A DNA stretch of 64,000 nucleotides from an uncultured Eudoraea sp. (GTDB lineage Bacteria; Bacteroidota; Bacteroidia; Flavobacteriales; Flavobacteriaceae): contig NZ_CANLGX010000005.1 of assembly GCF_947490415.1 (NCBI RefSeq), forward strand, positions 1 to 64,000. Reading direction: 5' to 3'. Shown here one piece after another: positions 1 to 64,000 of the stretch. Positions within the stretch are counted from its first letter, which is position 1. The number at the start of each line of letters is the position of its first letter. Position numbers and translations under genes: made by a program. The notes under the pieces were generated by a model that was given only the letters and a program-made list of their open reading frames with translations, was not told the origin of the DNA and did no database searches.

Positions 1-296
1 AGAACAAAATAAACCCATCTGCCACAGACGGTCAGGTTCTTACTACCGTAGCAGGCAATGCGCAATGGGCTGCACCAACAGCCGGGGCAGTGCAAACAAC
101 CGCAGCAATAGACGGTGATGGACTAGCGGGAAACCCTTTGGATCTCGCTGACAATGCAGTAACAACAGCAAAAATAGCCGATGGACAAGTACAGACGGCA
201 GACATAGCCGATGCTAACGTGACCGAGAACAAAATAAACCCATCAGCCACAGACGGTCAGGTTCTTACTACCGTAGCAGGCAATGCACAATGGGCT
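1..296 (+). repeat. 75-codon tandem repeat, two visible copies of the conserved block
   Basis: The block at 1-71 recurs almost perfectly at 226-296, a spacing of 225 bp or exactly 75 codons. More copies probably lie to the left of the window. The period preserves the reading frame, so copy number could change without frameshift. Confidence 0.85.
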
Positions 297-587
297 ACTG
301 TTCCTAGTCCTGTAAAAGGTATTGCAAAGATCAATAGTATAGGAACAATTGCACAAGCAACTTCTGGTTTAATTAATAGCGTTGTTTCTAATATTACTGG
401 GGAATATACAGTTAACTTAAATGCAGGATTTGTTACTACAACCAATTTTATATTGCAACTAAGTGTTCTTGGTGATTATAGAATTTATGCAACGGGACAG
501 GGCACCAATAGTTTTACCATTCAAATAAAGACCGGTCAAACTAACGCACTAGTAAATGCTGATTGGTATTTTACAATTTCGGAATAA
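3..587 (+). CDS. C-terminal part of a repeat-containing surface (fibre-like) protein, 5' truncated by the window edge
   Basis: The frame is open from the left edge, so the true start lies outside the window; the internal GTG at 90 is not a credible start. The visible 194 residues hold at least one full 75-residue repeat (Ala/Asp/Thr-rich, with TAKIADGQ and ATDGQVLTTVAGNAQWA-type motifs), then a ~90-residue C-terminal domain rich in Val, Thr and Asn, which I infer to be a beta-rich tip. No T9SS C-terminal sorting domain is visible. The stop lies 4 nt before the CHU_C-domain gene at 592, the same arrangement as the 1926-aa gene and its partner at 7686. The family is not recognised by name; a secreted fibre or adhesin is inferred. 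Confidence 0.8.
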   Translation, partial: NKINPSATDGQVLTTVAGNAQWAAPTAGAVQTTAAIDGDGLAGNPLDLADNAVTTAKIADGQVQTADIADANVTENKINPSATDGQVLTTVAGNAQWATVPSPVKGIAKINSIGTIAQATSGLINSVVSNITGEYTVNLNAGFVTTTNFILQLSVLGDYRIYATGQGTNSFTIQIKTGQTNALVNADWYFTISE

Positions 588-591
588 TTAG

Positions 592-1737
592 ATGAAAATT
601 AGGTTAACTATCATATCGCTTTTATTAGGTCAGGTGATACTTGCCCAAACCGCCCTGTACAACAGCGGGAACATTCGTATTCACCAGGACGGGCAGCTGG
701 GTTTTCATACGGACCTTATCAACAATGCCTCTTTTGATGAAAACCTGGGCCTGGCAGGCTTTTACGGCAGCTCCCTGATCTCCGTAACCGGAGCCTTTGC
801 CCCCGTATTTTTCGATACCGAAATTGCGAATGACCTGGGGGTGCAACTCAATACCTCCCTAAATGTGACCAACAACACCAACTTTGTGGTGGGCGACTTT
901 ATAACCCCACGTAATTCAGTAGACATCTATTACAATTTTATCCGCGATGCCTTTTATGTAGGCTCCGGAGACGGTTCTAAAATAGACGGTTATGCCTCCC
1001 TGACAGGGCAACAAAGCTTTACATTTCCGGTAGGAGATTCACAACAGTTAAGGCCTTTGATTCTAAATTCAGATAGCGCTAATGCCTTTGCCAGATGCGC
1101 GTACTTTTTTGAAGATCCCAATAATCCTTCCACTTTTCCAGGTTTTAATACAGATCTAAAACCCAGATCCATAGATGCGATAAGCAACCGGGAATTTTGG
1201 CGTCTGGAAGGAACTGTCCCTTCCACCATAACGCTCAGCTGGAATGCCAGAAGCGACATAGCCTCTCTGGCTACAGATATTAATGCAGTAACCCTTATGG
1301 GCTGGAATAAGCAGTCAAACAGTTGGATTCCTCTTGGGAGTGCCGCTATAGGGGGCGACCTTACCACCGGATTTGTAAGTTCTGAAACCTTTGTCCCGGA
1401 TGACTTTGAGGTGATTACCTTTGGAAGCCTGGCCGAACCAGAGGATATTTTAACCCTGGACAACTATTTTGTTTCCCCTAACGGAGACGGCATAAATGAT
1501 GTTTTGGTCATTGAAGAAATGGAACTAAGCCCCAACAACAGCATCCGGATTTTTGACCGCTATGGTTTGAAGGTCTTTGAAATGACGAATTATACCAATG
1601 AATTTGGAGGTATTTCCAACATAGATAATCTGGTAATTAACCGGGAACAAGGCCTGCCTGAAGGAGTATATTTCTATGTTATTTCGCTGGATGACCTGGG
1701 TTTAAATTATCAGGGCTTTTTGTTTTTGGATCGATAA
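592..1737 (+). CDS. T9SS type B sorting domain (CHU_C) protein, fibre-module partner
   Basis: The 381-residue protein begins with a signal peptide (about residues 1-19, ending LAQ). A ~270-residue unique region follows, with the motifs YFFEDPNN and REFWRLEG and an IRIHQDG-type N-terminus. The last ~90 residues are a gliding-motility-associated C-terminal domain (CHU_C/TIGR04131 type): NYFVSPNGDGINDVL, then SIRIFDRYG and GVYFYVI. In characterised Bacteroidetes this domain directs export through the type IX system and surface display. The gene starts 4 nt after the upstream repeat protein and is clearly paralogous to the gene at 7686. The role of the unique region is unknown; a surface scaffold or anchor for the upstream fibre protein is an inference. 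Confidence 0.9.
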   Translation: MKIRLTIISLLLGQVILAQTALYNSGNIRIHQDGQLGFHTDLINNASFDENLGLAGFYGSSLISVTGAFAPVFFDTEIANDLGVQLNTSLNVTNNTNFVVGDFITPRNSVDIYYNFIRDAFYVGSGDGSKIDGYASLTGQQSFTFPVGDSQQLRPLILNSDSANAFARCAYFFEDPNNPSTFPGFNTDLKPRSIDAISNREFWRLEGTVPSTITLSWNARSDIASLATDINAVTLMGWNKQSNSWIPLGSAAIGGDLTTGFVSSETFVPDDFEVITFGSLAEPEDILTLDNYFVSPNGDGINDVLVIEEMELSPNNSIRIFDRYGLKVFEMTNYTNEFGGISNIDNLVINREQGLPEGVYFYVISLDDLGLNYQGFLFLDR

Positions 1738-1901
1738 TTCAGGGCACTGAACAGGTCGATAAAGTGCCATATTCTACGGTAATTAAAAGCTATTCTTCTT
1801 TTCACCACACATTTTTAGAGCTACACAACATTTTCTATACAGGTCCTCATCTTAGGGGTATTTTTACGTTCAATTAATGATTTGGCCCAAATCTTTATAA
1901 A

Positions 1902-4900
1902 ATGAACCTAAAAAAATTGCTTTTTGCACTGTTAGTCGTGTCTTCAACCCTAGCGACAGCACAGGTAAAAATTGGTGAAAACCCCAATAACATTAATTCT
2001 GCTTCTATTTTAGAATTGGAAAGCAGTAACAAAGCTTTAGTTCTTACCCGGCTTACTACAGCTCAAATGCAAAGCATTACCCCATTGCGTGGCGCTTTGG
2101 TTTATAATATTGAAGCCCAATGCGTCTTCATGTACAATGGAACACAATGGAATGACCTCTGTAGCGGGTCAGGCTCAACTCCAGGTACTTTTACTTTTGT
2201 TGATAATGGAAATGGAACTTTTACCATAAATTATTCGGACGGAACCTCTTTTACTTCTTCAGATTTAACAGGACCACAGGGATTACCGGGTATCGATGGT
2301 GCAGATGGCGTTGATGGAACAAATGGTATTGATGGTACTGATGGTAATGGGATTGCCTCTACAACAGATAACGGCAACGGCACTTTTACCCTGAACTTTA
2401 CCGATGGATCAAGTTTTACCACTATGGACCTTACTGGTCCGGCAGGAGCTAATGGCGCTGATGGAACAAATGGTATTGATGGTGCTGATGGCGCTGATGG
2501 AACTAATGGTTTGGACGGTCTTAATGGAACAGACGGTGTTGACGGAACGGACGGTGCTGATGGCAACGGGATTGCTTCTACAACAGATAATGGCAATGGA
2601 ACTTTTACCCTGAATTTTACAGACGGATCAAGTTTTACCACTACGGACCTTACTGGTCCGGCAGGAGCTAATGGCACTGATGGTGTTGATGGAACAAATG
2701 GTATTGATGGTGCTGACGGAACAGACGGTGCTGATGGCAATGGGATTGCTTCTACAACAGATAACGGCAACGGAACTTTTACCCTGAATTTTACAGACGG
2801 ATCAAGTTTTACCACTATGGACCTTACTGGTCCGGCAGGAGCTAATGGCGCTGATGGAACAAATGGTACTAATGGTGCTGACGGAACAGATGGTGCCGAT
2901 GGCAACGGGATTGCTTCTACAACAGATAACGGTAACGGAACTTTTACCCTGAACTTTACCGACGGGTCAAGTTTTACCACTTCAGATTTAACAGGACCAC
3001 AGGGACTGCAGGGAATACCGGGTATCGATGGCATAAATGGTGCTGACGGAACAGATGGTGCCGATGGCAACGGGATTGCTTCTACATCAGATAACGGCAA
3101 TGGAACTTTTACCCTGAATTTTACAGACGGATCAAGTTTTACCACTATGGACCTTACTGGTCCGGCAGGAGCTAATGGCGCTGATGGAACAAATGGTATT
3201 GATGGTGCTGACGGAACGGATGGTGCCGATGGTAATGGGATTGCCTCTACAACAGATAACGGCAACGGAACTTTCACCCTGAATTTTACAGACGGATCGA
3301 GCTTTACTACTTCAGATTTAACAGGGCCACAGGGACTGCAGGGAATACCGGGTGTCGATGGCTCAGACGGAACAAATGGTGTTGATGGTGCTAACGGAAC
3401 AGACGGTGCTGATGGCAACGGGATTGCTTCTACAAGTGATAACGGCAACGGAACTTTCACCCTGAATTTTACCGACGGATCGAGCTTTACTACTTCAGAT
3501 TTAACAGGGCCACAGGGACTGCAGGGATTACCAGGTATCGATGGTACAGATGGCATAAATGGTGCTGACGGAACAGATGGTGCCGATGGCAACGGGATTG
3601 CTTCTACATCAGATAACGGCAACGGAACTTTTACCCTGAACTTTTCCGATGGATCCAGCTTTACTACTTCAGATCTCACTGGTCCGGCAGGAGTTAATGG
3701 CGCTGATGGTATTGATGGAACGGACGGTGCTGATGGCAACGGAATTGCCTCTACAACAGATAACGGTAACGGAACCTTTACCCTGAATTTTACAGACGGA
3801 TCAAGTTTTACCACTATGGACCTTACTGGTCCGGCAGGAGCTAATGGCGCTGACGGAACAGACGGTGCCGATGGTAATGGGATTGCTTCTACAACAGATA
3901 ACGGTAACGGTACTTTTACCCTGAACTTTACCGATGGATCCAGCTTTACTACTATGGACCTTACTGGTCCGGCAGGAGCTAATGGCATTGATGGAACAAA
4001 TGGTATTGATGGTACAGATGGTAATGGGATTGCTTCTACAACAGATAACGGGAACGGAACCTTTACCCTGAACTTTACCGACGGATCGAGCTTTACTACT
4101 TCAGATTTAACAGGGCCACAGGGACTGCAGGGAATACCTGGTATAGATGGTGCAGACGGCACAAATGGTATTGATGGTGTTGACGGAACAAATGGTATTG
4201 ATGGTACAGATGGTAATGGGATTGCTTCTACAACAGATAACGGCAACGGAACTTTCACCCTGAATTTTACTGACGGATCAAGTTTTACTACTTCAGATTT
4301 AACAGGACCACAGGGACTGCAAGGAATACCTGGTATAGATGGTGCAGACGGCACAAATGGTATTGATGGTGTTGACGGAACAAATGGTGCTGATGGCAAC
4401 GGGATTGCTTCTACATCAGATAACGGTAACGGAACTTTTACCCTGAACTTTACCGACGGGTCAAGCTTTACTACTTCAGATTTAACAGGGCCACAGGGAC
4501 TGCAGGGAATACCGGGTGTCGATGGTACAGATGGCATAAATGGTGCTGACGGAACAGACGGTGCCGATGGTAATGGGATTGCTTCTACAAGTGATAACGG
4601 CAACGGAACTTTTACCTTGAGCTTTACCGACGGATCGAGCTTTACTACTTCAGATTTAACAGGGCCACAGGGACTGCAGGGATTACCGGGTGTCGATGGT
4701 ACAGATGGCATAAATGGTGCTGACGGAACAGACGGCACGGATGGTAACGGGATTGCCTCTTCAACAGATAACGGTAACGGAACTTTTACCCTGAATTTTA
4801 CAGACGGATCGAGCTTTACTACTTCAGATTTAACAGGGCCACAGGGACTGCAGGGATTACCAGGTATCGATGGTACAGATGGCATAAATGGTGCTGACGG

Positions 4901-7682
4901 AACAGATGGTGCCGATGGCAACGGGATTGCTTCTACATCAGATAACGGCAATGGAACTATTACCCTGAACTTTACCGACGGATCGAGCTTTACTTCTTCA
5001 GATTTAACAGGACCACAGGGACTGCAAGGAATACCTGGTATAGATGGTGCAGACGGCACAAATGGTATTGATGGTGTTGACGGAACAAATGGTATTGATG
5101 GTACAGATGGTAATGGGATTGCTTCTACAACAGATAACGGCAACGGAACTTTCACCCTGAATTTTACAGACGGATCAAGTTTTACCACTATGGACCTTAC
5201 TGGTCCGGCAGGAGCTAATGGCGCTGATGGAACAAATGGTATTGATGGTGCTGACGGAACAGACGGCGCGGATGGCAACGGGATTGCTTCTACATCAGAT
5301 AACGGCAATGGAACTTTTACCCTGAACTTTACCGACGGATCGAGCTTTACTACTTCAGATTTAACAGGGCCACAGGGACTGCAGGGATTACCAGGTATCG
5401 ATGGTACAGATGGCATAAATGGTGCTGACGGAACAGACGGTGCTGATGGCAACGGAATAGCCTCTACAACAGATAACGGCAACGGAACTTTTACCTTGAG
5501 CTTTACCGACGGATCGAGCTTTACTACTTCAGATTTAACAGGGCCACAGGGAATACCGGGTGTCGATGGCTCAGACGGAACAAATGGTGTTGATGGTGCT
5601 GACGGAACAGACGGTGCAGATGGCAATGGGATTGCTTCTACAACAAATAATGGCAATGGAACTTTTACCCTGAATTTTACCGACGGATCGAGTTTTACTA
5701 CTTCAGATTTAACAGGGCCACAGGGACTGCAGGGATTACCAGGTATCGATGGTACAGATGGCATAAATGGTGCTGACGGAACAGATGGTGCCGATGGCAA
5801 CGGGATTGCTTCTACAACAGATAACGGCAACGGAACTTTTACCCTGAATTTTAACGATGGGTCAAGTTTTACCACTATGGACCTTACTGGTCCGGCAGGA
5901 GCTAATGGCACTGATGGAACAAATGGTACTAATGGTGATGACGGAACAGACGGTGCTGATGGCAACGGAATAGCCTCTACAACAGATAACGGCAACGGAA
6001 CTTTTACCTTGAGCTTTACCGACGGATCAAGTTTTACCACTTCAGATTTAACAGGACCACAGGGATTACCGGGTATCGATGGTGCAGATGGCGCTGACGG
6101 AACTAATGGCGTGGACGGTCTTAATGGAACAGACGGTGTTGACGGATCGGACGGTGCCGATGGTAATGGGATTGCTTCTACAAGTGATAACGGCAACGGA
6201 ACTTTCACCCTGAATTTTACAGACGGAACGAGCTTTACTACTTCAGATTTAACAGGGCCACAGGGACTGCAGGGATTACCAGGTATCGATGGTACAGATG
6301 GCATAAATGGTGCTGACGGAACAGATGGTGCCGATGGCAATGGGATTGCTTCTACATCAGATAACGGTAACGGAACTTTTACCCTGAACTTCACCGATGG
6401 ATCAAGCTTTACTTCTTCAGATTTAACAGGACCACAGGGATTACCGGGTATCGATGGTGCAGATGGCGCTGACGGAACTAATGGCGTGGACGGTCTTAAT
6501 GGAACAGACGGTGTTGACGGATCGGACGGTGCCGATGGTAATGGGATTGCTTCTACAAGTGATAACGGCAACGGAACTTTCACCCTGAATTTTACCGACG
6601 GATCGAGCTTTACTACTTCAGATTTAACAGGGCCACAGGGACTGCAGGGATTACCGGGTGCAGATGGCGTTGATGGAACAAATGGTATTGATGGTACTGA
6701 TGGTAATGGGATTGCCTCTACAACAGATAACGGCAACGGTACTTTTACACTGAATTTTACCGACGGATCGAGCTTTACTACTTCAGATTTAACAGGACCA
6801 CAGGGACTGCAGGGAATACCGGGTGTCGATGGTACAGATGGTATTGATGGTGCTGATGGCAACGGGATTGCCTCTACAACAGATAACGGTAACGGAACTT
6901 TCACCCTGAACTTTACCGATGGATCAAGTTTTACCACTATGGACCTGACTGGTCCGGCAGGAGCTGATGGTGTTGATGGCTTAGATGGTACAGAAATTTC
7001 GGGAACTTCGGGCTCAATCTTTTTTGCAGGTTCCGATGGAAAAATAACCGAAAATAATAGTCAGGTATTTTGGGACAATACCAATAATCGATTGGGAATT
7101 GCAACCAATGGCCCAACTGAAAAAATTGATGTTAACGGGAGTGCGAGGTTTAGAACATTGAGTAGCGCCGATAATACTGATGATATTCTGGCAGCAGATG
7201 CTTCTGGGGTATTGCAAAGATCTCAAATTAACTACGGTGCCAGATGGATAAACAGCAATACTTCTACCAATCTTAACGTTGATAATACAATTGCACCAAT
7301 TTTTGGGATACAGGATTATAATGATGATAGTTCAAATTTATATATCGCTACAAGTACATCCCTCACCGTAAAGATAGCCGGGAGATATGATATTAGGGCG
7401 AATTTGTCTTTAATAGGAATTGATTCTAACCAAAAAACAGAAGAAGGAACGAACGTAAATGCCCGAATTGCTGTAAATAGTATTCCTATTGGAGCCATTG
7501 GAGCCTCAGGCTTTATCAGATATAATTATGATAATGATCATTCCAGCATACACCTTAACGAAATATTACAACTTAACGCTAATGATGTTGTAACGATAAT
7601 AACCTACAGAGAAGCAAATTCAGGTACCGTTCAATTTAGTGGCTCCGGAGAATCCAGTTTTGTAATAAACAAACTACGATAG
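1902..7682 (+). CDS. Giant collagen-like/beta-repeat fibre protein with C1q/TNF-like head
   Basis: This 1926-residue protein has a signal peptide (about residues 1-20, ending ATA/Q). An N-terminal stretch of ~80 residues is followed by about 28 repeat units from residue ~98 to ~1690. Each unit has a beta-strand part (DNGNGTFTLNFTDGSSFTT.DLTGP) and a Gly-rich part of variable length made of GxD/GxN/GPQG triplets, like bacterial collagen-like proteins. The C-terminus has a tail-fibre-like segment (NNRLGIATNGPTEKIDVNG, near residue 1730) and a ~150-residue region whose pattern suggests a jelly-roll C1q/TNF-type head. I see no type A or B T9SS domain. The stop is 3 nt before the CHU_C-domain partner at 7686. 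A long trimeric surface fibre is inferred; the exact start is supported by the signal peptide. Confidence 0.9.
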   Translation: MNLKKLLFALLVVSSTLATAQVKIGENPNNINSASILELESSNKALVLTRLTTAQMQSITPLRGALVYNIEAQCVFMYNGTQWNDLCSGSGSTPGTFTFVDNGNGTFTINYSDGTSFTSSDLTGPQGLPGIDGADGVDGTNGIDGTDGNGIASTTDNGNGTFTLNFTDGSSFTTMDLTGPAGANGADGTNGIDGADGADGTNGLDGLNGTDGVDGTDGADGNGIASTTDNGNGTFTLNFTDGSSFTTTDLTGPAGANGTDGVDGTNGIDGADGTDGADGNGIASTTDNGNGTFTLNFTDGSSFTTMDLTGPAGANGADGTNGTNGADGTDGADGNGIASTTDNGNGTFTLNFTDGSSFTTSDLTGPQGLQGIPGIDGINGADGTDGADGNGIASTSDNGNGTFTLNFTDGSSFTTMDLTGPAGANGADGTNGIDGADGTDGADGNGIASTTDNGNGTFTLNFTDGSSFTTSDLTGPQGLQGIPGVDGSDGTNGVDGANGTDGADGNGIASTSDNGNGTFTLNFTDGSSFTTSDLTGPQGLQGLPGIDGTDGINGADGTDGADGNGIASTSDNGNGTFTLNFSDGSSFTTSDLTGPAGVNGADGIDGTDGADGNGIASTTDNGNGTFTLNFTDGSSFTTMDLTGPAGANGADGTDGADGNGIASTTDNGNGTFTLNFTDGSSFTTMDLTGPAGANGIDGTNGIDGTDGNGIASTTDNGNGTFTLNFTDGSSFTTSDLTGPQGLQGIPGIDGADGTNGIDGVDGTNGIDGTDGNGIASTTDNGNGTFTLNFTDGSSFTTSDLTGPQGLQGIPGIDGADGTNGIDGVDGTNGADGNGIASTSDNGNGTFTLNFTDGSSFTTSDLTGPQGLQGIPGVDGTDGINGADGTDGADGNGIASTSDNGNGTFTLSFTDGSSFTTSDLTGPQGLQGLPGVDGTDGINGADGTDGTDGNGIASSTDNGNGTFTLNFTDGSSFTTSDLTGPQGLQGLPGIDGTDGINGADGTDGADGNGIASTSDNGNGTITLNFTDGSSFTSSDLTGPQGLQGIPGIDGADGTNGIDGVDGTNGIDGTDGNGIASTTDNGNGTFTLNFTDGSSFTTMDLTGPAGANGADGTNGIDGADGTDGADGNGIASTSDNGNGTFTLNFTDGSSFTTSDLTGPQGLQGLPGIDGTDGINGADGTDGADGNGIASTTDNGNGTFTLSFTDGSSFTTSDLTGPQGIPGVDGSDGTNGVDGADGTDGADGNGIASTTNNGNGTFTLNFTDGSSFTTSDLTGPQGLQGLPGIDGTDGINGADGTDGADGNGIASTTDNGNGTFTLNFNDGSSFTTMDLTGPAGANGTDGTNGTNGDDGTDGADGNGIASTTDNGNGTFTLSFTDGSSFTTSDLTGPQGLPGIDGADGADGTNGVDGLNGTDGVDGSDGADGNGIASTSDNGNGTFTLNFTDGTSFTTSDLTGPQGLQGLPGIDGTDGINGADGTDGADGNGIASTSDNGNGTFTLNFTDGSSFTSSDLTGPQGLPGIDGADGADGTNGVDGLNGTDGVDGSDGADGNGIASTSDNGNGTFTLNFTDGSSFTTSDLTGPQGLQGLPGADGVDGTNGIDGTDGNGIASTTDNGNGTFTLNFTDGSSFTTSDLTGPQGLQGIPGVDGTDGIDGADGNGIASTTDNGNGTFTLNFTDGSSFTTMDLTGPAGADGVDGLDGTEISGTSGSIFFAGSDGKITENNSQVFWDNTNNRLGIATNGPTEKIDVNGSARFRTLSSADNTDDILAADASGVLQRSQINYGARWINSNTSTNLNVDNTIAPIFGIQDYNDDSSNLYIATSTSLTVKIAGRYDIRANLSLIGIDSNQKTEEGTNVNARIAVNSIPIGAIGASGFIRYNYDNDHSSIHLNEILQLNANDVVTIITYREANSGTVQFSGSGESSFVINKLR
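2196..6965 (+). repeat. About 28 tandem imperfect repeats inside the fibre gene
   Basis: Units of roughly 120-220 bp share a near-identical core encoding NGNGTFTLNFTDGSSFTT and differ in the length of the Gly-Asp/Gly-Asn triplet run. Two variants of the joint alternate irregularly, LTGPAGANG and LTGPQGLQG(I/L)PG. Several non-adjacent units are nearly identical in DNA, which suggests duplication or gene conversion. A long antisense frame over this block is a by-product of the repeat composition. Confidence 0.95.
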
Positions 7683-7685
7683 TAA

Positions 7686-8846
7686 ATGAGATACCTTATT
7701 GCCATATTACTATTCTTGGCGTGGTGCTTTCAGCTAATGAGTCAGGAAGCACTGCACAATTATGGCACTATACAGATCCATGAAACCGCAATGGTTGGAT
7801 TACATTTGGATCTCATCAATGACGGTAGTTTTGACCAGAATATGGGCCTGGTCGGTTTTTACAGTGATTTTGGTCAGCTAACAGTCTCTGGGGCTTTTAC
7901 GCCCATCTTTTTTGATGCTGAAATAGCCGTTGAAGACGGTTTGGTACTGCAAACTTCTTTGGGTGTAAACAATAATGGAAATTTAATTACAGGTGATATT
8001 ATCACGCCCAGGACGCAATCAGGAGTTTATTCAAATTTCTTTGACAACTCTTTTTATACCGGTGAAAGCAGTGTTTCAAAAGTATATGGCTATGCGGCGA
8101 TGACCAATAAAGATACTTTTATATTTCCAGTTGGTGATGACCAAAGGCTAAGACCTTTAACCATAAGATCTATGGCCACAAATTCTTTGGCAAAATGTGC
8201 CTACTTTTTTGAAGATCCCAATAATTCAAAAACTTTAAACGCCTTTTTCAACACAAATAAAAGGGCCTCAGAATATATGTCTGTCAGTGATAAAGAATTT
8301 TGGAGACTGGAAGGAGATGTTCCTTCCCATGTAACTCTAAGTTGGGATGGTTACAGCAATGTTGCAGCCTTAGGTGAATTTATGAGCGATCTCAAAGTGG
8401 TCGGCTGGAGCAAATCTGAAAGCCAATGGGTTAGTTTGGGTAACACCGCTGTAGAAGGTGGTATGGCCTACGGCACCATTACTTCAGATCTTTTTGTCCC
8501 CAATGATTATGAGATTATTACCATAGGAGGAAATGATGACATGCTTGAAACCTTTGATACCATTGAGTTGGATAACTATTATATGACCCCCAATGGTGAC
8601 GGTCAAAATGACGTGCTAACCATTGAAGGCCTCGAAAATTCTCCTAGCAATTCCCTTCAGATTTTTAACCGATACGGTGTTTTGGTCTATACTAAAGATA
8701 ACTACAGAGGCGATTTTAATGGGTATTCCAACATGGAAAATGCAATTCAAAAGGATTCTGGATTAGAAACCGGCATCTACTTTTATATCATTACACTTAA
8801 TGATTTGCGAAGAAAACACCAGGGCTATCTCTATATTTCCAACTAG
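7686..8846 (+). CDS. T9SS type B sorting domain (CHU_C) protein, second copy
   Basis: The 386-residue protein has a signal peptide (about residues 1-19, ending MSQ), a unique region paralogous to the gene at 592 along its whole length (shared IQIHETA/IRIHQDG start, YFFEDPNN, EFWRLEG, VTLSWD), and a C-terminal CHU_C domain (NYYMTPNGDGQNDVL, SLQIFNRYGVLVY, GIYFYIITL). It starts 3 nt after the giant fibre gene, so the two are probably translated from one mRNA. Export by the type IX system to the cell surface is expected from the domain. The link with the fibre protein rests on gene order only. Confidence 0.9.
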   Translation: MRYLIAILLFLAWCFQLMSQEALHNYGTIQIHETAMVGLHLDLINDGSFDQNMGLVGFYSDFGQLTVSGAFTPIFFDAEIAVEDGLVLQTSLGVNNNGNLITGDIITPRTQSGVYSNFFDNSFYTGESSVSKVYGYAAMTNKDTFIFPVGDDQRLRPLTIRSMATNSLAKCAYFFEDPNNSKTLNAFFNTNKRASEYMSVSDKEFWRLEGDVPSHVTLSWDGYSNVAALGEFMSDLKVVGWSKSESQWVSLGNTAVEGGMAYGTITSDLFVPNDYEIITIGGNDDMLETFDTIELDNYYMTPNGDGQNDVLTIEGLENSPSNSLQIFNRYGVLVYTKDNYRGDFNGYSNMENAIQKDSGLETGIYFYIITLNDLRRKHQGYLYISN

Positions 8847-8940
8847 TCCGTTATTCCAATTAAATCCTCTCATCATTCTACCAGCCTTCAGGGATTCATT
8901 TTGCCTTATCAACAGATAAACCCTCTACAGTGTATATTTT

Positions 8941-8965
8941 TTTGTCAAAATACTTATTAACTTTG
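8941..8965 (+). promoter_or_regulatory. Candidate Bacteroidetes promoter upstream of the VanY-like gene
   Basis: TTTG at 8941-8944 and an exact TAnnTTTG box, TAACTTTG, at 8958-8965. The spacer of 13 nt is shorter than usual. The implied leader of ~135 nt contains an 8-bp inverted repeat (8980-8987 with 8994-9001). Confidence 0.35.
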
Positions 8966-9107
8966 AAGTAAGCTGTTTAGATGTAAATCATACTTTACAT
9001 CCTTACATGGCAAAATAATTATATTTAAGAATCCTATTTAAATAAATGGTATCTTATTTGATTGGAAGATACAAATCATATAATGTCCCTGATTAAACCG
9101 AAAAATT

Positions 9108-9839
9108 ATGGAAAGAAGGTTATTTATTAAAAGAAGTGGGTTTTGTGGTCTGGCCCTAACTATTGTCCCAAGTACCCTTTTAATTCAGGATACCAAATAT
9201 TCCATTGAGGAATTAATGGGCAAAGAAGATATTGAGTTATACGGTGATGGTATTAATTTAAGGAAGGAAGCACATGATGCATTTGTTGAAATGAAAAAGG
9301 CAGCCTTAGCTGATGGTATAGACATAAAAATCGTCTCAAGTTATCGGAGTTTTGATAGGCAGGCAGTAATTTTTGAACGTAAATATTTAAAATATACGGA
9401 TGATGGGATGGAACCACTGGATGCAATTGATAAGATAATTGAGTATTCTACCATTCCTGGTACAAGCAGGCACCATTGGGGAACTGATATGGATCTTATT
9501 GATGGGGCCCCCAAGGTAGATGGCGATGTGCTTGACGCCAGTAAATTCAGTACAGGAGGACCATTTGAAAAATTCAAACTTTGGATGGACGAAAACTCTA
9601 AAAAGTTTGATTATTACCTGGTTTATACAGATGATTCCAAGAGGAAAGGCTTTAAATATGAACCATGGCACTACAGTTACGCCCCCCTATCCATACCTAT
9701 GCTTAAATCTTTCAGACTTAAAAATATTATGAAACAATTGGAGCAGGAAGACTTTTTGGGCAGTGATCATTTGACTACAGAATTTGTAAAGACATATATC
9801 GAGGATAATATACTCGATATTAATCCAGAACTTTTGTAG
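9108..9839 (+). CDS. VanY/M15-type D-alanyl-D-alanine carboxypeptidase
   Basis: The 243-residue protein fits zinc D,D-carboxypeptidases that trim peptidoglycan stem peptides. It shows the family SSYRSF motif (residues 77-82), a zinc site His122-x6-Asp129 in SRHHWGTDMD, and the EPWHYSY motif with catalytic Glu185 and zinc-ligand His188. The N-terminus carries ERRLFIK followed by a hydrophobic stretch, a twin-arginine type signal, so Tat export of a folded enzyme is likely. The metalloprotease gene follows 41 nt downstream on the same strand. The family assignment is firm; the true substrate is inferred. Confidence 0.9.
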   Translation: MERRLFIKRSGFCGLALTIVPSTLLIQDTKYSIEELMGKEDIELYGDGINLRKEAHDAFVEMKKAALADGIDIKIVSSYRSFDRQAVIFERKYLKYTDDGMEPLDAIDKIIEYSTIPGTSRHHWGTDMDLIDGAPKVDGDVLDASKFSTGGPFEKFKLWMDENSKKFDYYLVYTDDSKRKGFKYEPWHYSYAPLSIPMLKSFRLKNIMKQLEQEDFLGSDHLTTEFVKTYIEDNILDINPELL

Positions 9840-9880
9840 GCATTTTTTTGTTATAAAACGACAGAGATAAATACTATACT

Positions 9881-10642
9881 ATGAGAAGAGGTAGTTGGAA
9901 GATTCGAATAGTTATTGGTTTAATAATAGTCGTATTTGCACTCATCCAACGCTGGAACAATAAGGAAGAGAATCCTTATACCGGAAGAGTTCAAAATATC
10001 AATATGACCTCTGAACAAGAAATTGCTATTGGTCTTCAAAGTGCTCCCGAAGTGGCTCAACAATACGGAGGTTTATATCCCGATGAGCGTCTTCAAACCT
10101 TGGTGGATGTCGTAGGAAACCGGCTAATACAAAACAGTATTGCAAGGGAAACTCCATATAAATATGAATTTCATTTACTGGCAGATGACCAAACTGTTAA
10201 TGCCTTTGCATTACCGGGCGGACAGGTTTTTATAACTTATGCACTATTCAATCAACTTAATGAATCACAACTGGCTGGCGTACTTGGACATGAAATTGGG
10301 CATGTGATAGGCAGACATTCTGCTGAACGCATTGCAGAGAGTAATTTTTGGAAAACTGTATCCATGGGCGCCAGTGTAGGGGCTGACGCTGGCAGCCTGG
10401 TTGGTAGTATTGGCCAAAATACACTTTTAACAAATGGCCGTGAAGACGAACTGGAAAGCGATGATCTGGGAGTTTTATTCATGATGCAAAGTGATTATGA
10501 GCCGGAAGAAATGATCCGAGTAATGGAAATTTTAAAAGCTTCTGCCGGGCCAAATAGAGTTCCAGAATTTCACAGTACACATCCGGATCCGGATAATAGA
10601 ATTGAAAGAATTAAGAAATCTATCGAGAAATACAAGAACTAA
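9881..10642 (+). CDS. M48-family zinc metalloprotease
   Basis: The 253-residue protein has an N-terminal membrane anchor or signal (residues ~8-22) and an M48 peptidase domain. The zinc motif HEIGH lies at residues 137-141, and the third ligand is likely Glu192 in the downstream ELESDDLG motif. It resembles the BepA/LoiP/Oma1-like group of envelope quality-control proteases, with the NAFALPGGQVFI motif before the active site. Location in the periplasm or membrane is inferred from the anchor. No TPR domain is present, so it is shorter than BepA. It probably shares a transcript with the carboxypeptidase upstream, which would suit an envelope-maintenance role. Confidence 0.9.
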   Translation: MRRGSWKIRIVIGLIIVVFALIQRWNNKEENPYTGRVQNINMTSEQEIAIGLQSAPEVAQQYGGLYPDERLQTLVDVVGNRLIQNSIARETPYKYEFHLLADDQTVNAFALPGGQVFITYALFNQLNESQLAGVLGHEIGHVIGRHSAERIAESNFWKTVSMGASVGADAGSLVGSIGQNTLLTNGREDELESDDLGVLFMMQSDYEPEEMIRVMEILKASAGPNRVPEFHSTHPDPDNRIERIKKSIEKYKN

Positions 10643-10771
10643 ACCAGATAAGATTTTTTTGGTTATTCTAGGTCATACATCTTTTTTTTGTATATTTGAC
10701 TTTACCTCCCAATCTGTTTATACCCCTAATTTAACCCTTATAGCTTTGATTTACATTTTAAACGAAACTAT

Positions 10772-10939
10772 ATGGGAACGCTATTGCATTTTAAAAGTCT
10801 TTATTTAGAGGCATTTGACGACTGTAAACCGGAGTTTATTGTAGTCCTACTAAAAATTTATTCATTTTTCTGCGTATTAATGTTATCCATGGCCATCTAT
10901 GCTTTTTTGTATAGGGCTTTTACAGGATTTGAATTTTAG
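10772..10939 (+). CDS. Small conserved-looking membrane protein, 55 aa (resembles DUF6747)
   Basis: An ATG frame of 55 codons ends at TAG 10937-10939. The product starts MGTLLHFKSLYLEAF, has one hydrophobic segment (about residues 24-45), and ends with a YRAFTGFEF tail. From memory it resembles the short flavobacterial DUF6747 family, which I cannot verify here. It lies between the M48 protease and a strong bidirectional terminator at 11003-11035. The function is unknown. It is too short for usual ORF cut-offs. Confidence 0.6.
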   Translation: MGTLLHFKSLYLEAFDDCKPEFIVVLLKIYSFFCVLMLSMAIYAFLYRAFTGFEF

Positions 10940-11002
10940 TTAACTTTTATTTTTCATTAACTCTTTTACAAGAACACTAATTATTTTAAACCAATCCAAA
11001 CA

Positions 11003-11035
11003 AAAAACCCTGACATTACTGTCAGGGTTTTTTTT
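11003..11035 (+). terminator. Bidirectional intrinsic terminator
   Basis: A 7-bp stem CCCTGAC/GTCAGGG (11009-11015 with 11022-11028) with a 6-nt loop is flanked by an A-run and a T-run. It can therefore stop transcription from the small gene on the left and from the minus-strand ankyrin gene on the right. Confidence 0.85.
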
Positions 11036-11058
11036 GATTGATGAATAAACTTTTATTT

Positions 11059-11448
11059 CTAGATATTGTGCCCTTCTAAAACTGCAAGGGCTTCAGTGGC
11101 GTGAGAAAGTTTTGCCAACTTCTTAGCCGTATACCCCTTATCATTTTTAATAGATAAATCCGCTCCGTTTTCAATAAGCAATTGTAATATGTCAGCTTTG
11201 TTATACCTGGCGGCGAACATTGCAGGAGTCATGTCTAAAGATTTTTGATTAACGTCTTCTCCAAGTTCGATTAATGATTTTACCGTATCAATATCTCCCT
11301 GAAGAATTGCTTTGCAAAAGGAACTGATAGCAAGGTCCTTCACATTCAAAATTGTTTCGGTAGATTCATTAGTTGTTCTGTTCTCGGCATAAACGCCAGA
11401 AACCATAAGCAGACATGCTGTGGCCGCAATTAAGATTGTTTTTCTCAT
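11059..11448 (-). CDS. Secreted ankyrin-repeat protein
   Basis: The 129-residue protein has a signal peptide cleaved after about residue 21 (GVYA/EN) and then two to three ankyrin repeats (residues ~42-110). These contain typical turns such as GDIDTVKSLIELGEDVN, TPAMFAARYNKADILQLLIENGADLS and GYTAKK. It is probably a small periplasmic protein-binding module. Similar proteins occur singly in many Bacteroidetes without assigned function. It is transcribed alone, away from gpmI, and ends at the terminator at 11003-11035. Confidence 0.85.
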   Translation of the reverse strand: MRKTILIAATACLLMVSGVYAENRTTNESTETILNVKDLAISSFCKAILQGDIDTVKSLIELGEDVNQKSLDMTPAMFAARYNKADILQLLIENGADLSIKNDKGYTAKKLAKLSHATEALAVLEGHNI

Positions 11449-11652
11449 GATGAATTGTTTTTAATTGATGAATAGATTTTGATTATACTAGAATAGACGC
11501 CTCTTATTGATAATTGTTTCACCATTAACATAATAATAACGTAATTTTAACACTTAACCTTTCGTTGCAGTTGAATATATAAGATGATTTTATCTTCCTG
11601 AAAATTTTATAAAAAGCCTGGAAGAATACTGGTAAACCTTGGTAAATCACTG

Positions 11653-11660
11653 TATTTTTG
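11653..11660 (+). promoter_or_regulatory. -7 promoter box upstream of gpmI
   Basis: TATTTTTG matches TAnnTTTG exactly, 22 nt before the gpmI ATG. No clear -33 TTTG was found at the usual distance. Confidence 0.5.
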
Positions 11661-11682
11661 CTAACTCAATAAATAAAGGACC

Positions 11683-13200
11683 ATGAATAAAAAGGTAATC
11701 TTGATGATCTTGGATGGATGGGGGAAATCTCCAGACCCTAAAGTTTCGGCTATTGATAATGCCCATACACCCTTTGTAGATTCGCTTTATAAAAATTACG
11801 CTAATGCTAATCTTCTGACGGATGGATTGAATGTTGGCCTGCCAACAGGACAAATGGGCAATAGTGAAGTAGGACATATGAATTTAGGAGCCGGCCGAAT
11901 TGTATATCAGGATTTGGCAAAAATTAATCTTGCGGTTAAAGAAGGTACCCTAAAGGAAGAAAAAGAACTAAAAGAAGCCTTCACCTATGCCAAAGACCAT
12001 AACAAGGATGTGCATTTTCTGGGTTTACTTAGTAATGGAGGAGTCCACAGCCATATTGACCACTTAAAAGGACTTATTGAGGTGAGTGAAAATTATGGTG
12101 TTAAAAATGCATTCATTCATGCTTTTACAGACGGAAGAGACGTAGATCCAAAAAGTGGAATCACATTTTTGGAGGACCTGACCACCTTCTGCTCAGATAA
12201 AAATGCTAAACTGGCTTCTGTTGTTGGCAGGTATTATGCCATGGATAGGGATAAACGATGGGAACGTGTTAAAATAGCTTACGATTTATTGGTTAATGGG
12301 AAAGGCGATCCTTTTAACAATATATCTGAAGCGATGCAAAAAAGCTATAGTGAAGGTATCACTGATGAATTCATCAAACCAATTTCCATGGTTAATGCAG
12401 CCGGGGTACCACTGACTAAAATAAAAGACGGAGATGTGGTCATATTTTTCAATTTTAGGACAGACCGAGGCAGAGAACTTACTCAGGTATTAAGTCAAAA
12501 AGATTTTCATGAACAAAATATGCATAAACTGGATCTCTACTATGTAACCCTTACTAACTATGACGATTCATTTATCGGTGTACATGTAGTTTATGACAAA
12601 GACAATCTTAAGGACACCTTAGGTGAGGTCCTTGCCCTTAAAGGCAAAAAACAGATTCGTATTGCTGAAACGGAGAAATATCCTCATGTAACCTTTTTCT
12701 TTAACGGTGGCAGAGAAATTCCTTTTGAGGGTGAAGAACGGATATTATGCCCTTCACCAAAGGTGGCAACTTATGACCTGAAACCGGAAATGAGTGCTTA
12801 TGAAATTAGAGATTCTATAATTCCCGAGTTGAACAAAGGAGAAGTTGACTTTGTGTGCCTCAACTTTGCAAATCCGGATATGGTAGGACATACCGGGGAT
12901 ATGAAGGCTGCCATAAAAGCCTGTGAGACAGTTGATTCATGTGCACAAGCGGTTATCACCGCAGGATTGAAAAACGGTTATACCACATTGGTTATAGCAG
13001 ATCACGGTAATTGTGATACTATGATTAACCCGGATGGCACGCCTAATACTGCACATACCACAAATCCGGTACCCTTAATCCTGGTTGATAAGGATATAAA
13101 AAAAATAAATGATGGTGTCCTTGGTGATATTGCTCCTACAATTCTTGAACTAATGGGAATTCCACAGCCGGCATTAATGACGCAACACTCTTTGATATAG
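11683..13200 (+). CDS. gpmI: 2,3-bisphosphoglycerate-independent phosphoglycerate mutase
   Basis: This 505-residue cytoplasmic enzyme interconverts 3- and 2-phosphoglycerate in glycolysis and gluconeogenesis. Its length is standard for the family. The N-terminal ILMILDGWG motif supplies metal ligands, and the phosphoserine nucleophile is Ser61 in QMGNSEVGHMNLGAGR. The phosphotransferase-domain metal motifs NFANPDMVGHTGD and IADHGNCD appear later. The map gene follows 23 nt downstream. Confidence 0.97.
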   Translation: MNKKVILMILDGWGKSPDPKVSAIDNAHTPFVDSLYKNYANANLLTDGLNVGLPTGQMGNSEVGHMNLGAGRIVYQDLAKINLAVKEGTLKEEKELKEAFTYAKDHNKDVHFLGLLSNGGVHSHIDHLKGLIEVSENYGVKNAFIHAFTDGRDVDPKSGITFLEDLTTFCSDKNAKLASVVGRYYAMDRDKRWERVKIAYDLLVNGKGDPFNNISEAMQKSYSEGITDEFIKPISMVNAAGVPLTKIKDGDVVIFFNFRTDRGRELTQVLSQKDFHEQNMHKLDLYYVTLTNYDDSFIGVHVVYDKDNLKDTLGEVLALKGKKQIRIAETEKYPHVTFFFNGGREIPFEGEERILCPSPKVATYDLKPEMSAYEIRDSIIPELNKGEVDFVCLNFANPDMVGHTGDMKAAIKACETVDSCAQAVITAGLKNGYTTLVIADHGNCDTMINPDGTPNTAHTTNPVPLILVDKDIKKINDGVLGDIAPTILELMGIPQPALMTQHSLI

Positions 13201-13223
13201 GTGGAATGTATTAAATTTGCATA

Positions 13224-14042
13224 ATGGTAGTTATTAAGACGTTAGAAGAGATTGAACTTCTTAGAGAGAGTGCATTAGTAGTTTCCAAAACTTTAGGTAT
13301 GCTGGCCGCTGAAATTAAGCCGGGGGTTGACGGACTTTACCTGGATAAATTGGCAGAAGAATATATTCGTGATCAAGGTGCTGAACCAGGTTTTCTTGGC
13401 ATGTACGATTTTCCAAATACATTAAACCTGAGTCCGAATGCACAGGTGGTCCATGGCATTCCAAACAAAGAACCATTGAAGGATGGGGATATCATATCCG
13501 TAGATTGTGGTGCCTTAAAAAACGGATTTTACGGAGACCATGCATATACGTTTGAAGTTGGAAATGTTGATGAAGAGACCAAAAAGCTTCTCCGGATTAC
13601 TAAGGAATCTCTTTATATAGGAATCAAAGAATTCAGGGCTGGAAACCGCGTTGGAGATGTTGGTTTTGCAATTCAAAATTACTGTGAAAGCCATGGGTAT
13701 GGCGTAGTACGGGAACTTGTAGGTCATGGTCTTGGAAAAAAGCTCCATGAAGGACCCGAGATGCCAAATTATGGTAAGCGTGGAAGAGGAAAAAAATTCG
13801 TAGACGGGATGGTAGTTGCCATTGAACCTATGATTAACATGGGTACAAAGCGCATAAAACAGCTCCGTGATGGATGGACCATCCTAACTGCCGATGGCAA
13901 GCCAAGTGCTCATTTTGAGCATAATGTGGCTCTTATTCAGGGGAAACCGGAATTACTTTCAACCTTCCAATATATTTATGAATCGCTTGGTATAAAAAAT
14001 GATGAAGAAGAAGAATTTAGGGCAAAGAAGCTTCAACTCTAA
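13224..14042 (+). CDS. map: Type I methionine aminopeptidase
   Basis: The 272-residue enzyme removes N-terminal Met from nascent proteins. Metal-ligand motifs are visible: VDCGALKNGFYGDHAYTF (two Asp), VGHGLGKKLHEGP (His), VAIEPM (Glu) and FEHNVAL (Glu). The length is close to the usual ~265. It lies directly after gpmI. An exact TAAATTTG box at 13212-13219 sits only 4 nt before the ATG, so transcription might also start at or next to the start codon. Confidence 0.96.
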   Translation: MVVIKTLEEIELLRESALVVSKTLGMLAAEIKPGVDGLYLDKLAEEYIRDQGAEPGFLGMYDFPNTLNLSPNAQVVHGIPNKEPLKDGDIISVDCGALKNGFYGDHAYTFEVGNVDEETKKLLRITKESLYIGIKEFRAGNRVGDVGFAIQNYCESHGYGVVRELVGHGLGKKLHEGPEMPNYGKRGRGKKFVDGMVVAIEPMINMGTKRIKQLRDGWTILTADGKPSAHFEHNVALIQGKPELLSTFQYIYESLGIKNDEEEEFRAKKLQL

Positions 14043-14056
14043 TCTCCAAAAGGATT

Positions 14057-14821
14057 TTGAAAAAACTATTCAAATATGTCCTAAATAAAATACCCAGGCC
14101 TTTATTAATTCAACTGAGCTATCTGGCAAGACCCATCCTGTCTGTGCTACTTAAAGGGGATAAGTATACAGATCCAATTGATGGTAAACAATTTAAAAGT
14201 TTCCTTCCCTATGGATATGAAAACCCCAGGGAAAATGTGCTTTCCCCTTCTACTTTATCCCTTGAAAGACATCGGCTTTTGTGGTTATACCTGAAGAATG
14301 AAACCGATTTTTTTACCGCACCGCACAAGGTTTTACATTTTGCACCGGAGCAGGCCTTCTATAGAAAATTTAAGAAGCTAAAACAACTGGAGTATACGAC
14401 TACAGATCTGAACTCTCCCCTAGCCGATGTGAAAGCAGATATATGTGCGTTACCTTTTAAGGATAATTCATTTGATATTATTTTATGCAATCATGTATTG
14501 GAACATATCCCGAACGACAGAAAAGCAATAAGCGAACTCTATCGTGTTCTTAAACCTTCAGGTTGGGGTATTTTTCAAATACCTCAGGATCTTAATAGAG
14601 AAGTCACTTATGAAGATGATTCTATTACCGATAAGAAGGAGCGGACTAAAATTTTTGGACAATACGATCACGTTCGTATTTATGGACGTGATTATTTTGA
14701 CAGGCTTAAAGAAGCAGGATTTAAAGTTAAAGAGGTAGATTACACATCGGATATGCCAGTTTCAGATATAGAAAAATACAGATTGGCGAAAGGGGAAATC
14801 ATACCCGTTGTAAGCAAATGA
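14057..14821 (+). CDS. SAM-dependent class I methyltransferase
   Basis: The 254-residue protein starts at TTG (14057), with an AAAGGA stretch just upstream and no ATG at a suitable place. It has a Methyltransf_11-like fold: VLHFAPE in the place of motif I, an acidic loop TTTDLNS, ADICALPFKDNSFDIILCNHVLEH as motifs II and III, and [17 protein letters not shown] as motif IV. The substrate is unknown. It follows map by 14 nt and meets apbE tail to tail with no gap. Confidence 0.85.
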   Translation: MKKLFKYVLNKIPRPLLIQLSYLARPILSVLLKGDKYTDPIDGKQFKSFLPYGYENPRENVLSPSTLSLERHRLLWLYLKNETDFFTAPHKVLHFAPEQAFYRKFKKLKQLEYTTTDLNSPLADVKADICALPFKDNSFDIILCNHVLEHIPNDRKAISELYRVLKPSGWGIFQIPQDLNREVTYEDDSITDKKERTKIFGQYDHVRIYGRDYFDRLKEAGFKVKEVDYTSDMPVSDIEKYRLAKGEIIPVVSK

Positions 14822-15850
14822 TCAGTATACTACCAGCTTTTTGAATTCCGGTGTCATAAATTCTTTTACCTCTCCAATTTCATCAATATAAATGATATAA
14901 GCATCTAATTCTTTGTGGGAGTCCAAAAGTTTTATCGATTCTGATAACTCCATTGCCATAAATGCGGTTGCATACGCATCGGCTTTTGCGCAATTTTTTG
15001 CAATAACACTGACAGCAAGAACATTAGCATCCCTGGTATAACCAGTTTTAGGATCAATTGTATGAACAAATTTTTTGCCTGTGATAGAATCCACACGGAA
15101 TTTTCTATAATTCCCAGATGACGCCATGGCATTATCTCTAAGCTGTAGTGTGAGTTTTAACCTTCTTCCCTCTTCAATCTGAGGATCATCAATACCAACA
15201 ATCCAGGACTTTTGTTTCAATTTATTCTCGCCTTTGGCAATGATCTCGCCTCCAACTTCAATTAAATAATTTTCAATATCTTTTTGATCTAAAAGTTTAG
15301 CCAAGCGGTCTATTGCATATCCCTTGGCAATTGCATTGAAGTCGAAGAAAATTCTGGAATCATTCTTAATCACTCTTCCCTCTTCGGTTATACGGACTTT
15401 ATCAAAGCCCACGAATTGCAGAATACTATCCACTTTGGTACTATCCAATGCCAGCTGTTTTCCCGGGCCAAATCCCCATGCGTTTACAAGAGCGCCAACC
15501 GTGGGATCAAAATAACCATTGGTATTGGAATAAACTTCTTTTGAAAGTTCAAACACATCCCGAAACATCTTATCCACAACAATGACTGAATCTCCCCGGT
15601 TAATCTTAGAAATATCTGAATCGGGCAAATAGGTAGACATGGAATGATTTATAACTCTGAATACAGAATCTATTTCCCTTTCAAGATTGAGTTCTTCCGG
15701 ATATAGGATCGTAATACTATATGAAGTACCCAGCGCACCTCCAAAGTGTGTGCTTTTAACATAGGTACCAGAATCAAGTCCACAGGAAGCTATAACTGCC
15801 CCAAGCAGAAAAAGATAAAGCACCCTGATTCTAAATTTCGAGAAGACCAT
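14822..15850 (-). CDS. apbE: FAD:protein FMN transferase (lipoprotein)
   Basis: ApbE attaches FMN through a phosphoester to Thr residues of flavoproteins such as NqrB and NqrC. Motifs seen are LIEVGGEI, HTIDPKTGY and a C-terminal KADAYATAFMAM metal/flavin site. I chose the start at 15850 because it gives a clean lipoprotein signal with Cys23 (GAVIASC); an in-frame ATG at 15907 would add 19 residues and overlap more of the upstream gene. It overlaps the 122-aa gene upstream by ~20 nt and follows the nqr operon, whose subunits are its expected substrates. Confidence 0.93.
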   Translation of the reverse strand: MVFSKFRIRVLYLFLLGAVIASCGLDSGTYVKSTHFGGALGTSYSITILYPEELNLEREIDSVFRVINHSMSTYLPDSDISKINRGDSVIVVDKMFRDVFELSKEVYSNTNGYFDPTVGALVNAWGFGPGKQLALDSTKVDSILQFVGFDKVRITEEGRVIKNDSRIFFDFNAIAKGYAIDRLAKLLDQKDIENYLIEVGGEIIAKGENKLKQKSWIVGIDDPQIEEGRRLKLTLQLRDNAMASSGNYRKFRVDSITGKKFVHTIDPKTGYTRDANVLAVSVIAKNCAKADAYATAFMAMELSESIKLLDSHKELDAYIIYIDEIGEVKEFMTPEFKKLVVY

Positions 15851-16199
15851 CATATTGTACAAGATAAGCTTCATTAAGATAAACAGGAAGATTTTGATCT
15901 TCAGCATTAAACAAACCTACCCCTGCATAATAGGTTTTAGCCTCAAATTTGGATGCTTGTTTTTTAATTTTCATCAAAAGGCCCTTGTCATATATTGCAG
16001 GGTCATTGGGATAAACAACATTCCTCACAACAATAAAATACAGCTGTTTATCCTTAAGGCACACAAATTGAGGGTTCTTTAGAGGTTTACTGTTGACACC
16101 CATGAATTCATATCCTTCAGATTCCAGCTGTCTCCCTACAATATTCATTGCCAGGTTATGCAATTCTTGTTCGGTTAGCGCCTGCAACTTATTATTCAT
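15831..16199 (-). CDS. Small conserved protein linked to nqr/apbE
   Basis: This 122-residue protein has no signal peptide or membrane segment. It has a mixed alpha/beta pattern (helical N-terminus with LTEQELHNLAMNIVGRQLE; core motifs FVCLKDKQLYFIVVRNV and YYAGVGLFNAED). It lies between nqrF and apbE and overlaps apbE. Similar small proteins have been labelled Na+-NQR subunit F in some flavobacterial genomes, as I recall, but it has none of the Fe-S, FAD or NADH motifs of NqrF. Its position suggests a role in NQR assembly or maturation; that is inference. Confidence 0.8.
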   Translation of the reverse strand: MNNKLQALTEQELHNLAMNIVGRQLESEGYEFMGVNSKPLKNPQFVCLKDKQLYFIVVRNVVYPNDPAIYDKGLLMKIKKQASKFEAKTYYAGVGLFNAEDQNLPVYLNEAYLVQYDGLLEI

Positions 16200-16204
16200 T
16201 TATC

Positions 16205-16235
16205 AAAAAAACCGATATTGATCAATATCGGTTTT
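16205..16235 (-). terminator. Palindromic terminator or attenuator after nqrF
   Basis: A perfect 28-bp palindrome at 16208-16235 (12-bp arms around GATC) is followed on the minus strand by a run of T. It probably ends or attenuates the nqr transcript before the small gene and apbE. Confidence 0.75.
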
Positions 16236-16257
16236 AAATTATATGCTGTTAAAATAA

Positions 16258-17565
16258 TTAGCCTCCAAAGTCATCAAAACGTATATGTTCATCCGGAATA
16301 CCAAAATCTTCTCCCATTTTTTGAACGGCCTTGTTCATAAGTGGCGGCCCGCAAAAATAGAGTTCAATATCTTCAGGGGATTCATGATTATTTAAATAAT
16401 TGTCTATGACACAATTATGAATAAACCCAACAAATCCATCACCGGGGGCATCCAGGCTCTCCTTAACTTTCCAGTTATCCTCTTCCAACGGTTCTGAGAG
16501 TGCCATATAAAATTTAAAATTCGGGAACTCTTTTTCTAATTCTTTAAAATGTTCAATATAAAATAGTTCCCTTTTTGAACGACCTCCATACCAGTACGTA
16601 ACCTTACGGTTAGTTTTTAAGGTTTTAAAAAGGTGATATAAATGAGACCTCATCGGTGCCATCCCGGCACCCCCTCCAACATATAGCATTTCCGAATCTG
16701 ACTCATTGATAAAAAATTCACCATATGGTCCGGAGATGGTAACTTTATCACCCGGTTTTTGAGCAAAAATATAAGAAGAAGCAACCCCAGGGTTTACATC
16801 CATCCAACCGTTCTTAGACCTGTCCCATGGTGGGGTGGCAATTCGAACATTTAACATTATTTCCCTGCCTTCTGCAGGATAAGACGCCATTGAATACGCT
16901 CGCTCAACCACCTCGTTATTTCTCATTGTCAAAGGCCAAAGGTTGAATTTATCCCATTCATTTTGAAACTTATCAGGTGTCTCATGCTCTTCAGGGTGGG
17001 CCGTAATATCTATATCGGAATACTTTATCTCGCAGGGTGGAATCTCAATTTGAATATACCCTCCGGCTTTATAACCCATATCCTCAGGTATTTCTACCAC
17101 AAATTCTTTAATGAATGATGCCACATTATAATTACGCACAACGGTCCCTTCCCATTTTTTAATACCAAATACTTCTTCAGGAATAGTAATATCCATATCC
17201 TGTTTAACCTTAACCTGGCATGCCAATCTTGCACCTTCAGTCAATTCTCTTTTTGAAAAATGAGGTGTTTCTGTAGGAAGTGCCTCGCCACCACCAGACA
17301 AGACATGACACTCGCATTGAATGCAGGTACCACCTCCACCGCAAGCTGAAGGAAGAAATATCTTTTGATTACCTAAAGTAGAAAGTAAAGAACTCCCGGA
17401 GGCAACTTGTACCTTTTTTTCTCCATTAATAGTTATTGTTACAGGACCTGATGGAGAAAGCTTTTCTTTAGTAAAAAGTAAAAGTGTCACCAGTAGTAAC
17501 AACAATATCATAAAAGCAATAACCGTAATTGTTATAGTCCCTAAGGTGCTTGTAGCTAATATCAT
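16258..17565 (-). CDS. nqrF: Na+-translocating NADH:quinone reductase subunit F
   Basis: NqrF is the NADH-oxidising entry subunit of the sodium pump. The 435-residue protein has one N-terminal transmembrane helix (~residues 12-31). A plant-type 2Fe-2S ferredoxin domain follows, with Cys75, Cys81, Cys84 and Cys116. The reductase part has the FAD motif RAYSMASYP and the nucleotide-binding motif GGGAGMAPMRS. It overlaps nqrE by 4 nt (ATGA), which suggests translational coupling. Confidence 0.97.
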   Translation of the reverse strand: MILATSTLGTITITVIAFMILLLLLVTLLLFTKEKLSPSGPVTITINGEKKVQVASGSSLLSTLGNQKIFLPSACGGGGTCIQCECHVLSGGGEALPTETPHFSKRELTEGARLACQVKVKQDMDITIPEEVFGIKKWEGTVVRNYNVASFIKEFVVEIPEDMGYKAGGYIQIEIPPCEIKYSDIDITAHPEEHETPDKFQNEWDKFNLWPLTMRNNEVVERAYSMASYPAEGREIMLNVRIATPPWDRSKNGWMDVNPGVASSYIFAQKPGDKVTISGPYGEFFINESDSEMLYVGGGAGMAPMRSHLYHLFKTLKTNRKVTYWYGGRSKRELFYIEHFKELEKEFPNFKFYMALSEPLEEDNWKVKESLDAPGDGFVGFIHNCVIDNYLNNHESPEDIELYFCGPPLMNKAVQKMGEDFGIPDEHIRFDDFGG

Positions 17566-18308
17566 TCCTCTTCTTTTATTAGGTCGTTATAAGAAATCTC
17601 TTTCTCATCCAGTTCTTCATCAACTATTACTTTATTCTCTTCAATCTTTTCCGCTGTAGTTTCCTCTACCGCAGCTGGAGCTTCATCTCCACCGGTAAGC
17701 ATACCACCAAAACTTTGAAAACCTATCCCCATTAATCCTGTAATAATAAAGGTAATTCCAAGGCCTCTTAAAGGTGCCGGAACATTTGAGTATCTTATCT
17801 TTTCACGAATAGCCGCAATTGCCAAAATAGCCAAAAACCAACCTATTCCCGAACTAACCCCATAATTGAAAGCCAAACCTAAGGTCTCAATCTCTCTTGA
17901 TTGCATAAAAAGAGATCCCCCCAAAATAGCACAGTTAACTGCAATCAATGGCAAAAATATACCCAGGGAATTGTATAAGGCAGGCGAGAATTTTTCAACC
18001 ACAATTTCTACCAACTGTACCATAGTGGCTATGGTTGCAATAAAAAGAATGAATGACAAAAAACTTAAATTGTAATCAGCATATTCAGGGCCAAGCCATC
18101 CTAAGGCACCATCTCTTAAGAGGTATTGGTCTAATAACCAATTAAGGGGTACCGTTACTGCCAGTACAAAAATTACTGCAGCTCCCAATCCAACAGCAGT
18201 GGCTACTTTTTTGGACACAGCCAAATATGAACACATCCCTAAAAACACGGCGAAGACCATGTTGTCTATAAAGATGGATTTAAAAAATAATTCAATATGT
18301 TCTAACAT
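17562..18308 (-). CDS. nqrE: Na+-translocating NADH:quinone reductase subunit E
   Basis: This integral membrane subunit has six predicted transmembrane segments within the first ~205 residues, including the conserved CAILGGSLFMQ motif with the Cys used in the NqrD/E iron site. The protein is 248 residues, about 45 longer than the classical ~200. The extra C-terminal tail is highly acidic (Glu/Asp-rich). It is the fifth gene of nqrABCDEF and is coupled to nqrF. Confidence 0.97.
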   Translation of the reverse strand: MLEHIELFFKSIFIDNMVFAVFLGMCSYLAVSKKVATAVGLGAAVIFVLAVTVPLNWLLDQYLLRDGALGWLGPEYADYNLSFLSFILFIATIATMVQLVEIVVEKFSPALYNSLGIFLPLIAVNCAILGGSLFMQSREIETLGLAFNYGVSSGIGWFLAILAIAAIREKIRYSNVPAPLRGLGITFIITGLMGIGFQSFGGMLTGGDEAPAAVEETTAEKIEENKVIVDEELDEKEISYNDLIKEEE

Positions 18309-18329
18309 AATCTTCTCTTAAAAAGTAAA

Positions 18330-18977
18330 TTAGTTTTCCTCTATAAGTGCCCTATTCCTGGATCGTTGTACCCAGATAATTATTCCAACAACTATCAGCG
18401 CTGCCGGGGGAATAATCATAAATCCATTGTTCTCGTAGCCGGTGGCGTACAATCCTGTTTTAGATACCGGATCTCCAAAAACCTTAAATCCAAATAAAGT
18501 TCCTGATCCCAATAACTCTCTAAAAAAGCCTACAATTATCAGAATTATTCCATAACCTAAGGCATTTCCAATACCGTCTAAAAAAGCCTTCCAGGGTCCG
18601 TTGCCTAAGGCAAAGGCTTCAAACCTACCCATGATGATACAGTTTGTAATAATTAAACCGACAAAAACGGAAAGTGTCTTACTCAATTCATATGCAAAAG
18701 CCTTCAGAACCTGATCAACAATAATAACCAATGTGGCAACAACTATTAGCTGAACAATAATCCGGATTTTAGTAGGAATGATATTTCGCAATAGAGAAAT
18801 AACAACATTCCCAACTCCTAAAACAAAAAGAACAGAAATGGCCATAACTACAGAAGCCTGCAATTCTGCCGTAATAGCAAGGGCAGAACAAATACCAAGC
18901 ACCTGAATGGTAATTGGGTTGTTATCCGCAAGTGGATCTAAAATGAGGTTTGTATCCTTCTTTGAAAGTAGTGCCAT
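18330..18977 (-). CDS. nqrD: Na+-translocating NADH:quinone reductase subunit D
   Basis: The 215-residue membrane protein is homologous in fold to NqrE and has about six transmembrane helices. The conserved VGLIITNCIIMGRFEAFA motif contains the Cys that pairs with NqrE in metal binding. Length and position between nqrC and nqrE match the standard operon. Confidence 0.97.
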   Translation of the reverse strand: MALLSKKDTNLILDPLADNNPITIQVLGICSALAITAELQASVVMAISVLFVLGVGNVVISLLRNIIPTKIRIIVQLIVVATLVIIVDQVLKAFAYELSKTLSVFVGLIITNCIIMGRFEAFALGNGPWKAFLDGIGNALGYGIILIIVGFFRELLGSGTLFGFKVFGDPVSKTGLYATGYENNGFMIIPPAALIVVGIIIWVQRSRNRALIEEN

Positions 18978-18979
18978 TT

Positions 18980-19729
18980 TTATTTAACTCTAATAGTTTC
19001 TAAATAGTCCTTATATAAATTTACGCTTTCCCTAATCATGGCTGAAACACCGTTCCCTGTTATAGTTGCTCCTGCCAGGGCATCCACCTCATTGTCATCC
19101 TTTGTATTGTTTACCGGATCATTATTGCCTTTAGCCACAGCGATACCTTTAAACTGACCATTGTCTAATACTGACTCTCCGGTAAAATCGTCCATAAAAT
19201 AACGCTGTTTTATATTCGCCCCGAGTCCCGGTGTTTCTCCTTTATGATCAAAGTAAACCCCCTGGACCACCATATTTTCATTGAGCGCTATAAAGCCCCA
19301 AATAGCATCCCAAAGCCCTTTACCATACATGGGAATGATATAATATTTCTTTCCTTCTTTTTCACCTATAAAAAGCGGAAGCTCCGCAGATTCACCTTTC
19401 TTTATGGCCGCAATTTGTTTTTTAAGGTCAATAAGATACGCCTCATCATTCTTCGTTATTTGATCTCCACTTATTAAAAGTTGTTCTGTGATATACTTTG
19501 AAAACTCGGCTTCTACTTTATCCGTGGGTACGAAATTTACACTGCCCTCATCCTTATTTTCATTCACCCCCATGGCATAGAGAATATTCTGCTGCTTTTC
19601 GAATCTTTCATTCTCCTTAATTTTGCCACTTAGTGCCGAGGCAAGATATGCCAGGATTGATCCAACAACAATAACCATTATAGCAGCAAAGATTATGGTA
19701 TAACTATTATTTTCCTTATTAAATGCCAT
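18980..19729 (-). CDS. nqrC: Na+-translocating NADH:quinone reductase subunit C
   Basis: The 249-residue subunit has one N-terminal transmembrane helix and a periplasmic FMN domain. The flavinylation motif DALAGAT places covalent FMN on Thr222, to be attached by ApbE encoded downstream in the same cluster. The motif GETPGLGANI is typical of NqrC/RnfG. The gene is separated from nqrD by 2 nt. Confidence 0.97.
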   Translation of the reverse strand: MAFNKENNSYTIIFAAIMVIVVGSILAYLASALSGKIKENERFEKQQNILYAMGVNENKDEGSVNFVPTDKVEAEFSKYITEQLLISGDQITKNDEAYLIDLKKQIAAIKKGESAELPLFIGEKEGKKYYIIPMYGKGLWDAIWGFIALNENMVVQGVYFDHKGETPGLGANIKQRYFMDDFTGESVLDNGQFKGIAVAKGNNDPVNNTKDDNEVDALAGATITGNGVSAMIRESVNLYKDYLETIRVK

Positions 19730-19731
19730 AA

Positions 19732-21006
19732 TTATAATGTTTCAACCTTAAGTTCTTTTGCTTTTCCTTCTGTACTTTTCGGAAAAATAGTTGCTTGCTT
19801 CAAGCGCTTCATCCTTCGTCTGATATTACCCCTAACTACATAGTGATCAATAGTTGGCGCAAAAACATTCATTAAGAGAATTGCAAGGAATACGCCTTCA
19901 GGGTATGCCGGGTTAAATACGCGTATCATTACCGAGATAAATCCTATCAGGAAACCGTAAATCCATTTACCCCTATTGGTTTGGGATCCTGTTACCGGAT
20001 CTGTAGCCATATAAACTATACCAAATGCAAGGCCACCTACTATCAAGTGTTTCCAAAAATCAAAGCTCATCAATCCATAAAAAGTGCTTCCTTCACCAAT
20101 CCAACCTGCATCTACTACCCCATTAAAGATAAGTCCCATAACCAGAGCACCAGCAACTGCACTTACCATGATTCTCCAGCTGGCTATTTTACTGAAAACC
20201 AGAAAAAGACCACCAAGTAATATTAAAAAAGCAGAGGTCTCCCCTACTGAACCAGGAATAAAACCAAAAAACATATCAGATACTGAATAAGAAAAATCAC
20301 TGGTATTGTTCTGAGCCAGATATCCAAGGACAGTTTCACCTGAAATGGCATCCGCAGTACCCGCGCGTTCAACAGCACCGTGCACCCATACTTTATCTCC
20401 GCTCATCCAGGTGGGGTAAGCAAAAAACAAAAAAGCCCTTATTGTTAGAGCCGGATTCAGTATATTCATTCCTGTACCTCCAAAAACCTCTTTCCCTATA
20501 ATTACACCAAACACAACTGCAACGGCTAACATCCACAGGGGCGTATCAACAGGCACAATTAGTGGAACCAGCATACCTGTTACCAGATAACCTTCCTCTA
20601 CCTCATGACCTTTAATAACTGCAAAAATGAATTCAATTAGCAATCCTACACCATATGAGACAATAACAAGCGGCATAACCAATACAAATCCTAACCAGAA
20701 ATTATCCCAGGTAAGAAAATGATCCATAACCGCAAAATTATCCGGGAAACCATTAATCGCGGAATAATGTTGATATCCCGTATTAAAAAATGAAAATAAC
20801 AGCACAGGAATCAGCGCCATGATTACCGTATTCATCGTACGCTTTAAATCGTCAGCAGCTCTTATGTGAGAACCTGTATGTGTAGTTTCATCAGGAGAAA
20901 ACAAAAATGTATGAAAGGCATTAAAGGCCGGAGCCATCTTTTTACCCCTAAACCTGTGTTTTAAAATATGCAATCTTTTCTTAAAGGTCAATCGTTTATT
21001 GCTCAT
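19732..21006 (-). CDS. nqrB: Na+-translocating NADH:quinone reductase subunit B
   Basis: The 424-residue polytopic membrane subunit carries covalent FMN and riboflavin and forms part of the sodium path. The flavinylation site is expected at Thr225 in DAISGET; the usual form is S/T-G-A-T, so Ala is replaced by Glu here. The motifs GTGMNILNPALTIRAFLFFAYP and YMATDPVTGSQTNRG are family hallmarks. It is 2 nt from nqrA and nqrC. Confidence 0.97.
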   Translation of the reverse strand: MSNKRLTFKKRLHILKHRFRGKKMAPAFNAFHTFLFSPDETTHTGSHIRAADDLKRTMNTVIMALIPVLLFSFFNTGYQHYSAINGFPDNFAVMDHFLTWDNFWLGFVLVMPLVIVSYGVGLLIEFIFAVIKGHEVEEGYLVTGMLVPLIVPVDTPLWMLAVAVVFGVIIGKEVFGGTGMNILNPALTIRAFLFFAYPTWMSGDKVWVHGAVERAGTADAISGETVLGYLAQNNTSDFSYSVSDMFFGFIPGSVGETSAFLILLGGLFLVFSKIASWRIMVSAVAGALVMGLIFNGVVDAGWIGEGSTFYGLMSFDFWKHLIVGGLAFGIVYMATDPVTGSQTNRGKWIYGFLIGFISVMIRVFNPAYPEGVFLAILLMNVFAPTIDHYVVRGNIRRRMKRLKQATIFPKSTEGKAKELKVETL

Positions 21007-21008
21007 TT

Positions 21009-22358
21009 TTATCCTATTTCTTTTTGTAATAAATCCAATCCTTCACGAATTATCTGTTGATGTGGTTGTTTCGAAATACAAATAAATTCAGTCAATGAAA
21101 AATCTTCAGGAATAACCTCATACAAACCAAGTTGTTCCATTTCATCCAAATCTTTAACCATACATGCCTTTAATAGCTGAAGTGGATATATGTCTAACGG
21201 AAATACTTCCTCATACATGCCCGTGACTACAAATGCCCTGTGTTCTCCATTTGTATTTGTATCAAGATCATATTTTTTGTTGGGTTGTAACCATGAAAAT
21301 GTTAACGCTCTTGTAGCAGATATTTTATCAAATACCGGTTTGTTCCATCCAAAAAATTCGTAATCATCCCCCTCAGGAATTACACTTACCGTATTGTTAT
21401 AAAAACCAAGATATCCATCCGGGCTCGTTTTTTTCCCGGTGAGAACATCGCCATTAATCACGCGAAATTTTTCATCTTTCACGCCACTGGCATATAAAAA
21501 TGTTGCTATCTCTGCTCCGATTTTTGTCGTAAAATATTTAGGAGATTTTACCGCTGAACCGGCAAGAGCAACAGTGCGCTGGGCATTAAATCTACCCGTT
21601 AAAAGTAACTCGCCAATTATAACAAGATCTTGAGGTGTAATGGTCCAGACTACTTCACCTTTATTAATAGGATCTAATTTATTTATTTGGGTGCCCACCA
21701 ATCCGGCTGGATGTGGTCCAGACACTTTATGTAATTCTATATGATCTAGTTTAGCAAACGGAGAATTGGATCCTTTCCCAACGGAAACATGAACCTTTCC
21801 CGGGGTAAGTTTTGACAAAGCAGTTAAAGCAGCCTGTAATTCTTCTTCTTTTCCTTTTAGGGTATAATCCACGTCTGCCGCCAAAGGGGCGGTAACATAG
21901 GCCGATATGAAAATTGCCTTGGGAGTAGCTGCCGGATCTGCAATATGATCATAAGGACGTTGCCTGATAAATGGCCAGCACCCGGATTTAAGAAGTAGAG
22001 ACTTGATTTCTTCCGAATCAGCCTCTGGACTCATTTTGGGATGTTCCAGATAGTCCTGGGTCTTATCGGCAAGAATTTTTATGGTCAGAATTTTTCTGCG
22101 CGCACCTCTGGTTATATCGATTAATTCTCCACTTACTGGAGAAGCGAAAAGCATGTCCTGGTTATCTTTGCTATAAAATAATGGCTCACCTGCCTTTACC
22201 TCTGCCCCTTGTTTCACTAACATTTTGGGCATTATTCCATGAAAATCTAGGAGATTGATGGCGTAAACATTACTTAAAACTGCTTTAGATGTATTTTGTT
22301 CGGCAGCACCGACAAGATTTATGTTCAAGCCTTTCTTGATCCTAATGTCTTTAGACAT
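21009..22358 (-). CDS. nqrA: Na+-translocating NADH:quinone reductase subunit A
   Basis: The 449-residue peripheral cytoplasmic subunit of the sodium-pumping NADH dehydrogenase contributes to quinone interaction. The N-terminal IRIKKGLNINLVGAAEQ and the motif SGPHPAGLVGTQINKLDP are typical. It is the first gene of nqrABCDEF. An exact -7 box lies 34 nt upstream on the same strand. Confidence 0.97.
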   Translation of the reverse strand: MSKDIRIKKGLNINLVGAAEQNTSKAVLSNVYAINLLDFHGIMPKMLVKQGAEVKAGEPLFYSKDNQDMLFASPVSGELIDITRGARRKILTIKILADKTQDYLEHPKMSPEADSEEIKSLLLKSGCWPFIRQRPYDHIADPAATPKAIFISAYVTAPLAADVDYTLKGKEEELQAALTALSKLTPGKVHVSVGKGSNSPFAKLDHIELHKVSGPHPAGLVGTQINKLDPINKGEVVWTITPQDLVIIGELLLTGRFNAQRTVALAGSAVKSPKYFTTKIGAEIATFLYASGVKDEKFRVINGDVLTGKKTSPDGYLGFYNNTVSVIPEGDDYEFFGWNKPVFDKISATRALTFSWLQPNKKYDLDTNTNGEHRAFVVTGMYEEVFPLDIYPLQLLKACMVKDLDEMEQLGLYEVIPEDFSLTEFICISKQPHQQIIREGLDLLQKEIG

Positions 22359-22392
22359 AAATTGTAAACATTTAGTTTATCAAAATTTCGAC

Positions 22393-22400
22393 CAAAAATA
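22393..22400 (-). promoter_or_regulatory. -7 promoter box of the nqr operon
   Basis: On the minus strand this reads TATTTTTG, an exact TAnnTTTG match, giving a ~30-nt leader before nqrA. It is divergent from the box at 22435 for the Plug gene. Confidence 0.5.
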
Positions 22401-22434
22401 GTACTTATGACACTGTTTTCATAATTATTAACTA

Positions 22435-22442
22435 TAATTTTG
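22435..22442 (+). promoter_or_regulatory. -7 promoter box of the T9SS Plug gene
   Basis: TAATTTTG matches TAnnTTTG. The expected transcript start near 22447 leaves almost no leader for an ATG at 22457 and supports the downstream ATG at 22511. Confidence 0.45.
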
Positions 22443-22510
22443 GGCATTATACCGATATGACTTTTTTGGGTATGCATTTTGTTTACCTTTATCTCAAAAA
22501 CAGGCTAAAA

Positions 22511-23755
22511 ATGCGTTTATTTCTTAAACAGTTATTCTTCTTTTTCCTTACAACCCAGTTATTTTCGCAGACTCAGGAAGAGGTGCACCCGCCTGAAAAT
22601 ATAAAGACTATTATTTTTAAGGGACCAACTGATGATCAGTTCCCCGTTATTAAATTAGGAGATCCAATTTATCTCGAGTTTGATGATCTGACCGCAAGTG
22701 AACAAGACTATTATTATAAAATTGTTTATTGTAATTATGATTGGACGCCATCTGAACTACTAAAGTCTCAATACCTTAGAGGCACAGACAACCAAAGGAT
22801 TATTAATTACAGCAACAGTTTCAATACTCTCGAGGCCTATTCCAATTATCGTTTGACCATTCCCAATAAAGTCGTGAGTTTAAAAGTCAGCGGTAATTAT
22901 GTACTCGAAATTTATAATTCCAGTTACGAACTTCAATTTTCAAGACGATTCGTGGTTTACGCGGATTTGGCCAAAGTTGCAGCCACGACCAGGAATTCAA
23001 GAAATTTTGATTTTCTAAATCAAAAGCAATCTGTACAATTTACTATTACCCCATTCAATCTTCAACTTGTCAATCCCGTAAAAGAAGTGAAAATTGTTAT
23101 ACTTCAAAATTATCAATGGTCTAACGCAATTACAGATGTACCCCCTCAATTTACACTGGGCAATGCGCTGGCTTATAAATATGATACTGAAACCAGTTTT
23201 TTTGGAGGGAATGAATTCCTCAATTTTGATACCAGTGATTTACGTGCTCCTACCTCTGCTATTTCCCGTATTGAATACAAAGAACTTTACCATCATTACC
23301 TTTTTACAGACGACTATAGATATGACAAGGCATACACCTATTATCCTGATATTAATGGCGATTTTGTAATTCGCACCTTACAAGGCGATGATCCATCCAG
23401 AGAATCAGAATACACAATGATTCATTTTAGCCTTCCATATACTATGGATATTGGATTAAATGAGGTTTATGTCTATGGTAAATTCAACAACTATGCCCTT
23501 GAGGAAGAGAACAAAATGACTTACAATTCCGAAACTGGAAATATGGAAGCAATAATAAAAATTAAACAGGGGTTTTACAACTATAAATATGTCCTTAAAA
23601 GTGAGGATGGCACGATAGACCTCAACAAAATTTGTGGTAATTTTAATTTTACGGAAAACAATTATTTAATACTTGTTTATTACAGAAATTTCGGCGATTT
23701 ATATGACAGCATAATTGGAATAGGCTCAACAAACTCTGAAAACATTACCAATTAG
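22511..23755 (+). CDS. Type IX secretion system Plug protein (DUF5103)
   Basis: I chose ATG 22511 (414 aa) because it begins a clear signal peptide (MRLFLKQLFFFFLTTQLFSQ) and the promoter box fits it; the frame also has an ATG 54 nt earlier. The sequence fits the DUF5103 family, now named T9SS plug protein: FKGPTDDQFPVIKLGDPIYLEFDDL near the N-terminus, then YYKIVYCNYDW, and a C-terminal YVYGKFNNYALEEENKM domain. In Flavobacterium johnsoniae the Plug closes the SprA translocon on the periplasmic side. It supports an active T9SS, as do PorT at 35748 and the CHU_C proteins. Confidence 0.88.
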   Translation: MRLFLKQLFFFFLTTQLFSQTQEEVHPPENIKTIIFKGPTDDQFPVIKLGDPIYLEFDDLTASEQDYYYKIVYCNYDWTPSELLKSQYLRGTDNQRIINYSNSFNTLEAYSNYRLTIPNKVVSLKVSGNYVLEIYNSSYELQFSRRFVVYADLAKVAATTRNSRNFDFLNQKQSVQFTITPFNLQLVNPVKEVKIVILQNYQWSNAITDVPPQFTLGNALAYKYDTETSFFGGNEFLNFDTSDLRAPTSAISRIEYKELYHHYLFTDDYRYDKAYTYYPDINGDFVIRTLQGDDPSRESEYTMIHFSLPYTMDIGLNEVYVYGKFNNYALEEENKMTYNSETGNMEAIIKIKQGFYNYKYVLKSEDGTIDLNKICGNFNFTENNYLILVYYRNFGDLYDSIIGIGSTNSENITN

Positions 23756-24044
23756 TCACTTTTTATTAATCCTGGCAAACATGAGGTTGATAAGCTTAAA
23801 CAATTATTGAAAACGAATAACTCGTAAAACTTAAAATTGTCTTTTGTAAAGGTAAAAAATGTACTTACAATTTAATTTATGGATCCTGCTTATATAGTGA
23901 GAAATTTTTTTGTAAAATGTTGTTTTTTAATTATTTAGTTAGGTGCTTTATTAAAATTTCCTAATATAAAAACCGAGTAATTACAATAATTTTCATAACA
24001 TTGGGTTTAAATCTATACACTTATAATTCTGAAGTTAGGGATAA

Positions 24045-24650
24045 ATGGTTCTTCGTAACAAAAATTCATATCCAAAAATATGTTTTAAGATCATTGAGCA
24101 GTTAAAAGAAAAGCTTCCCAATTATCTTTCTTACCATTCTATGGATCATATTATAGATGTTGCCAACGTCTGTAATGACTATATTGAATATTACGATATT
24201 CCGGAAGAAATGGCTAAACTTCTGCGGATTGCCGCTATCTGCCATGATTATGGTTATATAGAATCTTCAATAGATCATGAAGAACGGAGCATTGTTGCCA
24301 TAAAACCATTTTTAAGCCCTATTCTTAACAGCAAAGAGGTGGAAATTGTAAATGGAATGATAAGGGCTACAAAGGTACCTCAAGAACCAAAGACTTTCTA
24401 TGAAGAAATTTTGGCGGATGCCGATTTAGACTATTTAGGAAGAAAAGACTATGATGAAATTAGCACTAAACTATTCAACGAATATTTGCATTTCGACATC
24501 GTTTCTAATAAAATTGAGTGGTTAGACCTACAAATTTGGTTTTTGGAAAACCATAAATTTCATACCGATTTTGCTAAGAAGAATCGTCAGAAATTAAAAT
24601 TTGAAAACATAAAGGAACTCAAATCTCTTAGATTAGCAGCCAATCTTTAA
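24045..24650 (+). CDS. HD-domain phosphohydrolase-like protein
   Basis: The 201-residue soluble protein has HD-superfamily metal motifs: YHSMDHIIDVANVC, AAICHDYGYIES (the HD pair), IDHEERS and a later LADADLDYLGR. These suit a nucleotide or signalling-nucleotide phosphohydrolase. The closest specific function is unclear. It is a single gene flanked by gene-free AT-rich stretches of ~290 and ~490 bp, so it probably has its own promoter. Confidence 0.85.
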   Translation: MVLRNKNSYPKICFKIIEQLKEKLPNYLSYHSMDHIIDVANVCNDYIEYYDIPEEMAKLLRIAAICHDYGYIESSIDHEERSIVAIKPFLSPILNSKEVEIVNGMIRATKVPQEPKTFYEEILADADLDYLGRKDYDEISTKLFNEYLHFDIVSNKIEWLDLQIWFLENHKFHTDFAKKNRQKLKFENIKELKSLRLAANL

Positions 24651-25142
24651 TGATATTTTATATGAACACCTGTAATTATCATCGCAAACTTTACGACGAA
24701 GCTTAAATTAAAGTTGGAGTCCGTTATCTTCTTTAAATTCTATTTTATCATTTTTAATATGATCTTCCATCATGTTTGAATTATAATTTAGATCGTTATT
24801 AATCAGTAAAACCCATCAATTACCTATATTTCAGGGTATATAAGGAAGAAATTCATCAGAAAAAAATATACATACACCGATAATCTAATCTTAAGTTTTC
24901 ATAATCAGTTCCTATTATCTATCTTGGGCACCTAAGTTTACTTAGAACTATATTTTTTATTTTAGGAGGGTTGATGGAAATTTGGTTTTTCTTCCTACTT
25001 GAAAAATGATTTTAAGAAAGTTTTTACGTTAAGCTTATATTTAAAACTATTGTTAAATAAAGCTGGCCTAATGCGATTTTTTTTATTTTAGCAGATATAA
25101 CGGATATGCTACTCATGTTGAGAAATACCGTTATTTTTTAGC
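24651..25142 (+). other. Gene-free AT-rich stretch
   Basis: No convincing gene is present. On the minus strand a 34-codon open segment (about 24814 down to 24708) reads like a protein C-terminus (MMEDHIKNDKIEFKEDNG) but has no start context and is closed upstream by a stop; it may be a gene remnant or chance. The last 60 nt presumably hold the apaG promoter, but no exact TAnnTTTG box is seen. Confidence 0.4.
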
Positions 25143-25538
25143 ATGAAAAAGATGATTACTCAAGTAACCAAAGGCATAAAAATTTCAGTAAATACTAGTT
25201 TTGAAGGCACGTTCTTTAAAAACTATAAAATGCATTTTGCTTTTGGTTATACAATTAGTATAGAAAATCAAAGTAAGGATTCTGTTCAATTAACTTCCAG
25301 ACACTGGCAAATATATGATGCTTTAAATGACTTTGAAGTTTTAGACGGTGAAGGAGTTATTGGAAAAAAACCGGTTATTAAACCGGGAGAATCTCACACT
25401 TACAGCTCCGGATGCCTTCTTGCTTCTCCTATTGGAGCAATGAAAGGCCATTATAATATGGTAAATTTCACCACTAATGAAAAGTTCAGAGTTTACATTC
25501 CTTCTTTTAAATTCAGTGCACCCTTCGCTCTGAATTAA
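25143..25538 (+). CDS. apaG: ApaG-domain protein
   Basis: The 131-residue protein matches the single-domain ApaG family (DUF525): TKGIKISVNTSFEG, FAFGYTISIENQS, VQLTSRHWQIYDA, VIGKKPVIKPGE and SSGCLLASPIGAMKGHY. The fold is fibronectin III-like. The family has been linked to Co2+/Mg2+ efflux in enterobacteria, but its biochemical role is uncertain. An ATG at 25152 is an alternative start. It is next to pruA on the same strand. Confidence 0.92.
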   Translation: MKKMITQVTKGIKISVNTSFEGTFFKNYKMHFAFGYTISIENQSKDSVQLTSRHWQIYDALNDFEVLDGEGVIGKKPVIKPGESHTYSSGCLLASPIGAMKGHYNMVNFTTNEKFRVYIPSFKFSAPFALN

Positions 25539-25585
25539 TGATTCCTTTTACCTTCTTTAAATTTTATAAACGTTTGGGGTTTTAG

Positions 25586-25593
25586 TACCTTTG
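25586..25593 (+). promoter_or_regulatory. -7 promoter box upstream of pruA
   Basis: TACCTTTG is an exact TAnnTTTG match 30 nt before the pruA ATG. A TTTG at 25573-25576 is too close to serve as a standard -33 box. Confidence 0.45.
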
Positions 25594-25623
25594 ACATGAA
25601 ATTTTAACTAACAAAAAGTGATT

Positions 25624-27252
25624 ATGGGTAAAGGTTTTTTTGAAGTCCCGCTGGCTATTAATGAACCAATAAAAAGTTATGCTCCGGGCACTCCGGAAAG
25701 AGACGAGGTTTTAAAGCAATATAAAGAATATTTCAATGGAAGTATTGAAGTTCCTTTATATATTGGAAGTGATGAAATAACAACATCGAATACGCGAACA
25801 ATGTCACCTCCGCATGATCATAAACACATTTTGGGCAAGTATCATCTTGCCGAAAAAAGTCATGTTAGTTTGGCAATTGATAATGCCCTCAAATCCAGAG
25901 TCGCATGGGCCTCTTTACCTTGGGAACAAAGAGCCAGTATCTTCTTAAAAGCTGCAGATCTTATTGCCGGGCCTTACAGGGCTAAAATTAATGCAGCTAC
26001 CATGTTGGCACAGTCAAAAACAATTCATCAGGCGGAAATTGATGCCGCGTGTGAATTTATCGACTTCCTCCGGTTTAATGTATCCTATATGGCTCAGATA
26101 TATGCAGAACAACCTGAATCATCTGAAGGGATCTGGAATAGGGTGGAATACAGACCTCTGGAGGGGTTTGTTTATGCAATTACTCCTTTTAACTTTACGG
26201 CAATAGCGGGTAATCTTCCGGCAAGTGCGGCTATGATGGGTAATGTAGTAGTATGGAAACCCAGTGACAGCCAAATTTTTTCGGCCAAAGTTATTGTGGA
26301 CATTTTTAAGGAAGCTGGACTGCCAGATGGTGTAATCAATGTGGTTTACGGTGATCCGGTAATGATTACAGACACCATTTTAGCCAGTGCCGACTTTTCG
26401 GGAATTCATTTTACAGGAAGCACCCATGTTTTTAAATCCTTATGGAAACAGATAGGGAATAACATAGACCGCTATAAAACCTATCCAAGAATTGTTGGTG
26501 AAACCGGCGGTAAGGATTTTATAATTGCACACCCAACAGCAAAACCTCAACAGGTAGCTACTGCAATTACACGCGGTGCCTTTGAATTCCAGGGCCAGAA
26601 GTGCAGTGCTGCTTCACGTGTATATTTGCCAAAGTCTACTTCGGTGGAAATTTTGGAATTGGTAAAGCAGGATGTCGAATCATTCAATCCTCCCGGATCT
26701 CCTGAAAATATGAGTAACTATATTACTGCTGTAATACATGAAGGATCATTTGACAAATTAGCTTCCTATATCGATCAGGCTAAAAAAGATAAGACTGCTA
26801 GTATTTTTGCTGGAGGCAATTATGATAAGTCCAAGGGTTATTTTATAGAACCTACAGTAATACTAACCACAGATCCTCATTATTCAACTATGGAAACCGA
26901 ATTATTTGGACCTGTAGTTACAATTTACGTCTATGAGGATAAAGATTGGTCCAAAACTCTAAAATTGGTTGATACTACCTCTGAATATGCTCTTACAGGG
27001 GCTGTTTTGGCAAAAGATAGATATGCAATAGATGAAGCCACGAAAGCACTCCAAAACTGTGCTGGTAATTTCTATATAAATGACAAACCAACAGGAGCTG
27101 TTGTGGGGCAGCAACCCTTTGGTGGTGCCAGGGCTTCAGGGACAAATGACAAAGCAGGTTCTGCTCAAAATTTGCTTCGATGGGTTTCACCGAGGTTGAT
27201 TAAAGAAACTTTTGTGACTCCTGAAGATTATCGCTATCCGTTTTTGGGTTAA
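25624..27252 (+). CDS. pruA: L-glutamate gamma-semialdehyde (1-pyrroline-5-carboxylate) dehydrogenase
   Basis: PruA oxidises glutamate semialdehyde/P5C to glutamate with NAD+, the second step of proline (and arginine-derived) catabolism. I start at ATG 25624 (542 aa) rather than the GTG 6 nt earlier. Aldehyde dehydrogenase motifs are present: ITPFNFTAIAGNLP, catalytic Glu in VGETGGKDF and catalytic Cys in FQGQKCSAASRVY. It has the length of the stand-alone eukaryotic/Bacteroidetes-type enzyme, without a fused proline dehydrogenase. Arginine released from cyanophycin could feed this pathway, which is inference. Confidence 0.96.
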   Translation: MGKGFFEVPLAINEPIKSYAPGTPERDEVLKQYKEYFNGSIEVPLYIGSDEITTSNTRTMSPPHDHKHILGKYHLAEKSHVSLAIDNALKSRVAWASLPWEQRASIFLKAADLIAGPYRAKINAATMLAQSKTIHQAEIDAACEFIDFLRFNVSYMAQIYAEQPESSEGIWNRVEYRPLEGFVYAITPFNFTAIAGNLPASAAMMGNVVVWKPSDSQIFSAKVIVDIFKEAGLPDGVINVVYGDPVMITDTILASADFSGIHFTGSTHVFKSLWKQIGNNIDRYKTYPRIVGETGGKDFIIAHPTAKPQQVATAITRGAFEFQGQKCSAASRVYLPKSTSVEILELVKQDVESFNPPGSPENMSNYITAVIHEGSFDKLASYIDQAKKDKTASIFAGGNYDKSKGYFIEPTVILTTDPHYSTMETELFGPVVTIYVYEDKDWSKTLKLVDTTSEYALTGAVLAKDRYAIDEATKALQNCAGNFYINDKPTGAVVGQQPFGGARASGTNDKAGSAQNLLRWVSPRLIKETFVTPEDYRYPFLG

Positions 27253-27436
27253 AAAAGATAAAGCAATTAATCTTGGTTTTTTGAACAAATAAGGCTTTGA
27301 TACTGAAAAGTTGAAGAGCCTAAGTTTGCTATATTTAAAAAATCTGTTAGAAATAATATTTGCTTCTTTTTTTAACATAATTTCAGAGTTGGTTGATTTA
27401 TCTTATGGTGCTTTTTACCGTTAACCAAACACTACC

Positions 27437-28411
27437 ATGAAAAAATTGCTGCTACTTTTCCTCACTTTTTCCAGTTTAATTATGCATTCGCAGAATCAGA
27501 ATATAAAGTTGGCTTCTGATATCTATCCTCCATTTACAGATGTAGAAGGTGAGAAAGGCTTCGCTCTAGAAATTGTGAAGGAGGCCCTGAATCGCGGAGG
27601 CATTCAAACAGACCTGACCATTACAGGGTTTACCGAGGTGTTGGACGGCATAAATACAGGGACTTACCACGGAAGTGCCGCCTTATGGAAAACGGAAGAC
27701 CGGGAAAACTATTTGCTTTATTCTGAACCATATCTTGAAAACCGTTTGATTTTAGTGGGCCGAAAAGGAAGTGATGTAAGTGCAAAATCCTTAAAAGAAT
27801 TAAAAGATAAAAAAATTGCAATCATTTCTGGCTATGCCTATGGGGCTTCTGTATATACGTCACTAGATGTTGTACTTATTCCCGGTAAGAGTGATCAGGA
27901 AAATCTGGAGAAATTATTAACATTCAAGACAGATTATATTCTGGTAGATGAATTGCTTATATCCTACTTACTAAACTATCAATTAAATGATATCAGCAGA
28001 TTTCTAGAAATTGGCAGCGAGGCCTTTATGATTCAACCCCTCCATCTTGCCGTTTTAAAGAATATGCCGAATGCGCAAAAAATAATTGAGGACTTTAATA
28101 GCAATATTATTACAATGATGTCTGATGGCACTTATAATAAAATACTGGAATTGAATTGGATTCAGTCGGATGTTGACGGCGATGGAGTTCTTGAACTGGT
28201 CATGCATGGAGATAGTGCAGGCAGAGAAGCACCCGCTTCTTACTATAAATTAATGACTGAAACCGCTATGACCGAAAGTACTGAAAGGTATTATATAAAC
28301 GGAGAAGTTTATGATGGATGGCAGGTCGTTCCGGCTAAATATAAAACTGACATTATTAAGGCGGCTAATATGAATAATTCTCCATCCAACGGTTTAAAAT
28401 TGAAGTTCTAA
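27437..28411 (+). CDS. Orphan family 3 solute-binding protein with C-terminal extension
   Basis: The 324-residue protein has a signal peptide (about residues 1-19, ending HSQ) and an SBP_bac_3 domain (residues ~22-240: IKLASDIYPPFTD, GFALEIVKEALNRGG, LKELKDKKIAIISGYAYG), typical of periplasmic amino-acid or small-molecule receptors. After it comes an ~80-residue tail with a DVDGDGVLELV calcium-loop-like motif and a region rich in Thr/Tyr. No ABC permease or ATPase is nearby, so a plain uptake role is not supported; sensing or a moonlighting role is possible. Confidence 0.85.
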   Translation: MKKLLLLFLTFSSLIMHSQNQNIKLASDIYPPFTDVEGEKGFALEIVKEALNRGGIQTDLTITGFTEVLDGINTGTYHGSAALWKTEDRENYLLYSEPYLENRLILVGRKGSDVSAKSLKELKDKKIAIISGYAYGASVYTSLDVVLIPGKSDQENLEKLLTFKTDYILVDELLISYLLNYQLNDISRFLEIGSEAFMIQPLHLAVLKNMPNAQKIIEDFNSNIITMMSDGTYNKILELNWIQSDVDGDGVLELVMHGDSAGREAPASYYKLMTETAMTESTERYYINGEVYDGWQVVPAKYKTDIIKAANMNNSPSNGLKLKF

Positions 28412-28714
28412 GGCAATCTGTCTATTATCTCCGTAAGCACTGAATTTTATTTGAGTAAGTAAGTTCACTTAAAAATATATCTCTGCGTTACAATGTTGTC
28501 AAATCTGAAATATGTTCGTTTTTTAAAGTAAAAAGCTACTTTTCAGATTCTATACTGAAATTATAATTTACTTCCATTTTTTAATTTAATACTTGATTTT
28601 CAATGTTTTACAGGCCTTATATTTATTATTTCACAATTTTAATGTAAATTTAACGTTAATTAATTGTAAATTAAATTTAAAATATTAAGTTGTACCTAAC
28701 TCTAAATCAAGATT
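28412..28714 (+). other. Gene-free AT-rich stretch
   Basis: Very AT-rich, with no long frame and no clear RNA gene. The right end (28625-28700) has several TTAAT/AATTTAA runs that could belong to a promoter for the small frame at 28715. Confidence 0.4.
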
Positions 28715-28831
28715 ATGAAAGCGAATGCCGATGTAAAGTCAAATAAAATAAGATTGAAAAAAATAGTCAGCTACGTCAAAACCTATGCGGAAAATTGCAG
28801 GTATTCATTCAATATGATGTTGACGCTTTAA
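28715..28831 (+). CDS. Possible 38-aa basic protein
   Basis: An ATG frame of 38 codons encodes a Lys-rich peptide (MKANADVKSNKIRLKKIVSY..., ending MMLTL). It ends at TAA 28829-28831, just inside the 3' end of rsmG on the other strand. The composition looks protein-like and an ATG starts it after a long AT-rich leader, but I recognise no family. It may be a real microprotein or chance. Confidence 0.35.
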   Translation: MKANADVKSNKIRLKKIVSYVKTYAENCRYSFNMMLTL

Positions 28832-29469
28832 CTTTTGCCTTTATACTTCATTGGCAAATAGACCACCTTTTTGGTCCTAAAAAAGTCCTCTTTAAAGAAT
28901 TCGGACAACTCAAATAGCTGTACATTTTTATAGTCTTTTAACTCTTCAGTCAGGTCGCCTCCCTTTAAATATAGGATGCCGTTTTTTAGTTCATGTATAG
29001 ATTTTTTCCTGATACGGCCCTGAACCCATCTAACAAAGGTAGGCATGGCCGCTACTGCCCTGCTAACAATAAAATCATACTGATCATCCAGTTCCTCAAC
29101 CCTTCTGTGACAGGTAGTAACATTTTTTAGTTCAAGGCCGGCTACCACTTCTTCCACAACTTTTATTTTCTTACCAATAGCGTCCACCAATGTAAAATGG
29201 GACTCTGGATAAAGTATGGCGAGAGGAATTCCCGGGAAACCACCACCGGTTCCTACGTCTAGAATAGAGGCTCCTTTTTTATAAGGTTGAATTTTAGCTA
29301 TCCCCAGGGAATGAAGCACATGACGCAAATAGAGTTCCTCTATGTCTTTTCGGGATACTACATTTATTTTTTCATTCCAGTCTTTATATAAAACTTCAAG
29401 GCGTATAAATTGCTCTTTTTGAATTTCAGATAAATTGGGAAAATATTTAAATATTATATCAGCTTGCAT
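28828..29469 (-). CDS. rsmG: 16S rRNA (guanine-527-N7)-methyltransferase
   Basis: RsmG (GidB) methylates G527 of 16S rRNA. The start at 29469 (213 aa; MQADIIFKYFPNLSE) matches the family length and lies 20 nt after an exact -7 box. The same frame extends 58 codons further upstream into the desaturase gene and is not needed. Motifs: NVVSRKDIEELYLRHVLHSL, SILDVGTGGGFPGIPLAI (SAM-binding) and FIVSRAVAAMP. Confidence 0.95.
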   Translation of the reverse strand: MQADIIFKYFPNLSEIQKEQFIRLEVLYKDWNEKINVVSRKDIEELYLRHVLHSLGIAKIQPYKKGASILDVGTGGGFPGIPLAILYPESHFTLVDAIGKKIKVVEEVVAGLELKNVTTCHRRVEELDDQYDFIVSRAVAAMPTFVRWVQGRIRKKSIHELKNGILYLKGGDLTEELKDYKNVQLFELSEFFKEDFFRTKKVVYLPMKYKGKS

Positions 29470-29488
29470 ATGTACCTTTGTATTTTGC

Positions 29489-29496
29489 CAAAAATA
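29489..29496 (-). promoter_or_regulatory. -7 promoter box of rsmG
   Basis: Read on the minus strand it is TATTTTTG, an exact TAnnTTTG match. It puts the transcript start near 29485, downstream of the longer frame's ATG, and so supports the 29469 start. Confidence 0.5.
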
Positions 29497-29590
29497 ATAC
29501 ATTCCCCAATAACCCCCTTTTAATTTATGGAGCAGGAAGGGTATTAAAAAGCAAGATATTACGTTATATTTACACAAATGATTTCTGCAT

Positions 29591-30694
29591 ATGGATTCAA
29601 CCACGATTAAATTTTCTCGAAAAGATTCGGCACAGTTCTTCAAAACCCTGAATAAAAGAGTTAATGATTATTTTAAGGAAAATGAAATAAAGAAAACCGG
29701 AAACTGGCGGTTGTATTTTAAAACTGCCATTATGTTTGGTCTTTTTTTGGCTCCTTATTTTATAATTTTGACTTTGAATTTACCTAATTGGGCAAATTTA
29801 TTATTAACCATTACCATGGGAATTGGAATGGCAGGCGTTGGCATGAATGTGATGCACGATGGAAACCATGGATCTTACTCAACTAAAAAGTGGGTGAATA
29901 AACTAATGGGGAGTAGTATTTATATACTTGCTGGAAATGTCTATAACTGGCAGGTACAACATAATGTTTTACATCATACTTACACAAATATTCATTCTCA
30001 CGATGAAGATCTTGAAGCAGGAAGAATATTGCGTTTTTCAGAACATGCCAAATGGCACAGGTTTCATAAGTTTCAGCATTATTATTCCTTATTCCTTTAT
30101 GGGTTGTTAACCTTTAATTGGGCAATAACAACAGATTTTATGCAAATGTACCGCTATACGAAACGTAAGTTGTCTTACGGTAAGTTTCCGAATCCTTTCC
30201 TAAACTGGAGTGTTTTAGTGGCTACTAAATTGATTTATATAACCATATGGATTGTATTACCTATGCTAGTTTTAGACATAGCTTGGTGGAAAATTTTACT
30301 TGGATTTTTTATTATGCACTATGTGGCGGGTGTAATTCTTAGCGTTGTTTTTCAATTAGCGCACGTTGTGGATGAGGCAGAAACACCTTTACCTGAAAAA
30401 GATGGCACCATGAAAAATACCTGGGCCATTCATCAATTGCTCACAACTGTTAACTTTGGAACTAAAAACAAAATTGTAAATTGGTTTACCGGAGGGTTAA
30501 ATCATCAGGTAGAGCATCATATCTTTCCAAATATCAGCCATATTCATTACACAAAAATCTCTAAAATTGTTAAACAGACGGCTAAGGAATTTAATTTACC
30601 TTATAACGAGTATAAAACTACAAGAAAAGCTATAATTTCGCATTTCAAACACTTAAAAGAATTAGGCAAAAAGCCTACATTACAGTACCAGTAA
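29591..30694 (+). CDS. Membrane fatty acid desaturase (linoleoyl-CoA desaturase-like)
   Basis: The 367-residue integral membrane di-iron enzyme introduces double bonds into acyl chains. All three histidine boxes are present: HDGNH (89-93), HNVLHH (124-129) and HQVEHHIFP (~304-312). Hydrophobic segments lie around residues 45-85 and 205-260. The Q-x-x-H-H third box is typical of front-end/acyl-CoA desaturases, but no cytochrome b5 domain is fused. It probably adjusts membrane fluidity. The aminotransferase gene follows 13 nt downstream. Confidence 0.92.
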   Translation: MDSTTIKFSRKDSAQFFKTLNKRVNDYFKENEIKKTGNWRLYFKTAIMFGLFLAPYFIILTLNLPNWANLLLTITMGIGMAGVGMNVMHDGNHGSYSTKKWVNKLMGSSIYILAGNVYNWQVQHNVLHHTYTNIHSHDEDLEAGRILRFSEHAKWHRFHKFQHYYSLFLYGLLTFNWAITTDFMQMYRYTKRKLSYGKFPNPFLNWSVLVATKLIYITIWIVLPMLVLDIAWWKILLGFFIMHYVAGVILSVVFQLAHVVDEAETPLPEKDGTMKNTWAIHQLLTTVNFGTKNKIVNWFTGGLNHQVEHHIFPNISHIHYTKISKIVKQTAKEFNLPYNEYKTTRKAIISHFKHLKELGKKPTLQYQ

Positions 30695-30707
30695 ATTTAT
30701 CGCAAGA

Positions 30708-31892
30708 ATGAGCAACCTTTTATCCGATAGAATTAAAAACATGTCTACTTCGGCCACTTTAGCTATGGCCGCAAAAGCCAGAGAATTAAGAACCCAGGGG
30801 AAAGATATCATAGGGTTAAGTTTAGGAGAACCGGATTTCAATATCCCTGAGTTTATCAAGGATGCAGCAAAAAAAGCTATTGATGAGAACTATAGCAGTT
30901 ACTCCCCGGTAGATGGGTACGCAGATCTTAAACAGGCCATCTCTAATAAATTTAAAAGGGATAATAATCTGGATTACGGGTTAAGCCAAATAGTTGTATC
31001 TACAGGGGCAAAACAATCTCTTGCTAACGTAGCAATGGTGATAATCAATAAAGGAGACGAAGTAATATTACCTGCTCCTTATTGGGTAAGCTATAGTGAT
31101 ATTGTGAAGCTTGCAGAAGGTGTTCCTGTTGAAGTTCCAACCAGCATAGAAACAGATTTTAAAATGACCCCTGAACAATTAGAGGCGTCCATCACTACCA
31201 AAACAAAAATGATTTGGTTTAGTTCACCTTGTAATCCGAGTGGATCTGTTTATAATAAAGAGGAGTTGGAAGGTATTGCTCACATATTAAAAAAATACCC
31301 GGAGATCCTGGTTGTATCCGATGAAATTTACGAACATATTAATTTCAGGGGTAAACATGAAAGTATTGCTACAATTGATGGGATGTATGACAGAACCATT
31401 ACTGTAAATGGTGTGTCTAAAGCCTTTGCTATGACGGGATGGAGAATTGGTTATATAGGAGCGCCTGAATGGATCGCTAAGGCCTGTACGAAATTTCAGG
31501 GTCAAATCACCAGCGGTGCAAATGCTATTGCACAACGCGCTACCATTGAGGCCTTAAATGCTCCCGTTAGTAAAATTAAATTCATGATTGATGAATTTCA
31601 TAAAAGACGAGATCTCTTATTACAGCTTTTGGGAGAAATAAACGGATTTAATTTAAATGTCCCGGAAGGTGCTTTTTATGTTTTTCCTGATATTTCAAGT
31701 TTCTTTGGAAAGACCCTTAACGGCTTTACAATCAATAACGCATCTGATTTTGCTTTATATCTGTTGGAAAACGCCAACGTGGCCACCGTTACCGGTGAGG
31801 CATTTGGCAATCCAAACTGTATCCGAATCTCCTATGCTGCTTCGGAAGACGAATTAAGGGAAGCTGTAAAAAGAATAAAAGCAGTAGTCTAA
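30708..31892 (+). CDS. aspC: Class I PLP-dependent aminotransferase, aspartate aminotransferase type
   Basis: The 394-residue enzyme is of the subgroup Ib aspartate aminotransferase type. Motifs are IIGLSLGEPDFNIPE near the N-terminus, STGAKQSLANV, SPCNPSGSVY (with the cofactor-binding Asn), VVSDEIYEHI, PLP lysine at about Lys238 in NGVSKAFAMTGWRIGY, and the C-terminal substrate Arg in NCIRISYAAS. Aspartate/2-oxoglutarate is the most likely pair; related activities such as prephenate transamination cannot be excluded. Confidence 0.92.
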   Translation: MSNLLSDRIKNMSTSATLAMAAKARELRTQGKDIIGLSLGEPDFNIPEFIKDAAKKAIDENYSSYSPVDGYADLKQAISNKFKRDNNLDYGLSQIVVSTGAKQSLANVAMVIINKGDEVILPAPYWVSYSDIVKLAEGVPVEVPTSIETDFKMTPEQLEASITTKTKMIWFSSPCNPSGSVYNKEELEGIAHILKKYPEILVVSDEIYEHINFRGKHESIATIDGMYDRTITVNGVSKAFAMTGWRIGYIGAPEWIAKACTKFQGQITSGANAIAQRATIEALNAPVSKIKFMIDEFHKRRDLLLQLLGEINGFNLNVPEGAFYVFPDISSFFGKTLNGFTINNASDFALYLLENANVATVTGEAFGNPNCIRISYAASEDELREAVKRIKAVV

Positions 31893-31926
31893 ATCCTATT
31901 TTAGTATTAATCGAATTTCTGAAATA

Positions 31927-33420
31927 TCATATCTTTTTCCAGAAATAGGGATTAAAAAGTATTAAAACAGTAAATAATTCCAGCCTTCCGGCTAGCATAA
32001 GAAAACCACACCACCATTTTCCCAGGGCCGGTAAACTATTGTAATTGCTTACGGGATTCAGACTGCCAAATGCGGGTCCAACATTTCCAAGTGAGGATGC
32101 TGCACCTCCAATTGCAGAAATAAAATCCAGACCTAAAAGACTAAGAACAAGGGCCCCAATTATAAATAATAACATATAAAGGACAAAGAAGGCAATAACG
32201 TTATATACAATATGTTCGCTAACCGTTTTATTATTAAACCTTACAGGAATAATTGCACTTGGATGCAAGGTTCTTTTAAATTCCAAAAGCCCATTCTTAA
32301 TAATTAACAAATGCCTCATTACTTTAATACCACCTGCTGTGGATCCAGCTGAGCCTCCCATAAACATCAGTCCAAAAAAGAAAACGGTTAAAAATGGTGT
32401 CCAGGCGGTAAAATCCGCCGTGACAAATCCTGTTGTCGTAATCACTGCAATTACCTGAAATAAAGCATGCCTGAAGGAGCTCTCCCCTTCGCCAAATGGC
32501 ATAGGGTAATAGTCAGACACCTCAACATTAGCCATAAAATATACTACTACGGCGGTGATCAATGTGAAAATAATAATAAAAATACCGTAGAATTTAAACT
32601 CTTCATCCCTGAGTACTCTTTGAATTTTCCCTTTAAATGCAAAATAACTCAACACAAAATTGCTGCCTGCAAGAAACATAAAGACAATGACAATATATTG
32701 AATAAGAGGTTGGTTGCTCCAATACGCCAGACTGGCATTTTTAGTAGAAAATCCGCCCGTGGATAATGTAGCCATGGAATGGTTTAGCGCATCAAAAAAA
32801 GACATCCCGGCAACTTTGAGTAAAAGTGTTTCTGCCGCGGTAAATCCCACATAAATTAACCAAAGCCTTTTGGCCGTGTCGGTAATCCTTGGATGCAACT
32901 TATCTGCACTCGGGCCAGGCGCCTCGGCTGAAAATAATTGCATTCCCCCAATTCCCAATAAAGGAAGAATGGCAATGGCCAGAACAATAATACCCATACC
33001 GCCTATCCAATGGGTGAGACTACGCCAAAAGAGAATCCCCTTGGGAATAGATTCAATATCATCAAGAATTGAAGCCCCTGTGGTAGTATATCCTGAAATA
33101 GTTTCAAAAAATGCATTGGTAATACTGGGAATGGCTCCGGAAAAAATATAGGGCATTACTCCAGAGGCAGACATCACAATCCAACCAAGGGTAACTATAA
33201 TATAACCTTCTTTCTTTTTTACTTCTTTATCATGACCCCTGGTATAAAACATAGCCAGAATTCCCAATAATAAAGTGATTATTGCGGCCAATGTAATATC
33301 TAGAGTAGCACCATCATTATAAACACCGCTGACCAAGGCAGCAATTAGCATGAAACCGCCATTAAATAATAACAGCAATCCCATGAGGTGGATTATTATT
33401 CTATAATTTAACCCTGTCAT
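31927..33420 (-). CDS. trkH: Potassium uptake protein TrkH
   Basis: The 497-residue membrane protein forms the K+ channel subunit of the Trk system. It has multiple transmembrane helices and the four-fold K+-filter loops, such as TTTGASILDD, STGGFSTKN, TTTGFVTAD and a final GNVGPAF. The loop GSAGSTAGGIKVMR is typical. It overlaps trkA by one base (TAATG), so the two are translationally coupled. Confidence 0.96.
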   Translation of the reverse strand: MTGLNYRIIIHLMGLLLLFNGGFMLIAALVSGVYNDGATLDITLAAIITLLLGILAMFYTRGHDKEVKKKEGYIIVTLGWIVMSASGVMPYIFSGAIPSITNAFFETISGYTTTGASILDDIESIPKGILFWRSLTHWIGGMGIIVLAIAILPLLGIGGMQLFSAEAPGPSADKLHPRITDTAKRLWLIYVGFTAAETLLLKVAGMSFFDALNHSMATLSTGGFSTKNASLAYWSNQPLIQYIVIVFMFLAGSNFVLSYFAFKGKIQRVLRDEEFKFYGIFIIIFTLITAVVVYFMANVEVSDYYPMPFGEGESSFRHALFQVIAVITTTGFVTADFTAWTPFLTVFFFGLMFMGGSAGSTAGGIKVMRHLLIIKNGLLEFKRTLHPSAIIPVRFNNKTVSEHIVYNVIAFFVLYMLLFIIGALVLSLLGLDFISAIGGAASSLGNVGPAFGSLNPVSNYNSLPALGKWWCGFLMLAGRLELFTVLILFNPYFWKKI

Positions 33421-34769
33421 TATATAAAGAGCCTTTCAATTTTTGAAATGGAATCTGGCAGACAGCATACCACTACCCTATCGCCTTCCTGAATCCTAAA
33501 ATCTCCCAGGGCAATATTTCCTTTACCATTTCTAACAACACCACCAATAATAGCTGCTCTTGGGAATTCCAGTTCGCGTATAATTTCTCCATTTACCTTT
33601 GAGGTAGCTTTTACTTCAAATTCCAGGATTTCGGCATTTAAGTTATTTAATCGGGTTAGAGCCACAACCTCACCCCTTCTTATATATCTAAAGATATTAT
33701 TTGCAGCGAGTAATTTCTTGTTAATTAAAGTATCAATACCAATGGACTGTGAGAGTTGAAAGTAGTCCATGTTTTCAACGAGAGCGATAGTTTTTTTGAT
33801 GTTCTTGGATCTCGCCATCAGACAAGACATAATATTAGTTTCAGAATTTCCGGTAACCGCAATAAATGCATCCATAGATTCCAGACTTTCCTCATCCAAT
33901 AACTCAACATTCCTACCATCGCCATTTATTACCAGTACATTAGGCAGACTATCAGATATGTCAAAAGCCTTTTCTTTGTTTTTTTCTATTAATTTTACAT
34001 TAAATTTTTTAGCACAAAGATCTCGGGCCGTATTAAAACCGACTTTACTTCCTCCTAAAATCATAACATTTTTTATGTCTTCCTTCGTTTTACCGGTAAG
34101 CTTGTAAAGTTCATCCACTCCTTCTTTGTCAGTTACAAAATACACCTGGTCCTTGTCTTTAAAAACTGTATCGCCCCTGGGAATAAGTGTAAACTGGGTT
34201 CCAACCCGTTGCATCGCAATAGGCATAAAATGTAATCCAGGAAATATATTTGCTGCATCTTTGACAGATTTGCCAATGAAAGGGGCCCCCGTAGGCAAGG
34301 TAACACCAACCATTATTAACGCCCCTGCCTCAAATTCGTAAGTGTCAAAAAAAGCGGACTGATTCAGTAAAAGCTGAATTTCTGTGGCGGCAAGCTCTTC
34401 AGGCGAGATCAATTCATCAATGCCCATTTCAGAAAATCTAATCAGTTCCTTGTTATCGATGAATTCAATATTAGAAATTCTTGCAATCGTTTTTTTACAC
34501 CCCATTTGTTTAGCTAATAAACAAAGGGTAATATTAGTTGTTTCAGAAGAAGTTACGCCAATTACAAGGTCAGAACTTTCAACTTTAGCCTCCCTTAATA
34601 TAGAAATTGAAGTTGCATCACCTTTTAGAACCTTTATGTCCAAATGATTGTCTGCGTAGGTTAAACTTTCCTTGTTGGAATCAATCAAAGTAATGTTCTG
34701 GGATTCATAAGATAAAAGTTTTGCCAAATGAAAACCTACTTCACCTGCCCCCGCAATAATAATTCTCAT
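33420..34769 (-). CDS. trkA: Trk system potassium regulatory protein TrkA
   Basis: The 449-residue cytoplasmic gating protein has two tandem RCK units. Each has a Rossmann nucleotide-binding part (MRIIIAGAGEVGFHLAKLL at the start and VMILGGSKVGFNTARDL near residue 235) followed by a TrkA_C domain. It controls TrkH in response to nucleotides. It is the first gene of a two-gene operon with trkH. Confidence 0.96.
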   Translation of the reverse strand: MRIIIAGAGEVGFHLAKLLSYESQNITLIDSNKESLTYADNHLDIKVLKGDATSISILREAKVESSDLVIGVTSSETTNITLCLLAKQMGCKKTIARISNIEFIDNKELIRFSEMGIDELISPEELAATEIQLLLNQSAFFDTYEFEAGALIMVGVTLPTGAPFIGKSVKDAANIFPGLHFMPIAMQRVGTQFTLIPRGDTVFKDKDQVYFVTDKEGVDELYKLTGKTKEDIKNVMILGGSKVGFNTARDLCAKKFNVKLIEKNKEKAFDISDSLPNVLVINGDGRNVELLDEESLESMDAFIAVTGNSETNIMSCLMARSKNIKKTIALVENMDYFQLSQSIGIDTLINKKLLAANNIFRYIRRGEVVALTRLNNLNAEILEFEVKATSKVNGEIIRELEFPRAAIIGGVVRNGKGNIALGDFRIQEGDRVVVCCLPDSISKIERLFI

Positions 34770-34990
34770 CTTTAGTCTTTATTAATTATCAAGAGTCCGA
34801 ATGTTGCGTAAAGGAGCTATTTTTATATAATATAAGCCATCGAAGCTCATGTACGTTGTATTTGCAAAGTTTGCAATGTCAAAATTACGCAATTTTATTT
34901 TGATTAATGTCTAACTTGGCATGCAAAAATGGACATCAAATCAATTTAGATTATCTCTATTAATACCCATTCTCGAAGCAGGCTTTATAT

Positions 34991-34998
34991 TATCTTTG
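34991..34998 (+). promoter_or_regulatory. -7 promoter box of ubiE-porT
   Basis: TATCTTTG, an exact TAnnTTTG match, 16 nt before the ubiE ATG; the same octamer precedes rpsO. Confidence 0.5.
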
Positions 34999-35014
34999 CC
35001 CGAAAATTTACCTT

Positions 35015-35743
35015 ATGCCCAAAAAAGTAAAACCTTATAAGACATCTACGCTTGGAAAAAAAGAACAGGTCACACAAATGTTTGACACAATTTCCGGTAG
35101 CTATGACGGCTTAAATCGGGTAATTTCTTTTGGAATTGATATCAAATGGAGAAACAGGGTAGTAAAGATTTTAAAGAAGAAAAACCCAAAAAATATCCTC
35201 GACATTGCAACTGGAACAGGAGATTTAGCTATTAATTTGGTTAAAACTGGAGCAGAACAAATTATAGGTTTGGATATTTCCAGGGGAATGCTGGAGGTGG
35301 GAAAAAAGAAAGTGGCAGATAAAGATTTAAATACCACTATAAAAATGATTGTTGGAGATAGTGAAAACCTTCCTTTTGAGGATGACAGCTTCGATGCAGT
35401 TACCGTGGCTTTTGGGGTTCGGAATTTTGAAAATCTTGAAAAAGGCTTATCCGAAATATATCGTGTTTTAAAACCTTCCGGTACGTTCGTAGTCCTCGAG
35501 ACTTCCGTACCCACCAAATCTCCTTTTAAGCAGGGGTATTGGTTTTATACTAAAAACATCCTTCCCTTAATTGGCAAACTTTTCTCCAAAGACCGTTCTG
35601 CCTATGCCTATCTTTCGGAATCTGCTGCAGTTTTTCCATACGGCCAGGCCTTCAACAATATTTTAGGGAAAATTGGGTTTATAGCTATGGAGAACAGGCC
35701 ACAGACTTTTGGAGTGGCATCTATATATATAGCTACAAAATAG
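35015..35743 (+). CDS. ubiE: Demethylmenaquinone methyltransferase
   Basis: The 242-residue SAM enzyme carries out the last step of menaquinone synthesis (MenG/UbiE). Motifs are [33 protein letters not shown] (motif I), [17 protein letters not shown] and [14 protein letters not shown]. Menaquinone is the quinone used by NQR in this group. It is 4 nt upstream of porT, a pairing I know from other Bacteroidetes. Confidence 0.96.
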
Positions 35744-35747
35744 AAGA

Positions 35748-36446
35748 ATGAAATATATCTTATTTTTTCTGATAGGTATCTTACTGCTGGTCACTAGTCC
35801 AATGCATGCTCAATTTAAAGAAAAACCCATCATAAATCTTGAAAATGAAGATAAAGCATTATTAAATTGGGGATATTTTCTAGGATTTAATCAATATGAC
35901 TTCAAATTTGAATACAAAAACGACCTGGATGATGTTTTGGTAGAAAAATCTATTGGTTTCAATGTAGGTCTGATCGGTGAATTGAGGCTTAATGAATTTT
36001 TGGACCTTCGCTTTGAACCCGGACTGTTTTACACTAAACGAACTTTAGGATATAAAGGATTTGCCGATCCAAATGATGCACTAAGAGATGTAAAATCTAC
36101 CTATATCAATTTTCCCTTACTTTTAAAAGTAAGTGCCAGAAGATTTGGCAACTGGAAACCATATATTATTGGTGGTGCGTCTGCTTCTTTAAATTTGGGT
36201 AGTAATGAGGCTAGTCTTGACGATAACAGCAGTGGTACTTTTCGAATGACAAAAACACTCTATAACTGGGAAATTGGATTTGGAATTGATTTCTACACAG
36301 AATATTTTAAATTTTCCCCTTCTATAAGAGGGGTCTTTGCTCTCAGTAATGAATTAGTCCCTGACAATGATCCAAACAGTCCATGGACCGGAAATATAGA
36401 TGCAATGAAAACCAGAGGGGTTTTCGTGAATTTTACTTTTGAATAA
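35748..36446 (+). CDS. porT: Type IX secretion/gliding protein PorT (SprT)
   Basis: The 232-residue outer-membrane protein has a signal peptide (about residues 1-21, ending MHA/Q) and an alternating beta-barrel pattern ending in aromatic VFVNFTFE. It matches the PorT/SprT family, which is required for T9SS secretion in Porphyromonas gingivalis and Flavobacterium johnsoniae: NWGYFLGFNQYDFKFEY, LRFEPGLFYTKRTL, STYINFPLLLKVSA. It forms an operon with ubiE. Together with the Plug gene at 22511 it supports a working T9SS. Confidence 0.9.
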   Translation: MKYILFFLIGILLLVTSPMHAQFKEKPIINLENEDKALLNWGYFLGFNQYDFKFEYKNDLDDVLVEKSIGFNVGLIGELRLNEFLDLRFEPGLFYTKRTLGYKGFADPNDALRDVKSTYINFPLLLKVSARRFGNWKPYIIGGASASLNLGSNEASLDDNSSGTFRMTKTLYNWEIGFGIDFYTEYFKFSPSIRGVFALSNELVPDNDPNSPWTGNIDAMKTRGVFVNFTFE

Positions 36447-36497
36447 ACAAAAGTATATTAAAGGCCTGGGGGTTTTTCTACTTCCAAATCTTATCTA

Positions 36498-37241
36498 TTA
36501 AATAGTTGAACTTTTGTCTCTTCTAATTTCACTTAAGAAAATGGCTGTGGCAGTTGCAACATTTAAACTTTCAGTAGTTTTTTTGCCATATTGAGGGATA
36601 CTTATTCTGTTTTCATGATCTATCAGAAGGCCTGCTTTATGAGATATGCCCTTGCCTTCATTCCCCAATATTAATAACCCCTTTTCAGGAAGATTTGTCG
36701 AGTATACAGAATTCCCATTCATGTATGTGCCATAAGCAACACTATTGTTTTCTTCAAGTAGTGCGGTAATATCGGTATAAACAATATTAACCCTGGCAAT
36801 AGAACCCATAGTTGCTTGTAAGACTTTATGATTATAACAATCTACGGTATCGGGAGAACAAACCAAATGTGCTACTCCAAACCAGTCGCATAACCTTATG
36901 ATGGTTCCCAGATTTCCCGGGTCCTGTACAGCATCTAAAACAACCACCCAATCAGAAAAGTTAATGGCTGTTGGTTCAGGAATTTCAAAAATTCCCAATA
37001 TTTTATTTGGACTTTTATGAGAACTTATTCTTGATAAATCCTTTTCTGAAATATAATGAACTTCTACTTTGTTTTTTGTCCTAAATTCGGGATCGGCACT
37101 GTAGATACTATGGGTCTTAAATTTAGAACTCAAAAGCTCTGAAACGACCTTTTTCCCCTCTGCCACAAAAAGTCCGTTTTGAATTCGGTACTTTTTTTGA
37201 TATAAGCTTTTTATAAATTTTAATTGACTTTTAACAACCAT
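36498..37241 (-). CDS. SPOUT-family RNA methyltransferase (TrmH/SpoU type)
   Basis: The 247-residue protein has an N-terminal RNA-binding substrate domain (residues ~1-95; FIKSLYQKKYRIQNGLFVAEGKK) and a SPOUT methyltransferase domain with the knot motifs LDAVQDPGNLGTIIRLCDWFG, LLILGNEGKGIS and ISIPQYGKKTTESLNVATA. It probably 2'-O-methylates rRNA or tRNA; the target cannot be told from sequence. It is divergent from tamL, whose promoter overlaps its 5' end. Confidence 0.92.
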   Translation of the reverse strand: MVVKSQLKFIKSLYQKKYRIQNGLFVAEGKKVVSELLSSKFKTHSIYSADPEFRTKNKVEVHYISEKDLSRISSHKSPNKILGIFEIPEPTAINFSDWVVVLDAVQDPGNLGTIIRLCDWFGVAHLVCSPDTVDCYNHKVLQATMGSIARVNIVYTDITALLEENNSVAYGTYMNGNSVYSTNLPEKGLLILGNEGKGISHKAGLLIDHENRISIPQYGKKTTESLNVATATAIFLSEIRRDKSSTI

Positions 37242-37251
37242 TCAAATAATG

Positions 37252-37259
37252 TATTTTTG
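37252..37259 (+). promoter_or_regulatory. -7 promoter box of tamL
   Basis: TATTTTTG (exact TAnnTTTG), with TTGAC 23 nt upstream at 37224-37228. It lies only 6 nt before the likely ATG at 37266, so the mRNA may be leaderless or nearly so. Confidence 0.4.
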
Positions 37260-37265
37260 GCTTCT

Positions 37266-39851
37266 ATGAAGACCCTTCGGAGTTACGAAAAGAATATTGC
37301 AAAAATAGGTTTATTCTTGCTTATAGCTGCATTCACTTCCTGTAATACACTAAAAAGGGTAGAGGAGGATGAACTTTTACTAACTAAAACTAACATCTTC
37401 GTAAACAGTGAAAAAATCAAAAGTGAAGATATACAGAGTCTTGTCTTGCAGGAACCTAATAGTACTTTATTAGGCTATCCTTTAAGACTTAACCTGTACA
37501 ATTTAGCTAAAAAAGATCCCGATTCATCTTTCCAGGTCTGGCTTTATAGAAAAGAAAACAGAGAGAAAAGACTTGTGAATATATTATCTCAGAAGCAAGT
37601 TAACAGATTAGGTGAATCTTTTTTGGTAAAGGGGTATAGTGATTGGCTCAAAAAGATTGGTGAACCTCCCTCCATTGTAGACACCTTAAAAGCGAAGAAA
37701 TCATTGCAACGTTTGAGCGTCTATTATGGAAGCAAGGGATATTTTAATAACACAACATCCTATGAAATAGATAGTATCAAAAGAAAGCAGAGAGCTGAAA
37801 TAAATTATAAGATAGCCCTTGGAAAACCTTTTATAGTAGATTCGATTACCAGAAACATCACCTCACCGGCCATTGATTCTATCTACATTCGCAATGAGGA
37901 TAAATCCTTAATTAAGAATAGCAAGCAGTTTGATCTTGCAGATTTTAATAATGAGCGAAAAAGACTTTCAGAACTTTTTAGAAATACAGGGGTATATAAT
38001 TTCCAGGAAAGTTCCATAGCCTATAATATTCTAAGAGATACTATGAGGGTGAACGACGATCAGAAAATGAGCGTAGAACTTAACATTGGCAACCTTAGAA
38101 AACGGGGGGATAGTATTATAACTACTTCAGAATATAAAGTCTTTCGCTTAGACAAAATCAATATTTATCCGGATTATGGTTTCTCTGAGGATAAATCCAA
38201 TTTAAAATCCGTTGAATACGACAATTACACTATTTATTACAAAGATAAACTCCGTTATAAGCCTAAAGCACTAGCAGATGCTATATTCCTGAAAAAGGAT
38301 AGTCTTTACAGAGACATTGATAAAATTCGTACTTACAGACGAATTACCAATTTAAATACATTTAAATATCCCAATATTCTTTTTACAGAAGATAGTACTC
38401 AATCAAAACTTACAGCAGACATTTTTTTAGCGACAAGACCAAAATTCTCTTGGGCTTTTGACTTTGATATTACTCACTCTAATATTAAATCATTGGGCAT
38501 CGGTTTTAGTACTGCCCTTATCTCACGTAATATTTTCCGCGGTGCGGAAACTCTGAGTTTGTCGGTTGGGGGTACTTTTGGTTTGTTAAGTGATGAAACT
38601 TCAACAGAGAATTTCTTTTCAGAAACTGGCGCCGATGTTAACATAACTTTCCCGCGAATATGGTTTCCATTTTTTAACTGGAAGAAGATAATTCCGTCCT
38701 ATAAACTTCCGCAGTCCAGAGTTTCAGTAGGTACAAGTTTTCAAAAAAATATTGGCCTTGATAAACAGACTTTTAATACCATATTAGGATATAACTGGGC
38801 TACAGATAGATTTAATAAAAATAACGTAGAATTATTAAATATTCAATTTGTCAATAATCTTAATCCCGATCGCTTTTATAACGTATATGGGAGCACTTTT
38901 GAGCGATTGAATGATATTGCTGTGGATTATGCGGATGATCCCACTTTACAAGATTTTTATATTATACCCGAACCACCAGATGGCCCCGAACTAATTATTC
39001 CTGAGGGTACTACAGGTTTCACCAGTGCCATTTTGAATGTTGATGTGCCTTCAACTCCCGAGGATTTTGAAGATGTGGCCAGCATTGAAGAGCGAAGAAT
39101 TAGGTTAACCGAAAACAATCTGATTTTTGCAAGTAACTATACTTTTAATAAAAATAACAGGACTAATATAAATGATAACGATTTTTATTCTTTCCGTTTC
39201 AAAGTTGAAAGCGCTGGAGGTCTATTATCGGGAATTTCCAACCTAATAGAATTTGATAAAAATGAAAATGGAGATCGCACCGTATTTGGTGTTCCCTTTT
39301 CACAGTATATAAAAACGGAATTTGATTATATAAAACATTGGGATCTATCCAGATCCAACGTGCTTGCCTTCAGAAGCTTTTTTGGCATAGCCATACCCTA
39401 CGGAAACTCTAACAGTGTACCCTTTGTCCGTAGTTATTTTGGGGGTGGATCTAATGATAACAGAGCTTGGTACCCCTATTCCCTGGGGCCGGGATCTACC
39501 GATAATATCAATGATTTTAATGAAGCTAACATGAAAATAGCACTTAATTTGGAATATCGTTTTCCTATCGTTGGAAATTTTAAAGGTGCTATTTTTGCCG
39601 ATGCCGGCAATATTTGGAATGTTTGGGATAATGTACAAGATCCGGCCGCCGTGTTTCAAGGCTTTGAGTCCTTATCAGAATTGGCCCTTGGCACAGGAAT
39701 GGGTGTTAGATACGACTTTACCTACTTCGTGTTCCGCCTGGATATGGGCTTTAAAACCCACAATCCGGCAGAATTACCGGGCCAAAGATGGTTTCGGGAT
39801 TATAATTTTGCCAATGCGGTATTGCAAATTGGCATAAACTATCCTTTTTAG
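37266..39851 (+). CDS. tamL: TamL: lipidated BamA/TamA-family outer-membrane protein
   Basis: I start at ATG 37266 (861 aa), which gives a lipoprotein signal with Cys26 (AAFTSC/NTL); an upstream in-frame start would add 14 residues. The N-terminal half is POTRA-like, and the C-terminal half is a 16-strand-type barrel with the Omp85 motifs GGSNDNRAWYPYSLGPG and FADAGNIW, ending in aromatic IGINYPF. Bacteroidetes TamL proteins are lipid-anchored Omp85 members involved in outer-membrane assembly. No tamB gene follows; fbaA is next. Confidence 0.9.
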   Translation: MKTLRSYEKNIAKIGLFLLIAAFTSCNTLKRVEEDELLLTKTNIFVNSEKIKSEDIQSLVLQEPNSTLLGYPLRLNLYNLAKKDPDSSFQVWLYRKENREKRLVNILSQKQVNRLGESFLVKGYSDWLKKIGEPPSIVDTLKAKKSLQRLSVYYGSKGYFNNTTSYEIDSIKRKQRAEINYKIALGKPFIVDSITRNITSPAIDSIYIRNEDKSLIKNSKQFDLADFNNERKRLSELFRNTGVYNFQESSIAYNILRDTMRVNDDQKMSVELNIGNLRKRGDSIITTSEYKVFRLDKINIYPDYGFSEDKSNLKSVEYDNYTIYYKDKLRYKPKALADAIFLKKDSLYRDIDKIRTYRRITNLNTFKYPNILFTEDSTQSKLTADIFLATRPKFSWAFDFDITHSNIKSLGIGFSTALISRNIFRGAETLSLSVGGTFGLLSDETSTENFFSETGADVNITFPRIWFPFFNWKKIIPSYKLPQSRVSVGTSFQKNIGLDKQTFNTILGYNWATDRFNKNNVELLNIQFVNNLNPDRFYNVYGSTFERLNDIAVDYADDPTLQDFYIIPEPPDGPELIIPEGTTGFTSAILNVDVPSTPEDFEDVASIEERRIRLTENNLIFASNYTFNKNNRTNINDNDFYSFRFKVESAGGLLSGISNLIEFDKNENGDRTVFGVPFSQYIKTEFDYIKHWDLSRSNVLAFRSFFGIAIPYGNSNSVPFVRSYFGGGSNDNRAWYPYSLGPGSTDNINDFNEANMKIALNLEYRFPIVGNFKGAIFADAGNIWNVWDNVQDPAAVFQGFESLSELALGTGMGVRYDFTYFVFRLDMGFKTHNPAELPGQRWFRDYNFANAVLQIGINYPF

Positions 39852-39868
39852 TCCTTTAATTATTTTAC

Positions 39869-39876
39869 TACATTTG
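39869..39876 (+). promoter_or_regulatory. -7 promoter box of fbaA-accD
   Basis: TACATTTG, an exact TAnnTTTG match, 35 nt before the fbaA ATG. Confidence 0.5.
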
Positions 39877-39911
39877 CCACATCTCATAAAAAACTAACAG
39901 ACCATAAAATT

Positions 39912-40979
39912 ATGTCGCATTCAATAAAACCAGGAGTTGCTACAGGTGACCAAGTTCAACATATTTTTAATTATGCCAAGGAAAAAGGATTTGCTCTTCC
40001 CGCGGTTAATGTTATCGGCTCCGATACGATTAATGGCGTCCTGGAAACTGCAGCGGCGTTAAATTCTCCGGTTATTATTCAATTTTCCAATGGTGGAGCG
40101 CAGTTTAACGCGGGAAAAGGTTTGTCTAATGAAGGGCAACTTGCCGCCATACAGGGAGCTGTTGCAGGTGCAAAACATATACATCAGTTAGCTGAGGCTT
40201 ATGGAGCTACCGTTATTCTTCATACAGATCATTGCGCAAAAAAATTATTACCATGGATAGATGGACTTCTTGACGCAAGTGAAAAACATTTTGCAGAGAC
40301 AGGAAAATCACTCTATAGTTCTCATATGATAGATTTGTCTGAAGAACCTATTGAGGAAAATATTGCCATTTGTAAAGGATATCTTGAAAGAATGAGCAAA
40401 ATGGATATGACTCTGGAAATAGAATTGGGAATTACAGGAGGTGAAGAAGATGGTGTAGATAACTCAGATGTTGATGATTCAAAATTATATACCCAACCTG
40501 AAGAGGTGGCTTATGCATATGAAGAATTGTCTAAAATAAGCCACAGGTTCACGATAGCTGCGGCATTTGGAAACGTTCATGGCGTTTACAAACCAGGCAA
40601 TGTAAAATTAACCCCTAAAATTCTCAGGAATTCCCAGGAGTATATAACTAAAAAATACGGTGTTGAACATAATCATATAGATTTTGTATTCCATGGTGGC
40701 TCTGGCTCAACCGTTGAGGAAATACGTGAAGCGATCGGATATGGGGTGATAAAGATGAATATTGACACGGATTTACAGTATGCTTTCATGGAAGGTATTC
40801 GGGATTACATCCAGGGCAAATCTGCTTATTTACAAGCGCAGATAGGGAATCCGGATGGTGCAGACCAACCTAACAAAAAATACTACGACCCAAGAGTTTG
40901 GCTTCGGGAAGGAGAAAAGACTTTTATTGAGAGATTGAAAAAAGCTTTTGAAGATCTAAACAATATTAATACCTTGTAA
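39912..40979 (+). CDS. fbaA: Class II fructose-bisphosphate aldolase
   Basis: The 355-residue zinc aldolase cleaves fructose 1,6-bisphosphate in glycolysis. Active-site motifs are VILHTDHCAK (catalytic Asp and zinc His), FGNVHGVYKPGNVKL (zinc His), VFHGGSGS (zinc His) and MNIDTDLQYAF (phosphate and substrate binding). Its length is that of the class IIA enzyme. It is 28 nt upstream of accD, and they probably share a transcript. Confidence 0.97.
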   Translation: MSHSIKPGVATGDQVQHIFNYAKEKGFALPAVNVIGSDTINGVLETAAALNSPVIIQFSNGGAQFNAGKGLSNEGQLAAIQGAVAGAKHIHQLAEAYGATVILHTDHCAKKLLPWIDGLLDASEKHFAETGKSLYSSHMIDLSEEPIEENIAICKGYLERMSKMDMTLEIELGITGGEEDGVDNSDVDDSKLYTQPEEVAYAYEELSKISHRFTIAAAFGNVHGVYKPGNVKLTPKILRNSQEYITKKYGVEHNHIDFVFHGGSGSTVEEIREAIGYGVIKMNIDTDLQYAFMEGIRDYIQGKSAYLQAQIGNPDGADQPNKKYYDPRVWLREGEKTFIERLKKAFEDLNNINTL

Positions 40980-41007
40980 GTAACTTTCAGACTTAAATTA
41001 TATTCCA

Positions 41008-41868
41008 ATGACTGCTTGGTTCAAAAGAACAGAAAAGGGTATTCAAACTGCAACTGAGCAGAAAAAAGATACACCCAAAGGCTTATGGTATAAATCCCCA
41101 ACGGGGAAGATTGTTGAATCTGACGAATTAGCTAAAAATTTTTATGTTAGTCCTGAAGATGATTATCATGTTAGAATTGGGAGCAAAGAATATTTCGAGA
41201 TTCTATTTGATAACAACAAATTTCAGGAATTAGATGCCAAATTAACTTCCAAAGATTCCCTGAAATTTGAGGACACAAAGAAATATTCAGATAGACTGAA
41301 GGCGGCCCAAAAAAAGACGGGTTTAAAAGATGCCGTAAGAACAGCTGTAGGCAAATCCTTGGGTAAGGATTTGGTTGTTTGCTGTATGGATTTTAGTTTT
41401 ATTGGCGGATCTATGGGAAGTGTGGTAGGTGAAAAAATTGCACGTGGAATTGATCATTCCATTAAAAAGGGAATTCCTTTTGTGATGATATCTAAATCTG
41501 GCGGGGCCAGAATGATGGAAGCGGCTTTGTCATTAATGCAGCTTGCCAAAACATCTGCAAAATTAGCCCAGTTAGCTGAAGCTAAAATTCCATATATTTC
41601 TTTATGCACAGATCCTACTACCGGCGGCACGACTGCTTCCTATGCTATGCTAGGTGATATTAATATTTCTGAACCTGGTGCGCTGATTGGTTTTGCAGGG
41701 CCCAGAGTTGTTAAAGAAGCTACAGGAAAAGATCTCCCAAAGGGTTTTCAAACAGCAGAATTTGTTTTGGAAAATGGCTTTTTAGACTTTATTTCTCATA
41801 GAAGGGATCTAAAAAAGAAAATTAACCTTTATATAGATCTTATTCAGAATAATGCTGTAAGAGAATAA
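41008..41868 (+). CDS. accD: Acetyl-CoA carboxylase carboxyltransferase subunit beta, without zinc ribbon cysteines
   Basis: The 286-residue subunit transfers the carboxyl group from biotin to acetyl-CoA in fatty-acid synthesis. The oxyanion-hole motifs [17 protein letters not shown] and [17 protein letters not shown] are intact. The N-terminal zinc ribbon of classical AccD (two CPxC pairs) is replaced by SPTG (residues 30-33) and SPED (residues 48-51), so all four Cys are missing although the surrounding LWYKSP and YHVRIGS are kept. It presumably folds or binds RNA without zinc. Confidence 0.95.
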
Positions 41869-41898
41869 AAAAAGCCCTGAATTTAGTAAGTCAGGGCT
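41866..41898 (-). terminator. Intrinsic terminator of the minus-strand lipoprotein gene
   Basis: Stem AGCCCTGA/TCAGGGCT (41873-41880 with 41891-41898), loop of 10 nt, followed on the minus strand by a T-run that overlaps the accD stop codon. Confidence 0.8.
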
Positions 41899-41922
41899 AA
41901 TAATTAATCATTTGCAGGCTCT

Positions 41923-42792
41923 TTAGTTCTTAAACCTTCTTAAAAATATTTCCTCAGTTTCTCCATTAGGGTAAGTAAGAATCCCTTTGGAATCACAACT
42001 ACCATCTCCAAAATCAAGGCTCACCGTTGTATCATTGCGTGAAATTTCAAGTATTCCGCTTACCAGGAATCTGCAAGATAGTTCTCTTCTCAGCGGGCTA
42101 ATGGTTTCTTTAACGAATACATTATCAAATTTCCCTGTGTAAGTACCTTTACCTGAAATAAGAAAAACATTATCGCCCCAGAATCCACTTCCAAAACCTT
42201 CAATCCATTCTCTGGTCCTGTTTCCAGTGAAACTGGCAGTACCACCATCTGGCCATTCTCCCGTAAAATTGGCAACCGCATCTGACTGTGGATTTCCATT
42301 TTCATTGGAACGCATTCGCTGAACAGTAGCATTTCCCTCAACAGACACCCCATTAAATGTAAAGTTCTCAAGTGAAAAACTAAGCGTTTTCATAGCCATC
42401 TCCATGTCCTTCAGATAACTCAGTTTAATGATACCACTTAAAAAATTCCCGTTGGGTAATTCACATCCCTCACCAAAATCAATAGTTTTTTCTTTACTGG
42501 TACTAGTCACCACAGTAGTAATTGTAACACATTCTAGTAAATAATCTGAAATGTAAGAACCCTTGGAGGTAGCCTGGATTTCATCGGTAGTATAAACATC
42601 CTCTCCAATGTTTATAATTTCCTCAGAAATTAATTCAGATTCGTCACTGGCCTGAAGTTGTGCCACCTCAAAAGTTTCTGTTTTGCCGGTTTCAATAATT
42701 TCCGGAGATTCTTCATTGTTACAGGAAACAATCAACACAATTGTCAAAATCAATAATCCTTCAAAATTCAATTTTTTAAAACAATTTTTCAT
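41923..42792 (-). CDS. Predicted lipoprotein with duplicated beta-rich motif
   Basis: The 289-residue protein has a lipobox with Cys24 (LIVSC/NNEE) and so is membrane-anchored. Two regions look alike: residues ~88-125 (CVTITTVV..., IDFGEGC) and the C-terminal ~50 residues (CRFLVSGILEIS, LDFGDGSCD), each ending with an Asn-Gly turn. This suggests an internal duplication of a beta-sheet unit with paired Cys. I recognise no named family. It is a single gene with its own terminator and is convergent with accD. Confidence 0.8.
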   Translation of the reverse strand: MKNCFKKLNFEGLLILTIVLIVSCNNEESPEIIETGKTETFEVAQLQASDESELISEEIINIGEDVYTTDEIQATSKGSYISDYLLECVTITTVVTSTSKEKTIDFGEGCELPNGNFLSGIIKLSYLKDMEMAMKTLSFSLENFTFNGVSVEGNATVQRMRSNENGNPQSDAVANFTGEWPDGGTASFTGNRTREWIEGFGSGFWGDNVFLISGKGTYTGKFDNVFVKETISPLRRELSCRFLVSGILEISRNDTTVSLDFGDGSCDSKGILTYPNGETEEIFLRRFKN

Positions 42793-42897
42793 ATTATCAT
42801 TTTTTTAATATTACTCTCCTATGACCCCAGGTATTCATAATGGTTTAATTGAAGATCAAAAAAGATAAATGACCTCTGCTTTATATAAATTTATTAC

Positions 42898-42905
42898 TAT
42901 CTTTG
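42898..42905 (+). promoter_or_regulatory. -7 promoter box of rpsO
   Basis: TATCTTTG, an exact TAnnTTTG match, 53 nt before the rpsO ATG. The resulting ~50-nt leader could hold an S15 autoregulatory site, but no structure was assigned. Confidence 0.5.
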
Positions 42906-42958
42906 CGCTCGATTGAAAATCAATCAGATACATAAAAATCATTTAAAATAATATTGGA

Positions 42959-43228
42959 ATGTATTTAACAAAAGAAGTTAAGGCAGAAATCTTTAAAAAA
43001 CACGGTGGTTCGGAAGGTAACACAGGTTCCACTGAAGGTCAGGTTGCGTTATTCACGCATCGGATTAATCATTTAACAGGACATTTAAAAAACAACCAAA
43101 AGGATTATAATACGGAGAGATCTCTGGTAAGACTTGTTGGTAAAAGAAGAAGTTTGCTGGATTATTTGAAGAAAAAGGACATAGAAAAATATCGTGCCCT
43201 TATTAAAGAATTGAATATTAGAAAATAA
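42959..43228 (+). CDS. rpsO: 30S ribosomal protein S15
   Basis: The 89-residue S15 binds 16S rRNA and helps form the platform of the small subunit. Typical motifs are GSTEGQVALFTHRINHLTGHLK, DYNTERSLVRLVGKRRSLLDYL and YRALIKELNIRK. The length matches the family. It lies upstream of pnp, a common bacterial pairing, but a terminator separates them here. Confidence 0.98.
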   Translation: MYLTKEVKAEIFKKHGGSEGNTGSTEGQVALFTHRINHLTGHLKNNQKDYNTERSLVRLVGKRRSLLDYLKKKDIEKYRALIKELNIRK

Positions 43229-43231
43229 TAT

Positions 43232-43261
43232 AAGGGGGAGGCATTGCTTCCCCTTTTTTTT
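43232..43261 (+). terminator. Terminator between rpsO and pnp
   Basis: A GC-rich stem of the GGGGA...TCCCC type (43235-43241 with 43247-43253), a 5-nt loop and a run of T. It lies just after the rpsO stop codon. Confidence 0.85.
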
Positions 43262-43412
43262 AACAAAAGCCTCGAAATTTGAGGCAAACACAAAAAGCTT
43301 ACACATAGTTTTTCATTGGTCGACAACACAACAACACAACTCAGACCGTCTATGTACGACGGTTGACCATTGTTTAACAGCCTGACAAAGATTCAGGTTC
43401 TAATTAAAATTT

Positions 43413-45626
43413 ATGATTCCAAAAACATTTAAAGAGGTCATTGACCTTGGTGATGGTAGAGAGATTTCTATCGAAACCGGAAAACTTGCAAAACAGGCCC
43501 ATGGTGCTGTTGTTGTACAATCGGGAAACTGCATGTTACTATGCACCGTAGTTTCCAATTATAGACAAAGTGATGTAGATTTTCTTCCTTTAACAGTAGA
43601 TTACAGGGAAAAATTTGCGGCTTCAGGACGTTATCCGGGAGGCTTTTTTAAAAGAGAGGCCAGACCAAGTGACGGGGAAGTATTGACAATGCGACTGGTA
43701 GATCGCGTTTTGAGACCATTGTTCCCAAAAGATTACCATTCCGAAACCCAGGTGATGATACAGCTAATGTCTCATGATGACAATGTCATGCCTGATGCGA
43801 TGGCAGGTCTGGCAGCATCTGCTGCAATTCAACTTTCAGACTTTCCATTTGAATGTGCAATTTCAGAAGTTCGTGTCGGAAGAGTGAATGGCGAATTTGT
43901 CATTAACCCTACTAGGGCACAATTACTTGAATCTGATATTGACATGGTCATTGGGGCATCCGAGGATTCCGTTATGATGGTTGAAGGTGAAATGGGTGAA
44001 ATTTCTGAAGAAGAAATGGTTGAAGCAATCAAATTTGGTCATGAAGCTGCAAAAGTTCAGTGCGCTGCACAGATTAGATTAGCCAAGGCCTTTGGACAAA
44101 AAGAAGTGCGCGAATACGAAACCGAAGATGAGGACGAAGCGTTAATGAAAAAGATTCATGACCTTGCATATGATAAAGTATATAAAGTAGCCAAGGCTGG
44201 TTCTTCCAAACATGAACGAAGTGCATCATTTGCAGAAATAAAAGACGAAATTAAAGCACTCCATTCCGAAGAAGAACTAGAAGAAATTGGGGATTTAATC
44301 AGCAAGTATTACTACAAAGCCGAAAAAGCTGCTGTAAGAGACCTCACCTTAAATGAAGGATTAAGACTCGACGGAAGAAAGACAGATGAAATACGGCCTA
44401 TCTGGTGCGAAGTTGATTATTTGCCCTCAACACATGGTTCGGCAATTTTTACAAGAGGAGAAACACAGGCACTGGCGACAGTTACTCTGGGAACATCAAG
44501 AGAAGCCAATCAAATAGATATGCCGTCATTTGAAGGCGAAGAGACATTTTATCTTCATTACAACTTCCCGCCCTTTTCTACAGGTGAGGCAAGACCCATT
44601 AGGGGAACTTCACGTAGAGAGATTGGCCATGGAAATTTAGCACAAAGAGCGTTAAAAGGAATGATACCTGAAGATTGCCCTTATACAGTCCGGATTGTTT
44701 CGGAAGTATTGGAAAGTAATGGTTCTTCCTCAATGGCAACTGTTTGCTCCGGTACAATGGCGCTAATGGATGCCGGGGTGCAGCTTAAAAAACCGGTGTC
44801 AGGAATTGCAATGGGCTTGATTACAGATACCGAAACCGGAAAATATGCTGTATTGTCAGATATTCTGGGTGATGAAGACCATTTAGGAGACATGGACTTC
44901 AAAGTTACCGGTACAGCTGATGGGATTACCGCCTGCCAGATGGACATTAAAGTTAAAGGTTTATCTTACGAAATCCTGGTTAAGGCATTAATGCAGGCAA
45001 GAGAAGGAAGGCTTCATATTCTTGAGAAATTGACCGAAACAATCGCCCAACCTAATGAAGGTGTAAAAGCTCATGCACCAAAAATGGTAACAACTACGAT
45101 TCCGGGAGATTATATAGGTGCATTAATTGGACCAGGTGGAAAAGTGATCCAGGAACTTCAGAAAACAACAGGAACTACCATAGTAATAAATGAAGATCCT
45201 GTTACAGAAGAAGGGCTAGTGGAGATCTTAGGAACAGATCAGGCAGGAATTGATGCCGTACTGGCTAAAATAGACTCCATTACTTTTAAACCGGTAGTAG
45301 GCAGTGTTTACGAGGTTAAAGTGATAAAGATTTTAGATTTTGGGGCTGTAGTCGAATACGTTGAAGCTCCGGGAAATGAAGTTTTACTTCATGTTTCTGA
45401 ACTCGCATGGGAGCGTACTGAAAATGTTACTGATGTTGTAAACATGGGTGATGTTTTTGATGTTAAATATTTTGGTACAGACCCAAGAACGAGAAAGGAA
45501 AAAGTATCCCGTAAAGCTTTATTCCCAAAACCGGAAGGTTATAAGGAAAGACCCCCAAGAGAAAATCGGGATCGCGATAGAGGAAGAAACGATAGAAATC
45601 GGGATCGTAAACCCAGAAGAGACTAA
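43413..45626 (+). CDS. pnp: Polyribonucleotide nucleotidyltransferase (PNPase)
   Basis: PNPase is a 3'-5' phosphorolytic exoribonuclease. The 737-residue protein has two RNase PH domains (the first around residues 10-220, with [22 protein letters not shown]; the second around 315-540, with [12 protein letters not shown] and [11 protein letters not shown]). A KH domain follows ([13 protein letters not shown], around residue 570), then an S1 domain (residues ~625-700) and a short Arg/Asp-rich tail. It lies 184 nt after rpsO. Confidence 0.98.
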
Positions 45627-45647
45627 TTTTTAACCCTTAGATATATT

Positions 45648-45674
45648 AAAACCCCTTTAAAACAGGGGTTTTTT
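45648..45674 (+). terminator. Terminator of pnp
   Basis: Stem AACCCCT/AGGGGTT (45650-45656 with 45664-45670), 7-nt loop, followed by TTTT. Confidence 0.8.
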
Positions 45675-45792
45675 AATATAATTTAACCGAAAAGTTAAAT
45701 TTCTATAACCTTATTGTAACATTTGCCGGTTTTTTACGTATAAGTATATGCAGCCCATGCACTTTGAACTTAATATATAAAGGAAAACCTAG

Positions 45793-46656
45793 ATGAGACA
45801 GCTAAAGATTACAAAACAGGTTACGAATAGGGAAACTGCATCCTTAGATAAATACTTACAGGAAATAGGTAAGGTAGATCTAATTACTGCAGAGGAGGAA
45901 GTAGAATTAGCACAGCGTATAAAAGCAGGTGATCAGCTGGCTTTGGAAAAACTTACAAAAGCCAATCTTCGTTTTGTGGTATCCGTTGCGAAGCAGTATC
46001 AGAACCAGGGACTTACACTTCCGGATTTAATTAATGAAGGAAATCTTGGCCTTATTAAGGCTGCTCAGCGTTTTGACGAAACAAGGGGTTTTAAATTTAT
46101 CTCCTATGCGGTATGGTGGATTCGTCAGTCTATATTACAGGCTTTGGCAGAACAATCGCGTATTGTTAGATTACCGCTAAATAAAATTGGTTCAATAAAT
46201 AAGATAAATAAAACATTTGCATTTCTTGAGCAAGCTCATGAGCGAATCCCATCAGCAGAGGAAATCGCCAAGGAATTAGATATGACTGTTGAAGATGTAA
46301 AACAGTCCTTGAAAAATTCTGGTCGTCACGTATCGATGGACGCCCCTTTAATTGACGGGGAGGATTCAAATCTTTACGATGTTCTTCGAAGTGGAGAATC
46401 GCCCAATCCAGATAAAGAATTATTACATGAATCTCTACGTACGGAAATTGAAAGGGCTTTAGAAACCCTTACACCCAGAGAGGCAGATGTTATCAGATTG
46501 TATTTTGGTTTGGCCGGACAACATTCAATGACCCTTGAGGAAATTGGTGAAACTTTTGACCTTACCAGGGAGAGAGTACGTCAGATTAAAGAAAAGGCAA
46601 TAAGAAGGTTAAAACATACTTCCAGAAGCAAAATTTTAAAAACTTATCTCGGATAA
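45793..46656 (+). CDS. rpoD: Primary RNA polymerase sigma factor RpoD/SigA
   Basis: The 287-residue sigma-70 factor lacks region 1.1 and the non-conserved region, as is usual for Bacteroidetes housekeeping sigma. Region 1.2 is [22 protein letters not shown]; region 2 has [36 protein letters not shown] and [15 protein letters not shown]; region 4 has [15 protein letters not shown] and the helix-turn-helix [20 protein letters not shown]. It should read the TAnnTTTG promoters seen across this window. Confidence 0.97.
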
Positions 46657-47015
46657 TTTCGAGACATGAATTACATGTTAAATATTCCATAAATTGGAAT
46701 TTTGGTATAAAAATTGTAATTTGTGATAGTAACAACAGTTTATCATGACTGTTCGTTTTTTGATTGATGAATAAACTCCGGCTGATTACCGGAGTTTTTC
46801 ATTTTACCTAATTTCTATCCATAATTGCCCTTTATTTAAAAAATATTTCTTTTGCCCGGCTAATGCCTGTTTCGGCTGTTCAAACTTATCTTTAGTCTAA
46901 TATTTCTTTAGGCTACTTTCACTTTTGATTCCCTATTCAGCTATTTGTGCCAACTCATTTATGTATATTTATGGAACCCTATCCGTAACTGAAGCACTCA
47001 TTTAAAATAATTATT
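46657..47015 (+). other. Intergenic stretch after rpoD
   Basis: The only clear element is the hairpin at 46773-46799. Between the rpoD stop and this hairpin there is TTTTGG near 46700 and a near-match to a -7 box (TAATTTG near 46719), so the ~75 nt before the hairpin could be a separate short transcript, but a long rpoD 3' UTR is equally likely. The right part holds the leader of the haem lipoprotein gene. Confidence 0.4.
46773..46799 (+). terminator. Strong intrinsic terminator downstream of rpoD
   Basis: 9-bp stem AAACTCCGG/CCGGAGTTT with a 7-nt loop and a T-run, about 115 nt after the rpoD stop. Confidence 0.85.
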
Positions 47016-49673
47016 ATGAAAGGTCTACCTATAATTTCCATTAAATTTATTTGTGTTGCCTTTTATGTTTTTATGATTTCTTGCCAACAGAGTAAATCGT
47101 CTGAAGAAACAAATGACACTTCTGAAATAAAATTTGATATCCCGGAAAATTTTGTACTCGAAGAATTATACCACATCAGCGCTAACAAACAAGGTTCTTG
47201 GGTAGCTCTGGCCGAGGGCGCTGATAAAATGGTCTATGCATGTGATCAACGCGGTAAGATCTATTATTTTAAAATGCCGGAAAAAGGCGAGGTGGTCCAA
47301 ACAGCAAATGTAGACAGCCTAAATCTTGATATTGGCGAAGCACATGGCTTGTTGTGGGCGTTTAATAGTCTGTATGTGGCTGTCAATAAAAATTGGGATG
47401 ATACTATTGCAGATGAAAACCAAAGAGGGAGCGGTGTTTATAGAATAACAGATTCAAACGGAGATGGCAGCCTTAATGATGTAAGAATGCTCTTGAAATT
47501 AGAAGGGGCCGGTGAGCACGGGCCACACAGTTTTGTGTTAAGCCCAGATGGAAAATCTATCTATTTTATAGCCGGGAACCATGTACTCATCCCTGAAAGC
47601 CTCAAAAAAAATAGTCGCCTACCTATAAACTGGGGCGAAGATAATCTGTTTACACCCTATCTGGACGCCCGAGGGCATGCCAATGAAATAAAAGCACCCG
47701 GAGGATGGGTAGCTGAATTTGATTCCAGCGGGGAAAACTGGGAACTAATTTCTGCCGGCTATAGAAATCCTTTTGACTTGGCATTTAACCAGGACGGTGA
47801 ATTATTTACTTATGATGCCGATATGGAATGGGACATCGGAATGCCTTGGTACAGGCCAACCAGAATATGTCATGTTACTCCCGGAAGTGAGTATGGATGG
47901 CGGACAGGATCTGGCAAATGGCCGGAATATTATCCGGATAATCTGCCGGCTGTTCATAACCTGGAACAAGGCTCCCCAACAGCCATATTGTCTGGAGCCA
48001 AGTTAAAATTCCCTTCAAAGTACTACAACGGACTTTTTATTATGGATTGGAGTTTTGGAACCATCTATTACGCAAACCTAATACCTAAGGGAAGTAGTTA
48101 CTCCGCAACAAGAGAAGAATTTCTATCTGGCACACCCTTGCCATTAACTGATATGATTGCAGGTTCTGATGGCAATCTCTATTTCGCAACCGGGGGGAGA
48201 GGCCTGGATTCTCACTTATATCGATTGAGTTATGACGGAGAACTTACGGCATCAGAAATTAAACCGAATGACGGTGGCAAAGAATTAAGGCAGCTTAGGC
48301 ACCAATTAGAAAATTATTCGGCTATTAATCCTGAAGAAGCCATATCCAAAGCATGGGACAATCTTGACCACGAAGACAGATTTATAAGATATGCATCTCG
48401 AATTGCCCTGGAAAATCTTCCTACGGATAGTTGGCAGGCAATGTTCTATTCTGAAGAATCACCAGTAAAAACGATTGAGGCCGGGATTGCCTTGGCAAGA
48501 CAGGGAGATAAAAAAGATCAAGGAAAGATTCTGAAAAAATTAAATCAAATCAATTGGGAAGGGCTAGATGAACAGCGGCAAATAGATCTTTTGAGAAATT
48601 ATGCCCTTGTTTTTATCCGCATGGGGCAACCGGATAGTCAATCTCGACAAGCGGTTATCAATAAGTTAAAACCCTATTTTCCTGGTTCAAACAATGCCAT
48701 AAACAGAGAACTTGCGCAAATTATGCTCTATTTAAATGCAGATGGCACGGTAAAAATTCTTAGTGATTTATTAGAAAAACATACTGCTGAAAAGACTAAT
48801 ATCTCCAGTCAGATGCTTTCTGAGGAAACTACATTAAGAAGTGAACAATACGGGCCATTAATTAGGGAAGTAATTGCAAAAATGCCCCCTAGTGAAGCCA
48901 TCTATTACGGGATGCTGTTAAGCCATGCCACCGAAGGTTGGAACAAAGAACTTCGGGAGAAGTATTTCCTTTGGTTTTATGATGTTTTGAGTGCTAAAGG
49001 TGGAATGAGTTTTAAAGCTTACATGGAAAATGTAAGGCTTCAGGCCATGTCAAATGTCCCTAAAGAAGAAAAAGCATATTTTGAAGAACTTTCCGGCGTC
49101 TATTCTCCAAACACTGTTGTGGAAAATCTCCCCCAACCAATTGGTCCAGGGGCAAATTATTCCGGTAGTACCATCAACCAGTTTCTTTGGGGTGATAAAA
49201 TGAGTGATTACAATGGAAGTTTGGCTGATGGCGAAAGGGCTTATCAGGCAGCCCTATGCGTCCTGTGTCATCGTATGCGAGGTGAAGGAGGGGCTACCGG
49301 ACCAGACTTAACCCAGATAAGGACAAAATTTGGAAGGTATGATTTGTTGTATTCCATATACAGCCCTAATGATGACATTTCCGATCAATATGCCTTTACC
49401 CTTTTTCATCTGGACAATGACAAAAAAATAGCCGGCAGAATTCTTTCAGAAACCAAAGATTCTATTAAAATTATGCCAAATCCTTTAAATACATCATATA
49501 CAGTTCAACTGGCCAAATCCTCCGTAATAAAACAGGAGTTGTCTCCAATTTCACCAATGCCTTCCGGCTTACTTAACAGGTTAAACGAAAAGGAAATTAC
49601 GGATCTTTTTGCCTATCTGCTAAGCGGAGGTGATGAATCACATGAACTTTATAATAATAAGAATCTGGAATAA
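47016..49673 (+). CDS. PVC-type haem-binding CxxCH lipoprotein with beta-propeller
   Basis: The 885-residue protein has a lipobox (Cys23, FMISC/QQS). A ~400-residue propeller-like domain follows, of the membrane-bound-dehydrogenase/glucose-sorbosone type (GEAHGLLWAFNSLYVAVN, GPHSFVLSPDGKSIYFIAGNH, WELISAGYRNPFDLAFNQDGELFTYDADMEWD). A helical HEAT-like region comes next, then a C-terminal mono-haem cytochrome c domain with CVLCH at residues 748-752 and a later GLLNRLNEKEITDLFAYL typical of this group. It probably oxidises or binds a sugar-like substrate at the envelope. Single gene. Confidence 0.88.
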   Translation: MKGLPIISIKFICVAFYVFMISCQQSKSSEETNDTSEIKFDIPENFVLEELYHISANKQGSWVALAEGADKMVYACDQRGKIYYFKMPEKGEVVQTANVDSLNLDIGEAHGLLWAFNSLYVAVNKNWDDTIADENQRGSGVYRITDSNGDGSLNDVRMLLKLEGAGEHGPHSFVLSPDGKSIYFIAGNHVLIPESLKKNSRLPINWGEDNLFTPYLDARGHANEIKAPGGWVAEFDSSGENWELISAGYRNPFDLAFNQDGELFTYDADMEWDIGMPWYRPTRICHVTPGSEYGWRTGSGKWPEYYPDNLPAVHNLEQGSPTAILSGAKLKFPSKYYNGLFIMDWSFGTIYYANLIPKGSSYSATREEFLSGTPLPLTDMIAGSDGNLYFATGGRGLDSHLYRLSYDGELTASEIKPNDGGKELRQLRHQLENYSAINPEEAISKAWDNLDHEDRFIRYASRIALENLPTDSWQAMFYSEESPVKTIEAGIALARQGDKKDQGKILKKLNQINWEGLDEQRQIDLLRNYALVFIRMGQPDSQSRQAVINKLKPYFPGSNNAINRELAQIMLYLNADGTVKILSDLLEKHTAEKTNISSQMLSEETTLRSEQYGPLIREVIAKMPPSEAIYYGMLLSHATEGWNKELREKYFLWFYDVLSAKGGMSFKAYMENVRLQAMSNVPKEEKAYFEELSGVYSPNTVVENLPQPIGPGANYSGSTINQFLWGDKMSDYNGSLADGERAYQAALCVLCHRMRGEGGATGPDLTQIRTKFGRYDLLYSIYSPNDDISDQYAFTLFHLDNDKKIAGRILSETKDSIKIMPNPLNTSYTVQLAKSSVIKQELSPISPMPSGLLNRLNEKEITDLFAYLLSGGDESHELYNNKNLE

Positions 49674-49720
49674 AATAGAAGTTATATATAATGGCTCAGC
49701 ATAAAACCATAATGAATACT

Positions 49721-49728
49721 TATTTTTG
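49721..49728 (+). promoter_or_regulatory. -7 promoter box of rpe
   Basis: TATTTTTG, an exact TAnnTTTG match, 27 nt before the rpe ATG. Confidence 0.5.
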
Positions 49729-49755
49729 TATCCAAATATTTTCAGCCATTAAACA

Positions 49756-50418
49756 ATGAACAACATACGTATAGCACCTTCACTACTTGCGGCCGATTTC
49801 GGGAATTTACAAAGAGACGTTGAAATGGTCAATTCAAGTCAGGCAGACTGGCACCATATTGATGTTATGGACGGGGTTTTTGTTCCAAATATCTCCTTTG
49901 GAATGCCTGTAATAAAAAGCATTGCCGGGAATGCAACCAAGCCGCTCGATGTTCATCTTATGATTATTGATCCGGATAGATATATCAAATCTTTTGCCTC
50001 CCTGGGAGCCAATATACTGACAGTGCATTATGAGGCCTGTCCACATTTAAATAGAACCATACAAGCCATTAAAGCGGAAGGTATGAAAGCAGGAGTAGCT
50101 CTTAATCCGCACACCAATATAAAGCTTCTGGAAGACAGCATAGCAGAGATAGACCTGGTTTGCGTTATGAGCGTTAATCCGGGATATGGAGGTCAGAAGT
50201 TTATTGAAAATACCTATGGAAAAGTCAGGGCATTAAAAGCGTTAATTAATGAAAAAAAAGCCAAAACGCTTATAGAAATTGATGGCGGAGTAAATGCAGA
50301 CAATTCGAAAGCCCTGGTAGAGGCTGGCGCAGATGTTTTGGTTGCGGGAAGTTTTGTTTTCAACTCACAGGATCCAATGGCCACGATTTCACATATTGCC
50401 AATATTGCCAATGCTTAG
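49756..50418 (+). CDS. rpe: Ribulose-phosphate 3-epimerase
   Basis: The 220-residue TIM-barrel enzyme interconverts ribulose 5-phosphate and xylulose 5-phosphate in the pentose phosphate pathway. Motifs are IRIAPSLLAADFGNL, WHHIDVMDGVFVPNISFG (metal ligands), LDVHLMI, VMSVNPGYGGQKF and EIDGGVN. The length is standard. It ends in a 4-nt tail-to-tail overlap with the CBS gene. Confidence 0.97.
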   Translation: MNNIRIAPSLLAADFGNLQRDVEMVNSSQADWHHIDVMDGVFVPNISFGMPVIKSIAGNATKPLDVHLMIIDPDRYIKSFASLGANILTVHYEACPHLNRTIQAIKAEGMKAGVALNPHTNIKLLEDSIAEIDLVCVMSVNPGYGGQKFIENTYGKVRALKALINEKKAKTLIEIDGGVNADNSKALVEAGADVLVAGSFVFNSQDPMATISHIANIANA

Positions 50419-50849
50419 CACTGTTTTAGCAGGTATTTAATCAAATCTGTAGTAGTTACCATGCCTTTTAGCTTACCTTTTTCCACGACCGGTAAGGAAT
50501 GAAATTCCCTTTTCACAAGTAATTCTGCAACTTCTTTAATTGTTGTATCGGGAGAAACAGTCTCCAGATTTCCTATCATTAATTGCCTTATTGTAAACAT
50601 TTCATAAATAGATGAAGAAATATTTTCCTCTTCCCTGTATGCGCCATCGGCAAAACTTATTCGGAGTATATCGTTCAGACTTATCATCCCAATAATCTTT
50701 TCATTTTCAATGACCGGTATATGCCGTATTTTATATTTTTTAAATAAATGTTCCGCCTTATCTAAACTTTCTTTTACATCAAGTGTTATAAGGTTTGTGG
50801 TCATTATATTGGAAACGGGGAGTTGAATCTGGACATTCATGACTTTCAA
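50415..50849 (-). CDS. CBS-domain pair protein
   Basis: The 144-residue protein consists of two CBS domains (residues ~10-65 and ~80-140), with IRHIPVIENEKIIGMISLNDILR and FHSLPVVEKGKLKGMVTTTDLIKYL as the conserved second halves. Such pairs bind adenine nucleotides or related ligands and often act as sensors. No fused effector domain is present, so its partner is unknown. Confidence 0.92.
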   Translation of the reverse strand: MKVMNVQIQLPVSNIMTTNLITLDVKESLDKAEHLFKKYKIRHIPVIENEKIIGMISLNDILRISFADGAYREEENISSSIYEMFTIRQLMIGNLETVSPDTTIKEVAELLVKREFHSLPVVEKGKLKGMVTTTDLIKYLLKQC

Positions 50850-51094
50850 TTTAAATATTATTTAATAAAGATCAGTTTTATCAAAAACAAAAAGAATGAT
50901 AAAAGTCATGTTAGTGGTGGTTTAAATTTATTTGCTTTGGTTAATTCTGAGATTCTGATTCTTTAAAATAATACCCTATAATTTATTAGCCATATTGGCT
51001 TTGCATGCTTTCTTTGATAAGTTTAAGAATAAATTACATAGCTTTGCCCCTACCTGAATTCTCACTAATTTTTACCTCTGCTTTAAGGAAACAT

Positions 51095-52078
51095 ATGGAT
51101 AGATTTGATCTTTTGATTGTTGGTGGTGGACCAATAGGAATAGCATGCGGACTGGAGGCTCAAAAAAACGGTTTGAGCTACCTGATTGTAGAGAAGGGTC
51201 CTATAGTTAATTCCTTATTTAACTATCCTGTAAACATGCAATTTTTCTCCTCTTCAGAACGACTGGAAATAGATGACATTCCTTTTATAAGTAACGAGGC
51301 TAAGCCAAAACGCAATGAATCTTTGGAATATTACAGAAGAATTGTTACTTCCAATAAGTTGAATATTCACCTCTTCGAAAAAGTTGAGACCATAGAAAAA
51401 GGGATAAAAGATTTTAAAGTCATAACAAATAAAAATACATATACAGCCAGTAATATTACAATTGCTACAGGATTTTATGATCTTCCTAACCTCCTGGAGG
51501 TTCCCGGGGAAGAACTCCCTAAGGTGTCTCATTATTACAAGGACCCTCATTACTATTCAGGTCAAAAACTGGCCGTGATAGGAGCAAGTAATTCAGCTAT
51601 AGACGCCGCCCTTGAGTGTTGGCGAAAAGGTGCTGAAGTCTCTCTTATTATAAGGGGGCCCGAAGTAGGCAAGCGAGTTAAATACTGGGTTCGCCCTGAT
51701 ATTATGAACAGAATTGAGGAGGGAAGTATTAAAGCCTACTATAACGCCTCAGTGAAAAAGATACGGGAAAAAGAAATTGAATTGAAAACTCCGGAGGGGA
51801 TAATTATTTTAGAAAATGATTTTGTCCTTGCCTTAACCGGTTATACTCCAAATTTTGAATTTCTGGAGGCTGTAGGAATTGAATTATCAAAGGATGAGAA
51901 AAAAATTCCAAATTACAATCCGGAAACCATGGAAACCAATATAACAGGAATTTACCTTGCAGGGGTTATTTGCGGAGGCATGGAAACTCATAAATGGTTT
52001 ATTGAAAATTCCCGTGTACACGCAAAGATTATTATTAAAAATATTTTGCAAAAAAAAGAATCGGAAATCGGTAATTAA
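51095..52078 (+). CDS. ypdA: YpdA-like FAD/NAD(P)-dependent thiol disulfide reductase
   Basis: I start at ATG 51095 (327 aa; preceded by TAAGGA), so that the FAD-binding motif DLLIVGGGPIGIACGLEA is at the N-terminus; the frame extends 30 codons upstream without conserved content. The second Rossmann motif is LAVIGASNSAIDAALE, and the C-terminal TNITGIYLAGVICGG resembles thioredoxin-reductase-like proteins. No CxxC active site is visible, as in YpdA, the bacillithiol disulfide reductase of Firmicutes and Bacteroidetes. It lies 15 nt upstream of the isoaspartyl peptidase gene. Confidence 0.88.
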   Translation: MDRFDLLIVGGGPIGIACGLEAQKNGLSYLIVEKGPIVNSLFNYPVNMQFFSSSERLEIDDIPFISNEAKPKRNESLEYYRRIVTSNKLNIHLFEKVETIEKGIKDFKVITNKNTYTASNITIATGFYDLPNLLEVPGEELPKVSHYYKDPHYYSGQKLAVIGASNSAIDAALECWRKGAEVSLIIRGPEVGKRVKYWVRPDIMNRIEEGSIKAYYNASVKKIREKEIELKTPEGIIILENDFVLALTGYTPNFEFLEAVGIELSKDEKKIPNYNPETMETNITGIYLAGVICGGMETHKWFIENSRVHAKIIIKNILQKKESEIGN

Positions 52079-52093
52079 GAGTTATTCAAGCGC

Positions 52094-53026
52094 ATGAAAA
52101 AAATTGCCCTAGCTGTCCATGGAGGTGCCGGAACCCTCGTCAAGGGAATGATGACTCCTGAAAAAGAAAGCTTATATAAAGCCGTTTTAAAAAGTGCCTT
52201 ACACAAGGGGTATCTGCTTTTAGAATCCGGTAGATCTGCGGTAGAAGCAGTTGAGGCATCTGTTAAAGAACTTGAAGATTCACATTTGTTTAATGCCGGA
52301 AAGGGAAGTGTATTCACTTCTGAAGGGAAACATGAAATGGATGCTTCCATTATGGATGGAAAAACCCTTAATGCAGGAGCCGTTTCTTTGGTAAGTGGTA
52401 TAAAAAATCCTATTAGCCTGGCTCGGGATGTTATGGAAAAAAGCGATCATGTTTTCCTTGCTTCTAAAGGTGCTATGCAATTTGCAGAGAAACTGAAATA
52501 CCATCTTGAAGACGAGAAATATTTCTATGATGAACTTCGCTTCCAGCAATGGCAGGAAATTAAAGGTACCAAAGATTTTAAGCTGGACCATTCAGTGAAA
52601 AAGGATGCAAAATTTGGAACTGTTGGCGCTGTAGCTTGTGATAATTTCGGGAATCTGGCTGCTGCAACTTCCACCGGAGGCATGACCAACAAACAATTTG
52701 GAAGAGTTGGTGATAGTCCGATGATTGGAGCAGGAAATTATGCCAATAATAAAACATGTGCTGTTTCCTGTACGGGTAGTGGTGAATATTTTATCAGAGG
52801 GGTTGTTGCATATGATTTGTCCTGCTTGATGGAATACAAAAACCTATCACTTCAGGATGCCGCAGAGGTGCTTATCCAAAAACGTTTGCTGAAGTTAGGA
52901 GGAGATGGCGGTTTAATTGCAGTAGATGCCCTTGGCAATATTGCAATGCCTTTTAACACAGAAGGCATGTATAGGGCCTGCAAATCCTCAGACAGCGCAG
53001 ATCAAATAAGTATTTATAGGAATTAA
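52094..53026 (+). CDS. iaaA: Isoaspartyl peptidase / L-asparaginase (Ntn-hydrolase)
   Basis: The 310-residue threonine-type Ntn hydrolase self-cleaves before Thr176 in KFGTVGAVACD. It shows AVHGGAGT at the N-terminus and GNLAAATSTGGMTNK and GAGNYAN after the nucleophile. Enzymes of this family hydrolyse beta-aspartyl dipeptides, including beta-Asp-Arg released from cyanophycin. It meets the cyanophycinase gene tail to tail with a 4-nt overlap, and cyanophycin synthetase lies beyond, so completing cyanophycin breakdown is the likely job. Confidence 0.94.
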   Translation: MKKIALAVHGGAGTLVKGMMTPEKESLYKAVLKSALHKGYLLLESGRSAVEAVEASVKELEDSHLFNAGKGSVFTSEGKHEMDASIMDGKTLNAGAVSLVSGIKNPISLARDVMEKSDHVFLASKGAMQFAEKLKYHLEDEKYFYDELRFQQWQEIKGTKDFKLDHSVKKDAKFGTVGAVACDNFGNLAAATSTGGMTNKQFGRVGDSPMIGAGNYANNKTCAVSCTGSGEYFIRGVVAYDLSCLMEYKNLSLQDAAEVLIQKRLLKLGGDGGLIAVDALGNIAMPFNTEGMYRACKSSDSADQISIYRN

Positions 53027-53886
53027 GAAGTTGGAAAAGGAGCGTCAAGGGGTAATACCTTTACTTTACCTTTTTTCATGTTAAAGCGGTCCCCATTTGC
53101 CAGTACATGTGTTTTAAGATTTATCAGAGACATAGGTGTACCTTTCTCAAGGATCTTTTCGTTATTGTGTTTTAGTTTTCTTGGGTCAAACATAATAACC
53201 ATCCCAGAACCTATGATCTCAAAAGTGCTGCTGTTTTTAATAACCAGGCCAGTATCTTCCGCTAGACCAATACCCATCATGTCCGGATGTTTAGCCACGG
53301 CTTCCGCAAGTCGTCCAAAACGGCCTCTACGAATAAAATGGGAGTCTATGATTAAATTAGAAATGAATCCCATTCCGGTATCCATTTTTACAGCTCCTTT
53401 TATAAATGATTCCGTACTGCTGCCACCTGCAATCATTTCGCTGGACATGCACATTGCACCTGCGCTGGTTCCGGCTATCACCAACGAGTCTTTTCTATAA
53501 CGTTCTATAAGCACTTCATGTAACCTAGTGTTGCCTATTTTTGCAGTGATTTTAGATTGGTTTCCTCCGGAGAACATCACGCATTGTGCATTTACAATCC
53601 ATTCCAGGTTTTTTGGATTTTCAGACTCTTTCCTATCTCGAATATCCATAATATGTACCTTACGACATCCTAATTTGTCAAAGGCCTTGAGGTAACTATC
53701 ACTTACCTCTTTTGGAATACTTGAGGCAGTTGGAATAACAACAATTTGTGCCTCATTACCCCCACTCTCACTTACCACTCTGGAGAGGATACTTTCCTGA
53801 ATAAATTCCAGGTGAAACGACTCGCCTGTTTCTGTCCCTTTATCCTCATTTCCTCCAATGGGAATTAAAGTTCCTTTTACCACCAT
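53023..53886 (-). CDS. cphB: Cyanophycinase
   Basis: The 287-residue serine exopeptidase of the S51 family releases beta-Asp-Arg dipeptides from cyanophycin. It has GTLIPIGGNEDKG at the N-terminus, CVMFSGGNQSKI, the nucleophile Ser141 in IAGTSAGAMCMS, and later GMGFISNLIIDSHFIRRGRFGRL. It starts 166 nt from the cyanophycin synthetase gene, in divergent orientation. No signal peptide is visible, so it is the intracellular type. Confidence 0.95.
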   Translation of the reverse strand: MVVKGTLIPIGGNEDKGTETGESFHLEFIQESILSRVVSESGGNEAQIVVIPTASSIPKEVSDSYLKAFDKLGCRKVHIMDIRDRKESENPKNLEWIVNAQCVMFSGGNQSKITAKIGNTRLHEVLIERYRKDSLVIAGTSAGAMCMSSEMIAGGSSTESFIKGAVKMDTGMGFISNLIIDSHFIRRGRFGRLAEAVAKHPDMMGIGLAEDTGLVIKNSSTFEIIGSGMVIMFDPRKLKHNNEKILEKGTPMSLINLKTHVLANGDRFNMKKGKVKVLPLDAPFPTS

Positions 53887-54052
53887 AATTTATGCTGTCT
53901 AGCTTGCAAAAATACAGCTATTGTTACAAAAAATGTCATATATTTATGAAATTACAAAGAACTTATCAAACTCACATTAACAGGTAGAAATAGTGTTCTA
54001 AGGCAGTTGCCGATTCATAAATCCACGGTTAAGAACCATAAAATCTAAGGTC

Positions 54053-56680
54053 ATGAAAATAAGAGAAATAAATGCCATGAGGGGACCAAATTACTGGTCT
54101 ATACGCCGCCACAGACTTATTGTTATGGTCTTGGATTTGGAAGAAATGGAAGAATTGCCAACCAACAAAATAGAAGGTTTCGCCGACCGTATTCGAGAGA
54201 TGTTTCCAAGTATGTACGCTCACAGATGTTCAGAAGGATGTGAAGGAGGTTTTTTTATGCGCGTAGATGAAGGAACATGGATGGGCCATGTAATTGAGCA
54301 TATTGCCCTGGAAATACAAACGCTGGCGGATATGGATACCGGATTCGGAAGAACACGCGGATATGGGGAAAAAGGAGTATACAATGTTGTTTTCTCTTAC
54401 ATTGAAGAGTCGGTAGGAAGATATGCTGCTAAAGCTGCTGTTCGTATTTGTGAAGCATTAATTGCTGGTGATCCTTATGATCTTGAAGAAGACATACAAC
54501 GTATGCGCGAACTTCGGGAATCTGAACGACTTGGTCCTAGTACTGGGTCTATTGTTCTGGAAGCCCAAAGCCGTGGAATACCATGGATACGGTTAAACAA
54601 GTATTCCCTGGTACAACTTGGTTATGGAGCCAATCAGAAAAGGATACAGGCCACCGTAACCAGTGAGACCAGCAGTATTGGAGTTGAATTGGCATGTGAT
54701 AAGGAAGACACTAAATATCTTTTGGAACAGGCCGAGGTTGAAGTCCCCAGAGGAGATATCATCAGCAGGGAAAGTGGCTTGGAAGATGCTTGCCGTTATG
54801 TGGGATACCCACTTGTTATTAAACCAATCGATGGAAATCACGGCAGAGGAATTACGGTAGATATCAATTCTTATAAGGATGCGCTTGAGGCCTTTAAGGT
54901 TGCCAAAGAAGTATCGAGAAGGGTCATAGTGGAGAAATATATTACAGGCGAGGATTACCGTCTTTTAGTTATTAACAACAATTTCGTTGCCGCAGCAAAA
55001 CGTACCCCGGCTCATGTTGTAGGTGATGGAAAATCTACCATAGAGGAATTGGTTGAGGAAGTGAATAAAGATCCGCGAAGGGGATATGGTCATGAGAAAG
55101 TACTTACCGCAATAACCATAAACGATCTGACAAAAACGATTATCGCCGATGCCGGCTATACTGTAGACTCAGTATTAAAGGAGGGAGAGCGATTAATTTT
55201 AAAGGATACCGCTAATTTAAGTACCGGAGGTACTGCCGAAGATGTTACCGATATCGTTCATCCTGCCAACGTATCAATGGCGGAAAGGATTTCAAAGATT
55301 ATAGACCTTGATATCTGTGGGATCGACGTAATGACCAGTGATATTAGCCAGCCTCTTTCAGACACAGGAGGTGCAGTTTTGGAAGTAAATGCAGGGCCTG
55401 GTTTCAGGATGCACCTCGCTCCCACCAGCGGGTTACCAAGAAACGTTGCTGCTCCTGTAGTAGATAAATTATTTCCTCAAAAAGGTGATACAGGAAGGAT
55501 TCCCATTGTGGCTATTACCGGAACTAATGGTAAAACGACGACCAGCAGGCTCATAGCCCATATAGCTAAAATGAATGGACAAAGGGTAGGCTATACCACA
55601 AGTGATGGGGTTTATATTCAAAATAGGATGTTGATGAAAGGTGATTGTACGGGCCCTGCAAGTGCAGAGTTTGTTTTAAAGGATCCTACCGTCAATTTTG
55701 CTGTACTGGAATGTGCACGAGGTGGTTTATTAAGAGCCGGCCTGGGTTTTAAAAAATGTGATGTTGCCATAGTTACCAACGTTTCGGCAGATCATTTGGG
55801 TTTAAAAGGCATCCATACTATAGAACAACTTGCCAGGGTTAAGGCGGTGATCCCGGAAACCGTGCTACCCGATGGTTATGCCATCCTAAATGCGGATGAC
55901 GATTTGGTTTACGAAATGCGCAGAAACATAAATTGCAATCTTGCGCTGTTCTCCATGGATGAAAACAATCCCAGGATACAGGCCTTACAAAGAATAGGCG
56001 GAATAACTGCCATTTATGAGAATGGCTACGTAACCCTTTGCAGGGGTGAGTGGAAAATGCGGTTAATGAAAGCAGAAAATATTCCATTGACCTATGGTGG
56101 GAAGGCTCTTTTTATGATTCAAAATATACTACCGGCTATTATCGCAGCCAACGTTCAGGGTATTAGTATTGAAGATACGAAAGCGGCCTTAGAGACCTTT
56201 ATACCATCGGCTTCGAGTACTCCAGGGCGTTTAAATCTGTTTAAGTTTAAAAACTTTGACATTTTATTGGACTATGCTCACAATCCTGCAGGCATGCGTG
56301 CTTTGCAAAAGTTTACAAATAACCTAGAAGCTACAGTAAAAGTAGGGATCATAGCTGGTATAGGGGACCGCAGGGAAGAAGATAATAATGAGATGGGAAG
56401 TATAGCCGCAGAAATGTTTGATGAGATTATTATCAGACAGGATAAAAATTTGAGAGGTAAATCAGAGACTGATCTGATTAATATGTTGGATGCCGGAATT
56501 AAAAAGCAGGATCCAAACAAAAAAACAACCATTATTCCTTCAGAAAAAGATGCGATTACCCATGCGGTGGCTCATGCAGAAAAAGGATCCCTTATAGTGC
56601 TTTGTAGTGATGTGGTTCCGGATGCATTGGACCTTGTAAAGCATTTAAAAGATCAGGAGGCGAAGGGCGAATTAACTTAA
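54053..56680 (+). CDS. cphA: Cyanophycin synthetase
   Basis: CphA makes multi-L-arginyl-poly-L-aspartate from Asp, Arg and ATP without a ribosome. The 875-residue protein has the usual three parts: an N-terminal domain (residues ~1-160), an ATP-grasp domain (~215-480; HGRGITVDI, VIVEKYITGEDYRLLVI, AVLEVNAGPGFRMH), and a Mur-ligase-like domain (~490-870) with the P-loop GTNGKTTTSRLIAHI and LDYAHNPAGMRAL. The length is typical of CphA1. It is divergent from cphB and followed by a sugar porter. Confidence 0.96.
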   Translation: MKIREINAMRGPNYWSIRRHRLIVMVLDLEEMEELPTNKIEGFADRIREMFPSMYAHRCSEGCEGGFFMRVDEGTWMGHVIEHIALEIQTLADMDTGFGRTRGYGEKGVYNVVFSYIEESVGRYAAKAAVRICEALIAGDPYDLEEDIQRMRELRESERLGPSTGSIVLEAQSRGIPWIRLNKYSLVQLGYGANQKRIQATVTSETSSIGVELACDKEDTKYLLEQAEVEVPRGDIISRESGLEDACRYVGYPLVIKPIDGNHGRGITVDINSYKDALEAFKVAKEVSRRVIVEKYITGEDYRLLVINNNFVAAAKRTPAHVVGDGKSTIEELVEEVNKDPRRGYGHEKVLTAITINDLTKTIIADAGYTVDSVLKEGERLILKDTANLSTGGTAEDVTDIVHPANVSMAERISKIIDLDICGIDVMTSDISQPLSDTGGAVLEVNAGPGFRMHLAPTSGLPRNVAAPVVDKLFPQKGDTGRIPIVAITGTNGKTTTSRLIAHIAKMNGQRVGYTTSDGVYIQNRMLMKGDCTGPASAEFVLKDPTVNFAVLECARGGLLRAGLGFKKCDVAIVTNVSADHLGLKGIHTIEQLARVKAVIPETVLPDGYAILNADDDLVYEMRRNINCNLALFSMDENNPRIQALQRIGGITAIYENGYVTLCRGEWKMRLMKAENIPLTYGGKALFMIQNILPAIIAANVQGISIEDTKAALETFIPSASSTPGRLNLFKFKNFDILLDYAHNPAGMRALQKFTNNLEATVKVGIIAGIGDRREEDNNEMGSIAAEMFDEIIIRQDKNLRGKSETDLINMLDAGIKKQDPNKKTTIIPSEKDAITHAVAHAEKGSLIVLCSDVVPDALDLVKHLKDQEAKGELT

Positions 56681-56777
56681 GGTATTCGTGATCTGTTTTT
56701 AAACACCTATTCATTAGATGGCCTATCATAACTAAAAACACAGGGCGAAACCTGTGATTTTCTCAAGTATTAATCAA

Positions 56778-58121
56778 ATGAAAAAAATATGGATTTGGTC
56801 AATTACGGCTGCTTTAGCCGGATTTCTATTCGGCTTTGATACCGTTGTTATTTCCGGTGCTGACAAAACTCTTCAGGCATTATGGGATTCATCCGATGTG
56901 TTTCATGGAGTAGTAGTAATAGGAATGGCCCTTTGGGGCACTGTTGTTGGTGCATTATTAGGCGGTATCCCCACGAATAAACTCGGCAGAAAGAAAACCC
57001 TTATATGGATAGGTATATTTTATACCATCTCGGCATTGGGCTCTGCTTTGTCAAATGATCCCATAACGTTTGCCATTTTTAGATTTATTGGTGGATTGGG
57101 CGTAGGGGCTTCAACTATCGCAGCACCCGCCTACATTTCAGAAATTGCTCCTGCTAAGGATCGAGGCAAACTTGTAGGTTTATATCAGTTTAATATTGTC
57201 TTTGGTATCCTGATTGCGTTTTTTTCAAACTACCTTTTAAATGGAATTGGGGAAAATGCCTGGCGTTGGATGGTAGGCGTTGAAGCCATCCCGGCAGCTA
57301 TTTATACCGTATTCGCATTGACAATTCCCAAAAGCCCCAGGTGGTTGTTGTCTAAACTTCGTGTTGATGAGGCCAAAGAAGTATTGGCAGTTATAAATCC
57401 GGGCTTGGATGCAGAACACATGATGCAAGAGATAAAAAAGGAAAGTGAAGGTACGATTCCAGGGGAAAACATTTTCTTAATGAAATATAGATTTCCATTG
57501 ATCCTGGCTTTTTGCATCGCCTTTTTTAATCAACTCTCAGGGATCAATGCGTTTCTTTATTATGCTCCCCGGATATTGGAAGAAGCTGGCCTGGGCGCCA
57601 GTACAGCACTTTTGAGTAGTATTGGCATAGGGATAACCAATATGCTATTTACCCTCTTGGGAATATACCTGATTGACCGAATGGGGCGAAAACAATTAAT
57701 GTATATTGGCTCTGTTGGATATATTATAGCGCTATCTCTGGTTGCCTGTGCATTTTATTTAAACTGGGAAGGAATTTCTGTCGCAATCTTTTTATTCCTC
57801 TTTATAGCAGCTCATGCAATAGGACAAGGTACTGTCATTTGGGTGTTTATTTCAGAAATATTCCCTAATCATTTAAGGGGATACGGCCAAAGCTTTGGAA
57901 GTTCTGTGCATTGGATTCTAGCAGCTGTTGTGCCTTCATTAATTCCTATTCTCTTTGCCACTATAGGACCCGGAATTGTATTTACATTTTTCGCATTTAT
58001 GATGTTTTTACAGCTTCTTTTTGTGGCCTTTATTATGCCTGAGACCAAAGGAGTGTCACTTGAAGAATTAAGCAAGTCGCTTACAAGAACCAGGAAGGTT
58101 AAACCTAAGAGTATACAATAA
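56778..58121 (+). CDS. Sugar porter family MFS transporter
   Basis: ATG 56778 (447 aa) is preferred to the GTG 24 nt earlier because it begins the first transmembrane helix directly. About 12 transmembrane segments and the sugar-porter signatures are present: GFDTVVISGA, GGIPTNKLGRKKTLIWIG, GVGASTIAAPAYISEIAP, PKSPRWLL, QLSGINAFLYYAPRI, DRMGRKQL and PETKGVSLEEL. It is a proton:sugar symporter or facilitator for a hexose or pentose; the exact substrate is not determinable. Confidence 0.93.
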   Translation: MKKIWIWSITAALAGFLFGFDTVVISGADKTLQALWDSSDVFHGVVVIGMALWGTVVGALLGGIPTNKLGRKKTLIWIGIFYTISALGSALSNDPITFAIFRFIGGLGVGASTIAAPAYISEIAPAKDRGKLVGLYQFNIVFGILIAFFSNYLLNGIGENAWRWMVGVEAIPAAIYTVFALTIPKSPRWLLSKLRVDEAKEVLAVINPGLDAEHMMQEIKKESEGTIPGENIFLMKYRFPLILAFCIAFFNQLSGINAFLYYAPRILEEAGLGASTALLSSIGIGITNMLFTLLGIYLIDRMGRKQLMYIGSVGYIIALSLVACAFYLNWEGISVAIFLFLFIAAHAIGQGTVIWVFISEIFPNHLRGYGQSFGSSVHWILAAVVPSLIPILFATIGPGIVFTFFAFMMFLQLLFVAFIMPETKGVSLEELSKSLTRTRKVKPKSIQ

Positions 58122-58502
58122 GTAATTTCAAATAAGATTAATTGTAAGGTATAGAAAATGAAAACAGTTTTATTTACCATGCACTTTCAGTCCGGGATTA
58201 ACAAAGAATACGCTATGGCCTAGGAGAATAATATAATAGGCTATATTGAATCAGACATGAAGGAAATTAGGGAAGAATTTAAGTCTCCTAAAAAAAAGTA
58301 TTTGAGTTTTTTGACATAAATTTAAAATGATTGTTGAGAAGGCTCTGTGACCTAGTGCATACATATTTATTGTCATACAATCACATTGCCATACGGACTT
58401 ATTCACCAAAACAAATTGTTGCAAAACTGTAAGTAATCTTGGAAATAATGGACTATTAGAGTATGGTACAGAATATATTTCCATTTCAAAAACAATACAG
58501 CC
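58122..58502 (+). other. Gene-free stretch
   Basis: Only very short frames occur on the plus strand (21 and 20 codons at 58158 and 58257), and the minus-strand frame at 58251-58484 has no credible composition. It may contain gene remnants; no terminator or RNA is obvious. Confidence 0.4.
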
Positions 58503-58790
58503 ATGAGAAATTTTTTTAGTAATCTATTCAAAAAGAAAAAAACAGATGAATTTGATGAGATCCCCAATGGGGTATGTCCCAATTGTTGGGGAGATCAGGA
58601 GTACGGCAACGTCATTCGTGAAAAATTTAAGGACGCACAAATAGATGTAAATAATAAAGAAAGTAAGTATGCTTTTATACAGGACTTTGTAGTAACCCAT
58701 TTAGATGGAATAAAACTAAAAAGTGCTGTGCATGGCACAGAATGCCCTACTTGTAAAATAAAATATAAAGAATCAAAATCTAAATTCTAA
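58503..58790 (+). CDS. Small zinc-ribbon-like protein
   Basis: The 95-residue protein has two CxxC pairs (Cys25/Cys28 in GVCPNCWG and Cys81/Cys84 in TECPTC), separated by ~50 residues, which fits a zinc-binding or rubredoxin-like site. The first 15 residues are very Lys/Phe-rich. I do not recognise a named family. It is 10 nt before the flavodoxin-fold gene, so they are likely co-transcribed and it may be a redox or metal partner. Confidence 0.75.
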   Translation: MRNFFSNLFKKKKTDEFDEIPNGVCPNCWGDQEYGNVIREKFKDAQIDVNNKESKYAFIQDFVVTHLDGIKLKSAVHGTECPTCKIKYKESKSKF

Positions 58791-58800
58791 ACAATCTATA

Positions 58801-59559
58801 ATGTCAAAACAACTTTCAAAAATGACGGAACAGCACTGTTCCAATCCTCCTGCCAAATACAATGATCTAAAAGTTTTATTCCTTAACTGCACGCTAAACA
58901 GAACACCCGTCCTTTCGCATACTGAAGGGCTCATAGGTGTCGCTCAGCGTATTTTTGAAGCAAATGGGGCGGCGACTAAAGTAATCCGGCCTGTAGATTA
59001 TGTTATCCCAGCCGGTTTAGGACTGGATATGTCTAAAACCCCGGAATGGGAAAAGGACGACTGGCCTATGCTTCAAAAAGAAGTGGATGCCTGTGATATT
59101 CTTATACTGTGCACTTCTGTCTGGTTGGGAGAGAAATCCTCGGTATGTAACCGGGTATTGGAACGGATGTATGGATATACCCATTTGTTTAATGAAAAAG
59201 GACAATACAGGGATTATGGTAAAGTTGGTGCTACCTTGATTACAGGAAACGAGGATGGGGTAAAACATTGCGCCATGAATATTCTATTTTCTCTTTCACA
59301 CATAGGTTATACAGTACCTCCACAAGCGGATGCGGGTTGGATGGGTGAAGCCGGACCAGGACCTTCTTACAGAGACGAAGGTTCAGGAGGCCCAGAGAAC
59401 GACTTTACCAATAGAAATACTACTTTCCTTGTTTGGAATTGTTTGCATCTTGCCCGAATGCTGAAAGATAACGGTGGCATTCCTGCACACGGCAACCAAC
59501 CCGATGAGTGGGCTGCCGGATGCAAGGCAGGGTTTGACAGCCCGGAACATAAAAGATAA
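58801..59559 (+). CDS. Flavodoxin-fold NAD(P)H-dependent oxidoreductase
   Basis: The 252-residue soluble protein has the flavodoxin-like/FMN_red pattern: LKVLFLNCTLNRTPVLSHT (FMN phosphate loop), ACDILILCTSVWLGEKSSVCNRVLERM and GKVGATLITGNEDGVKHCAMNILFSLSHIGY. The C-terminal part has a Gly-rich loop GWMGEAGPGPSYRDEGSGGPENDFTNRN seen in related NADPH-dependent FMN reductases. The electron partner is unknown. It follows the zinc-ribbon gene and precedes a truncated gene. Confidence 0.88.
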   Translation: MSKQLSKMTEQHCSNPPAKYNDLKVLFLNCTLNRTPVLSHTEGLIGVAQRIFEANGAATKVIRPVDYVIPAGLGLDMSKTPEWEKDDWPMLQKEVDACDILILCTSVWLGEKSSVCNRVLERMYGYTHLFNEKGQYRDYGKVGATLITGNEDGVKHCAMNILFSLSHIGYTVPPQADAGWMGEAGPGPSYRDEGSGGPENDFTNRNTTFLVWNCLHLARMLKDNGGIPAHGNQPDEWAAGCKAGFDSPEHKR

Positions 59560-59965
59560 TTTTGTTTTTAAACTTTTAGACGCCAATAGGCTTAACGAAT
59601 TGTTGAATCTAAGAATTTTGGCCCAATCAGTTCTGGAAACTTTTATAGAGGCCCAAAACTTAAACTCTGAAATTCGGATATGGCCCCACCACTTTGACAC
59701 CGGGGCTTGTGCTATATACAATGATATGTCAGGTGAGGCAATTGGATTAGGTCTTGCGGTCCCAGATAATATATGCAGGGATAATTATTTCTACATTATT
59801 GGATACAAAGGAGATAAGGTAATAGATACCTCAGATTTTAAACCATTATCTCTGGGATCCTGGAGTGTAAATGGATTTAAGGGAGCAATCTTATCAGCCA
59901 CAGAAATTGACAAAAACAAGGGTGTCGCCTTTTTGTCTGAGGTATTCATCCAATATAAAAATTAA
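59558..59965 (+). pseudogene. 5'-truncated gene, C-terminal remnant
   Basis: From about 59567 the frame reads like a normal protein (LDANRLNELLNLRILAQSVLETFIEAQ; IRIWPHHFDTGACAIYND; YFYIIGYKGDKVIDTSDF; YKN end), but there is no ATG after the flavodoxin stop until well inside it. The only ATG is at 59474, inside the flavodoxin gene, and would give a poor N-terminus. I infer that a larger gene lost its 5' part by a deletion next to the flavodoxin gene. An overlapping gene starting at 59474 or a TTG start is possible. Confidence 0.55.
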
Positions 59966-60240
59966 ACAGCATATAGCATCCAATACCCAATAAACCTATT
60001 AATATCCCTTGCAGATTACCGGCTGTAAACTCTAGCTATTTTGTTACTAAGTTCGAAAAATAGGCCAATTTGGATAAGCCTTTTTAGTTTAATAATTATC
60101 ATAGGTAGTTCGGAAACCTATTCTACCTTTAAAAGATCCAACTGACAAATATCATGTTTTAAGACCCTTTTAATTTCGAATTTTGTAATGGCAAATTATG
60201 TTCAATTTTGATTCACGTTTGTCATAAATTAAATCTTAGC

Positions 60241-62058
60241 ATGACAAATGTCCATTCATTTCATATTCCCGTAATGGGAATAGGCTTTACCATAGACACC
60301 CCTTTAAAGGTATCCCAATATGGCATAGACTCCGTTATTTCTTTAGTGGATGATATCCTTATCGAAAAATTGAGAAAGATGTATTGTGATAAATTCGGGC
60401 GTCCCTATTCTGAGATTACTGAAAAAATGGATGATTTTAGAGCAAAAAGAATCACTTCCTATCTTAACCTTATCTATGATGAAAGCGTAAAGAAATTCGA
60501 AGCCCTCAAAGATGTTACGGCTGAATCCGCATCTGAAGTCAAGAAATATTTTTCAATGCTGCCTGATTCGTCCATTTTAAAACAGGAATTCCAGAATTTA
60601 ACGAAGGATTCTTTTGTTTTACAGGAAATCAAAACCTGGGTAGCGGAAAACCTCTCAATGGGCAGTATTGATGTGAACATTATGACCAAGGTTGATAAGG
60701 AAAATTATAGTAAAAAGGTGAAATTGCCTGCAGAATTCAATGATGCCCATGCTGCACTGAGAGGTTACGCCAACAGTGTTCTACATTCTTCCCTGATCCT
60801 CTCCGCTGGAATGAACCCTAGATTATATAGTTATTTGGAACAGTTCGAAGATTTTTATCCAGATGAAAACGGAATCATTAAAAAGAAAATAGTATTAAAA
60901 GTAAGCGATTATAGATCGGCTTTGATCCAAGGTAAATTCCTGGCAAAAAAAGGATTGTGGGTATCAGAATATCGAATTGAATCCGGTCTTAATTGCGGCG
61001 GACATGCCTTTGCCACCGATGGTTTCCTTATGGGTCCTATCCTAAATCAGTTTAAAGAAGAGAAAGAAGAATTGAGGCAATCGGTTCATGAGATTTTGGT
61101 GGGTGCTTTAACCCAAAAAAATCGGATTGTTCCAACAATGAACTTACCATTAAAAATAACGGCACAGGGTGGCGTAGGCACTAAAGAGGAACACAACTTT
61201 ATTTTGAATCATTACAAGGTAGACTCTGTGGGCTGGGGAACACCATTTCTTCTGGTGCCGGAAGCAACAACCGTCGACAAGTCGACCATCTCAAAATTAG
61301 TCGAGGCCAAAGAAGATGATTTGTATCTCAGTAACACTTCCCCTCTGGGCATTCCCTTCCATAGCTTAAAAGGAAATACCAAAGATTTGGAAAAATCCGA
61401 ATTGATTGAAAAGGGAAGACCAGGAAGCCCTTGCCCGAAAAAATTTGTGGCTATGAACAAAGACTTTTTGGATACTGGTATCTGTACGGCTTCAAGACAA
61501 TACCAACATCTTAAAATAATGGAGTTGGAGAAGCAAGAACTTTCTAACGAGGCCTATACATACTACTACAATAAGATTACCGAAAAATCCTGTACCTGTG
61601 TTGGCCTTGGAACATCTGCTCTGCTCACTTATGGACTGGATACAAAAACTGAAGGCGAAGGGGTTTCGGTATGCCCGGGTCCTAATATGGCTTATTTTTC
61701 CAAAACCATGGAACTGAGTGAAATGATAGACCATATTTATGGAAGAACCAATGTGATCACAAGAGAAGACCGTCCACATATGTTTATAAAAGAACTCCAT
61801 ATTTATTTGGACTATCTGGCAACAAGAATTGGCGAAACCCGGTTTTCGCCAACCGATAAACAAAGGAAGTATTTGTTGAACTTCGCCAGTAATTTAAGCG
61901 ATGGAATAGATTATTATCAGACCTTGTTCAACAACCTAAAAGACGAATTTTCAGGGTCCAAACAACAAATATTGGAACTACTGGACGAGGGAAGAAAGAC
62001 TTTGAAAAGCTTAGTTCAAGAAATCGAAAGTCTGGAAAATAACCTGGCAATCCAATAG
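60241..62058 (+). CDS. Uncharacterised FMN-barrel-like protein with cysteine cluster
   Basis: I start at ATG 60241 (605 aa; MTNVHSFHIPVMGIGFTIDTP) rather than the TTG at 60208. It lacks a signal peptide. The centre has motifs like FMN-binding TIM barrels of the nitronate monooxygenase/glutamate synthase type: NCGGHAFATDGFLMGP (residue ~251) and ITAQGGVGTKEEHNF with VDSVGWGTPFLLVPEAT (~304-345). Cys398, Cys415, Cys451, Cys453 and Cys478 follow in SPCPKKF, GICTAS, SCTCVG and VCPGPN and could bind a cluster. The last ~60 residues are coiled-coil-like. Unknown oxidoreductase; the fold is inferred. Confidence 0.8.
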   Translation: MTNVHSFHIPVMGIGFTIDTPLKVSQYGIDSVISLVDDILIEKLRKMYCDKFGRPYSEITEKMDDFRAKRITSYLNLIYDESVKKFEALKDVTAESASEVKKYFSMLPDSSILKQEFQNLTKDSFVLQEIKTWVAENLSMGSIDVNIMTKVDKENYSKKVKLPAEFNDAHAALRGYANSVLHSSLILSAGMNPRLYSYLEQFEDFYPDENGIIKKKIVLKVSDYRSALIQGKFLAKKGLWVSEYRIESGLNCGGHAFATDGFLMGPILNQFKEEKEELRQSVHEILVGALTQKNRIVPTMNLPLKITAQGGVGTKEEHNFILNHYKVDSVGWGTPFLLVPEATTVDKSTISKLVEAKEDDLYLSNTSPLGIPFHSLKGNTKDLEKSELIEKGRPGSPCPKKFVAMNKDFLDTGICTASRQYQHLKIMELEKQELSNEAYTYYYNKITEKSCTCVGLGTSALLTYGLDTKTEGEGVSVCPGPNMAYFSKTMELSEMIDHIYGRTNVITREDRPHMFIKELHIYLDYLATRIGETRFSPTDKQRKYLLNFASNLSDGIDYYQTLFNNLKDEFSGSKQQILELLDEGRKTLKSLVQEIESLENNLAIQ

Positions 62059-62258
62059 CTGGTCATTTATATTTGACAACATAATCTAAAATATCAAGGC
62101 TCATTATTTTCTTATGGCCTGCTATAATGTAATAGAAGACATTAAGAGATAAAGACATTTGAAACGTTACAGTGCATCTGCCGTATTATAACAATTTTAA
62201 CAAATCTCTGAACAGACTATAAAATGGCTAAAGATGCTACTGTTTCAGTTTGCATCAC

Positions 62259-63056
62259 CTATTCCATACTAAACAACCAGCTGCCATCCTTTAACCATTT
62301 GTCGTCAATTACTTTTAGCGCTCCCGCTAAATCGAAGGCCTTTAGGTAATTTTCCACCAGGTTATGAAAATGGAGATCATCTGCCGGAAGTGCCATCCCT
62401 ATCGGTTCTATATTCATAGGGCCATCAAGCGTTACTAAATCTTTCCCCTGGTTACGCATGATGGTAATTACACAAATCGGGTAATCTGCTACCATGGCAT
62501 CTGCCTGATCATTAAGTATCATGGCAATTCCTTCATCATAATTGCTAACTGGAATAGCCTGTGCCCTGGGCATATATTTTTTAACAAAAGCCTCACTGGT
62601 AGATCCCTTTAAACAGCTTATTTTGTAGGCTTCATTATTGGCTTCTTCGGTCCCCTTCAATTTGGATAAGACTGACGTTTTTGCAAGAATTGATTTGCCG
62701 GATATCGTATAAGGACCAGCAAACAAGGCTTTTAAACTGCGTTCGGAAGTAACTGTCATTCCTGACATAACCGCATCAATTTTGCCAGCCTCAAGTGCCG
62801 GTAAAAGCTCTGAAAATGGCATTACTACAGTCGTCAATTTTACACCAATACCATTAGCCAATACATTAGCAAGGTCCACTTCAAAGCCCATTAATTCTCC
62901 AGACTTTGATTTCATATTAAAAGGTGGTTGATTCCCTGTCAGACCAATCCTGATCTCTCCGTTTTTAAGAATTTTAGCAAGTGTCTTTTGTCCATGGACC
63001 GGAAGGGCCAAAGCGATAAAAAACAGCAAAACAACAGTTGTGTATTTTATTTTCAT
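62259..63056 (-). CDS. Family 3 periplasmic solute-binding protein
   Basis: The 265-residue protein has a signal peptide (about residues 1-22, ending VHG/Q) and a full SBP_bac_3 domain: EIRIGLTGNQPPFNMKSKSGELMGFEVDLANVLA, VMSGMTVTSERSLKALFAGPY, CLKGSTSEAFV and a C-terminal IDDKWLKDGSW. It should bind amino acids or similar ligands in the periplasm. No ABC permease or ATPase is adjacent. Its neighbours are the redox cluster and the tandem repeat array. Confidence 0.9.
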   Translation of the reverse strand: MKIKYTTVVLLFFIALALPVHGQKTLAKILKNGEIRIGLTGNQPPFNMKSKSGELMGFEVDLANVLANGIGVKLTTVVMPFSELLPALEAGKIDAVMSGMTVTSERSLKALFAGPYTISGKSILAKTSVLSKLKGTEEANNEAYKISCLKGSTSEAFVKKYMPRAQAIPVSNYDEGIAMILNDQADAMVADYPICVITIMRNQGKDLVTLDGPMNIEPIGMALPADDLHFHNLVENYLKAFDLAGALKVIDDKWLKDGSWLFSME

Positions 63057-63203
63057 ACTTTCTTGTTTTTTAGTTGGTTACTTAAAATATTAAGTCATTG
63101 AAGATAGTACTTATTCTTTTACAAGCAAAGATGCTCGTAATTGAAGTGTAAAATGAAAATTTCATGCCACTGTTTTGGATTTATTTTGTTCAGGATGGAT
63201 ACA

Positions 63204-63536
63204 GGATTAACTAACGTTCTTCCCTACAAGGCTCCGCCTTGAAAGTAACCGGGATTAACTAACGTTCTTCCCTAAAAGGCTCCGCCTTGAAAGTAACCGG
63301 GATTAACTAACGTTCTTCCCTAAAAGGCTCCGCCTTGAAAGTGACCGGGATTAACTAACGTTCTTCCCTAAAAGGCTCCGCCTTGAAAGTAACCGGGATT
63401 AACTAACGTTCTTCCCTACAAGGCTCCGCCTTGAAAGTAACCGGGATTAACTAACGTTCTTCCCTACAAGGCTCCGCCTTGAAAGTAACCTGGATTAACT
63501 AACGTTCTTCCCTACAAGGCTCCGCCTTGAAAGTAA
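63204..63536 (+). repeat. Seven-copy 48-bp tandem repeat
   Basis: Units start at 63204, 63252, 63300, 63348, 63396, 63444 and 63492; the last is cut after ~45 bp. Sequence is nearly identical, with A/C at one site (CCCTAAAAGG versus CCCTACAAGG) and rare changes near the unit ends. Each unit has an inverted repeat AAGGC-TCC-GCCTT and an AACGTT palindrome. All frames contain stops, so it is non-coding. Confidence 0.97.
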
Positions 63537-63590
63537 AAATCCCAAACATACAAATTCAAGCAAGCTTGATTTGCCGTTTGGGATTTTTAC
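63533..63590 (-). terminator. Long hairpin terminator after tRNA-Arg
   Basis: A 15-bp stem (63533-63547 with 63576-63590) encloses a loop that itself forms an inner stem (TCAAG/CTTGA). On the minus strand it follows the tRNA and ends in TTTTT, then runs into the tandem repeat array. Confidence 0.8.
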
Positions 63591-63597
63591 TTATTCG

Positions 63598-63671
63598 TGA
63601 CCCCGGAGGGATTCAAACCCCCAACCCTCAGAGCCGAAATCTGATGCGCTATTCAGTTGCGCCACGGGGCC
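63598..63671 (-). tRNA. tRNA-Arg (anticodon TCG)
   Basis: The minus strand folds into a 74-nt cloverleaf: acceptor GGCCCCG/CGGGGTC with A73, D-stem GCGC/GCGC, anticodon stem TCAGA/TCTGA with loop TTTCGGC (anticodon TCG), and T-stem GGGGG/CCCTC around TTTGAAT. CCA is not encoded. Confidence 0.92.
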
Positions 63672-63678
63672 ATTTGCT

Positions 63679-63999
63679 TTAGCGAGCGCAATTTACGCAA
63701 AAAGAGCTATTTGGAGCTAATAAAATACGCTCAATTGGTATTTTCTTTTTACATTTTGGACAGACACCAAAATCATTCGTTCCTAATTTGTCCAGGTTAC
63801 GCTTTAGACCTTCAAGACGTTCTTTAGCTTTAATAAGGGCTGCATTCATAACCCCTTTATTGTTTATAGCATCCATCCGCGATACCCGCCCGATAGCATT
63901 GTCGGGAGCAATGGGTTGGGATAGTTCTGCATATTGCTTTATCTTCTTTTCAGTACTGGCAATATCAGATTCAAAGAGCTCACGAATTTCTTGAACATT
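63679..63999 (-). CDS. TraR/DksA-type C4 zinc-finger protein, 5' truncated by the window edge
   Basis: The minus-strand frame runs from the right edge to the stop at 63679, giving 106 residues. It contains a coiled-coil region, the motif PDNAIGRVSRMDA and a C-terminal C4 zinc finger, CPKC with FCVNC. This is typical of the small DksA/TraR/YbiI-like group that binds the RNA polymerase secondary channel. An internal ATG at 63876 is not the start, since the conserved PDNAIGR motif lies upstream of it. The tRNA-Arg gene follows 7 nt downstream. Confidence 0.88.
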   Translation of the reverse strand, partial: NVQEIRELFESDIASTEKKIKQYAELSQPIAPDNAIGRVSRMDAINNKGVMNAALIKAKERLEGLKRNLDKLGTNDFGVCPKCKKKIPIERILLAPNSSFCVNCAR

Positions 64000-64000
64000 C

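Follow-up and report, generated by a model that had tools for sequence, protein, structure and literature searches.

In the T9SS substrates described in the cited sections of PMC12618676, PMC12635249, PMC10994853 and PMC9478572, the C-terminal signal is carried by the exported protein itself. According to the cited section of PMC10994853, type A substrates bind the translocon via this C-terminal domain (CTD) and are thought to exit CTD first with a carrier. Type B substrates need a PorP/SprF shuttle, often encoded directly downstream, as in the F. johnsoniae operons of substrate, shuttle and PorE exemplified by Fjoh_3952/3951/3950. Orphan type B substrates have also been published, and three in F. 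johnsoniae share one shuttle. The cited part of PMC12618676 regards type B substrates as adhesins, whether known or predicted, without reference to any fibre upstream.

The locus described here occupies positions 1-8846 of the window, the whole stretch of 64,000 nucleotides that was analysed. It consists of two tandem modules on the + strand, each a fibre gene followed by a gene for a protein of ~380 aa that we call the adaptor. A near parallel is the gliding adhesin SprB of F. johnsoniae with SprF, a surface adhesin that the T9SS exports by way of a type B CTD and that a PorP/SprF-type carrier retains (cited sections of PMC12618676 and PMC12635249). In SprB, however, the CTD is part of the adhesin, whereas here CTD and fibre are split between two genes, and the array contains no sprF-like gene. 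The grappling hook protein GhpA of Aureispira (PDB 9flp), a large surface protein, matches the adaptor CTD with its C-terminus (profile positions 292-379, E 6e-13), but it is one 5898-aa chain with its own CTD, and the match stops short of the adaptor's unique domain. Phage tail fibres (PHROG) likewise combine a constant base, a repeat shaft and a swapped tip, with sequence similarity in shaft and tip; unlike them, the fibres here have a signal peptide, a chromosomal site among cell genes and a paired T9SS protein. The collagen-like adhesins Scl, Lcl and BclA likewise have a collagen shaft with a globular tip, but fibre 2 does not reach the NCBIfam thresholds of Scl and Lcl and has no LPXTG end by eye. 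The pieces are of known kinds, a type B CTD and collagen-like and phage-fibre-like repeats, and our searches of open-licence PMC papers turned up no account of exchangeable fibres served by a distinct CTD adaptor.

The features of the array are collected in Table 1. Gaps inside the modules measure 4 nt (module 1) and 3 nt (module 2), and 164 nt separate the two. The VanY gene at the right border is the next gene after the adaptor for 21 of 41 adaptors in a first set of loci and for 22 of 57 in a replication set. A promoter and terminator scan of 300-9300 returned fewer sites than shuffled sequence and was uninformative.

Table 1. Features of the two modules and their right border, in window coordinates
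Feature	Position	Strand	Remarks
Fibre 1, 3' end (final 194 aa, comprising the last part of the 75-aa repeat array and the C-terminal tip)	3..587	+	5' open
Fibre 1 tip domain	300..584	+	H_lectin match weak (E 0.026, below gathering score)
Adaptor 1, 381 aa	592..1737	+	Signal peptide by eye, ~265-aa domain, type B T9SS CTD
Adaptor 1 unique beta-rich domain (~265 aa)	646-1440	+	Sequence and AlphaFold2 model
Adaptor 1 type B T9SS CTD	1456-1728	+	CHU_C / TIGR04131
Fibre 2, 1926 aa	1902..7682	+	Collagen-like shaft, no T9SS CTD found
Fibre 2 signal peptide	1902..1961	+	By eye
Fibre 2 base domain	1962..2162	+	Common to fibre 1 and fibres of many relatives
Fibre 2 shaft	2289..6994	+	Tandem repeats in which collagen triplets and GNGTFTLNFTDGSSFT units alternate
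Fibre 2 tip	7230..7679	+	C1q-like by eye; phrog_28263 (phage tail fibre), E 3.9e-10
Adaptor 2, 386 aa	7686..8846	+	Signal peptide by eye, unique domain, type B CTD
Adaptor 2 unique domain	7743-8531	+	
Adaptor 2 type B CTD	8565-8837	+	
VanY-family peptidase gene	9108..9839	+	Right border of array, outside module

The first base of contig C5 is also that of the window. Following the original prediction, which had proposed extending the contig leftwards, we located the front part of fibre 1 (796 aa, open at the contig end) at C9:101058-103445, the right end of contig C9. The 75-aa repeat continues there at C9:102729-103445, its only other site in the genome. Two relatives with single-contig genomes (L054; L056 with L057) have arrays whose left and right flanks correspond to those seen on C9 and C5, respectively. 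This flank order places the contig break within the repeat and gives our genome two modules. Only two adaptor genes were found in this genome at E<=1e-3, with no third. The suggestion that more modules might exist to the left is not borne out for this genome, as flank order gives exactly two. The left end of C9 (L016, C9:1-14000) is another contig break within a repeat protein, near a run of genes for a 1417-aa CHU_C protein, a PorP/SprF protein and, by eye, an OmpA-like protein. N stretches, masked or unassembled, also interrupt fibre genes in some relatives (e.g. L067:4516-6501, L257), as expected where repeats break assemblies.

The two adaptors align end to end at 46-47% identity, in agreement with the proposal that they are paralogous over their full length. 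Both match CHU_C (PF13585; E 3.2e-24 and 4.6e-27; 85.3 and 94.4 bits, cut-off 27) and the type B CTD model TIGR04131 (43.0 and 45.8 bits, cut-off 35), and count as type B substrates by this C-terminal TIGR04131/CHU_C domain above cut-off. The AlphaFold2 model of the adaptor has a mean pLDDT of 81, and Foldseek found no match to it in the PDB at E<=0.001. A search for the adaptor on plasmids gave one weak match (E 0.01), which was set aside.

The fibres had been described as differing completely in repeat type. They do differ in repeat type, shaft and tip, but the C9 piece reveals that both fibres share a signal peptide (by eye) and an N-terminal base domain of ~67 aa, 55% identical between them. 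Their repetitive nature is borne out by 23 collagen stretches in fibre 2, by the tandem arrays at 2289-6994 and by the 75-aa repeat that resumes on C9. The Gly-X-X repeat of fibre 2 matches PF01391 (E 3.6e-86); no match of this collagen type occurs in the pieces of fibre 1. Pfam and NCBIfam searches of fibre 2 and of the fibre 1 pieces returned no T9SS CTD, and none is among the Pfam matches of 56 C-terminal pieces of fibre or fibre-like genes; the layout of a SprB-like one-chain adhesin with CTD was encountered neither in fibre 2 and the fibre 1 end nor in these 56 pieces. Fourteen of the pieces match PF01391 and two match BclA_C. An S74 chaperone was considered for the coiled-coil tip class and rejected, as Peptidase_S74 is absent from the 56 pieces (Pfam, E<=0.01). 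Against PHROG, the fibres match the tail fibre families phrog_28766 (2.9e-8) and phrog_28263 (3.9e-10) and phrog_5621, of unknown function (3.1e-5); the tail-fibre similarity lies in shaft and tip, and all phage families matched by the base are of unknown function. Fibre length is variable, for instance 1926 (G000), 1167 (G004), 912 (G001) and 490 aa (G002).

A genome search run without the initial pattern showed that the base domain recurs in fibres of many genera. The 21 base sequences aligned had been collected by a pattern search, so that the 15 invariant positions are partly so by construction. Its structure model is poor (pTM 0.48), and no match to the base exists among PDB sequences. 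Matches to 26 Synechococcus phage records (E 6e-3) were too weak to use.

The pairing of fibre and adaptor is general. Relatives of the adaptor's unique region occur in 33 of 149 genomes at E<=1e-3, and the adaptor is found at E<=1e-40 in 93 of 397 genomes of the family (58 of 237 genera). The first set comprised our genome, its relatives and six adaptors in five named loci (Allomuricauda, Maribacter twice, Muricauda, Cellulophaga). Among its 41 close adaptors, 21 share a same-strand run with a strong base-domain gene, 18 lie so close to a contig or locus edge that their upstream frame is truncated, and 2 belong to neither group. For replication, 40 regions were taken from previously unused genomes, with predictions recorded in advance; they held 57 close adaptors, 44 with a base-domain gene, 12 cut and 1 other; in one of the regions the sole adaptor scored below the threshold. 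The original prediction that adaptor homologues would be preceded by repeat fibre genes thus held in 21/23 and 44/45 uncut cases. Over the 98 adaptors examined, a same-strand run with a base-domain fibre is seen for 65 of the 68 whose upstream sequence is uncut. Two of the three exceptions (L067, L257) are base-domain fibre genes broken by masked N stretches, and the third is L073. The gap between the preceding gene and the adaptor has a median of 3 nt in both sets (start codons set by the longest frame); from the adaptor to the next same-strand gene it spans 9-413 nt, mostly >90, in the first set.

Across the 149 genomes, 20 have both adaptor (E<=1e-40) and base (E<=1e-20), 2 the adaptor only, 2 the base only and 125 neither (Fisher 1.6e-20, not corrected for kinship). 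The only two base domains of our genome at E<=1e-5 are those of the fibres described here, so its other 12 CHU_C genes have no adjoining base. As a control, 89 CHU_C genes were taken from elsewhere; none of the 59 with an upstream gene follows a base-domain gene (0/59), a weak control since no base domain occurs anywhere in those 71 loci. In a scan with a generic CHU_C pattern, 9 of 80 loci match beyond the CTD region, judged by printed ranges.

Variants of the module were also encountered. In genome G068 one of two fibre genes is not followed by an adaptor: the two (L072, L209) encode bases that differ at 1 of 63 residues and C-terminal ends that differ, and there is only one adaptor. Some operons hold two to four fibre-like genes per adaptor (L061, L075, L089, L260, L262, L283), some of these genes with a weaker base-domain match. 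In a small-fibre variant one adaptor is preceded by three genes, the first with the base domain (165-316 aa), the others of 230-240 aa and 255-563 aa (L067:8853-13088, L071:1522-5155, L088:7667-11083).

Exchange is seen in the slot next to the VanY gene. In seven genomes of the genus to which our genome belongs, the adaptors in this slot are 86-98% identical and the bases, where visible (4/7 genomes), 84-93% identical, and the tips are of four unrelated kinds. The adaptors of G003 and G005 are 98% identical and their tips 17%, no more than unrelated tips share in this comparison; with G065, a member of another genus, G003 has 54% tip identity. The opposite pattern occurs as well: G035 and G041 share 65-70% tip identity with G004 and G005, with adaptors only 40-41% identical. 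G006, the eighth member of the genus compared, has a more distant adaptor (57-60%) and the common tip. That fibres are exchangeable, as originally proposed, is shown by unrelated tips adjoining adaptors 86-98% identical. Single linkage groups 40 tips into 10 sequence classes, and 75 tips of both sets fall into 9; all 43 replication tips used fall in classes holding a first-set tip. The classes of the fibre 1 and fibre 2 tips count 8 fibres each. Against PDB sequences, tip 1 gave chance-level matches only (E 0.32-0.45) and tip 2 none.

The base follows the adaptor more closely than does the tip. In 32 modules of the first set, 9 of them matched across contig breaks by flank order, base and adaptor identities correlate (Spearman 0.35, 0/1000 permutations), against 0.09 for tip and adaptor (41/1000). 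Swapping bases within genomes lowered the mean to 0.07 from an observed 0.395 (0/2000), and swapping tips gave 1402/2000, i.e. no tip-adaptor link. With contiguous modules only, the signal is weaker (base 0.40, 5/1000; tip 0.07, 177/1000; swaps of bases 46/2000, of tips 538/2000). The 43 replication modules gave 0.48 for the base (0/1000; base swap 0/2000) and 0.07 for the tip (65/1000); the tip swap (50/2000) points to a weak tip-adaptor link, and the advance prediction of no such link failed here. Kilobases usually separate the base from the adaptor gene but only a few nt the tip, so that simple linkage predicts the reverse of the co-variation seen. This co-variation is our best evidence, albeit indirect, for a putative interface between base and adaptor; linked inheritance could contribute to part of the correlation.

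SprA scores over its cut-off at C6:29838-36848, by which the genome counts as having the translocon. The close-family adaptors are orphan: a same-strand PorP/SprF gene directly after the adaptor was found for 0 of 41 in the first set and 0 of 57 in replication. Our genome has eight PorP/SprF genes, five of them, by position, beside other CHU_C genes. An orphan PorP/SprF at C6:6004-6999 (L218) ends in a Cys-X-Cys tail, as described for SprF in the cited section of PMC12635249. As a shuttle for the adaptor it is still a candidate, but its presence says little because it is a core gene (one match each in 80 of 149 genomes, E<=1e-50). The 13 distant adaptor relatives, from Flavobacterium and Polaribacter among others by title, also tend to follow fibre-like genes: a QVGIGT-type base gene lies in the run in 7/13 by motif scan and in an eighth by eye (L078), a PorP/SprF gene in 10/13, a layout linked with type B export in the cited part of PMC12618676, and 3/13 are cut by edges. 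On contig C2 (L017:7369-13455), three CHU_C genes stand in a row with no PorP/SprF or base-domain gene adjoining.

From these observations we consider it fairly probable that the adaptor docks onto the base of a CTD-less fibre, takes the fibre through SprA and anchors it. We infer docking, piggy-back export, an oligomeric state of the fibre and a binding role for the tip. Each module would then make a two-part surface appendage. The fibre, with no T9SS signal of its own, would enter the periplasm by its Sec signal peptide, where its N-terminal base would bind the ~265-aa domain of the adaptor encoded beside it. The type B CTD of the adaptor would take the complex through the SprA translocon; if export proceeds CTD first, as assumed for type B by analogy with type A, the adaptor would trail the fibre behind. 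A PorP/SprF-type shuttle from elsewhere in the genome would receive the complex and keep it in the outer membrane, and the fibre would project with its C-terminal tip outermost. Tips would be exchanged by recombination between fibres of different species, with base and adaptor kept matched.

The main rival is that the adaptor only anchors: the fibre would cross the outer membrane otherwise, and the adaptor, exported alone by the T9SS, would catch its base at the surface. It explains the pairing and the base-adaptor co-variation equally well, and nothing here shows the T9SS moving multi-chain cargo. We nevertheless judge it unlikely, as no other outer-membrane exporter gene was seen by eye in the array or its flanks and no autotransporter domain appears among the Pfam and NCBIfam matches of fibre 2 and the pieces of fibre 1. 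Less plausible still, fibre and adaptor might be independent secreted adhesins that share a transcript but make no contact. The tight gaps do fit an operon, and linked genes show correlated histories, but the tip end, nearest the adaptor gene, tracks the adaptor least while the distant base tracks it, and the pairing recurs in 65/68 uncut cases.

In phages, genes for fibre chaperones adjoin the part of the fibre gene that codes for the C-terminus, and the adaptor gene occupies the same place. The adaptor could by this token be a periplasmic helper of fibre folding or assembly that leaves the cell as a by-product, which we find very improbable given that it has a type B CTD of its own, scoring over the TIGR04131 threshold, and given the 9 of 40 tips that end in a coiled coil of their own (by eye). 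A remnant of a prophage or tailocin tail-fibre region would account for shaft, tip and base matching phage families (phrog_28766, phrog_28263, phrog_5621), yet this origin is scarcely credible: no phage gene was seen nearby when the flanks were inspected by eye, the fibres have signal peptides, the same chromosomal neighbourhood recurs in many genera, and the adaptor has no match in 50,697 phage records (E<=0.01).

If the adaptor does carry and anchor the fibre, the separate adaptor would explain how proteins that need a free C-terminal tip can take the T9SS route, and would assign a function to one class of small type B CTD proteins. In a broader formulation, to which we give an even chance, the T9SS would export multi-chain cargo in trans: an adaptor bearing the only secretion signal would carry a CTD-less protein resembling phage tail fibres, and a fixed socket of base and adaptor with interchangeable tips would constitute a natural plug-in display in flavobacteria. 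It would be a bacterial surface counterpart of tip switching in phage tail fibres. A genome titled F. johnsoniae CI04 (L242) encodes a distant adaptor (profile E 1.5e-97) followed, by eye, by PorP/SprF- and PorE-like genes, with a collagen-containing fibre gene 541 nt upstream; with this distant module, the system may be testable in that species.

Elsewhere in the window, near the right end (63204-63536), a 48-bp unit is repeated in tandem about seven times, with copies 98% alike. Three adjoining genes at 52094-56680 resemble, by eye, what we take to be an isoaspartyl peptidase, a cyanophycinase and a cyanophycin synthetase.
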